Source: Terriglobia bacterium | GTDB taxonomy: Bacteria > Acidobacteriota > Terriglobia > Acidiferrales > UBA7541 | Length of the DNA stretch: 37,281 nt | Reading direction: 5' to 3' | NCBI GenBank assembly: GCA_020072805.1 | Contig: JAIQGC010000021.1 | Span: 15,498-52,778 of the forward strand | Part shown: positions 1 to 37,281 of the stretch, in pieces | Position numbering within the stretch: position 1 is the first letter of the stretch | Layout of the letters: the number at the start of each line of letters is the position of its first letter | Notes under the pieces: model-generated | Databases searched by the model: none | Told to the model about the DNA's origin: nothing | What the model saw: only the letters and a program-made list of their open reading frames with translations | Position numbers and translations under genes: made by a program

Positions 1-466
1 ATTGGCCACCGTGGCGCGCTCTTTGCCGGTGCGCTCGGAGACGGCTTCCTGCGTGAGATCGAAATCGTCCATCAAGCGGACGAAGGCGCGGGCTTCTTCG
101 ACGGGGTTGAGGTCTTCGCGCTGGATGTTTTCCACCAGGGTCATTTCCAGCGCCTGTTCATCCGCCACGTCGCGCAAAATGGCCGGGACTTTCGCCATAC
201 TGGCGCGCTGCGCCGCGCGCCAGCGGCGCTCCCCGGCAATCAACTGGAATCGCCCGCCCACCGGACGCACCACCAGCGGCTGAATGATTCCACTGGCGCG
301 AATCGAGCGCGTCAATTCCTCGAGCGCGTCTTCGCGGAAATGCGTGCGCGGCTGAAAGGGACTGGGATCGATCAGATCCGTATCAATCATGCGCGGGCCG
401 CCGGCTTCGCGCGCCGGAGCTGCCGCCGCGGCTGCGCCTCCGCTTGGATTGGCGATGGTTTGCGGC

Positions 467-1273
<807 letters not shown>

Positions 1274-1324
1274 AAACAATCCCCCTGGGCGAAAATCTAA
1301 CAAAGCGAGAATGGATATGCAAGA

Positions 1325-1340
1325 TGTTTCACGTGGAACA
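1325..1340. promoter_or_regulatory. parS: parS site 1 (TGTTTCACGTGGAACA)
   Basis: A 16-bp parS site matching the bacterial consensus TGTTNCACGTGNAACA. The two half-sites differ at one position. It lies 52 bases upstream of the parA start. Confidence 0.95.
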
Positions 1341-1404
1341 ATCGGGGGAAGCGTTTGAGGGAGAGTAAAGGGGTATTTACCCGGTCCGTATAGGGGCGTC
1401 AAAT

Positions 1405-1420
1405 TGTTCCACGTGGAACA
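1405..1420. promoter_or_regulatory. parS: parS site 2 (TGTTCCACGTGGAACA)
   Basis: Perfect 16-bp palindrome matching parS. Sites 2, 3 and 4 are identical over the core and share the flanks AT...AT, extending the palindrome to at least 20 bp. Confidence 0.96.
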
Positions 1421-1526
1421 ATTTTATCAGAGCCTGGGCTTGGCGGTTCGAGGACTGGCTGGGCCTAAGCATGAGGTGATTTCAATGGTGCTACTTCCCT
1501 GCTGTGAGCCATGAGGGCATGGGAAT

Positions 1527-1542
1527 TGTTCCACGTGGAACA
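1527..1542. promoter_or_regulatory. parS: parS site 3 (TGTTCCACGTGGAACA)
   Basis: Perfect parS palindrome, 106 bases beyond site 2 and with the same AT-flanked extended form. Confidence 0.96.
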
Positions 1543-1586
1543 ATTTCGCCAGGAACCTTGTCGGCTTTACGGGCCACAGGCATAAA

Positions 1587-1631
1587 GTGTAAAGGATGTC
1601 CTGGCACATTGTGTAAAGCATGTCGTGGCAC
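1587..1631. repeat. Tandem pair of 21-bp direct repeats between parS sites 3 and 4
   Basis: Two copies of a 21-base unit beginning GTGTAAAG and ending TGGCAC lie at 1587-1607 and 1611-1631, separated by 3 bases (24-base period). They differ at two positions, a G/C and a C/G swap. Such paired repeats resemble the multiple terminal repeats of some insertion sequences, but no transposase is present. Their role is unknown. Confidence 0.6.
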
Positions 1632-1720
1632 TCAACAGCCAACGAAGGCCCAAGCAGGCCGGTGGAACCAGAAACGTTGCTCTTTCAGCTTAAATGGCAC
1701 AGGAACTGGCTCTCTCCAAT

Positions 1721-1736
1721 TGTTCCACGTGGAACA
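1721..1736. promoter_or_regulatory. parS: parS site 4 (TGTTCCACGTGGAACA)
   Basis: Perfect parS palindrome, the one nearest rsmG. With the other three it makes a 412-bp cluster (1325-1736). Confidence 0.96.
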
Positions 1737-1869
1737 ATTCCCCGTCTAGATCACCAATTTCAAGTGCAATTGTCGGCGGGTCGAATTTTTCACGCTAGCG
1801 ATTGGCTTCGCTGGACCGCTTTTCCTGCTCAGTAAGCTTCAGCGCGTGTGGTAATTGCACGAGTCACGT

Positions 1870-2517
1870 TCATTTCTGCTTGCGTTCGCCGACCAGCAGA
1901 TATCGCTGCGTGGAATGGGGTATCAGGATGGGTTTCTTCCAGTCCCATTCGGGGCGCTTCCGCAGGACTTCCATGTCTTTGCCGCCGACCCAAAGGACCA
2001 CCTGGGAGGCTCCCAGCGCGTCGGAAGCAGCCCATTTCAAGAACGGGTCGAAATCACCCAGGGCCCGGCTGCATACATAATCGAGAGGGCACAGCTCTTC
2101 TCCCATTTCCTCAAACCGCCCGATGGCCACTTTTGTACGGCTGAGATTCAGCTCGCGAATGACTTCGAGAAGAAACGTGGCCTTCTTCATGTTGGCTTCG
2201 ATAAGAATAACCTGCAATTCCGGACGGAAGATTCTCAGCGGCAAGCCGGGAAATCCAGCCCCGGAGCCCACATCGGCCAGCCGACCGGAATGGATCGAAA
2301 GGGCATCGGCGGCGAAGACGGACTCGCAAAAGTGCCGATAGACGATTTCCTTGGGATCGGAAACCGAAGTCAGATTCATTTTTTCGTTCCAACGCAACAG
2401 AATCTTAAGATAAGAAAGGAGTTGTTCGAGCTGTACGGGAGTCGCCAGAATATTGAAATCCGTCAGAGCGCTGGCAATGCGCTCCTTTGTCATAAAAGGT
2501 TGGGTTGTAGCAGTCAT
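1870..2517 (-). CDS. rsmG: 16S rRNA (guanine527-N7)-methyltransferase RsmG
   Basis: RsmG (GidB) uses SAM to methylate N7 of G527 in the 16S rRNA 530 loop. The 215-residue protein has the family pattern: an N-terminal helical part with LLRWNEKMNLTSV, the SAM-binding motif LADVGSGAGFPGLPL, and then a SRALGDFDPFLKWA segment. Its place next to parA is the conserved position of gidB near bacterial origins. It starts 19 bases after the stop of the CPBP protease gene on the same strand, so the two probably share a transcript. No good Shine-Dalgarno precedes the ATG at 2517 or the alternative ATG eight codons later (2493), so the exact start is uncertain. Confidence 0.96.
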   Translation of the reverse strand: MTATTQPFMTKERIASALTDFNILATPVQLEQLLSYLKILLRWNEKMNLTSVSDPKEIVYRHFCESVFAADALSIHSGRLADVGSGAGFPGLPLRIFRPELQVILIEANMKKATFLLEVIRELNLSRTKVAIGRFEEMGEELCPLDYVCSRALGDFDPFLKWAASDALGASQVVLWVGGKDMEVLRKRPEWDWKKPILIPHSTQRYLLVGERKQK

Positions 2518-2536
2518 ATTTTGTTTTAACGTTATG

Positions 2537-3250
2537 TTAACTAGAAAGTGGTTCCTGTTCTCTCGGCAGTAGATACCTACGCCCGGCGATTCCCGCGATC
2601 ACGTCCACGACCGCGTGCCAGACCATCACCGGAATAAGACTACCATAGGCAATTCGCACCCATCCAAAAACCAAACCCAGCAAGCAGGTGCTGGTTACGC
2701 CGCCGCGGCCCTGGTAGAGATGAGCCAGGCCGAACATGGCTGCCGACGCCGCCACAATGATCCAGAGGGGCCATCCCAGCCGGGCCAGCGCGGCCATGAC
2801 AAATCCGCGGTAAAGAAACTCCTCGCAGGTGGCTGCCGTGAGCGACAGGGCAAAATAGAGCAGCATCTCGACGCTGGTGCGTGGCAGGACGCGTTTGGCG
2901 AATTCGTGCAGCTGCCCATGCAGCTCCGGAGAGAGATGACCGATCCTGCGCAGATTGAACCAGTGCAAAATTCCCAGCGAGATGGTTCCGGCGAGAGAAA
3001 GCAGCAGGATAGGCCTGCCGTCAAAAGGGCCCAGACCCAACTGCGCGGCGTTTACTCCGCGGGTCCAGCAGCGCCAAGCGGTCACGGCGACCAGCAACCA
3101 TTGAAAAATGATCGTGGCGGCATAGAGGGTAAGGCGCTCGGCGGAGCTGACGTACGGCCTGGCCAGAAGCTGGCGAATGCGCATACGGCCGCGCCAGGGA
3201 AGCACGACGGTCAAGAACAGAAAAATCAGCAGAAAGTCCCACGGAGGCAT
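2537..3250 (-). CDS. CPBP-family intramembrane glutamic endopeptidase (CAAX protease-like)
   Basis: A multi-pass membrane protein of about 237 residues with the conserved motifs of the CPBP/Abi family: EEFLYR (E143, E144, R148), an isolated His at about 177 in a membrane segment, and WHAVVD with H212. These residues form the intramembrane catalytic site in the family, which in bacteria is linked to peptide maturation or immunity; the substrate here is unknown. The frame stays open upstream into the antisense of selD, but homology begins near the hydrophobic segment after MPPWDF, so I start at the ATG of 3250. No strong ribosome site supports it and a start somewhat further upstream is possible. 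It lies just upstream of rsmG on the same strand. Confidence 0.85.
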   Translation of the reverse strand: MPPWDFLLIFLFLTVVLPWRGRMRIRQLLARPYVSSAERLTLYAATIIFQWLLVAVTAWRCWTRGVNAAQLGLGPFDGRPILLLSLAGTISLGILHWFNLRRIGHLSPELHGQLHEFAKRVLPRTSVEMLLYFALSLTAATCEEFLYRGFVMAALARLGWPLWIIVAASAAMFGLAHLYQGRGGVTSTCLLGLVFGWVRIAYGSLIPVMVWHAVVDVIAGIAGRRYLLPREQEPLSS

Positions 3251-3367
3251 GCAGCGATGAAAACACGTTCTGCCCGGCACTGCAACTGGCGCGCGTGGGC
3301 CATGCCGCCCCGGGGGAAAAATCGCAAAAAGGGAATTGCGATGTGAGCCAAGCGGCGATTGTATGGC

Positions 3368-3373
3368 TATAAT
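3368..3373 (+). promoter_or_regulatory. Probable -10 element of the selD promoter
   Basis: A perfect TATAAT lies 26 bases before the TTG start of selD. No convincing -35 box is found at 16-18 bases spacing, so the promoter is weak, activator-dependent or of another class. Confidence 0.45.
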
Positions 3374-3398
3374 CAGTGTGCATTTAAAGGAGGTTGGT

Positions 3399-4478
3399 TT
3401 GACCGAGCCCGTGAAATTGACGGCCATGGTCAAGGCAGCGGGTTGAGCGGCAAAGCTGAGTCCCGGGACGCTGGACTCAATTTTGCGGCGCTTGCCGCGG
3501 CCTGTTGATCCGAACGTGCTCGTTGGGTTCCACACCAACGACGACGCCGGGGTGTATCTGCTCAGCGACGAACTGGCTCTCGTGCAAACCGTGGATTTTT
3601 TCACGCCCATCGTGGACGACCCGCACACCTTCGGGCAGATCGCCGCGGCCAATGCGCTGAGCGATATTTACGCCATGGGCGGGCGGCCGGTCTCGGCGCT
3701 TTCCATTGTGGGCTATCCGGACAAAGGCGACCCGGCCATCCTCGAAGCAATTCTGCGCGGCGGCATGGCCAAGATGGAGGAGGCGCGCTGCAGCGTGGTC
3801 GGAGGACATTCCATCCGCAATGACGATATCCAGTTCGGCTACGCAGTCAGCGGCGTGATCAGCCCGAAATCCATCTGGCGCAACGTGGGAGCCCGGCCGG
3901 GCGACGCTCTGCTGCTCACCAAGGCCATCGGCACGGGAATCCTGGCCACGGCGCTCAAGAAGAATGAGCTGGCGCAGGACGCTCTGGACGCTTCGGTCGC
4001 TTCCATGACGCAACTGAATCGCGCCGCCGCCGAAGCGCTGCACCAACTCGAATCCCAGCCCGGAGCCTCCCGCGTGGTGCATGCGGTCACCGACGTCACC
4101 GGATTTGGCCTGCTGGGCCACGCGCGGGAGATGGCTCTGGGAGACGCTGCCGCGGGGATCGAATCCGTCTCGTTCGAAATCGATCATACTGCCGTGCCGT
4201 ATCTGCCGGGAGCGGTCGAAGCCGCCGACCTGGGCCACCTTCCAGGCGGGCTCAAGAACAACCGGGATTTTGTGCGCTCCTGCGTGGGCTTTGACGCCGC
4301 CGTTCCGCAGCCTTATCGCGACCTGGCCTTCGACCCGCAGACCTCGGGCGGCCTGCTCATCGCCGTCGCCGCGGAGGCCGCTGAAGCGGCGCTGGCGGTG
4401 CTGAGCGCGTTCGGCGCTCGCGCGCAACGGATTGGCACGGTCACGGAAAAGCGTTCGCCGATGCTGCTGGTGCGCTAG
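3399..4478 (+). CDS. selD: Selenide, water dikinase SelD, selenocysteine-containing form (TGA at 3444-3446 read as Sec16)
   Basis: SelD makes selenophosphate from selenide and ATP, the selenium donor for selenocysteine and 2-selenouridine. The frame opens at TTG 3399 behind AAAGGAGG (3386-3393). It reads 15 codons ending KAAG, meets TGA at 3444-3446, and continues in frame AAKLSPGTLDSIL into a full SelD body. The G-U-A-A-K pattern puts Sec16 and Lys19 where E. coli SelD has Cys17 and Lys20. Downstream motifs include HTNDDAGVY, TVDFFTPIVDDP, GGHSIRNDD, TDVTGFGLLGH and DPQTSGGLL. Read through, the product has 359 residues, normal for the family. Starting after the TGA (for example at TTG 3483) would remove the catalytic residue and the ribosome site. 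A hairpin fitting a bacterial SECIS follows the TGA. It is transcribed opposite to its neighbours rsmG and jag. Confidence 0.95.
3457..3479 (+). promoter_or_regulatory. Predicted SECIS hairpin of selD
   Basis: A perfect 7-bp stem TGAGTCC/GGACTCA closes a 9-base loop CGGGACGCT. The stem begins 11 bases and the loop 18 bases after the last base of the TGA at 3444-3446. Bacterial SECIS elements sit inside the reading frame just after the UGA with an apical loop at about this distance and a G near the loop start. The stem is seen directly; its function is inferred. Confidence 0.7.
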
Positions 4479-4507
4479 TTTCGAAAGGTTTTTCCAGCCA
4501 CCCAAAC

Positions 4508-5704
4508 ATGGACACCATCACTCACGGCATCGCCGGCGCACTGATCAGCAAGGCGCTCTTCCGCGGCGACGAGCTGCTCAGCAAACGCGCGCTATCCGCG
4601 GCGCGGCTGGTCACCTGGGCCACGATGCTGGGAGCGATCTTTCCGGACGCGGACGTTTTCGCGGCGCTTTTTCCCCACAACGACATGCTTATGATTTCCT
4701 GGCATCGCAGCGTGACCCATTCGCTGCTGTGCCTGCCCGCGTTTGCCCTGGGCTTGGCGCTGCTGACGCAGTGGTTCGCCGGGCGCCGCAACTGGGCGTG
4801 CCCGCCGCTGGCCCTGCTGACGCTGGCTTATGCCACGGGAATCGCCAGCCACATCGGACTGGATTACCTGAACAGTTTCGGGATCATGTTGTGGTCGCCG
4901 CTGGATTGGTCGCGCCCGGCCGGCGACCTGCTTTTCATTCTGGATTTCACGTTCAGCGCCATTATGCTGCTGCCGCAGGCGCTGGCGTGGGTCTATGAGA
5001 GCGAAGACGTTTCCGTGCGCCGCGCGCTGCGCGCCTGGCTGGGCTGCGTGCTGGCCGTGCTGGTAATCACCAGCGTTTCGCAGCGGCTCTACGTGCATGT
5101 TACGACGGTGACGGCCCTGGTGGTTGCGGTCTTCCTGGCGGTGCTGATCTATGGTCCGATGCTGCGGGGCAGGGGACTGCGAATTTCGCGCGCGGCCTGG
5201 TGCCGCGCCGGGTTGGTGCTTGTGGTGGCGTATCTGGGGGGAGCGGTGATGGCTCATCGCGCGGCGCTCGAACGCGTGAAGCAATTCGTCGCGATGGAAC
5301 GGATCGAAGCGCAATCCCTCGCCGCCATGCCCTATCCTCCCTCGCTGTGGCATTGGGACGGCATGGTGCGCACGCCCCGCGGCGTTTACGTTGTGCGCGT
5401 GGACCTGGACCAGCCGGAGGCGGGCGGTGCCGAGAGCGCCGGCGCCCTCGAATACAGCTATTATCCGGACGCGCCGGGCAGCCAGTTGATCGAAGAAGCT
5501 AAAGCCCTCCCCGAAATTCAAAAGTTGCAGGCCTTCATGCGTTTTCCGGTGACCCGCTTCCACAAAGAGGGTAGCGGCTCCGTGGTGGATTTTCTGGATT
5601 TGCGTTTTCACTCGGCGGTTCCCGGCCGGCCCCTGCCGTTTACCTACCGCGTGCGGCTGGATGCCGGCGGGCACGTCGTCGCCAAGGGCTGGCTGACGCG
5701 ATAG
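4508..5704 (+). CDS. Membrane-bound metal-dependent hydrolase, YdjM/DUF457 family
   Basis: A 398-residue inner-membrane protein opening MDTITHGIAGALI, the hallmark of the YdjM/DUF457 family. Candidate metal ligands are conserved: H6, D47 and D49 in IFPDADVF, H66 and H71 in SWHRSVTHS, and a later SHIGLDYLNSFG. Several hydrophobic segments make up the first ~260 residues. The C-terminal ~140 residues look like a soluble extracytoplasmic domain. Related proteins are annotated as metal-dependent hydrolases, but the natural substrate is not known. It begins 29 bases after selD on the same strand, so it is probably co-transcribed with selD; a functional tie is not evident. The ribosome site (AAAGG) is weak. 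Confidence 0.85.
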   Translation: MDTITHGIAGALISKALFRGDELLSKRALSAARLVTWATMLGAIFPDADVFAALFPHNDMLMISWHRSVTHSLLCLPAFALGLALLTQWFAGRRNWACPPLALLTLAYATGIASHIGLDYLNSFGIMLWSPLDWSRPAGDLLFILDFTFSAIMLLPQALAWVYESEDVSVRRALRAWLGCVLAVLVITSVSQRLYVHVTTVTALVVAVFLAVLIYGPMLRGRGLRISRAAWCRAGLVLVVAYLGGAVMAHRAALERVKQFVAMERIEAQSLAAMPYPPSLWHWDGMVRTPRGVYVVRVDLDQPEAGGAESAGALEYSYYPDAPGSQLIEEAKALPEIQKLQAFMRFPVTRFHKEGSGSVVDFLDLRFHSAVPGRPLPFTYRVRLDAGGHVVAKGWLTR

Positions 5705-5713
5705 CCGGGCATT

Positions 5714-5816
5714 TGTAGCCGCCCTCTTCAGAGGGCGGGCCCTTTGCCTGTTCAGCACAAATCCCCGCGGTCTCCCGACCATGTCGGGATAAATTCCGAC
5801 CGCGGCTACAGCAAAA
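5714..5816. repeat. 103-bp dispersed MITE/REP-like repeat, copy 1
   Basis: The element begins TGTAGCCGC and its last core bases are GCGGCTACA (ending 5810), a 9-bp terminal inverted repeat; a short GCAAAA tail is also shared with copy 2. Inside are a hairpin GCCCTCT/AGAGGGC and a nested one in which CCGCGGTC...GACCGCGG encloses CCCGAC...GTCGGG. By eye it differs from the copy at 17043 at 8 of 103 positions. It lies between the convergent genes for the YdjM-like protein and Jag, so it could also act as a two-way terminator. Confidence 0.85.
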
Positions 5817-5867
5817 AAACAAGAGGAATCCAGCTTCTAAAATAGGTTCGAAATTTATGCGGAAAAA

Positions 5868-6401
5868 CTAGTGCGCGGCGCTGGCCTCGGCCGGAAGGAT
5901 CACCACCTGGCGCTCTTCGCCCGCGCCTTCGCTTTCCGTGCGGATGCCGGGCATGTCCTTGAGGGCCAGGTGCACCACGCGGCGCTCGCGCGGGGACATG
6001 GGATTGAGGCGGAAGGGCTGCTTGGAGGTTTTTACGCGCTCGGCGGCGACGCGCGCGGTCATGCGCAGTTCTTCCAGGCGCAGCGCGCGGTAGCCGCAGC
6101 AATCCAGGTGGATGCGCTCCTGAAAAATAGTGTCCAGGCGCAGGGCCTTCAGCGACAGGTGCTCGAGCGCCTTGAGCACTTCCGCGCCGCGTTCAAGAAG
6201 CAGTTCCTTGTCCGCGCCATCGAAATCGGCCAGCACTTCGGCCGTTTCCGCGCTCTCGCCGGCAGCGGCGGGGTCCACGGTCTTCACCGCCACCTTCAAG
6301 TCCCAGCGCGCGGCGCGCAGGAACCCTTCCAGAAATGAGCGCAGCGCCTCCGCCGTGGCACTGCGGTCCAGTTGACCATCCTTGACGAGTATCAGAGGCA
6401 T
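5868..6401 (-). CDS. jag: Jag/KhpB-type RNA-binding protein (KH-R3H, SpoIIIJ-associated)
   Basis: A 177-residue RNA-binding protein, the usual partner gene of yidC. It has a central KH-like region and a C-terminal R3H domain with the typical run SPRERRVVHLALKD, then GIRTESEG and VVILP. In other bacteria Jag/KhpB binds many transcripts and affects division and cell-wall growth. I start it at the ATG of 6401, preceded by AGGAGAAG, 56 bases after the yidC stop. A longer frame running back into yidC is an overlap artefact. It is the last gene of the rpmH-rnpA-yidD-yidC-jag operon. Confidence 0.93.
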   Translation of the reverse strand: MPLILVKDGQLDRSATAEALRSFLEGFLRAARWDLKVAVKTVDPAAAGESAETAEVLADFDGADKELLLERGAEVLKALEHLSLKALRLDTIFQERIHLDCCGYRALRLEELRMTARVAAERVKTSKQPFRLNPMSPRERRVVHLALKDMPGIRTESEGAGEERQVVILPAEASAAH

Positions 6402-6457
6402 GTCGTTCTTCTCCTGCTGCTGTTCTTGCTGACGGCGGAGGGGCGCCTCAGGATTTT

Positions 6458-8242
6458 TTACTTTTTGCCGCGCGCGGGCTTGGCCGGCTCGGGATGGGTC
6501 TTGTTCAGATACCACTGCTGGCCGATGCCTACCACGCTGCTGGTGAGAATATACAGCGCCAGGCCGCTGGAGAAGGGAAAAAAGATAAACGAGGCGGCCA
6601 TCATGATGGGCATGAACTTCATCATGGTTTCCTGGCTGGGGTCGGAAGTGGCCATGGGAGTCATTTTCGAAACCAGATACATGGAGATGCCCACGGCCAC
6701 CGGCAGAATGAAATGGGGATCCTTGGCGGAAAGGTCGCTGACCCACAACCAGTTGGCGTGGCGCAGTTCGATGGAATAGCGCAGCGCGGTGTTCAGCCCG
6801 AACCAGATGGGCATCTGCACCAGCATCTGGAAGCAGCCGCCCAAGGGGTTGATCCCCTCGCGCTGGTACAGGGCCATGATTTCCTTGTTCTCTTCGGCCT
6901 TCTTGGGGTCGTTCAGCTTGTATTTCTTGTAGCGCTCCTTGATCGCGCTCACTTCGGGAGCGACGCGGCGCATCTTGAGCATGGTGCGGTAGCTGGATAT
7001 GCGCATGGGGAAGAGCACCATGTTGATGACCAGCGTCAGGATGATGATGGCCCAGCCCCAGTTGGGGATGTAGCGCTGCGTCCATTTCAGGGCGTGAAAG
7101 AGCGGCTCGGCGATGAATTCCAGCCAGCCGAAGTTCACCAGCGCGTGCAGCGGCGGATTCATCTTTTTCAGCTGCTCGTAGTCCTTGGGTCCGGCGTAGA
7201 CGCGCAGCGAAGTGGGATCGGCCGTGCCGCTTCCCGCGGCCACTTCCGCCACCGGCTCCTGTTCGGTTTTATCCGCGGTCTTCACCTCGCGCATCAGCTT
7301 CCAATAGCGTGTGGCTACCTTGGCTCCGGAATCCGCGTCGGGGAGAAACACCGCCACGAAATAGCGGTCCTCGATTCCGGCGTAGTCCATTCCGCTGTAC
7401 CAGAAAGTGCGCGGCGTCTGTTCCGGCCCGTTCAGCTTCTTGTACGGCAGGTTGTTCAATTTTCCGGCGGCGTTGAAGAGCACGCTGACCTGCTCGACCG
7501 GCGCCGGGTCGGCCACGGTCACGTCGCCAAATCCGCCGCGCCACGCCAGACCCGCCACCACGGGCTGGCCCTCGTGCTTCACCGTGGTCTGCACGTGCAT
7601 GGTGTAGGTTCCGTCGAAGCGGAACTCCTTGCTCACCTGCAGATGCCCGTCGCTCCAGGCGAAGCGCACCTGGGATACGCCGTGCCCGCCGGCCGGCCCG
7701 GCTTCGATCGTGTACAGCGCTTTGTTGGCGGCCGCTTCATCGCTGGCGTCATCGAGTGAGAGCGAAAATGGCCACCCGCCGGTCTGCTCGGCAGCCGCGG
7801 GGTGCACCAGGTCCAGGGTGCGCTGCGGCTTGGCATCGTCCTTGTACTTTTTCAGCTGCCAGCTCTTGACCACTGCGCCGCGATTGGAAAATTCCACGCG
7901 GTAGAGATCGCTCTCCACCACGAACGTGCGCTCCTGATTGTCCGCGATCACCGGAACGCTGACCGGCGCGGCCTGCGCCGCACCAGACTTGTCGCCGGGC
8001 TTCGCGCCAGGCTTGGTTCCCGTTGGAGCCGAAGCAATGGGGGAAGCGCTCGTCGGCGCGGCAGGTGTCGCCGCCGAAGTTCCCGGCGCAGCCGTGGCTG
8101 TCGCCGCTGTTGCGGGCTTTTCCACGGGAGGCTTGGGAGCGAAATACTTGATCCACAGCGACATCACCAGAAAAGAAAGCGCAAAGGCCAGCAGCAGCCT
8201 GAGTTCGTGCGAAAAACCCTTCTTGGGTTCGGAACCGTTCAC
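6458..8242 (-). CDS. yidC: Membrane protein insertase YidC
   Basis: YidC/Oxa1 inserts and folds inner-membrane proteins, alone or with SecYEG. The 594-residue protein has the Gram-negative layout. It starts with a transmembrane segment (about residues 13-31) and an Ala/Pro/Thr-rich linker. A large periplasmic beta-sandwich follows at about 95-370. The C-terminal insertase core begins at [19 protein letters not shown] and includes the MQ(M)PIWFGL segment. It ends with a basic tail (KPARGKK) that can contact ribosomes. The GTG start at 8242 overlaps the yidD stop by 4 bases (GTGA), so the two are translationally coupled. Confidence 0.97.
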
Positions 8243-8538
8243 GGGCGCACCTCGTTGCGGACGTTTGAAGCAGGCGCGAGGCCAGCCGCGGTCGTCAGGG
8301 ATGGAAGATCGTTCTGTGTTTCGTCAATTTCCGGCACGGGATCAATGCCAAAGGAGTTCGAAAAGGGATGGCAGCGCAGCAGGCGGCGCAGCGCCAGCCA
8401 CGAGCCACGCGCCAGACCGAAGCGCTCGATGGCTTCGTAGGCGTAGCGCGAACACGACGGCTCGAAGCGGCAGCTTCCCGCAAACAAAATGGAGAAATAA
8501 GCTTTGTAGATGCGCAGCGCCACGAGTGCGGCGCGCAC
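8239..8538 (-). CDS. yidD: Membrane protein insertion efficiency factor YidD
   Basis: A small membrane-associated factor, encoded between rnpA and yidC in most bacteria, that assists insertion of YidC clients. The family signature is complete: [28 protein letters not shown], and RRLLRCHPF...GIDPVPE with its conserved cysteines. The N terminus is uncertain. I take the GTG at 8538 (99 residues); another GTG at 8523 is possible and neither has a clear ribosome site. Translation probably depends on coupling to rnpA, whose stop lies just upstream. The C terminus carries about 25 extra residues beyond the family core and overlaps the yidC start. Confidence 0.92.
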
Positions 8539-8564
8539 GCCCAGCGTCGCGACGGAGCGCGGCG

Positions 8565-8867
8565 CTACGCCATGGGAATCAGGCGCACAAAGTCCGCCGC
8601 CAGCGCGTTGAACTCCGCCCTGGCCACGGCGCTCTTCGGATGCACAACGATGTCCCATCCCGCTGGTATCTCCCCCCGGTGCAGCCGCACGATTTCGCGC
8701 AGACGCCGCCGGATGCGATTGCGCACCACCGCTCCGCCCAGCGCTTTTTTGATGCTGAAGCCGAAACGGCTGTGCGGCAGCGAATTGGAGCGCAGAAATA
8801 CGGTGAAGTAAGCGCTCGAACGGCGCTTGCCGGCGCGATAAACGGCGTCGAATTCGCCGCGGCGCAC
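8565..8867 (-). CDS. rnpA: Ribonuclease P protein component RnpA
   Basis: The basic protein subunit of RNase P, which helps the RNA subunit remove tRNA 5' leaders. The signature [10 protein letters not shown], the [17 protein letters not shown] segment and the FTVF strand are present. From the GTG at 8867 the protein is 100 residues. However, in-frame upstream codons read LNYPREARI, which resembles the usual RnpA N terminus (PREARL-type) and begins with a CTG at 8894. No ATG, GTG or TTG exists there before rpmH ends, so a CTG start is a real possibility and would give 109 residues. It directly follows rpmH in the operon. Confidence 0.94.
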
Positions 8868-8904
8868 GATGCGCGCTTCGCGCGGATAATTCAGGCGGCC
8901 CGGT

Positions 8905-9045
8905 TCATTCGGGCGTGAGGCGATGGCGGCCCTTCTTGCGGCGCGCGGCGATCACCTTGCGCCCGCCCTTGGTCTTCATTCGTACCCGGAAGCCGTGCGT
9001 CTTGCTCCGGCGGCGCTTGCGCGGCTGAAATGTACGCTTTGGCAA
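8905..9045 (-). CDS. rpmH: 50S ribosomal protein L34
   Basis: The 46-residue protein reads (M)[18 protein letters not shown] and then [20 protein letters not shown], a textbook L34. The start is TTG at 9045, supported by the invariant PKRTFQP and by AAGGGGG 6 bases upstream. An ATG four bases further upstream is in another frame. L34 heads the conserved rpmH-rnpA-yidD-yidC-jag operon, with a promoter at 9088-9116. Confidence 0.97.
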
Positions 9046-9087
9046 AGCATTCCCCCTTGGCCCTTCTCGGCCGCTCTCAAAACAACT

Positions 9088-9116
9088 AGTTTAGACGGCC
9101 GAAGCGGCAGGGTCAA
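9088..9116 (-). promoter_or_regulatory. Sigma-70 promoter of the rpmH-rnpA-yidD-yidC-jag operon
   Basis: On the minus strand TTGACC (9116-9111) is followed by a 17-base spacer and TAAACT (9093-9088), giving 5/6 and 4/6 matches to consensus. The expected start is near 9081, leaving a leader of about 36 bases before the TTG of rpmH. Confidence 0.75.
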
Positions 9117-9493
9117 GGTAAGCGCGGCGATGGAAGAGCCTGAACACGTATTCAGGGATAGAATCCCGGGCCGGCCTTGGCCGCAGGCTCCGCGAGTCAC
9201 ACCCCCGGTCATAAACCGGGGCGCTGAATTTCTTAGGAGCCCGTTTGTTGTATCGGCCTTAATAGTATTTGGCGCTACGTAGCTTGTGATTATATGATAT
9301 ACCCACTACGTTAATGCCGTACAAGCGTGCGCAGTGAGACTAAGCCTGGCAGGGCAAGGCGCAGGCAGCACCGCGTCATCTCATGCCGCCACGCTGAATC
9401 GCCGCTGCAGCCCCGGAGTAACAGAATGGGGTTTTGCACGGAGCCGTCAAATGCAGCAGCTCTTATTTCAAGAAGACCGCCGGGAGCGAAAAC
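9117..9493. other. Intergenic region between the rpmH promoter and the YVTN surface-protein gene
   Basis: No gene is supported here. There is a hairpin CCCCGGT-CATAA-ACCGGGG at 9203-9221 and an AT-rich promoter-like stretch with TTGGCG (9269-9274), an 18-base spacer and TATGAT (9293-9298). If used, that promoter gives the downstream gene a leader of about 190 bases. dnaA, often found beside rpmH, is absent, and I find no match to TTATCCACA. Confidence 0.55.
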
Positions 9494-12400
9494 ATGGGTA
9501 TACCGCACGGTTCGACAGAAAGGTCTTTTCTGATTTCAACGCTGGCAAGTTTTTTTGTACTCCCAAAACCTGCACCAAGCCGGACACGTGCTGCGTGGCG
9601 GAGCTCCGTTTCCGCACGGCTTCTTTTGTGCGGCTTGCTTTGGCCCGGAACAGTGGCGGGGCAGTCGGTTACTGCCTCCGTAACGACCGGGACAGGACCA
9701 GAGATCATGGCAGTCAACCCGGTGACCAACAAAACGTACGTGGTCAACCTGACCGGGAACAGCGTAACCGTGATTGACGGAGCCACAAATGCCACGCAGA
9801 CCGTCGCTGCAGGGACACAGCCCATGGCCGTGGCCGTAAACCCTGTGACAAACAAGATCTACGTGACCAACTGGTTGAGCAACGACGTCACCGTCATCGA
9901 CGGGGCCACGAACACGACACAGACCGTGGCCGCTGGAACGAGTCCCTGGGCCGTAGCCGTGAATGCGGTGACCAATAAGATTTATGTGGGAAATGTCAGT
10001 TCAGGAACCTTGACCATTATCGATGGCATAACCAACAACACGCAGACCGTCTCCGCGGGAAGCATTCCGCGCGATGTGGCGGTGAATCCCGTCACGAACA
10101 AAATCTATGTCTTGAATCAGGCCAGCAACACATTGACGGTGGTGGATGGCGTCACCAATCTGACGCAGACCATTGCGACCGGTACGGGTCCCTGGGCCGT
10201 GGTCGTGAACCCCGTGACCAACATGATTTACGTGACGAACTACTACAGCGCCAACGTTACGGTGATCGACGGCGCGACGAACGCGACGCAGACGGTCGCC
10301 GCCGGAACCAATCCCTTCTGCGTGGCCTTGAACCCGGTGACCAACCAGATTTATGTGGCGAACGAAGTGAGCGCCAGCGTCACCGTCATTGACGGGGCCA
10401 CGAATGCCGCGCAGACGATTCCCGTTGGGGTGATTCCAACCGGACTCGCGGTGGATGTCTTGACGAACAAAATTTATGTCGCCGATGGCAATCTTACGGT
10501 CATCGATGGCGCCACGAATGCCACCACTCCCACCAAAGGATTAGTGTCGGGAGTCTACCCCCAGGCAGTTGTCCTCAATCCTGTAACCAACAAGATTTAT
10601 GCGGCCGACTATAACGGCAACAGAGTTCTGGTCGTTGACGGAGCAACCAATTCCACCGCGACGATTACCACGGGCAGCGGCCCCTGGTCTCTCGCGGCGA
10701 ATCCGGCCACCAACAGGATTTATGCGGCCAACGCCAACAGCAATACCGTGACGGTGGTGGATGGTTCCACGAACGCAACGACAACGGTCGCTGCCGGAAG
10801 CGGACCCTATGGCGTGGGGGTGAATTCACTCACCAACAAGATTTACGTCGCAAACATCAACAGCAATGACGTGACCGTCATCGACGGAGCCACAAATTCG
10901 ACGGCGACCATTCCCGCGGGCATTGGTCCCCGCGCCGTGGCGGTCAATCCGGTGACCAATAAAATTTATGTCCCGAACTACACCGACAACACCCTCACGG
11001 TGATCAATGGCCAGACCAACGCCACAACCACGGTCACAACCGGAATCACTCCCTACGCCGTGGCGGTGAACCCCGTAACCAATAAAATTTACGTGCCCAA
11101 TGCCAACGGCGGGAACGTGACCGTCATTGACGGGGTAACGAATGCGACGGCCACTGTCACGGTTGGAAACTCGCCGTACGATGTCGCGGTGAACACGCTC
11201 ACCAACAAAATCTATGTACCCAACATAAACAGCTCAAACGTCACCGTGATTGACGGCGCGACCAACACCACCTCAACCGTCACCACGGGAACATATCCCC
11301 GGTCCGTGGCGGTGAATCCCGTGACGAATAAGATTTACGTCGCCAACTGGGGCGGCAGTTCGGTGACGGTGATCGACGGCGCGACCAACAGCACGCAAAC
11401 CGTTGCAGCGGGAACCGCTCCCTGGGCCGTCAGCGTAAATCAGACGACCAATAAAATCTATGTCACAAACGACGGGAGCGGGAACGCCACGGTAATCGAC
11501 GGCGCCACCAACTCCACCACGACGGTCACGGCAGGCTCCAGTCCCGCAATGTTGACGGTGAACCTGGCCACCAATACTGCTTACATCGCCAACTGGGGCG
11601 GCGGCAACGTGACGGTCATAAAGGAAGTAAATGTCCAATCGGTTCCGCTTACGACGGCCATAGCTCCGCTGACCAATGATCTGGCCTCTTTCGCCACCCC
11701 GCCCACGTTCACCTTCACCACCACCGATACGTATGCTCCGAGCACTCCCGCCCTCCAGGGTGTTTACTACCAGGTGGATTCCTGGCAAAACCCGTGGCTT
11801 CCGGCCACCGGCAGTGGAAACAGCTTCAGCGGGCAGACTGCGCCGCTCCCGCTCGGCACGCACATCGTCTATGCGTATGCGGCTGACGCGCAATTGGCCA
11901 GCGCCAACAGCCGGAACAGTTCGGTGATTGGCAACATTACGGCTTACGTTTTCACCGTGGTTCCGGCGCCTACAACCACAGTTCTGGTCTCAAGCGCCAA
12001 TCCCGCCGTTCTTGGGGCGAGTGTGACCTGGACGGCCACCGTTGCCGAAGTCTCGCCCGGAACTGCCGTTCCTACCGGCAAGGTCACGTTCCTCGACGGC
12101 GCCGCCATTCTTGGCTCTGTTGCTCTGGACTCGTCCGGCGCGGCAGCATTCACCTCCGCGGCGCTGGCGCTCGGCGCTCATTCCATTACGGCAGCGTATG
12201 AAGGCGACCCCAACAATATGCTCAGCACGTCGTCCGCGCTGGTGCAGGACATACTTCAGAACACAACGACCGCGCTGTCTTCTAGCAGCAACACTTCTTT
12301 TTCGGGATCCCCGGTCATCTTCACGGCCACGGTAACGGCTGGCGGCTCCATAATGCCCACTGGCACTGTAAGCTTTCTCGATGGAACCACCTTGCTGGGA

Positions 12401-13072
12401 ACTGGCACATTGAACGCTTCCGGCGTGGCAACTTTCACCACCTCTGCTCTGGCTCTGGGCGCGCATTCCATCACGGCAGCGTATGGCGGCGACAACAACA
12501 ATCTGGCGAGCACATCGTCCGCACTGGCACTGACCGTCAATCCCGCCGATTTCACCATTGCCGTTAATCCGGCTGCCCGGACGATCTCCAGCGGTTCAAA
12601 CGTCGCATACACCTTGACCGTTTCGCCGCAAGGTAATTTCGCCTCCGTGATTAATTTTTCCTGCAGCGGCCTGCCGGTTCTGGCAGCATGCGTTTTCAGT
12701 CCCGCCACGCTGACTCCCAGCGCCTCCACGGTCACGACGACTCTTACCATCACCACGGCTGGCCCAGCCGCGTTGTTCGAACCACCCTTACCGCGAATGC
12801 CACCCGCTCTGCCGGCGTCCCGCTCGACAGCGCTGGCTCTTGCTCTTGCTCTCTTCTGCGTCCTGCTCTTTCCGCGCCGCCGCCAAAACGCGCGTAGCCT
12901 TCTGCTATCGGCCGGAGTGTTGCTGGCCGCCATCGGCCTTATGTCCGCCTGTGGCAGCACTAGCCACCCCTCGACACCTTCGGGAGCTTACGTCGTTCAG
13001 GTCACTTCTTCGTCCTCTCCCAGCACGGGAAGTGTGACTCACTCTGTCACAGCAGCGTTGACCATCCAATAG
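9494..13072 (+). CDS. Secreted YVTN-type beta-propeller protein with Ig-like repeats and a C-terminal membrane hairpin
   Basis: A predicted 1192-residue surface protein. A long basic N region is followed by a hydrophobic signal (RLLLCGLLWPGTVAGQ). Sixteen YVTN/YncE-type repeats of about 42 residues span roughly residues 66-711, with consensus AVNPVTNKIYVTN then VTVIDGATN. A linker domain follows. Two Ig-like repeats (about 825-1016) share PTGTVSFLDG and LGAHSITAAYEGD patterns, then a further beta domain. Near the C terminus are two hydrophobic segments separated by PRRRQNARS, and a last strand ending THSVTAALTIQ. The ATG at 9494 has GGAG seven bases upstream; a TTG 60 bases earlier is less likely. 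Proteins of this build are common in Acidobacteriota; ligand and role are unknown. The LMSACGS string resembles a lipobox but is internal. Confidence 0.87.
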   Translation: MGIPHGSTERSFLISTLASFFVLPKPAPSRTRAAWRSSVSARLLLCGLLWPGTVAGQSVTASVTTGTGPEIMAVNPVTNKTYVVNLTGNSVTVIDGATNATQTVAAGTQPMAVAVNPVTNKIYVTNWLSNDVTVIDGATNTTQTVAAGTSPWAVAVNAVTNKIYVGNVSSGTLTIIDGITNNTQTVSAGSIPRDVAVNPVTNKIYVLNQASNTLTVVDGVTNLTQTIATGTGPWAVVVNPVTNMIYVTNYYSANVTVIDGATNATQTVAAGTNPFCVALNPVTNQIYVANEVSASVTVIDGATNAAQTIPVGVIPTGLAVDVLTNKIYVADGNLTVIDGATNATTPTKGLVSGVYPQAVVLNPVTNKIYAADYNGNRVLVVDGATNSTATITTGSGPWSLAANPATNRIYAANANSNTVTVVDGSTNATTTVAAGSGPYGVGVNSLTNKIYVANINSNDVTVIDGATNSTATIPAGIGPRAVAVNPVTNKIYVPNYTDNTLTVINGQTNATTTVTTGITPYAVAVNPVTNKIYVPNANGGNVTVIDGVTNATATVTVGNSPYDVAVNTLTNKIYVPNINSSNVTVIDGATNTTSTVTTGTYPRSVAVNPVTNKIYVANWGGSSVTVIDGATNSTQTVAAGTAPWAVSVNQTTNKIYVTNDGSGNATVIDGATNSTTTVTAGSSPAMLTVNLATNTAYIANWGGGNVTVIKEVNVQSVPLTTAIAPLTNDLASFATPPTFTFTTTDTYAPSTPALQGVYYQVDSWQNPWLPATGSGNSFSGQTAPLPLGTHIVYAYAADAQLASANSRNSSVIGNITAYVFTVVPAPTTTVLVSSANPAVLGASVTWTATVAEVSPGTAVPTGKVTFLDGAAILGSVALDSSGAAAFTSAALALGAHSITAAYEGDPNNMLSTSSALVQDILQNTTTALSSSSNTSFSGSPVIFTATVTAGGSIMPTGTVSFLDGTTLLGTGTLNASGVATFTTSALALGAHSITAAYGGDNNNLASTSSALALTVNPADFTIAVNPAARTISSGSNVAYTLTVSPQGNFASVINFSCSGLPVLAACVFSPATLTPSASTVTTTLTITTAGPAALFEPPLPRMPPALPASRSTALALALALFCVLLFPRRRQNARSLLLSAGVLLAAIGLMSACGSTSHPSTPSGAYVVQVTSSSSPSTGSVTHSVTAALTIQ
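9690..11625 (+). repeat. Sixteen tandem ~126-bp coding repeats (YVTN propeller blades)
   Basis: The DNA encoding the propeller repeats every ~126 bases, each unit containing forms of 'gtgaccaacaagatttat' and 'gtcatcgacggcgccac'. Unit 7, around 10440-10530, is shorter. The similarity at the DNA level suggests expansion by duplication and possible copy-number change by recombination. Confidence 0.8.
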
Positions 13073-13201
13073 CGCAACGCACCGGACACATCTGCACTAG
13101 GCTTTTGTATGACGGAAAGCGAAAAGAACCAAGAGTAAACAGAACGGGCTCTGTGCGGACTGTAAAGGCATCAAGCCAAAAACTGAGCTATCCTGAGGCG
13201 A

Positions 13202-13408
13202 ATGCGCGAGGAAGGGAAGAAAGACGGAGGCGAGGTGGAGCGTGCGGGTCTGTGCTCCGACTGCGCCCACGCGCGGCGTGTGGAATCAGCGCGCGGGTCG
13301 GTGTTTGTGTTGTGCGATCGCTCGGCGAGCGACCCCGCCTACGCGAAGTATCCCCGCCTGCCCATGCGCGACTGCCCCGGCTACGCGCCCGCTAAGCGCG
13401 GCGGCTGA
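13202..13408 (+). CDS. Small four-cysteine (zinc-ribbon-like) protein of unknown function
   Basis: A 68-residue protein with C18-x2-C21, C38 and C58 in the pattern CSDCAHAR...VFVLCDRS...YPRLPMRDCPGY. The spacing suggests a small metal-binding fold, and the YPRLP...CPGY ending looks conserved rather than random. The start is ATG 13202; a GAGG lies 3 bases upstream, close for a Shine-Dalgarno. It stands alone between the YVTN gene and the convergent CGNR regulator. I cannot assign a function. Confidence 0.65.
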   Translation: MREEGKKDGGEVERAGLCSDCAHARRVESARGSVFVLCDRSASDPAYAKYPRLPMRDCPGYAPAKRGG

Positions 13409-13420
13409 GAGGGAAGTTCA

Positions 13421-14074
13421 TCACGCCGCATCCGTCCGGCGCGCGCGAAAACGCCGCACTTTGGCCAGGTTCCCGCAATCCCGCATGGTGCACCACTGCC
13501 GGCTGTGATTCTTGCTTCCGTCCAGAAAGAGCCATCCGCAGCGCTCTCCAGGACATTCCCGGACGCGCGCCAGGCCCGGCGAAGCCAGAAGCGCTGCCGC
13601 CGATTGCGCCACGGGCCACAGGGGACGATCGAGCTCGGTATCCCCGCCTTCCCAGCGCCAGACCCATTGCTTGTTCACAAATTGCAGGCGCTCACGCCCC
13701 CGGGCGATGGCCAGTTCTCCATTCAGCGCGGCCAAATCCGCTTTCTGCGGAGCATGACCAACCAGGACGGCTAGAAAAATGCTATAGATGGCTTCGCGCA
13801 GGCAAAGAGCCCGCGCAAAAACCGCGCGCCCGTCGCTTTCCTGCTGTTGCGCCCGGCGCACCAGTGCGCCTGCCTCGCGCTCCGTCACTGCGCCGCCAAG
13901 CTGGCTCCAGGACAGAAGATCTTCGTAGCCGAGCAACTGCTCGCGGAGAATTTCGCCGCCATTCGCGCGCCGGGGGGAGGGAGTTCGAATACGCCCGCCG
14001 ACGCTATTGACGAAATCCAGGCAGAGAGCGCCGGCAATAAATTTGAATGGCCCGGCTTGCGGGGCTTTGGTCAT
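13421..14074 (-). CDS. CGNR zinc-finger / ABATE-domain regulatory protein
   Basis: A 217-residue protein with an N-terminal ABATE-type helical domain (LCLDFVNSVGGR near the start) and a C-terminal CGNR zinc finger: RECPGERCGWLFLDGSKN, then RQWCTMRDCGNLAK. The four zinc ligands C-x4-C...C-x4-C and the CGN motif are intact, and a basic RRFRARR tail follows. Such proteins are thought to be stress-responsive DNA-binding regulators with a ligand-sensing N domain. It is transcribed away from the ABM/DinB pair across a 150-bp gap with palindromic sequence, so it probably controls that operon and itself. Confidence 0.88.
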   Translation of the reverse strand: MTKAPQAGPFKFIAGALCLDFVNSVGGRIRTPSPRRANGGEILREQLLGYEDLLSWSQLGGAVTEREAGALVRRAQQQESDGRAVFARALCLREAIYSIFLAVLVGHAPQKADLAALNGELAIARGRERLQFVNKQWVWRWEGGDTELDRPLWPVAQSAAALLASPGLARVRECPGERCGWLFLDGSKNHSRQWCTMRDCGNLAKVRRFRARRTDAA

Positions 14075-14109
14075 GACGGGAACTCCCTCGGCGTAACCTG
14101 CAAAATAGA

Positions 14110-14140
14110 CTTGACAAGTTACCTTGCGCCGGTGTATCTG
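14110..14140 (+). promoter_or_regulatory. Promoter and operator-like palindrome upstream of the ABM/DinB operon
   Basis: A perfect -35 TTGACA (14111-14116) sits inside the palindrome ACTTG-A-CAAGT (14109-14119). A TATCTG -10-like element follows at 18 bases spacing (14135-14140). A second imperfect inverted repeat, ACCATACCA...TGGTGGT, lies at about 14147-14165. The layout fits repression by the divergent CGNR protein; binding is inferred. Confidence 0.5.
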
Positions 14141-14225
14141 TATCTACCATACCACAGTATTGGTGGTTACGGACGCGCTTCCGGAATGACACTCCTCCCG
14201 CTGCGCCTCCCGAAAGGAGCCCGCT

Positions 14226-14531
14226 TTGATTACCCGCATCTGGCATGGGGTCACCCCCGCCGCCAAAGCCGACGAATACTACCGCTACGTAGAACGCACG
14301 GGGCTATCCGACTACCGCAAAACTCCCGGAAATCGTGGGGTCATGGTTCTGCGCAAGGTGGAAAAGGAGAAGGCCCACATCCTGGTTGTTTCCTACTGGG
14401 ACTCGATGGCCGCCATTGAAGCCTTTGCCGGAGCGGACACGGCCCGGGCGCGCTACTACCCGGAGGACGACAACTTTCTGCTGGAAAAAGAACCATTCGT
14501 GCAGCATTACGAGGTAGTGGAGAAAGCATGA
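14226..14531 (+). CDS. Antibiotic-biosynthesis-monooxygenase (ABM) fold protein
   Basis: A 101-residue alpha-beta-barrel protein of the dimeric ABM superfamily. Segments ITRIWHGVTP, GVMVLRKVE, HILVVSYWDSMAAIEAFAG and YPEDDNFLLEKEPFVQHYEV match the usual order of strands and helices. Members are cofactor-free monooxygenases, heme-degrading enzymes or stress proteins; the substrate here is unknown. It starts at TTG 14226 with AAGGAG six bases upstream. Its stop overlaps the start of the DinB-like gene by 4 bases (ATGA), so the two are translationally coupled. Confidence 0.85.
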   Translation: MITRIWHGVTPAAKADEYYRYVERTGLSDYRKTPGNRGVMVLRKVEKEKAHILVVSYWDSMAAIEAFAGADTARARYYPEDDNFLLEKEPFVQHYEVVEKA

Positions 14532-15028
14532 AAACGGACCTGTCCCTTTCGGCTGCGGCGGATTTCGCCGCACAACTCCGGGCCATTCATGAAGGCGATG
14601 CCTGGCACGGCCCCGCGCTCCGCGAATTGCTCTCCGGTCTTTCGCCGGCGCAGGCCGCCTCGCGCCCCTTCCCCAAGGCGCACAACATCTGGGAAGTGGT
14701 TCTGCATATCGCGGCCTGGGAGAACGTCTACCGCCAGCGGCTCGCAGGCATGGCCCTGGACAAGCCGGACGAGGGCAATTTTCCGCGGGTTGAAAGTCTC
14801 ACTCCGGCGGCGTGGGAACAAGCGCTCGCGCATCTGGAGCGCGTCCACAAGGAATTTCACCGCGCCGTGGCCTCGTTGCCGGAATCAGCCTTCGAACAAA
14901 TCGTTCCGGGCCGCCCATTCACGGTGCGCTTCATGTTGCAAAGCGCGATCCGCCACCACGTCTGCCACGCCGGCCAGATCGCCCTGTTGAAAAAAGCCGT
15001 AGTCCCTTCGGGTGTTCCAGCTCTCTGA
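14528..15028 (+). CDS. DinB-superfamily metal-binding protein
   Basis: A 166-residue four-helix-bundle protein of the DinB/YfiT superfamily. The typical metal ligands are visible: H60 in NIWEVVLHIAAWE and the C-terminal HHVCHAGQIALL motif. Family members include thiol-dependent transferases and many uncharacterised damage- or stress-inducible proteins. It overlaps the preceding ABM gene by ATGA and is opposed by the divergent CGNR regulator, which suggests a small inducible detoxification or stress operon. The chemical role is inferred only. Confidence 0.85.
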   Translation: MKTDLSLSAAADFAAQLRAIHEGDAWHGPALRELLSGLSPAQAASRPFPKAHNIWEVVLHIAAWENVYRQRLAGMALDKPDEGNFPRVESLTPAAWEQALAHLERVHKEFHRAVASLPESAFEQIVPGRPFTVRFMLQSAIRHHVCHAGQIALLKKAVVPSGVPAL

Positions 15029-15072
15029 CAAAGGAAGCGGTTCGGCACGCTTCGCTGTTGCCCGGGCCGAAC

Positions 15073-15627
15073 CTAAGCGCGCGGAATAAAAGGGAAGTAC
15101 TGCTCGTTGAAGAGATTGGCGTGGTGCTGCGCGTGCCCCGCGGTCATATAGGCGAGCGCACGGACGCTCACTTCCTTTTCGCTGGCGGTGCCGCGGCGCA
15201 GCCAGGCGGCTTCGTCGAAGCTGCGAAACAGGGCCACGCTGGCGCGGCGCACATGGGAGAACTCCTCGGCCAGGTCGGCCAGGCGGCGCGCGGCGAATCC
15301 GCCTTGGCGCACGTAGTCGTCCTGTTCGAAACCGGCCAGCGGGGTCTTATCGCCGCGGGCGATGCGCAGCGCGCGGTAGGTGAAAATCCGCTCGGTGTCG
15401 TTGACGTGTCCCAGCGCTTACTTCACGGTCCATTTTTCCTGGGCGTAGCGGAAATCGCCGTCGCGCTCGCCGCGTCCGGCAAAGAGCCGCAGATACAGCG
15501 TGGCCTGGTCCTCCAGAAAACGCAGCACGTCGTTTCCGGGAACCAGAGCAATATATTTTTCGTAGTAGGCGTTGTACTCGCCAGGCTCGGGCCGGGCCAC
15601 GACGATTCGTTTGGGTGCGGGAGCCAT
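15073..15627 (-). pseudogene. DinB-superfamily protein interrupted by an in-frame TAA
   Basis: One continuous frame encodes a 184-residue DinB-like protein except for TAA at 15418-15420 (codon 70). Before it the frame reads MAPAPKRIVVARP...KWTVK; after it ALGHVNDTERIFTYRALRIA and, at the end, AGHAQHHANLFNEQY. Homologues commonly have WxVKEVxGHxxDTER at this point, so a GAA-to-TAA change (Glu to stop) is the simplest reading. Both halves keep the expected His ligands. It starts 33 bases after ffh on the same strand; a GTG at 15663 overlapping the ffh stop is an alternative start. It may be a recent nonsense mutation or a base-call error; TAA is not a selenocysteine codon. Confidence 0.8.
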
Positions 15628-15659
15628 GTGCAAAAGTATACCCCCATCGCCCATGCGCT

Positions 15660-17006
15660 TCACGACATTCCGGAAAGTTTCCCGCCCAGACCGCGCAGTT
15701 TTCCGCGCGCGGCCATGGTCCCGTACTGCTTTATCATCGTGCGCATCTGCATGTATTGCTTGATGACTTGATTGACGTCCTGCACAGTGGTTCCGCTGCC
15801 GCGGGCGATGCGCTTGCGGCGCTTGCCGTCGATCACGTTGTGGTCGCCGCGCTCTTCGTTGGTCATGGAGTTGATGATGGCCTCGACCTGCTTCAGTTTC
15901 TTTTCGTCCACGTGCGCGTCGCGCGGCATGTTGGCCAGCGGGCCCATCTTGGGCAGCATGTCCATGATCTGCTCGAGCGGGCCCATCTTGCGGATCTGCT
16001 TGAGCTGGTCGCGGAAATCCTCGAGCGAGAACTCATTGTGGCGCATCTTGCGCTCGAGCTCCGCGGCCATCTTCCGGTCCACGGTCTGCTCGGCGCGCTC
16101 GATCAGCGACAGAATATCGCCCATGCCCAGAATGCGCGAGACGATGCGCTCCGGATAAAACGCCTCCAGCGCATCGTATTTTTCGCCCAGACCCACGAAC
16201 TTTACCGGCGCCCCGGTCACCTTGCCGATGGAAAGAGCCGCGCCGCCGCGCGCATCGCCGTCCAGCTTGGTCAGCACCACGCCCGTAAGCCCCAGCCGCT
16301 TGTGAAACTCTCCCGCCGAGCGCACTGCGTCCTGTCCGGTCATGGAATCGGCCACGAACAAAATTTCGCTGGGCTGCAGCTCCTTCTTGAGCATGCCCAG
16401 CTCGTTCATCAGCTCGTCGTCAATGTGCAGCCGCCCCGCGGTGTCCACGACGATCACGTCGGAGGCGGAAAGCTTGGCTTCGCGGATGGCGCCGCGCACG
16501 ATTTCCAGCGGCTTATCCGTCCCCGCGCCGGGCCATAGCGTTGTACCCACGGCCTTGGCCACCTGCGCCAATTGTTCGCGCGCGGCCGGGCGGTAGACGT
16601 CCGTGGAAACCACGATGGGCCGGTGGCCGTTCTGCGTCAGCCATTTGGAAAGTTTGCCCGTGGTGGTCGTTTTGCCCGAGCCCTGCAGCCCCACGATCAT
16701 CCACACCGAAGGGGGCCTCGATGCAAAGAGCGGCTTGGCGTGCTTGCCCAGCAGCGTGGTCAGCTCGTCGCGAACGATCTTGAGCACCTGCTGGTCCGGC
16801 GAGAGCTGCAGCATCACTTCGCTGCCCAGGGCCTTGGCGCGGATGGCGGCGAGCAGATCGTCGGCCACACCCACGTTCACGTCGCCTTCGAGCAGCGCCT
16901 CGCGGATCTCCCCCAGGGCGGTATCAATGTGCTCTTCGCTGAGCTTGCCCTGCCCGCGCAAATTCTTGAATGTGCGCTGCAGCTTTTCTGTCAGGTTCTC
17001 AAACAT
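15660..17006 (-). CDS. ffh: Signal recognition particle protein Ffh
   Basis: Ffh is the SRP54 GTPase that binds 4.5S RNA and signal sequences and delivers ribosomes to FtsY. The 448-residue protein shows the N domain (LTEKLQRTFKNLRG), the G domain with P-loop GLQGSGKTTTTGKL and DTAGRLHIDDELM, TKLDGDARGG, and GLGEKYDALEAFYPERIVSRILGMGD. The Met-rich M domain includes GSGTTVQDVNQVIKQYMQM. The start is ATG 17006, giving the standard MFENLTEKL. An open frame extends 50 codons further upstream but is translated from the dispersed repeat at 17043-17145 and is not real. A DinB-like pseudogene follows downstream. Confidence 0.97.
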   Translation of the reverse strand: MFENLTEKLQRTFKNLRGQGKLSEEHIDTALGEIREALLEGDVNVGVADDLLAAIRAKALGSEVMLQLSPDQQVLKIVRDELTTLLGKHAKPLFASRPPSVWMIVGLQGSGKTTTTGKLSKWLTQNGHRPIVVSTDVYRPAAREQLAQVAKAVGTTLWPGAGTDKPLEIVRGAIREAKLSASDVIVVDTAGRLHIDDELMNELGMLKKELQPSEILFVADSMTGQDAVRSAGEFHKRLGLTGVVLTKLDGDARGGAALSIGKVTGAPVKFVGLGEKYDALEAFYPERIVSRILGMGDILSLIERAEQTVDRKMAAELERKMRHNEFSLEDFRDQLKQIRKMGPLEQIMDMLPKMGPLANMPRDAHVDEKKLKQVEAIINSMTNEERGDHNVIDGKRRKRIARGSGTTVQDVNQVIKQYMQMRTMIKQYGTMAARGKLRGLGGKLSGMS

Positions 17007-17042
17007 GGTTTGTGACTCGTGCTTCGTGAAAAAAACAGCCTC

Positions 17043-17145
17043 TGTAGCCGCCCTCTTTAGAGGGCGGTCTTTTTGCCTGTTCAGCGCAACCCCCCGCGGT
17101 CTCCCGACCCTGTCGGGATAAATTCCGACCGCGGCTACAGCAAAA
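17043..17145. repeat. 103-bp dispersed MITE/REP-like repeat, copy 2
   Basis: Same element and same orientation as the copy at 5714, with 9-bp terminal inverted repeats TGTAGCCGC/GCGGCTACA and the same internal hairpins. It lies 36 bases upstream of the ffh start, in the region divergent to the peroxiredoxin gene, so it may form part of the ffh leader. No target-site duplication is obvious. Confidence 0.85.
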
Positions 17146-17221
17146 CCCGCAACCAACCTCGCTTCTTCATTGTAGAGAGCCGCGCGAAAGCGGTCAAACG
17201 CCCCCCGTTAAGATACCTTTG

Positions 17222-17246
17222 ACTTGTTCTCCTAAACTTGTTCTCC
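17222..17246. repeat. Direct repeat ACTTGTTCTCC upstream of the peroxiredoxin gene
   Basis: ACTTGTTCTCC occurs at 17222-17232 and again at 17236-17246, a 14-base period. It sits about 55-80 bases upstream of the TATACT -10-like element. It could be a regulator-binding direct repeat; no factor can be named. Confidence 0.4.
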
Positions 17247-17301
17247 CAAATTTGACGCCCCAAAATACAGCCGCGTAGAATGCCCTGGCTAAGTTGTTTG
17301 C

Positions 17302-17307
17302 TATACT
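17302..17307 (+). promoter_or_regulatory. Probable -10 element of the peroxiredoxin promoter
   Basis: TATACT lies 24 bases before the ATG at 17331. The base sequence at the -35 distance (about 17279-17284) does not match TTGACA. Confidence 0.4.
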
Positions 17308-17330
17308 AGATTTTGAGCGAGGACGCCATC

Positions 17331-17990
17331 ATGTCACTGCGCATCAATGACGTTGCCCCCGATTTCGCCGCGGAAACCACCCACGGCACCATCAAATTTC
17401 ATGAATGGATCGGCGACGGCTGGGCCATTCTCTTCTCTCACCCCAAGGATTTTACCCCCGTCTGCACCACCGAACTGGGCTACATGGCCCGCCTGCAGCC
17501 CGAATTCGATAAGCGAAATTGCAAAATCATCGGCCTCAGCATCGACCCCGCCAGCAGCCACGGCAAATGGGCCGAGGACATCGAAGAGACCCAGGGCTAC
17601 AAGGTGAATTTTCCGATGATCGGCGACCCCCAGCTGAAAGTCGCCAAGCTCTATGACATGCTGCCCGCCGAAGCCGGGGAAACCTGCGAAGGCCGCACCG
17701 CCGCGGACAACGCCACCGTGCGCACCGTCTTCGTCGTCGGCCCCGACAAGAAAATCAAGCTCATGCTCATCTACCCCATGAGCAGCGGCCGCAATTTCGA
17801 TGAGGTCCTGCGCGTGCTCGATTCCATCCAGCTCACCGCCAAACATACCGTGGCCACGCCGGTCAATTGGAAGCCGGGCGATGACGTCATCATCCCGCCG
17901 TCGGTCTCCGACGCCGAAGCCAAACAGAAATTTCCCGGCGGCTGGAAGACCCTCAAGCCTTATCTGCGCATCGTCAAGCAGCCCAAGTAA
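17331..17990 (+). CDS. Peroxiredoxin, Prx6-type (1-Cys)
   Basis: A 219-residue thiol peroxidase that reduces hydrogen peroxide and organic peroxides in the cytoplasm. The peroxidatic motif FTPVCTTE has Cys45, and HPKDFTPVCTTELGYMA is typical of the Prx6 group. The long C-terminal domain with VNWKPGDDVIIPPSVSD and FPGGWKTLKPYLR is also diagnostic of this group. Further cysteines are at about 64 and 119 (ETCEGR). I start at ATG 17331, with a GAGG nearby; a TTG at 17313 would add six residues. It is transcribed divergently from ffh. Confidence 0.95.
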   Translation: MSLRINDVAPDFAAETTHGTIKFHEWIGDGWAILFSHPKDFTPVCTTELGYMARLQPEFDKRNCKIIGLSIDPASSHGKWAEDIEETQGYKVNFPMIGDPQLKVAKLYDMLPAEAGETCEGRTAADNATVRTVFVVGPDKKIKLMLIYPMSSGRNFDEVLRVLDSIQLTAKHTVATPVNWKPGDDVIIPPSVSDAEAKQKFPGGWKTLKPYLRIVKQPK

Positions 17991-18079
17991 CGCGCCATCG
18001 TTTTAAAACGGGGTGGCTCTTTACGGCTTAGATTTTTTTCGCCCGCGTTTGCTCTTCGTTGCCCTTCGCAAAGAATTTC

Positions 18080-21000
18080 CTAAAATGTGATCTTGACGCC
18101 GATTTGCATCGCGAAGGGAATCCCCACCGTCGTTCCCGGGCCAAAAAAATCGCCCAGCGCTCCGGCGGGAACGCGCAACTGGTCGAGGCTGGTGATGGGC
18201 TGCGTCTGCGCGCAGGCCGGACCGTCCAGGCACAGGGCCGTGGCGTTGGCCAGATTATTGACGGGAGTGGGCAGCCCGGCGATGTCGCCGACGTAGTTGT
18301 TGCCCGGATTCGCGCGGTTGGTCAGGTTAAAAAATTCCGCGAAGGGACGCAGTTCGACGCGCTCGCCCAGCGTGATATTGCGGCTGACGCGCACATCTAC
18401 CTGGGCGAAAGGCGTCCCGCGAAACTGGTCGAGACTGGTCTGCGCGCCGTTGACCACCGCGCGGTCGTTGCTATCCGTGCCGTCTCCGTTGATATCCACC
18501 GGCGTGCCCAGCGTGAACGGCCGCGCCGATTCGAATTGCGACAGCGTGGACAGCTCGAACTTCCACGGCAACTGCAGCACTCCCGCCAGCACCAGCCGGT
18601 GGCGAATATCTTCGCCGGAAGGGCCGTGGTCGCCTGGACCGAAGGGATTGTGCACGTCGGCCACGCCATTCACATAGTCGAACAACTCGCCCACCACCGC
18701 ACCCCACGTCGTGGCCTGGCCCAGAACATAATTGGCGGTCAGCTCGAAGCGCCGCGCGAAGCGGTGCTGCGCCTGCACGGCCAGGCCGTCGTAGCGCGAG
18801 CGGTTGTCGGTGCGAAAGAGGGAAAGATTGGGCGCGGCGGCGGGCAGCGTCACGCCGGAAATATATTCGTAGCGGCGGTATTGGTGCACGCCCTGCTGGT
18901 GCTCGTAGCTCACGCTTAGGCGCCAGTTGCCGGCAAAAATATGCTCGAAGCCCGCGCTGGCTTGCAGCGAATAGGGAGCGTGGTAATTGGGGTCGATCAG
19001 GGCACCCTGCTCGCCCGCTCCGAGCGGCGCAGCGGCGTTGGCGTTGTTCACGGAGGTAAAAGCGTCCTGCCAGCCACTCTGCGCCAGATCGTTGAAGTAC
19101 AGACCAACGCCGGCGCGCAGCACCGTCGTGGAAGAGCCGCGCGGCGCGTAGGCCATTCCCAGACGTGGCGCGAACGCCTTGCGCTCGTCGCGCGGAATGC
19201 CGGGCGCAATCCCCAGCGCGCCGCCCAGCCCCAGCGCGTTCACTGCTATCACCGCGGAGTTTTCCGTCTGCGCGCGTCCCGAGGCGCGGAACAGCCCGAA
19301 CGTGGTGTCGTAGCGCAGCCCGGCGTTGACCGTCAGCCCCGCCCGCGCGCGCCAGGACTCTTCCGCGTAAAATCCGATGCGCCGCAGGCTTTGCGCGAAC
19401 GTGCCGTCACCGCCGGGAAAATACGACGCGTTCGAACACGCCGTAACCGCCGGGTCGCAGGCGAAAATCGCCGCCAGCGCCGCGGGATTGGCCGCGTAGT
19501 AGCTGGGATTGAAATCGAAGCTGTAAAGCCGCTCGGCGTCTCCGGCCAGCGCCCCGCGCAGCACCGGCTCGTGAATGACATTTATGCCGAATCGCGTGGA
19601 ATGGTTTCCAGCCGAGCGCGTCGCGTCGTAGCGCAACTGGTATTTCTGCTGGTCGCGGGCCACGGGAAACGCGGTGATTTCCGTGGCGAACTGATTGTCC
19701 CCAAAAGTTTCAAACCCGGACGTGGTGTGAAAACTGGCGCTCATCGGAAACGCCAGCGCAAATCCCAGATGCGAATTGCGTTCCTTCACGTGATGCAGCC
19801 CGCTGGCCTGCATCGTCAGCACGCCCTGCCATTCCGCGTTGAATTGCCGCTGGTTGCTGAGCAAAACGCTGTAGTAATTGGAAGTCGTGCTCGCGCCCGT
19901 CGAAGGCAGCGTGGCCTGCTGCACCAGATCGTTGTCGGTGTGATTGCGGTCCAGCGCGGCCCGCAAAAACCATTGCGAATTCGCGGACTGCGCCCAATCC
20001 GTCCGTGCGGTAAAGAGCGTGTCGCGGAACGGCACTGCCACCGCCGAGGGCGCGGCGATGGACGCCACTCCCGGTATCGCTCCGCCACTCGCAAGCTGCG
20101 CCAGCGCGGCAAACTCCGCCTGCGTCGCCGCGCTGTAGGCCACGCTGGCGTTTTCGCGCACGCTTTCGAACGAGGAAAAAAACCATAGCTTTCCGCGCAG
20201 CAGCGGCCCGCCCAGCGTGAACACTCCGTTCTGCCGCGAAAACGGCTGTTTGGGGTCCGGTGCCGGATTATCCAGCGCGTTGCGCGCGTTCAGGTTTTTT
20301 CCGCGATAGAAATAAGATGCTCCGCCGTGCCAGTCGTCCGTCCCGCGCCGCGTCGAAAGAATCACGCTCCCGCCGTTGGTGCGCGAAGTGTCCGCGCCGA
20401 ACTGCGCCGTGCGCACCACGAACTCCTGCATGGCTTCCGGCGAATAGTTCTGCAGGAACCCGCCGATGTAATCGTCGTTGTTGTCCCCGCCGTCCACCGA
20501 AAGGTCCACGTTCAGCCCGGAGCTGCCGCCGAAAGAAACCGCCGTGATGCGCGCCTTGGTCGGGTCGGAAGGCTCGACCGGCGCGGTGAAGGGCGAAAGC
20601 AGCGCGATATTGGCGAAGCTGCGCGCAAAAAGCGGAATCTCGCCCAGGTCCTCGGCGGTGATGATTGTCTTCTGCGCGCTGCTGGTGGTTTCCAGCGGCT
20701 GGCTGGCCAGCGACGGACCGCGGTCGATCACTTTTACAGATTCGCGCAACCCGCGCGGCGCAAGCGTCACCGCCAGCGTCGGCTGCGCCCCCACGCCCAC
20801 GATCGCCTCGCTCTCGCGCGCGGAAAAACCCTCCGCCTCAACCTCGATGCGATACGTCCCCGGCGCCAGGCCCTCCAACCGCATTTCGCCCCGCGCGTCC
20901 GTCCGCCCGCCGCGCTCAAACCCGGCCGCAGCCCGCGCCACGCTCACCCGCGCCCCGGCAATCCGCCCCCCGCTCGCGTCCTGCACCACCACCAGCAGCG

Positions 21001-21100
21001 CCCCGCGCACCTCCTGCGCGGCAACCGGCGCGAGCACACACACGCCCAGCACAACACCAATCACCGCCAAAATCACCAACCGAAAAACAGGAATCCTCAT
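18080..21100 (-). CDS. Oar-type TonB-dependent receptor with carboxypeptidase-regulatory domain
   Basis: An outer-membrane receptor of about 1006 residues. An N-terminal signal (LVILAVIGVVLGVCVLAPVAAQ) is followed by a CarboxypepD_reg-like domain (GALLVVVQDASGGRIAGARV, LEGLAPGTYRIEVEAEGF). A plug region follows with LNVDLSVDGGDNNDDYIGGF and GGSVILSTRRGTDDWHGGASYF. A long beta-barrel ends in ITF with a terminal Phe, as expected for BAM recognition. In this family the substrate is usually unknown; many import oligomeric nutrients. The start is ATG 21100; an upstream alternative adds 8 residues. It lies 111 bases downstream of an S9 peptidase gene on the same strand, which hints at peptide uptake. 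Confidence 0.92.
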   Translation of the reverse strand: MRIPVFRLVILAVIGVVLGVCVLAPVAAQEVRGALLVVVQDASGGRIAGARVSVARAAAGFERGGRTDARGEMRLEGLAPGTYRIEVEAEGFSARESEAIVGVGAQPTLAVTLAPRGLRESVKVIDRGPSLASQPLETTSSAQKTIITAEDLGEIPLFARSFANIALLSPFTAPVEPSDPTKARITAVSFGGSSGLNVDLSVDGGDNNDDYIGGFLQNYSPEAMQEFVVRTAQFGADTSRTNGGSVILSTRRGTDDWHGGASYFYRGKNLNARNALDNPAPDPKQPFSRQNGVFTLGGPLLRGKLWFFSSFESVRENASVAYSAATQAEFAALAQLASGGAIPGVASIAAPSAVAVPFRDTLFTARTDWAQSANSQWFLRAALDRNHTDNDLVQQATLPSTGASTTSNYYSVLLSNQRQFNAEWQGVLTMQASGLHHVKERNSHLGFALAFPMSASFHTTSGFETFGDNQFATEITAFPVARDQQKYQLRYDATRSAGNHSTRFGINVIHEPVLRGALAGDAERLYSFDFNPSYYAANPAALAAIFACDPAVTACSNASYFPGGDGTFAQSLRRIGFYAEESWRARAGLTVNAGLRYDTTFGLFRASGRAQTENSAVIAVNALGLGGALGIAPGIPRDERKAFAPRLGMAYAPRGSSTTVLRAGVGLYFNDLAQSGWQDAFTSVNNANAAAPLGAGEQGALIDPNYHAPYSLQASAGFEHIFAGNWRLSVSYEHQQGVHQYRRYEYISGVTLPAAAPNLSLFRTDNRSRYDGLAVQAQHRFARRFELTANYVLGQATTWGAVVGELFDYVNGVADVHNPFGPGDHGPSGEDIRHRLVLAGVLQLPWKFELSTLSQFESARPFTLGTPVDINGDGTDSNDRAVVNGAQTSLDQFRGTPFAQVDVRVSRNITLGERVELRPFAEFFNLTNRANPGNNYVGDIAGLPTPVNNLANATALCLDGPACAQTQPITSLDQLRVPAGALGDFFGPGTTVGIPFAMQIGVKITF

Positions 21101-21211
21101 ACCCGAAAAAACGCCCCCAAACACGCTAGAACCGCACCACTATGACGTTATAGCACGGTTGGCAGGTTTCGGATTTTCGCACTTCCGCTGGAGCGCAGAA
21201 CGAAACTGCGG

Positions 21212-23299
21212 TTATTTCAGGTGCGCGTTAAACCACTCGAAGCTGCGCAGGATGAGGTCGCGCTGGTGCTCGGGCTTGGCGAAGGCGTGGCCCTCGTGCT
21301 CGTAGACGACCAGTTTGGTTTCGACGCCCAGCGTTTTCAGGGCGTGCCAGAATTCCCAGGACTGCGGCGCGGGAACTTCGCCGTCGCTGTCGCCCACGAG
21401 AATGAGCGTAGGCGTCTTGACGTTCTTAATGAAATTCATGGGCGAGCTTTTGGCGTACACCGCGGGATCGTCATAGACCGACGCGCCGAAAAACGGAATC
21501 ATCCACTGGTCAATCAGATTTTCGCCGTAATAGCTCTGCCAGTTGGAAAGTCCCGCGCCGGAAACCGCGGCCTTGAAGCGGTTGCTCTGCGTCACCGCCC
21601 ACATGGTCATGTAGCCGCCGTAGCTCCATCCGGTGATGCCCAGGCGCTGCGGGTCAATGGGCGCGATGCGGATGGCTTCATCCACGCCGGCCATAATGTC
21701 GCGGAAATCGCCGTAGCCGAAATCCTTCACGTTGGCGCGTGTAAACGCTTCGCCCTGCCCGAAGCTGCCGCGCGGATTGGGCTCCAGCACGAAATAGCCC
21801 GCGCCCGCCAGAGCCACGGGAAAATCGTGCCAGCCGGGCCAGTGCGAATGCACCGCCGCGCCAGGGCCGCCGTGCACATGCACCACCATGGGATATTTCT
21901 TGGCCGCATCGAAATGGCGCGGATAGATCAGCCAGCCCTGCACGTCGTAGCCGTCGCTCTTCCAGTGAATGCTTTTGGCCTCTCCCCAGCCCGGATGAAT
22001 CGCGGCGTTGCGCTCGGTCAGCGGTTTCCAGGCGCCGATCGCGCCCACGTAAACTTCCGGCGCGGAGGAATAGGAATGGCGCAGGACCGCCGATGTTTTT
22101 CCGTCGGCGGAAAGTGAAAGCGAAGTGCTCCAGTCTCCGGTCGTGATCGTGCCGGTGCCGCTCCACAGCGTTTCCATTTTTTCGCTGGAGGGGTCCACCG
22201 TGGCGAAGCCCGCGTCGCCACCCACGGTCTCCCCGAAAAGTATTTTCCCCTCCGGGGTCCAGCGCAGCCAGCTGGCCGAAGCCTTCATTTCCGGCGTCAC
22301 GTTCTTGGCCTCGCCGCCCTCGGCGGAAATCGTGAAAATATCGCCGCCGACCGAAGGCTCGTCGCTCATCAACCCGGCGATAAACGCGATGCGCTTGCCG
22401 TCGGGCGACCAGGCGGGATTGGCGATTTGCAGCGGCGGCTGATAAATGGATTTCATCGCGCCGGTACCGGCGTCGAGGGTGTAGAGCCGCGCGATGTACC
22501 AGTTGTTGTCGCCGTTGTCATGCGCCGCGGTCACCACAAAGCGCTGGCCGTCGGGCGACCAGTCGAATTCATAGACGTACATATCCGCAGGAGAAATCTG
22601 CCGCAGGTTGCCCGTCGCCGCGTCCACCAGCGCCAGTCGCTGCTCGGTGACCGCTTCCTTAATTTCTCCGGTCTGTGGCGTTTCCGCCACCAGCGGCCCG
22701 GCGGCGCGCGTGGCGTTTTCGGTGAAGAGCACGGCGATGGTTTTTCCGTCCGGCGACCACGCCGGGGAAGAGAGAAATCCGGTGACGTTGGTCAGGCGGC
22801 GGGGCCGTTTGTCGGGAGCTTCGCGAAGATAAAGTTCCAGCTGCCCCTTTTTAGCGGCGTCGGAGAGAAACACCAGGCGTTTGCTGTCCGGGGCCCAGGC
22901 CACCGAGCCGTCCGCGGCGGAAAAAGGCAGCTCTCGCCCGCCCACGATTTTCCCCGTCTTGACGCCGGAATCCACGCGCACCGCTGGCTTATTCAGGCCC
23001 AGCACGCGGAGGTAGATGGCCGTGTCGCCAGTGGGCGCACCGTCGGCTCCGGTGAGGTCTTCGACCCAGGTGACTTTGCTGGCGTCCGGCGAAATGGCCA
23101 CTTGCTGAAACGTATGCGCCGCGGAAAACGATTCCATGACCTCGCGCAACGGTCCGGGAACCGCCGGGGCTGGCTTGGGCGCGGCGGGATGCGCGGTCCT
23201 GGAGCGCGGCGTCTGCGGCAAGACGGGCAGGGCAGCGAGGCCCAGCAGCGCGGCTGCGGCAAGGAATACTTTTCCGGTGCGCAAAAAAATGCTGGTCAT
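21212..23299 (-). CDS. S9-family serine peptidase (prolyl-oligopeptidase / DPP-like), exported
   Basis: A 695-residue peptidase with an N-terminal signal-like segment (VFLAAAALLGLAALPVLPQ). An N-terminal beta-propeller with repeated WSPDGK motifs (TolB/WD40-like) follows, then a C-terminal alpha/beta-hydrolase domain. The nucleophile is Ser559 in GWSYGGY; the Asp lies in GDSDGEVP and the His in EHEGHAF. HGGPGAAVHS forms the oxyanion region. The enzymes cleave short peptides, often after Pro or Ala. The start is ATG 23299 with a GGGGAG-like site upstream. Its position before an Oar-type receptor suggests linked extracytoplasmic peptide breakdown and uptake. Confidence 0.94.
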   Translation of the reverse strand: MTSIFLRTGKVFLAAAALLGLAALPVLPQTPRSRTAHPAAPKPAPAVPGPLREVMESFSAAHTFQQVAISPDASKVTWVEDLTGADGAPTGDTAIYLRVLGLNKPAVRVDSGVKTGKIVGGRELPFSAADGSVAWAPDSKRLVFLSDAAKKGQLELYLREAPDKRPRRLTNVTGFLSSPAWSPDGKTIAVLFTENATRAAGPLVAETPQTGEIKEAVTEQRLALVDAATGNLRQISPADMYVYEFDWSPDGQRFVVTAAHDNGDNNWYIARLYTLDAGTGAMKSIYQPPLQIANPAWSPDGKRIAFIAGLMSDEPSVGGDIFTISAEGGEAKNVTPEMKASASWLRWTPEGKILFGETVGGDAGFATVDPSSEKMETLWSGTGTITTGDWSTSLSLSADGKTSAVLRHSYSSAPEVYVGAIGAWKPLTERNAAIHPGWGEAKSIHWKSDGYDVQGWLIYPRHFDAAKKYPMVVHVHGGPGAAVHSHWPGWHDFPVALAGAGYFVLEPNPRGSFGQGEAFTRANVKDFGYGDFRDIMAGVDEAIRIAPIDPQRLGITGWSYGGYMTMWAVTQSNRFKAAVSGAGLSNWQSYYGENLIDQWMIPFFGASVYDDPAVYAKSSPMNFIKNVKTPTLILVGDSDGEVPAPQSWEFWHALKTLGVETKLVVYEHEGHAFAKPEHQRDLILRSFEWFNAHLK

Positions 23300-23480
23300 A
23301 GCGTGGTCACTCCCCAATGGCGCGAATCGCTCCGGGCGTTGCCGCACCGCCCAACATTGTATCCTGCTCTGAGCAAAGCCCGGGATAGCTTGCGCATACG
23401 AAGTTCTCTTGAAGACAAGTGCGGCGCGGAGAGAGCTCCGCCGCGCATTTTGGAATTGCCGTTTTGTGGCAGCTGCAGCG

Positions 23481-24284
23481 TCAGAGCCGCGAAGCGATCT
23501 TGATGGCCAGCGCTTTTCTGGTTTCTTCCAAATCGCGGCCTTCCGTGGCGGTGAGCTCGACCATCACGTCGCCCTTGCGGAACATCAAAGGGCTCTGTGC
23601 AAACATCCGGTTCATGCCGCTGATCATGCCGGACTTGTCATTCTTGGCTTCCTTCTGAAAGCCCTCTTTTACTTCTCCTTGCAGGCCGATCGTCATGGCC
23701 TCGTCGCCGACGCCGGGGACCTTCACGAAGGGCTTGTCGCTGCCGGCGACCATGTTCATAGCTCCGGTGGCCATCTTATACGCCATGGCTCCGCTCTCCC
23801 ACGTCACCTTATTCTCAACGACCCTGGGATTCGTGGCCGAGGAATACGTGCATTCGGAAGTCGATCCTTGGGCGTCCGTGATGGTCACGCCGGTGAGCTG
23901 GCTCACCTCGTCTTTGCTTAGCAGCGTACAGACATCGCGCGCGGCCACGGGGCTGGCCCCTGAAGCCAGGCTGCCGATCTTGTCCATGCCGTACTCGGCC
24001 TTGGCCTCCTGGACCTTTTTCTTCATGCGGTAGCCCACGTAGATGCCTGTGCCGACGATGGCGGCAAACGCAAGAACGGCGAAGGCCACCAGGGCAATCA
24101 CCACCTTGATCCACAGAGTGGAAGGCTTGGCGCCCGCCGGAGCCGCGGGCTGCGCGGAAGGCGGCGGGGCGGGTCTGCTGGCCTGGGCCGCCGGGCCGGC
24201 GGAGGCGGACAAGGAAGCGCCACAGCCGGTACAGAATGGCGCCGCGGGATTGGTCACCTGCGCGCCGCATTTTACGCAAAACAT
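23481..24284 (-). CDS. Zinc-ribbon membrane-anchored protein of unknown function
   Basis: A 267-residue protein with an N-terminal zinc ribbon (C3-x2-C6 and C18-x2-C21), a Pro/Ala-rich linker, and one transmembrane segment at about residues 58-82 (VVIALVAFAVLAFAAIVGTG). A C-terminal extracytoplasmic domain has two cysteines (DVCTLLSKDEVSQLTG and STSECTYSS). That outer domain recalls small DUF3558-like domains but I am not sure of the family. The start is ATG 24284, behind a strong AGGAGG. It precedes the S9 peptidase on the same strand by 181 bases, so co-regulation is possible but not shown. Confidence 0.8.
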   Translation of the reverse strand: MFCVKCGAQVTNPAAPFCTGCGASLSASAGPAAQASRPAPPPSAQPAAPAGAKPSTLWIKVVIALVAFAVLAFAAIVGTGIYVGYRMKKKVQEAKAEYGMDKIGSLASGASPVAARDVCTLLSKDEVSQLTGVTITDAQGSTSECTYSSATNPRVVENKVTWESGAMAYKMATGAMNMVAGSDKPFVKVPGVGDEAMTIGLQGEVKEGFQKEAKNDKSGMISGMNRMFAQSPLMFRKGDVMVELTATEGRDLEETRKALAIKIASRL

Positions 24285-24522
24285 ATGAGCACCCTCCTAA
24301 AAAATTCCGAAAACCACAAATCTTTTCAAAGCCGGAAAGCAACCGAAACGTCCGCACAGGGAATAACGGCAATGAATGAGAGGGATTCTGATGGCAGACC
24401 TGCTTCCAGTCAAGCCATTTGCAAAATCAATCCACAAGTTTGCGGAAGTAGTAGTTGCTGGGAAGGAAGAAAGATGAGTAGAATTCCGGCATTCCGCGAA
24501 TTCTCGTTAAGCAGAGGCCACC
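24285..24522. other. Divergent intergenic region without a recognised gene
   Basis: This 238-base stretch separates the zinc-ribbon gene from the PLP-enzyme gene. I see only the ribosome site of the former and no convincing promoter pair, RNA or repeat. Confidence 0.5.
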
Positions 24523-25809
24523 ATGATGGATCGCCGAAATTTTCTTGGTTCGATCGCCGGAGCCGCCGGCGCGTTCAGCCTGCGCAACGAACTGTTCGAA
24601 CAAATGGAACGCGCCCCGGCGCGCCTGCCCGACGCGGCGCTCTTCGATGCCAGCGAAGAGGCCTACTGGACGGAGCTGCGCAAGCAGTTCCTGATCCCTG
24701 CGGACGAGGTTTATCTCAATAACGGCACGGTGGGCTCATCGCCCGCGCCGGTGCTGCGCGCGGTCTTCGACGGCTACAACGAAACGGAAAGGATGGCCCA
24801 GACAGAACCCGAGGATTATCCGATCTGGGGCTATGCCGCGTGGAACGAGTTTCGCGATCCGCTGGCGGCGTTTGTGGGCTGCCGGCGCGATGAAATCGCG
24901 CTGGTGCGCAACGCCACGGAAGCCAACAGTTACATCGCCAATGGACTGGATCTCCAAGCCGGCGACGAAGTGCTCATGACCGATCAGGAGCATCCCGGCG
25001 GCGAGCATCCGTGGAATCTGCGCGCCAAGCGCCACGGCATCGTGGTGAAGAAAGTGACGCTGCCGCGGCCCGTGCCCAATGCCGCGGCGGTGCTCAATCT
25101 CTTCAGCGAGGCGATTACGCCGAAAACGCGCGTGATTTTCTTCAGCCACATCACCACGGTCACCGGCGTGGTGCTTCCGGCGAAGGAGTTGTGCGCGCTG
25201 GCGCGTTCCAAAGGAATTCTCTCGGCGGTGGATGGCGCGCACGTCACCGGCATGATGAAGCTCGACGTGCACGAAATCGGCTGCGACATGTACAGCTCCA
25301 GCCCGCACAAATGGCTGCAGGCTCCCAAGGGCAGCGGATTTCTCTACGTCCGCGACGAGGTCATCGACCGCCTGTGGAACACTATCGTCACCGAAGGATG
25401 GGACGACAAGAAAATTCGCGCCGAGCGCTTCCAGCGCATCGGCAGCTCGAACGTGCCGTCGCTCATGGGCTTGCGCGCAGCGGTGGAATTCGCCAATCAG
25501 ATCGGCATGGAGCGCATCGAGCGGCGCCACCGCAAAATGGCCGATACTATCCTGGCGGAAATGATGAAGCGCGGCGCGGTGTCCTGGACCTCGCCGGATG
25601 CGGCGCTGCGCTGCGCCATCGCCACGGTGAACGCGCCGCAGATCAAGACCATGGAGGTCGAGGACTGGCTATGGAAGACGAAAAAGATTCGAATTCGCGG
25701 TGGCGCGCCTTCAAAAATCCGTCTTTCCACGCCGTATTACCTGCTGAAAAAGGATGTGGACCGCTTCCTTGAGGCCTTCGACGAATACCACCGCGCGCAC
25801 GGCGCCTGA
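24523..25809 (+). CDS. Class V aminotransferase-fold PLP enzyme with Tat-type signal
   Basis: A 428-residue fold-type-I PLP enzyme related to isopenicillin-N epimerase and cysteine desulfurase-like proteins. The N terminus MMDRRNFLGSIAGAAGAF is a twin-arginine export signal, so the folded holoenzyme is probably moved to the periplasm. Key features are VYLNNGTVGSSP, NATEANSYIANGL, ITTVTGVVLPAKEL, the VDGAHV aspartate that contacts the PLP pyridine nitrogen, and SSPHKWLQAPKGSGFLY with the Schiff-base Lys263. The substrate is unknown. It starts at ATG 24523; a second ATG is the next codon. A tRNA gene follows 88 bases downstream. Confidence 0.92.
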   Translation: MMDRRNFLGSIAGAAGAFSLRNELFEQMERAPARLPDAALFDASEEAYWTELRKQFLIPADEVYLNNGTVGSSPAPVLRAVFDGYNETERMAQTEPEDYPIWGYAAWNEFRDPLAAFVGCRRDEIALVRNATEANSYIANGLDLQAGDEVLMTDQEHPGGEHPWNLRAKRHGIVVKKVTLPRPVPNAAAVLNLFSEAITPKTRVIFFSHITTVTGVVLPAKELCALARSKGILSAVDGAHVTGMMKLDVHEIGCDMYSSSPHKWLQAPKGSGFLYVRDEVIDRLWNTIVTEGWDDKKIRAERFQRIGSSNVPSLMGLRAAVEFANQIGMERIERRHRKMADTILAEMMKRGAVSWTSPDAALRCAIATVNAPQIKTMEVEDWLWKTKKIRIRGGAPSKIRLSTPYYLLKKDVDRFLEAFDEYHRAHGA

Positions 25810-25897
25810 AACAGCGCGTCGAAAACGGCGTCACGCCGGAGTGAATGCCCGCCTTGACCGTATTGCGGGAACTCCGTAACATTGAAAACAGTCCCGT

Positions 25898-25972
25898 GCC
25901 GGCGTAGCTCAGTGGTAGAGCGAGGGTCTCATAATCCCTAGGTCGGGGGTTCGATTCCCCCCGCCGGCACCA
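25898..25972 (+). tRNA. tRNA with CAT anticodon (elongator Met, or Ile2)
   Basis: A full cloverleaf of 75 bases including encoded CCA. Acceptor GCCGGCG pairs with CGCCGGC, the D arm is GCTC-AGTGGTA-GAGC, the anticodon loop CTCATAA gives CAT, and the T arm is GGGGG-TTCGATT-CCCCC. The G1-C72 pair excludes an initiator. The last anticodon-stem pair (31-39) is a T-T mismatch. CAT could mean elongator Met or lysidine-modified Ile2; the sequence alone does not settle this. Confidence 0.95.
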
Positions 25973-26110
25973 ACGATTCGAAAGATACCCGGCCTCGGCT
26001 TTTCCCCTTTCCCAGAGTAGATGGCGTGCAGAGCAATCCGGCTTTTCCCGGGTTGGGCGGGAGCCATGGCCAAATCCCGGCGGTTCGAGAGCGCACGGGA
26101 ATCTTCCTGC

Positions 26111-26139
26111 TTGACAGGAGCGAGGTCCGTGGATAGCGT
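26111..26139 (+). promoter_or_regulatory. Promoter-like sequence of the second Oar-type receptor gene
   Basis: A perfect TTGACA (26111-26116) is followed by a 17-base spacer and TAGCGT (26134-26139), which keeps the key T, A and final T of a -10 box. A start near 26146 would leave a leader of about 32 bases. Confidence 0.5.
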
Positions 26140-26177
26140 TACACAATTCTAGTAAGGTTCAGCGTGTGGAGAAGACC

Positions 26178-29100
26178 ATGAACAATACAGCGAGCAGCTC
26201 GATGGTTTCGCATTTGTCATTCTGGAGGACCGCCGCACGGGTGTTTGTCCTTTTGCTGCTGGGCCAATGGCTTTTCGCGAGCGGCGCGGCGGGGCAAGCG
26301 ACGACGTCGCTTCGCGGAACGGTGACGGACAGTTCGGAAGGGGCAGTTGGAGCGGCCACGGTGACCCTGAGCAATCCGGAATCCAAGAGCGAGAGGACCG
26401 CGACAACGGGGCCGGACGGCGCGTATCAATTTCTGTTTCTGCCGCCGGGAACATACACGCTGACGGTGGCCGCGCAGGGATTCCAGAAATACGAGCAGAC
26501 CGGCCTGAAGTTGCTGGTAAACACGCCGACGACGATGAACGTGCAGCTGAAAGTGGGAGCCAGCAAGGAGGTTCTGACGGTGACGGCGGAAGAGCCGGCG
26601 CTGAACATGGTGGACGCGTCCATCGGGAATTCCTTCGACGAAAAACAGGTGAGCCTGATTCCGCTCGAAGGACGCAACGTACCCGATCTGCTCAGCCTGC
26701 AGGCGGGCGTCTCCTACACCGGTAACCGTATCTCGGACAAGGATCAGGACACGCGCAACGGTTCGGTCAATGGCGCGCGCAGCGACCAGAGCAACATTAC
26801 ACTGGATGGAGTGGACGTGAACGACCAGTCGAATGGGTACGCGTTTACCTCGGTGCTGCCGGTAACGCCGGACTCGGTGCAGGAATTCCGCGTGACGACG
26901 AGCAATTACGGCGCCGATCAAGGCCAGGGTTCCGGCGCGCAGGTGGTTCTGGTGACCAAGAGCGGCACCAATAAATTTCACGGCAGCGCGTATGAAAATC
27001 TTCGCAACACGGTCACCAGCGCCAATGATTATCTGGTGAAGCAGTCGGAATTGAATGTGGGCGAGCCGAACAAACCGTTGCAACTGAACCGCAATATTTT
27101 TGGCGCCTCAGTGGGCGGCCCTTTGCGCAAGGATCGTGCATTTTTCTTCGTGAATTACGAAGGAACACGCGAGCGCGAACAGCAGCGCGCCGAGCGGGTG
27201 ATCCCCACTCCGCAGATGTGCCAAGGACTGTTCCGCTATATGTATGGCAGCGGAAGTATGGTCACACTTACGCCCGCCGACCTGCAGAATCTCGACCCGA
27301 AGGGAATCGGCATCGACCCGGCAATGCTCGATCTGGTCGGTCACACCGGCTATCTGGATCAAACATTCTGCACGGGAAAGACAGTCACCAATGATTACTC
27401 CGCCGGCGACGGATTGAACTACGCGGGATTCGTGTTCCGCGCCCCCACCAGCCTGGATAACGACGTATTCATCAGCCGTCTGGACTACCGCATCTCGGCC
27501 GACGGCAAACACACGATTTTTTGGCGCGGCGCTCTGCAGAACTTGCGGAATCCGGGCGCGCCATTTCTTCCTGGCTATGCGCCGCAAACCACCACCGCGG
27601 ATCACAGCAAGGGAATTGCGCTCGGCTACACGGCAGTACTGAGCAACACACTCAACAACTCCTTCCGCTGGGGTTTCACGCGGCAGAGTTATGGAGTCGT
27701 CGGCAATACGAACCAGCCGTGGAATCAGTTTCTCGGACTGGACGAAGGATACACTTACAGCCACAATTTTCAGGTAGGCATTCACAATTTACTGGATGAC
27801 CTGTCCTGGACAAAGGGCAAGCACACGCTCCAGTTCGGGACGTCGATAGGCATCGCGCGTGATCCTCGTGAGACTTACCAGCACTCGTCGAGTCTGGGCC
27901 TGGGCACCACCAACTGGACTTCACCGATCGGCTTTGCGGGCACCACCAGTACGCTCGATCCGCAAAACGCCGCAGCACACCCGAGCCTCAATCTCATCGG
28001 CTTTGCGCCAGGCACGGCCCCGGAACCGCTCAACGCCACGCAGTACGACCGGCCGTTACTCGCGTTCTACGGAATGATTTCGGACGTCGTGGCCAATTAC
28101 AATCTGGACCGCAGCGGAAATGTGCTGCCGCAGGGCGCGCCCGTCAAGCGCAACTACGGCCTCAACTGGTATGAGTTCTACGGACAGGACACCTGGCGCA
28201 TCAAACCAAACTTCACGCTAACCTACGGCTTGCGCTGGTCTCTGTTCCCCCCGCCATGGGAGACAAATGGTTTGCAGACCTCGCCGACCTTCGGATTGGG
28301 CACGCAGTTCGCCAAGAACGTCGCGAACATGAATCAGGGTATCGGGTACGGCGCCGAGCCGCCCATTGCCTTCCAGCTTGGCGGTCCGGCGAATAACGGA
28401 CCGGGATTCTACAATTTGGAGAAGAAGGATTTTTCTCCCCGCCTGTCCTTCGCGTATTCGCCGCGTCCGAAGAGCGGTCTGCTGAAGGCCCTCTTCGGCA
28501 ATAACGATAAGACCGTGATTCGCGCGGGGTTTGCCCGCGTCTACGACCGTGCGGGATTCGCTCTGATCAATACGTTTGATCAGGTCGGTTCTGCGGGCTT
28601 GACCACGACGCTGCAGAATACCTGCTGCACATTCGGCGTAACCGGCGCCGAGGACTTGCCGCGGATTACCGCCATCAACAGCATTCCCAAATACAACATC
28701 AACGGTGTGCAGTTCTTCCTGGACCCGCCGGTCAACGCGTCGCCCACCGGCTTCCTGCAGATTCCCAATCTCGCGGCGGAGGCCAATCTGTGGGGCAATG
28801 ACGACACGCTGAAAACGCCGCATGCCTATACCGTCGATCTTTCGGTGGGCCGGGAATTGCCCAAGCGCTTCTCGCTGCAAATCTCTTATGTCGGCCGCTT
28901 CGGACGCAACCTTCTGACGCAGCGTGATTTGACCCAGCCCCTGGACATCGTGGATCCGAAAACAGGCATCGACTATTACACCGCGGCCGCCGCACTATCT
29001 AATCTGGCGAGACAGTTTGCGCTGGCCAATCAACCGAATGGCAATAACTTCTATCAAGCGGTGATCACGCCTGCGCAGATTTCGACCATCACCGCCTCGA

Positions 29101-30239
29101 TGCTGGGTCCAACGGCGCAGTATTGGGTGGACATGCTGCCCGCGCTGCGTCCGGGCGCCACCCAATATTCGGATCTCTTCACTGGCTTCACTCCGGCCAC
29201 TGCCAACACCACCGACGGATTACTGCAGTCCGTCTTCGATCTCTACTACAATCCGGCGCTTTCGGTGATCGGCGACGAAATTGTCGGGCTCGCGGACATC
29301 GATCTCTATGGCGGACTTGGCGACAACATCGGATCGGGGTCGTACTTTTTCAACGGGCCTGCAGGCCTTCTGGGAAATGGGTCCGGCCAGTTCCTGAATA
29401 ACCAGGCCATTTCCATGTATGCCTGGAGTTCGATCGGCAATTCGAACTATCACGCCCTGCAGATCAGCTTGCGAAAACAGATCAGCCACGGCGCGCAATT
29501 CGATTTGAACTACACCTATTCCAAATCGATTGACATCACCTCGGCCGCGTCACGCGTGGGTTTCTCTGTGTACGGCTACCAGAACATCGGTTTGGTGGGA
29601 ACACGCCTGGCCAACGACTTTTCTCCCAAGCTGGCGCGCGCGGTCTCCGACTATGACCTGACGCACCAATTCAATGCCAACTGGCTGGTGGATTTGCCGG
29701 TGGGAAAAGGCCGTGCTTTTGCACACGATGCGCATGGGATCGTCGACGCGGTCATCGGTGGCTGGCAAATCGGCGGACTGGCCCGCTGGACCAGCGGATT
29801 CCCCTTCAGCGTGGACGGCGGGCAGCGCTGGCCGACCAACTGGTTCCTCACCGCGATTGCGCAGATGACGAACCGGCCAGTCACTGGCGTGTTCAAGTCC
29901 AACGGCAGCGTCAGCGTGTTCGCGAACCCCGTTGCGGCCCAGACCGATTTCACGATTCCCCTGCCGGGCCAAGTTGGCTCGCGCAATGTTCTGCGCGGAG
30001 ACGGCTTCGCCAGCTGGGACATGAGCCTCGGCAAGCGCTGGAATCTGCCGGTGGAAGGCCACTCGCTGCAATTCCGCTGGGAAGTGTTCAACCTGCCCAA
30101 CCTCACGCGCTTCAACGCACAAAGTGTCGGGCAGTCTTTGCTGACTTCACTGACCCAGTCGCCGAACAGCTTCGGCGCCTACACCAGTCTGCTCACCCAG
30201 CCGCGAGTCATGCAGTTCGCGCTGCGCTATGAATTCTGA
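26178..30239 (+). CDS. Oar-type TonB-dependent receptor with carboxypeptidase-regulatory domain
   Basis: A 1353-residue outer-membrane receptor, larger than the one at 18080. It has a signal peptide (VFVLLLLGQWLFASGAAGQ), then a CarboxypepD_reg domain (SLRGTVTDSSEGAVGAATV, LPPGTYTLTVAAQGF). Next come plug motifs ITLDGVDVNDQSNGY and SGAQVVLVTKSGTNKFHGSAYE. The long barrel includes YEGTREREQQRAERVIPTP, typical of this acidobacterial group, and ends LRYEF with a terminal Phe. The ATG at 26178 has GGAG six bases upstream; a GTG at 26166 is an alternative. Substrate is unknown. Confidence 0.94.
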   Translation: MNNTASSSMVSHLSFWRTAARVFVLLLLGQWLFASGAAGQATTSLRGTVTDSSEGAVGAATVTLSNPESKSERTATTGPDGAYQFLFLPPGTYTLTVAAQGFQKYEQTGLKLLVNTPTTMNVQLKVGASKEVLTVTAEEPALNMVDASIGNSFDEKQVSLIPLEGRNVPDLLSLQAGVSYTGNRISDKDQDTRNGSVNGARSDQSNITLDGVDVNDQSNGYAFTSVLPVTPDSVQEFRVTTSNYGADQGQGSGAQVVLVTKSGTNKFHGSAYENLRNTVTSANDYLVKQSELNVGEPNKPLQLNRNIFGASVGGPLRKDRAFFFVNYEGTREREQQRAERVIPTPQMCQGLFRYMYGSGSMVTLTPADLQNLDPKGIGIDPAMLDLVGHTGYLDQTFCTGKTVTNDYSAGDGLNYAGFVFRAPTSLDNDVFISRLDYRISADGKHTIFWRGALQNLRNPGAPFLPGYAPQTTTADHSKGIALGYTAVLSNTLNNSFRWGFTRQSYGVVGNTNQPWNQFLGLDEGYTYSHNFQVGIHNLLDDLSWTKGKHTLQFGTSIGIARDPRETYQHSSSLGLGTTNWTSPIGFAGTTSTLDPQNAAAHPSLNLIGFAPGTAPEPLNATQYDRPLLAFYGMISDVVANYNLDRSGNVLPQGAPVKRNYGLNWYEFYGQDTWRIKPNFTLTYGLRWSLFPPPWETNGLQTSPTFGLGTQFAKNVANMNQGIGYGAEPPIAFQLGGPANNGPGFYNLEKKDFSPRLSFAYSPRPKSGLLKALFGNNDKTVIRAGFARVYDRAGFALINTFDQVGSAGLTTTLQNTCCTFGVTGAEDLPRITAINSIPKYNINGVQFFLDPPVNASPTGFLQIPNLAAEANLWGNDDTLKTPHAYTVDLSVGRELPKRFSLQISYVGRFGRNLLTQRDLTQPLDIVDPKTGIDYYTAAAALSNLARQFALANQPNGNNFYQAVITPAQISTITASMLGPTAQYWVDMLPALRPGATQYSDLFTGFTPATANTTDGLLQSVFDLYYNPALSVIGDEIVGLADIDLYGGLGDNIGSGSYFFNGPAGLLGNGSGQFLNNQAISMYAWSSIGNSNYHALQISLRKQISHGAQFDLNYTYSKSIDITSAASRVGFSVYGYQNIGLVGTRLANDFSPKLARAVSDYDLTHQFNANWLVDLPVGKGRAFAHDAHGIVDAVIGGWQIGGLARWTSGFPFSVDGGQRWPTNWFLTAIAQMTNRPVTGVFKSNGSVSVFANPVAAQTDFTIPLPGQVGSRNVLRGDGFASWDMSLGKRWNLPVEGHSLQFRWEVFNLPNLTRFNAQSVGQSLLTSLTQSPNSFGAYTSLLTQPRVMQFALRYEF

Positions 30240-30256
30240 GCGAACGTAGCGCACGG

Positions 30257-30967
30257 TTAGCGGATCAGGTAGACCTTGCGTAGGGTCTGGCGCACTTCGC
30301 AGCGGCCAGACCAGCCCTGCGGGAAGAAAGCCAGCGTGTCCGGCTGGATTTCGATTTGCTCGCCGCTGTCATGGGTGTAGGTGCAGGTGCCGGCGAGGAA
30401 ATGGCAAAACTCGTCGGCGGTGACCACGCAGCGCCAGGTTCCGGGCGTGCAGGTCCACAGGCCGCTTTCGGCGCGGCCGTTTTCTTCGCGGCTAAGAAGA
30501 ATGCCCGCGGTGCGCGAATGGCCTTCGATCATCGTGGGAATTTCACCCCAATCTTTCAGCGGAGTGGCGGTCAGCACCTTATTCAGCACGGGAGTGCGTT
30601 CGGCGGGGCCGCCGGGGCAGGTCATGTAGGAGGCGTGAAGTTCGTCGCGGGCTTCGCAGGAGCCGCTCCAGCCCTGTTTGAAATGAATGAGCGTCCCAGG
30701 AGCGGCGTCGATGGTTTCGCCGCCGCGGCTGCGGAAGAGAGCGCCGCCGCGCAGGACGTAGCAGAGCAGGTCCGTGGCGGTTTCGTGGGTAGTGCGGCCC
30801 GGGGTCCAACGGCGGATGCCGGCTTCGAGTTGGGCGTCGGCGCTGTGGTGCAGGATGAAGTTTTCCGCGTTAGGAAAAAAATCGCGCCAGCGTGCGGCGG
30901 GCCAGAGATGCGGCGCGGTGGAATCCAGTTTTACTATTCTTGTTTCGTTCATTCCTGTTTCTTTCAC
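30257..30967 (-). CDS. Bicupin protein (two cupin_3/DUF861-like domains)
   Basis: A 236-residue protein made of two cupin repeats. Each half ends in the same pattern, GTLIHFKQGWSGSCEARDEL and DTLAFFPQGWSGRCEVRQTL, typical of cupin_3 (DUF861) domains related to ureidoglycine aminohydrolase. Catalytic metal ligands are not obvious, so it may bind a small molecule rather than catalyse. The GTG at 30967 lies directly after the TAG of the upstream glycosyltransferase gene with no gap, suggesting translational coupling; an ATG five codons later (30952) is an alternative start. The link to a glycosyltransferase suggests a shared small-molecule pathway. Confidence 0.8.
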   Translation of the reverse strand: MKETGMNETRIVKLDSTAPHLWPAARWRDFFPNAENFILHHSADAQLEAGIRRWTPGRTTHETATDLLCYVLRGGALFRSRGGETIDAAPGTLIHFKQGWSGSCEARDELHASYMTCPGGPAERTPVLNKVLTATPLKDWGEIPTMIEGHSRTAGILLSREENGRAESGLWTCTPGTWRCVVTADEFCHFLAGTCTYTHDSGEQIEIQPDTLAFFPQGWSGRCEVRQTLRKVYLIR

Positions 30968-32260
30968 CTAGTGAGAATCCTTTTTCAGTAGCGCATCGAG
31001 CAGCCGGGCGGCTTTTTCCGAACCGGGCTGGGCGTGCATCTGCGCTGAGGTGTTTTTCAGTTTTTGCTTCATGGCCTCGCTGTGAAAAATGGTATGCAGA
31101 TTCGCACCCAATTCCTCGAGCGTCCAGTGGTTGCGGTGCATTTTGATGCCGTGGCCGGTTTCGTGGACGCGAGTGGCGTTGTCATGGCCGTCCCAGACGT
31201 AAGGCATGATGATGGCGGGTTTGGCGAAATAGAGGCACTCCGTAAAAGTGTTGTTGCCGCCGTGGTGGATGACGGCGTCCACCTGGGGAATCACGGAGGG
31301 TTGCGGAAACCATTTATCGAGGATGACGTTAGCGGGGATCTGCGAGTAAGCATCGAGGTAGCCGCCGACGTTGACGAGCGCGCGCAGGGGCAATTTTCCC
31401 AGGGCGTCAATCAAGCGCTGGAGTGTTTTTGTGTCGCCGCAGCCGAGTGAGCCGAAGCTCACGTAGACGAGCGGTTTGTCCTGATGCCCGGGGAACCGGG
31501 GCAGCGAGTAGGGCTGCTCCTGGCGGACGCAGCCTTCGAGATACTGAAATTTCCGCGGGTCGAGCGGCCGGCTGCGCTTGAATTTGACGGCTTCGGGATA
31601 GAGCAGCAGGTTCAGAAACGGCGAGGATTCGAAAAACTGACCGAGGGGATAGGGAGCTTCGCCGTGCGCGGCGAGGAAGGCGTTGAAGCGCTCGTGAATG
31701 GGCCTGATGACGGCATGAAAACGCTCTTCGTAGGCGCGGAAGCAGGCGCGGTCGTCCTGGCCGCAGCCGGAGAGGTGCGGAGGAATTGCGGGATCGGGGA
31801 TTTCATTTTCGCTGCAGGAGATGATGCGCACCCAGGGTTTTCCGAACTGTTTTATGGCCGGGAAGAGAATGACGTTGTCCACGCAAATAAGATCGGGCCG
31901 CACGGTTTGCAGGACATGAGGAAGATCCTTCTGGGCCCAGACGGCGGTTTCCACGATGGCGTCCCAGCAGTCGCGGACGTAGTTATCGATCTGGTCGCAG
32001 GGGGATTTATCGAAGTTGGGAATGTGGCCGTTGATGAAGTTCTGCCAGTATTGCGCGACTTCTTCGGCAGCCATGGGCGGGGCCATGTTGACGATGTGCT
32101 CGGCGAAGCCGTAGCCCTTGTAGACGCCGGCCATGTCCGGAGCGGTGAGAAAGACGGGCGTGTGGCCGAGCGCCTTGCAGGCCTGGGCGATACCGACGGA
32201 GTTGAGAGCGGGGCCGTAGGCGGCTTCGGGAAAAAAGGCGATGACTTTGCTTGGCGGCAT
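30968..32260 (-). CDS. GT1-family (MGT/UGT-type) glycosyltransferase
   Basis: A 430-residue GT-B fold glycosyltransferase of the macrolide/UDP-glucuronosyl group. The C-terminal donor-binding signature is clear: VYVSFGSLG, then DKWFPQPSVIPQVDAVIHHG, GNNTFTECLYFAKPAIIMP and WDGHDNATRVHETGHG. The N-terminal half, with FFPEAAYGPALNSVGIAQAC, forms the acceptor domain. Such enzymes transfer sugar from a nucleotide donor to small hydrophobic acceptors; the acceptor here is unknown. It is followed immediately by the bicupin gene and is divergent from the lipid-kinase gene. Confidence 0.92.
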   Translation of the reverse strand: MPPSKVIAFFPEAAYGPALNSVGIAQACKALGHTPVFLTAPDMAGVYKGYGFAEHIVNMAPPMAAEEVAQYWQNFINGHIPNFDKSPCDQIDNYVRDCWDAIVETAVWAQKDLPHVLQTVRPDLICVDNVILFPAIKQFGKPWVRIISCSENEIPDPAIPPHLSGCGQDDRACFRAYEERFHAVIRPIHERFNAFLAAHGEAPYPLGQFFESSPFLNLLLYPEAVKFKRSRPLDPRKFQYLEGCVRQEQPYSLPRFPGHQDKPLVYVSFGSLGCGDTKTLQRLIDALGKLPLRALVNVGGYLDAYSQIPANVILDKWFPQPSVIPQVDAVIHHGGNNTFTECLYFAKPAIIMPYVWDGHDNATRVHETGHGIKMHRNHWTLEELGANLHTIFHSEAMKQKLKNTSAQMHAQPGSEKAARLLDALLKKDSH

Positions 32261-32420
32261 GGTGTCTCCGACGGATTGTTTCCGGTGGAGATTATTGGCG
32301 AAAAGTGCGGATTGCGCCAGTGAATTGAGGAGTACCCACGGATGAAATGTTGGTGAGGTGGAAAATGAGCGGGGAAGCGGATTGACAGAGGCAGAGAGAT
32401 TCGCGGAAGATGGCGGCGCG

Positions 32421-33359
32421 ATGCTTCCAGAAAATATTGTGTCGAAGAAAGCGCCGGCGCTGCTGCTGGTGAATCCGGAGGCGGGCGGAGGGCGCGCGCT
32501 CGAGTATCTGCCGCGGATTGAACGCTATTTTGCCTCGCAGGATTTTCCCTACGAAGTAGAGAAGACGAATCACGTGGAGAAGATGGAGGCGCACGCGCGG
32601 GCCGCGGCGGCAAATGGCACGCGGCTGCTGATTTCGGCGGGGGGCGACGGAACGTTTCAGGCGGTGGTTAACGCGGTGGATAGAAGCAAGGTGGTGGTGG
32701 GAATTCTGCCCGTGGGCGGGGGAAATGATTTTGCGGCTTCGGCGGGAGTGCCGCTGGACCCGGTGGCGGCGGCAGCGGCGGTGCTGCGGCGGCCGATTCG
32801 CACGATGGATTTGCTGCGGGCGCGAACGGCGGACGGGCGCGTGCGGCTGTATGCGGGCGGCGGAGGGATTGGTCTGGATGCGGAGGCGGCGCGGTATGCC
32901 GGAGGGCGATACCGGAGATTGCCGGGGACGCTGCGCTATGTGGCGTCGGCGCTGGCGGCGCTGCGCAAGTTCAAGCCGCTGGAGATCACCGTGGAGTTTC
33001 CCGGAGGGGAACACGCCACGGCCACGCTGAGCGTGCTGCTCGCCGGGGTGCTCAATACTCACCGCTATGGCGCGGGATTGCGTCTGGCGCCGGAGGCGCG
33101 GGCGGACGACGGGTGGCTCGATCCGGTGCTGGTGGAGCGCATGGGACTGGGCGAACTGCTGGACCTGCTGGCGCAACTGACGCGCAGCGGAGAGGTGCGC
33201 AGCGCGCATATCACGCGGATGCGCGCGCGGCGCGTGCGGCTCTCGGCGGATCGTCCGGCAATGTTTCATGGAGACGGGGAGATTCTGGGGCCGGCGCCGG
33301 TGGAGATCGAAGTGGCGGCGGGAGCGGTGCGGATCGCCGGTGCGGCCGGCGCGGAATAG
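32421..33359 (+). CDS. YegS/DagK-type lipid (diacylglycerol-like) kinase
   Basis: A kinase of about 312 residues. The diacylglycerol-kinase catalytic domain opens ALLLVNPEAGGGRALEYL, followed by the nucleotide motif ISAGGDGTFQAVVNAV and GILPVGGGNDFAASAGVP. The C-terminal lobe has YAGGGGIGLDAEAARYA and the FHGDGEILGPAPVEIEV ending of the LCB5/YegS group. It would phosphorylate a lipid such as diacylglycerol or undecaprenol-like alcohols. The start is not fixed: ATG 32421 fits homology, while TTG 32382 has a GGGGAAG site and GTG 32358 is open too. It converges with the gene ending at 33368. Confidence 0.88.
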   Translation: MLPENIVSKKAPALLLVNPEAGGGRALEYLPRIERYFASQDFPYEVEKTNHVEKMEAHARAAAANGTRLLISAGGDGTFQAVVNAVDRSKVVVGILPVGGGNDFAASAGVPLDPVAAAAAVLRRPIRTMDLLRARTADGRVRLYAGGGGIGLDAEAARYAGGRYRRLPGTLRYVASALAALRKFKPLEITVEFPGGEHATATLSVLLAGVLNTHRYGAGLRLAPEARADDGWLDPVLVERMGLGELLDLLAQLTRSGEVRSAHITRMRARRVRLSADRPAMFHGDGEILGPAPVEIEVAAGAVRIAGAAGAE

Positions 33360-33367
33360 CGCGCGGT

Positions 33368-33730
33368 TCAGGAGCGCTTGCGGTCGATTTTCAGGGTGAC
33401 GATGATTTCCTTGCGGGAATCGAAGCTGGAGACGGTGCGGGTGGCAGACTGGGAATCGTCCTTGACCGCGTGAATTTCGTAGTCGGCGTTGGGATCCAGC
33501 CCGCTGAAGCGGAAGGTGCCAGCGTCATCGGTGATGCGGCTCTGCACGACCTGCGTGCGCATGTTTTTCAGGAAGACGACGGCGCCGGAGACCAGGGACT
33601 CGTCCTTGTTGAGGACGATGCCGCGGACGGTGCGGAGATGGGACTCGTGCTTGGAGCCCTGGGCCAGAGACAGAGTGGAAACCAGCAGGAGGGCGGCAAA
33701 AACCCAGGCGATGCGGCGAGAGAGGTTCAC
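33368..33730 (-). CDS. Small secreted carboxypeptidase-regulatory-domain protein
   Basis: A 120-residue protein with a signal peptide (AWVFAALLLVSTLSLAQG). A single CarboxypepD_reg/Cna-B-like beta-sandwich follows (VRGIVLNKDESLVSGAVVF, GTFRFSGLDPNADYEIHA). There is no catalytic domain. The start codon overlaps the previous gene's stop as ATGA, so the two are translationally coupled. A role as a stand-alone accessory of surface proteins is a guess. Confidence 0.82.
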   Translation of the reverse strand: MNLSRRIAWVFAALLLVSTLSLAQGSKHESHLRTVRGIVLNKDESLVSGAVVFLKNMRTQVVQSRITDDAGTFRFSGLDPNADYEIHAVKDDSQSATRTVSSFDSRKEIIVTLKIDRKRS

Positions 33731-34245
33731 GGTTTCTCCTTTTTCTGGTGCTTGGAGGACTTGGGGGCGGCCGGTTGCAGGCGGAGGAAGAAATTCTCCT
33801 GGCGCTCTCCGCTGGTGGAATCGGCGGTGCGGGTCTGTTGGTCAAAACCGGGAGCGCGCACCAGGACTTCGTAGGTTTCGCCGAGGCCCTGGAAGACGCG
33901 GACGGCGAATTCACCGCGGGAATTGGTGCGGGTCTGCCAGCGGTATTTTTTCTCGCGGGTGCGGCGCACGCGGACCTCGGCGTCGGGCAGGGCCAGGGCC
34001 TTGTCGTTAAAAACGGTTCCGCGAATGATGTAATCGCGTTCGTGCTTGCGGGCGTTCTTTTGTGCGGGGGATGGCGCGCGGGTAGAGGATTCCGGAGCGG
34101 GGGCCGGGTTCTGCGGCGGAGGCACGGCGGCGGCGGAAAACCCCGCGCCGGGGGCCAGCAGGAACAGAGCGGCGATGGCGGCGAACGGTTTCAAGATTAC
34201 GCTCCTGGCCAATTGGATGGCGGAAAGCCGTGCAGGGGATGCCAT
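33727..34245 (-). CDS. Secreted carboxypeptidase-regulatory-domain protein
   Basis: A protein of about 172 residues with a basic, hydrophobic N-terminal signal (ILKPFAAIAALFLLAPGAGFSAAA) and a Pro-rich linker. One CarboxypepD_reg-like domain follows (YIIRGTVFNDKALALPDAEV, NSRGEFAVRVFQG, VLVRAPGF), and the C terminus is Lys-rich. The start is uncertain: ATG 34245 or TTG 34263, neither with a good ribosome site. It overlaps the next gene by ATGA and follows the LysW-like gene on the same strand. Confidence 0.8.
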   Translation of the reverse strand: MASPARLSAIQLARSVILKPFAAIAALFLLAPGAGFSAAAVPPPQNPAPAPESSTRAPSPAQKNARKHERDYIIRGTVFNDKALALPDAEVRVRRTREKKYRWQTRTNSRGEFAVRVFQGLGETYEVLVRAPGFDQQTRTADSTSGERQENFFLRLQPAAPKSSKHQKKEKP

Positions 34246-34317
34246 ATCCGGGAACAATCCCAAGGATGAATTTCGGGGTGGAAAAAGAAGAAGAGCGCCC
34301 CGGATTATGCTGCGCCG

Positions 34318-34430
34318 TTACTCTTCGTCCTCTTCTTCCTCTTCTTCGAGTTCTTTTTCGTCCTCGTCGTCTTCTTCGTCTTCGTCCTCTTCCTTCTCCT
34401 CGTCTTCGTCCTCATCGTCGAGATCGTCGG
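34318..34430. repeat. Low-complexity GAA/GAC-type tract encoding the acidic tail
   Basis: The plus strand reads as a run of tc-rich triplets (tcttcg, tcctct, cttcct) over about 110 bases, nearly all Asp or Glu codons on the minus strand. Such a tract is prone to slippage and length variation. Confidence 0.7.
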
Positions 34431-34569
34431 AAATGGGATTCAGATGGACGGGGTGCGTCTGCACGACTTCGAGTTCCATTTCGCACTCGGGGCAGTTGAG
34501 GATCTCGCCTTCCTCGACTTCGTCTTCGTCCACATCAATTTCAGCGGCACAATCCGGGCAGCGAATCAC
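34318..34569 (-). CDS. LysW-like zinc-ribbon protein with poly-Asp/Glu tail
   Basis: An 83-residue protein. The N-terminal 45 residues match the LysW amino-group carrier pattern: C4-x2-C7, AEIDVDEDE, GEILNCPEC with C26 and C29, and a MELEVV strand. LysW proteins carry alpha-amino-dicarboxylates on a C-terminal Glu during lysine or arginine biosynthesis and normally end EDWGE. Here the end is replaced by an acidic tail (residues 48-83) in which all but four residues (L50, K59, K72, L74) are Asp or Glu, finishing in Glu. No lysX, lysZ, lysY or lysJ-type enzymes are in the window. A good AGGAGG precedes the ATG at 34569. It may be a carrier or only a zinc-ribbon paralogue. Confidence 0.8.
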   Translation of the reverse strand: MIRCPDCAAEIDVDEDEVEEGEILNCPECEMELEVVQTHPVHLNPISDDLDDEDEDEEKEEDEDEEDDEDEKELEEEEEEDEE

Positions 34570-34669
34570 GGCTGCGACCTCCTGGTAAAGATTATGAGCG
34601 TGCCAGCAAGCAAGAGGCGAGCGGCAGCAACCAGCGTATTATATACCGCGAGGAGCATCGGGCGCTGAA

Positions 34670-35218
34670 GTGTCGGTGGAAGAGGCGAAAGAGACACAGC
34701 CGGGGCGGAAAGAGCGGGAGGGCGAAGTGGCATCGTCGAGAGAATATCCGGAGAGGCCGTTGGTGGGGGTTGGTGGAGTGCTGATCGAAGAAGGGCGGGT
34801 GGTGCTGATCCGGCGGGGAGCGGAACCGCTGAAGGGCGAATGGTCGATTCCGGGAGGAACGCTGGAACTGGGAGAGTCGCTGGCGGCGGGTGTCGAGCGG
34901 GAAATGCTCGAGGAGACGGGTTTGCAAGTGCGGGTGGGGGAGCTGATCGAGGTGTTCGACCGGGTATTTTACGCGGATGGCGATAGCGGGCGGCTTTCCC
35001 CGGCGCCCAACGGGAAGAATACGCGGCCGCGGTATCACTATGTCATTGCGGATTATTTGTGCAAGCGGATGGGCGGAGAAGCGCGCGCGGGAAGCGACGT
35101 GACGGATGTGGCGCTGGTGCACGAGGAGGAGCTGGAGCGGTACGGATTGAGCGAGACGGCGACGAGGATTGTGCGGAAGGCGTTTGCGATGGCGCGGGGG
35201 CAGAGTGGCCGAGGCTGA
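34670..35218 (+). CDS. Nudix hydrolase
   Basis: A 182-residue protein with a perfect Nudix box at residues 63-85: G63-x5-E69-x7-R77-E78-x2-E81-E82-x-G84-L85, preceded by KGEWSIPGG. These enzymes hydrolyse a nucleoside diphosphate linked to another group, using Mg bound by the box glutamates; the ADP-ribose or NADH group is most likely from the VFDRVFYADG context, but this is a guess. The first ~28 residues are charged and probably disordered. The start is GTG 34670, with AGGAG 14 bases upstream, which is a wide spacing. It is divergent from the LysW-like gene. Confidence 0.92.
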   Translation: MSVEEAKETQPGRKEREGEVASSREYPERPLVGVGGVLIEEGRVVLIRRGAEPLKGEWSIPGGTLELGESLAAGVEREMLEETGLQVRVGELIEVFDRVFYADGDSGRLSPAPNGKNTRPRYHYVIADYLCKRMGGEARAGSDVTDVALVHEEELERYGLSETATRIVRKAFAMARGQSGRG

Positions 35219-35227
35219 AAAAAGCTG

Positions 35228-35245
35228 CCAGCCTAAAGGCTGGCG
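35228..35245. terminator. Hairpin between the convergent Nudix and uppS genes
   Basis: A 7-bp stem GCCAGCC/GGCTGGC with a TAAA loop lies between the two convergent stop codons. There is no strong T-run on either side, so it could be a weak two-way terminator or a short dispersed REP-like unit. Confidence 0.45.
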
Positions 35246-35268
35246 CTACATAAGCAAAAACATTGGAG

Positions 35269-36051
35269 TTAGAAACCGGCGGCGGATTCGCGGTGTTCGC
35301 CGGGGAGGGCGCCGTAGGTGCGTTCGCGGCGGGCGAATTCGGTGACGGCGGAGGCGAGATCGGCGGGGGTGAAATCAGGCCAGCGTTTGTCCAGGAAAAG
35401 AAGTTCGGCGTGGGCGCATTCCCAGAGGAGAAAATCGGAGAGGCGCTGCTCGCCGCCGGTGCGGATGAGCAGGTCCACTTCGCTGGAGCCGCCGCGGTTG
35501 ATTTCCTCGAGGACGCCGGCGAAGCGCTCGGGGGAAAGCTCGGTGACCTTGTAGAAGCGGCAGGCGGCCTGAAAAATGGCTTCGCGGGCGGAGTAGTCGA
35601 TGGCCAAACGCACGTGCAGGCGCGTGCCGGAAGCGGTGACGGTTTCGGCGTGGTCTATGGCCTGGCGGAGTTCGAGGGGAACGCGGTCGCGCCGTCCGAA
35701 GATGCTTAGGCGGACGCCCTCGCGCTGGCAGTGCTCGGTTTCGGTCGCGAGATAATCCTGCAGCAGGGCCAGAATGCGCTGGACTTCTGGTTCAGGCCGC
35801 TTCCAATTGGCCGAGGAAAGCGCGAAGAGAGTAAGCGTGCCGATGCCCAGGCCGGGGGCGGCTTCAATAACGCGGCGGACGGTCTCCGCGCCGGCGCGAT
35901 GGCCGTCCGAGCGCGGCCTGCCCTGGGCCGCGGCCCAGCGGCCGTTGCCGTCGATGATGATGGCCACGTGGAGAAGGCCGGAATTGGCTTTGGAAAGATA
36001 TCCGGAGACCGGAGGGAGGAACGAGGGATTAGGCTGTAGCGAAGTGCTCAC
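35269..36051 (-). CDS. uppS: Undecaprenyl diphosphate synthase (isoprenyl transferase)
   Basis: UppS condenses isopentenyl diphosphate units onto farnesyl diphosphate to make the C55 carrier lipid for cell-wall synthesis. Family motifs are VAIIIDGNGRWAAAQG with catalytic D34, GHRAGAETVRRVIEAA, LTLFALSSANWKRP, and LLIRTGGEQRLSDFLLWE followed by AHAELLF and WPDF. I start at GTG 36051 (260 residues), where GGAGAAAG lies about 9 bases upstream; the frame is open for 18 further codons. Small deviations (SSANW rather than SSENW, AHAEL rather than AYAEL) do not touch the catalytic Asp. Confidence 0.94.
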   Translation of the reverse strand: MSTSLQPNPSFLPPVSGYLSKANSGLLHVAIIIDGNGRWAAAQGRPRSDGHRAGAETVRRVIEAAPGLGIGTLTLFALSSANWKRPEPEVQRILALLQDYLATETEHCQREGVRLSIFGRRDRVPLELRQAIDHAETVTASGTRLHVRLAIDYSAREAIFQAACRFYKVTELSPERFAGVLEEINRGGSSEVDLLIRTGGEQRLSDFLLWECAHAELLFLDKRWPDFTPADLASAVTEFARRERTYGALPGEHRESAAGF

Positions 36052-36115
36052 GATGTTTTTCTTTCTCCGCCGCAAAACGACTGCTGTTTCTACCGCACAC
36101 TGCAAACAAACTTTT

Positions 36116-36520
36116 TCAACCCTGGTGATCGCGCGTGGCGCGAATCAGGGCTTCCATGTGCGCGAGATAATGCTCGAGCGCTTTTCTTCCCGCAGACGTC
36201 AGGCGATATTCGGTTTTGGGCAGGCGGCCGTCGAAGGATTTGGTGCAGGCCACGTAATCGGCGTCTTCAAGACGGCGAGCGTGCACGCTGAGATTACCGT
36301 CGGTGGTCTTGAGCAGGGCTTTCAGTTCGTTGAAGGTGAGCGAGGGATTGACGGCCAGGGCGCTGACGATGCCCAGGCGGATGCGTTCGTGAATCAGGCG
36401 GTTGAGATCGGAAGCGACGGCCTGGCCCTTGACGGTGGCAAGAGAATCGCCGCGCGAGGCGCGGTCCTGCCGTGCGGCGCGGGAAGGGCGCTCCTGCGGC
36501 GCGGAGGATGATTTGGCCAT
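36116..36520 (-). CDS. Winged-helix transcriptional regulator (HTH_34-like)
   Basis: A 134-residue regulator. A disordered N terminus of about 35 residues is followed by a winged helix with the pattern RLGIVSALAVNPSLTFNEL, then TTDGNLSVHARRLEDADYV, and FDGRLPKTEYRLTSAGRKAL. That matches the PF13601-type family, often encoded beside a membrane protein it controls. The start is ATG 36520 with AAAGGAAC about 8 bases upstream, 22 bases after the end of the membrane-protein gene, so the two form an operon. Confidence 0.88.
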   Translation of the reverse strand: MAKSSSAPQERPSRAARQDRASRGDSLATVKGQAVASDLNRLIHERIRLGIVSALAVNPSLTFNELKALLKTTDGNLSVHARRLEDADYVACTKSFDGRLPKTEYRLTSAGRKALEHYLAHMEALIRATRDHQG

Positions 36521-36542
36521 GGCAGCGTTCCTTTCGGGCGGC

Positions 36543-37097
36543 TCAGCCGCCGTGGTTCCTGGCGATCCATCCGCCAAATCCGATTTGCAGCGCGCCGAAT
36601 CCCGCGGCCATGAAGGCGTCGCCCCACTGCGCCGGGGCGAACAGAGCCAGCGCGCCCATGGCGATCAGGCAGGCGCCCATGACCGGAACGATGCGCACGG
36701 AAAAAGCGCCGGCGGCGACGATGGCGGTGCCATAAAGCAGCAGCCAGAGGCCGGGCAGCACCGCGAACAATCCGGCGCGTACCAGAACAAAGGTAAGCAG
36801 AAACTTGCGGCCGGGGCCGGAAAGGAGCGGGAGATTGGCGCGGCGAGCCTTGTGAGCGGTGGCGGGAGCGGCGATGGCCACGGCCACGAGGGCTTCGAGC
36901 AGCCAGACGACCAGCCAGGCGTTCGGCGATTTTTGCTGGGAGGCGAAGAAAGCGGCGAGGAGAGCGGAAAAGCCCATGAGCATGCCGCCCCAGCCGGGCA
37001 CGGCGGTAAATTCCCCGGCGCGCTCCATGGTTTCGCGGATGTAGCGGAGATGATCTGCAGCGGAGGAGTCGATGGGGATGGGTCTGGAGGCCGGCAT
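36543..37097 (-). CDS. Multi-pass membrane protein co-transcribed with a winged-helix regulator
   Basis: A 184-residue protein with a short cytoplasmic N terminus (DSSAADHLRYIRETMERAG) and about five hydrophobic segments, among them MLMGFSALLAAFFA, VVWLLEALVAVAIAAPAT and FVLVRAGLFAVLPGLWLLLY. The family is not one I can name, but the pairing with an HTH_34 regulator is common. The start is ATG 37097; no Shine-Dalgarno precedes it, and a strong promoter ends right at the ATG, so the mRNA may be leaderless. Confidence 0.78.
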   Translation of the reverse strand: MPASRPIPIDSSAADHLRYIRETMERAGEFTAVPGWGGMLMGFSALLAAFFASQQKSPNAWLVVWLLEALVAVAIAAPATAHKARRANLPLLSGPGRKFLLTFVLVRAGLFAVLPGLWLLLYGTAIVAAGAFSVRIVPVMGACLIAMGALALFAPAQWGDAFMAAGFGALQIGFGGWIARNHGG

Positions 37098-37103
37098 GAG
37101 GGG

Positions 37104-37132
37104 AGAATAGGGGAAGGGCGGAGCATTGTCAA
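37104..37132 (-). promoter_or_regulatory. Promoter of the membrane-protein/regulator operon, probably leaderless
   Basis: On the minus strand a perfect TTGACA (37132-37127), a 17-base spacer, and TATTCT (37109-37104). The expected start, 6-7 bases downstream of the -10, falls on the A of the ATG at 37097. The region has no Shine-Dalgarno, which fits a leaderless transcript. Confidence 0.65.
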
Positions 37133-37153
37133 GTACTTTATGACACAAAGTTA

Positions 37154-37173
37154 AAGAGGGTTTATGCCCTCTT
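37154..37173. terminator. Hairpin overlapping the stop codon of the last gene
   Basis: A 7-bp stem AAGAGGG/CCCTCTT encloses a 6-base loop; the TAA stop of the minus-strand gene lies in the loop and is followed by TTTAACTTT. It may end transcription of that gene before the next promoter 22 bases further on. Confidence 0.5.
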
Positions 37174-37281
37174 GGTCTTGTCCGGCGCGGCGTGCTGGCG
37201 GGGGTAGCGCCCCAGGAGCGAGTTCCAGCGGATGTAGAAGATGTCGAGGAACATGCGGGTGCTGTCGCGCAGCATGTGCAC
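37162..37281 (-). CDS. C-terminal fragment of an unidentified protein (cut by the window edge)
   Basis: Forty in-frame codons end at TAA 37162-37164; the visible 39 residues include MLRDSTRMFLDIFYIRWNSL and end HAAPDKTKRA. Codon use matches the neighbouring genes and the frame is open to the window edge, so it is very likely the end of a real gene. The fragment is too short to name. Confidence 0.7.
   Translation of the reverse strand: MHMLRDSTRMFLDIFYIRWNSLLGRYPRQHAAPDKTKRA

Follow-up and report, generated by a model that had tools for sequence, protein, structure and literature searches.

To our knowledge, the LysW fold has been known only as an amino-acid carrier. LarE is the sulfur insertase of nickel-pincer nucleotide (NPN) synthesis, NPN is linked to a lysine in LarA, and sulfur carriers of the TtuB type are proteins of ubiquitin fold that end in Gly-Gly. 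LarE resembles TtuA, and TtuB acts as sulfur donor, according to the part of the source available to us (PMC9283937). About 15% of surveyed genomes contain larB, larE and larC but no larA, and the user of NPN in these genomes is unknown, as stated in the accessible text of PMC11796402. In the portions of the open-licence literature that were covered, neither a description of LarE joined with LysW or a zinc ribbon nor a description or name of LysW proteins with acidic tails was found; PMC8305020 holds both LarE and LysW, with its accessible text on LysW and carrier proteins concerning arginine synthesis, and the 'lysW' of PMC5584792, a match for LysW together with Acidobacteria, was set aside as an unrelated transporter on the part of the text at hand. 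Here we describe an acid-tailed LysW-like protein encoded in a stretch of 37,281 nucleotides of a Terriglobia genome (the window). That this LysW-fold protein stands outside LysX-dependent carrier chemistry is well supported by our analysis, and it may, as a tentative reading falling somewhat short of an even chance, have been re-used as a small non-covalent acidic partner of LarE.

The gene lies on the minus strand (34318..34569) and encodes 83 amino acids from a GTG start, with a Shine-Dalgarno sequence, AGGAGG, located 8 nt 5' of it (34578..34583, minus strand). A serine-rich open reading frame on the opposite strand was rejected as the antisense of the acidic codons. Residues 1-47 (34429..34569, minus strand) constitute a LysW-type zinc-ribbon domain, assigned by PF21344, AlphaFold2 and Foldseek, in which the four cysteines of the protein are arranged CPDC...CPEC. 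The match to PF21344 reached 47.3 bits against a Pfam cut-off of 27, and the scores against the two NCBIfam models, TIGR01206 lysW (26.5 against a cut-off of 53.2) and NF041070 (32.1 against 75), were below threshold. An AlphaFold model, for which 31 sequences from the window and the other loci served as input, had a mean pLDDT of 76.7 and a pTM of 0.46, with pLDDT values of about 88-90 over residues 1-40 and of 56-65 in blocks of the tail; as modelled, the acidic tail is probably disordered. The top six PDB matches of Foldseek were all LysW chains with a probability of 1.00, none of them reaching E 0.001, and the core aligned to LysW 5eio_C with 41% identity at 0.9 A (E 1.2e-3), while the best PDB match by sequence profile was LysW 3wwl (E 3.6e-8). 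The tail itself (residues 48-83 and the stop codon, 34318..34428, minus strand), a region of low confidence in the AlphaFold2 model, consists of Asp or Glu at 32 of its 36 positions (12 D, 20 E), together with two Lys and two Leu, and terminates in EEEDEE, so that the last residue is Glu and the EDWG[EQ] end is missing. Given an Asp plus Glu background of 9.7% in ten neighbouring open reading frames of the window, a chance acidic run was ruled out (binomial 1e-28 for 32 of 36). Thus, the start and ribosome-binding site, the above-threshold PF21344 match with a core that fits solved LysW structures, and the composition of the tail bear out what an earlier note had read from the letters, namely an open reading frame with a LysW-like zinc-ribbon half and a 36-residue, nearly all Asp/Glu tail ending in Glu.

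Surveys of PF21344 and of RimK-type ligases were made in 81 genomes drawn evenly from the larger family to which the window belongs. PF21344 was found over cut-off in 75 of these, with one match in 72 and more than one in three (counted by eye), and the LysW-like domain was present in all 23 drawn genomes of the window's class. Among 65 distinct family proteins, collected with a pattern that required CP or CE pairs and missed other second residues, the ribbon was nearly constant whereas the tails varied. The comparison of tail length among relatives that had been proposed earlier gave lengths of 25-50 residues with the acidity kept (median 77% Asp/Glu); Glu was the C-terminal residue in 49 of the 65, ten other residues occupied this position in the remaining 16, and Glu made up 56% of the ten residues preceding the last one. 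In 20 overlapping pairs, selected for matching length and a tail identity of 60% or more, the difference rates at codon positions 1, 2 and 3 were 0.080, 0.092 and 0.343 in the tail and 0.039, 0.013 and 0.239 in the core, the commonest tail replacement being an exchange between Asp and Glu (47 of 129). Together, these rates and exchanges indicate a tail that is looser than the core yet kept acidic; at the level of sequence comparison it appears only loosely constrained, with codon positions 1 and 2 varying more than in the core. Moreover, the tail DNA is imperfectly repetitive (68-71% matches) and uses all four Asp and Glu codons, which, with the acidity kept across the family, rules out replication slippage as the sole cause; the tails are indeed variable, as a slippage-only origin would have it, but pure slippage does not suffice to explain them. 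An aromatic residue within the tail was seen in 43 of 52 tails from outside the window's family (families f27 and f40 having been dropped from this set) versus 17 of 65 inside it.

At the level of the phylum, 197 Acidobacteriota genomes drawn evenly from the larger group contained 98 PF21344 matches over cut-off (matches below it are left out of these counts), 24 of which end in EDWG[EQ] and 74 do not. Sixty-five of these 74 non-canonical matches carry a tail of at least 10 aa with at least 50% Asp/Glu, eight have a shorter or 42-48% acidic tail, and one is an unrelated 411-aa protein (G095). The 63 acid-tailed copies with a stop codon end in Glu (29), Tyr (11), Asp (6), Phe (5) or, in the remaining 12, one of ten other residues, giving 14 different C-terminal residues overall. 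In a separate observation, the LysW-like proteins of four loci (L152, L182, L188 and L190) end in EDW, ESW, EWD or DWS, so that the Trp is kept and the final Glu is lost.

Clustering of neighbouring open reading frames in 74 loci revealed one gene that follows the LysW-like gene, in the same orientation, in 26 of them; it was recognised as LarE by its sequence and confirmed by TIGR00268. Counted by genome, a larE gene in this arrangement was seen in 19 of the 72 genomes with a non-canonical LysW, defined here as any over-cut-off PF21344 match that does not end in EDWG[EQ], and these cases are spread over eight families outside the window's class. By eye, the adjacent LarE was the over-cut-off match in 18 of the 19 genomes, the exception being G220, where the contig ends within the adjacent piece, which falls below the cut-off, and the over-cut-off match is on another contig; no LarC match was found in G093, another of the 19. 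In 15 of 80 named loci, the start of LarE lies no more than 353 nt from that of the LysW-like gene, and the remaining 65 yielded no LarE; 14 of the 15 are titled gp6, Vicinamibacteria or Vicinamibacterales, Luteitalea or plain Acidobacteria, and one is titled Terriglobia (L186). No LarE was present in the examined sequence of two Gemmatimonadetes relatives. Measured from the closest larE start, the overlap with the end of the LysW-like gene is 4 nt in 15 of the 26 loci, 1 nt in two and 47 nt in two. In 17 of 26, all usable larE starts (ATG, GTG or TTG that keep 15 or more residues ahead of the PP-loop) bring the two reading frames into overlap; the seven pairs without an overlapping start are separated by gaps of 11 nt, 31-55 nt (two) and 326-899 nt (four). 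Overlapping pairs occur in families f15, f24, f38 and f61 and in the named records of Vicinamibacteria type. Since an ATGA or GTGA overlap forces the last codon to end in A or G, a C-terminal Glu in these loci may be imposed by the overlap. The LarE copies have a CYxC-type pair in 26 of 26 cases and SACL in 22 of 26.

Likewise, the two proteins tend to occur in the same genomes. LarE was over cut-off in 68 of the 72 genomes with non-canonical copies (67 of 71 when G095 is omitted) versus 79 of the 125 others (Fisher p 4e-7 for the 197 genomes, a value that ignores shared ancestry), and LarC matches were obtained in 147 of the 197 genomes and in 66 of the 72. The window's own genome encodes a LarE scoring 303 bits with the same CYxC/SACL-type motifs; its gene is on contig C130 (L330:8935-9807), a different contig from that of the LysW-like gene and hence not directly downstream of it. 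The NPN pathway appears to be an orphan in this genome, in which LarE is accompanied by a partial LarC match (C38:9673-10386) and a search for LarA (LarA_N) gave no match.

The gene order around the LysW-like gene is different in the window's class. In families f1, f2 and f3 it is not adjacent to larE, and a CarboxypepD_reg gene is commonly next downstream; in the window this position is held by a CarboxypepD_reg-domain protein (PF13620, 33727..34263, minus strand), here regarded as context, which is followed by a second one (PF13620, 33368..33730, minus strand) with a relative 3' of the LysW-like gene in 20 of 22 f2/f3 loci. A NUDIX hydrolase (PF00293, 34670..35218, plus strand) is the head-to-head neighbour; it is conserved next to the gene in many loci of the window's family, distant NUDIX copies lie near the LysW-like gene on the opposite strand in three of ten f28 loci, and its functional membership is only putative. 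By Pfam, the seven neighbours scanned comprise the NUDIX hydrolase, UppS, the two CarboxypepD_reg proteins, DAGK, a winged helix and one protein without match. None of the candidate operon partners within Terriglobia, i.e. NUDIX, UppS, CarboxypepD_reg, DAGK and what we take from their sequences to be a PCMT and a glycosyltransferase, suggested a mechanism. The statement that no lysine or arginine biosynthetic genes are nearby holds for these seven neighbours, and their absence, together with the LysW fold and the acidic tail, makes a function outside lysine or arginine synthesis likely. Elsewhere in the genome ArgJ is present, an indication that arginine is made by the acetylated route, and DapF (PF01678) gave no match despite 99.8% completeness.

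In the mechanism that we propose, the conserved ribbon and the variable acidic tail would form a small docking partner that binds non-covalently, its acidic surface and tail contacting a basic face of LarE, of the sulfur donor of LarE or of the next enzyme. Such binding could help loading or hand-over, and the tail would be selected for its charge more than for its sequence. The adjacency of the two genes in 19 of 72 genomes and 15 of 80 named loci, the overlap of their reading frames and their co-occurrence are consistent with this proposal, as is the constraint on the tail seen in its median acidity and in the Asp-Glu exchanges. On the other side stand the lack of larE adjacency in f1, f2 and f3, the four genomes (G145, G187, G205 and G253) that keep the protein and in which LarE was not found over cut-off, and the 79 genomes that have LarE but no over-cut-off LysW-like copy. 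The missing LarC match of G093, the truncated adjacent LarE of G220, the seven pairs without an overlapping start, the two Gemmatimonadetes relatives, the lack of a LarA match in the window's genome and the loose constraint on the tail also weigh against the proposal. Furthermore, a single event in an ancestor may account for the adjacency. Because a CarboxypepD_reg gene mostly comes after the Terriglobia gene and larE of the window's genome is on another contig, the partnership is extrapolated to this class, and we infer each of its elements, i.e. binding to LarE, an effect on sulfur insertion and a partnership in the window's genome.

The strongest rival, which we consider as likely as the partnership with LarE, holds that the protein is a general acidic zinc-ribbon protein, for instance a mimic of nucleic acids that targets RNA polymerase or ribosomes, a metal buffer or a chaperone, and that the adjacency to larE is an old gene order devoid of functional meaning. 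The near-universal and mostly single-copy occurrence in the family and the class would suit such a role, as would the retention of the protein in the four genomes without over-cut-off LarE and the different downstream gene in Terriglobia. However, an overlap with the larE reading frame in 17 of 26 loci is unusual for unrelated genes, and nothing was found that directly favours a mimic, a buffer or a chaperone. A regulatory role, also named in the earlier note, is conceivable, but none of the observations points to it.

Two further readings stay close to NPN chemistry. It is improbable, but worth naming, that the protein is an unrecognised component of NPN synthesis or use, i.e. a dedicated partner of LarE in the carriage or hand-over of sulfur or the thiolated nucleotide, perhaps towards an NPN acceptor in bacteria with LarE and LarC and without LarA. 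A role as sulfur carrier for LarE, like that of TtuB for TtuA, or as acceptor of the NPN cofactor appears quite unlikely: the similarity of LarE to TtuA and the function of TtuB as donor (PMC9283937, accessible part), the overlapping larE gene and the presence of LarE without LarA in the window's genome would agree with it, but the 14 different terminal residues among 63 copies leave no conserved C-terminus for a thiocarboxylate, and the invariant residues of 31 sequences (C4, P5, C7, G21, C26, C29 and P40) include no Lys for a LarA-like linkage.

The two covalent roles put forward in the earlier note were not supported. A LysW/ArgW-type carrier, with a LysX-like ligase charging the C-terminal Glu with an amino acid in a new pathway, is very unlikely; the fold, the Pfam family and the terminal Glu of the window copy speak for it, but the window's genome yielded no match to the RimK-type ATP-grasp domain PF08443, five weak LysX matches and none over cut-off, and Glu is not conserved at the C-terminus, where no more than 29 of the 63 acid-tailed copies carry it. 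Nor was a second, canonical LysW, which had been named as a possible refutation, found in this genome, a 99.8% complete draft with a single PF21344 match. Across the 197 Acidobacteriota genomes, the 24 canonical LysW proteins occupy the very 24 genomes in which LysX passes the cut-off, and the non-canonical, mostly acid-tailed copies occur independently of this pairing; both types are found together in six genomes (G118, G136, G137, G175, G196 and G231), the non-canonical tail of G118 being 45% acidic. It is scarcely credible that the protein is a substrate of a glutamate ligase with a RimK-like tail extension, as its poly-acidic C-terminus might suggest, since the tail is encoded in the DNA and PF08443, which is present in 21 of the 81 family genomes, is absent from that of the window. 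On the missing ligases and the phylum pattern, both LysX-type carriage and RimK-type glutamylation were rejected for the window's genome. One family member, G013, has seven RimK-type ATP-grasp matches, three of them on one contig, compared to at most two in each other genome of the 81.

If the proposed partnership with LarE is correct, it would represent a second use of the LysW fold in Acidobacteriota, and a 'LysW' annotation based on the domain alone would be misleading for most copies in the phylum (74 of 98 over cut-off are not canonical). In addition, the overlap with larE offers a concrete entry to the question of the NPN user in genomes without larA, as raised in the accessible part of PMC11796402. 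Compared with the LysW/ArgW carriers, the window protein shares the four-Cys zinc ribbon, acidic residues within the ribbon and membership in PF21344, and its core matches the fold of Thermus thermophilus LysW in 5eio at 0.9 A, but it differs in the absence of an EDWG[EQ] end, in its long and variable acidic tail, in scores below the NCBIfam cut-offs and in a genome without LysX over cut-off. The likeness to TtuB and other ubiquitin-like sulfur carriers is an analogy only, that of a small protein beside a PP-loop, [4Fe-4S] sulfur transferase (PMC9283937, in the part consulted), from which the acid-tailed protein differs by its zinc ribbon and the lack of a conserved C-terminus. In the same partially available source, the LarE of T. 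maritima is of the three-Cys [4Fe-4S] type with Cys92, Cys96 and Cys172 as cluster ligands, to which the acidobacterial CYxC and SACL motifs are similar, their equivalence being unproven (PMC9283937). The closest relatives are the acid-tailed LysW-like proteins of other Acidobacteriota, which have in common with the window protein the ribbon, an acidic tail of variable length and mostly one copy per genome, and whose genes precede larE in eight families, whereas in Terriglobia the gene mostly precedes a CarboxypepD_reg gene.
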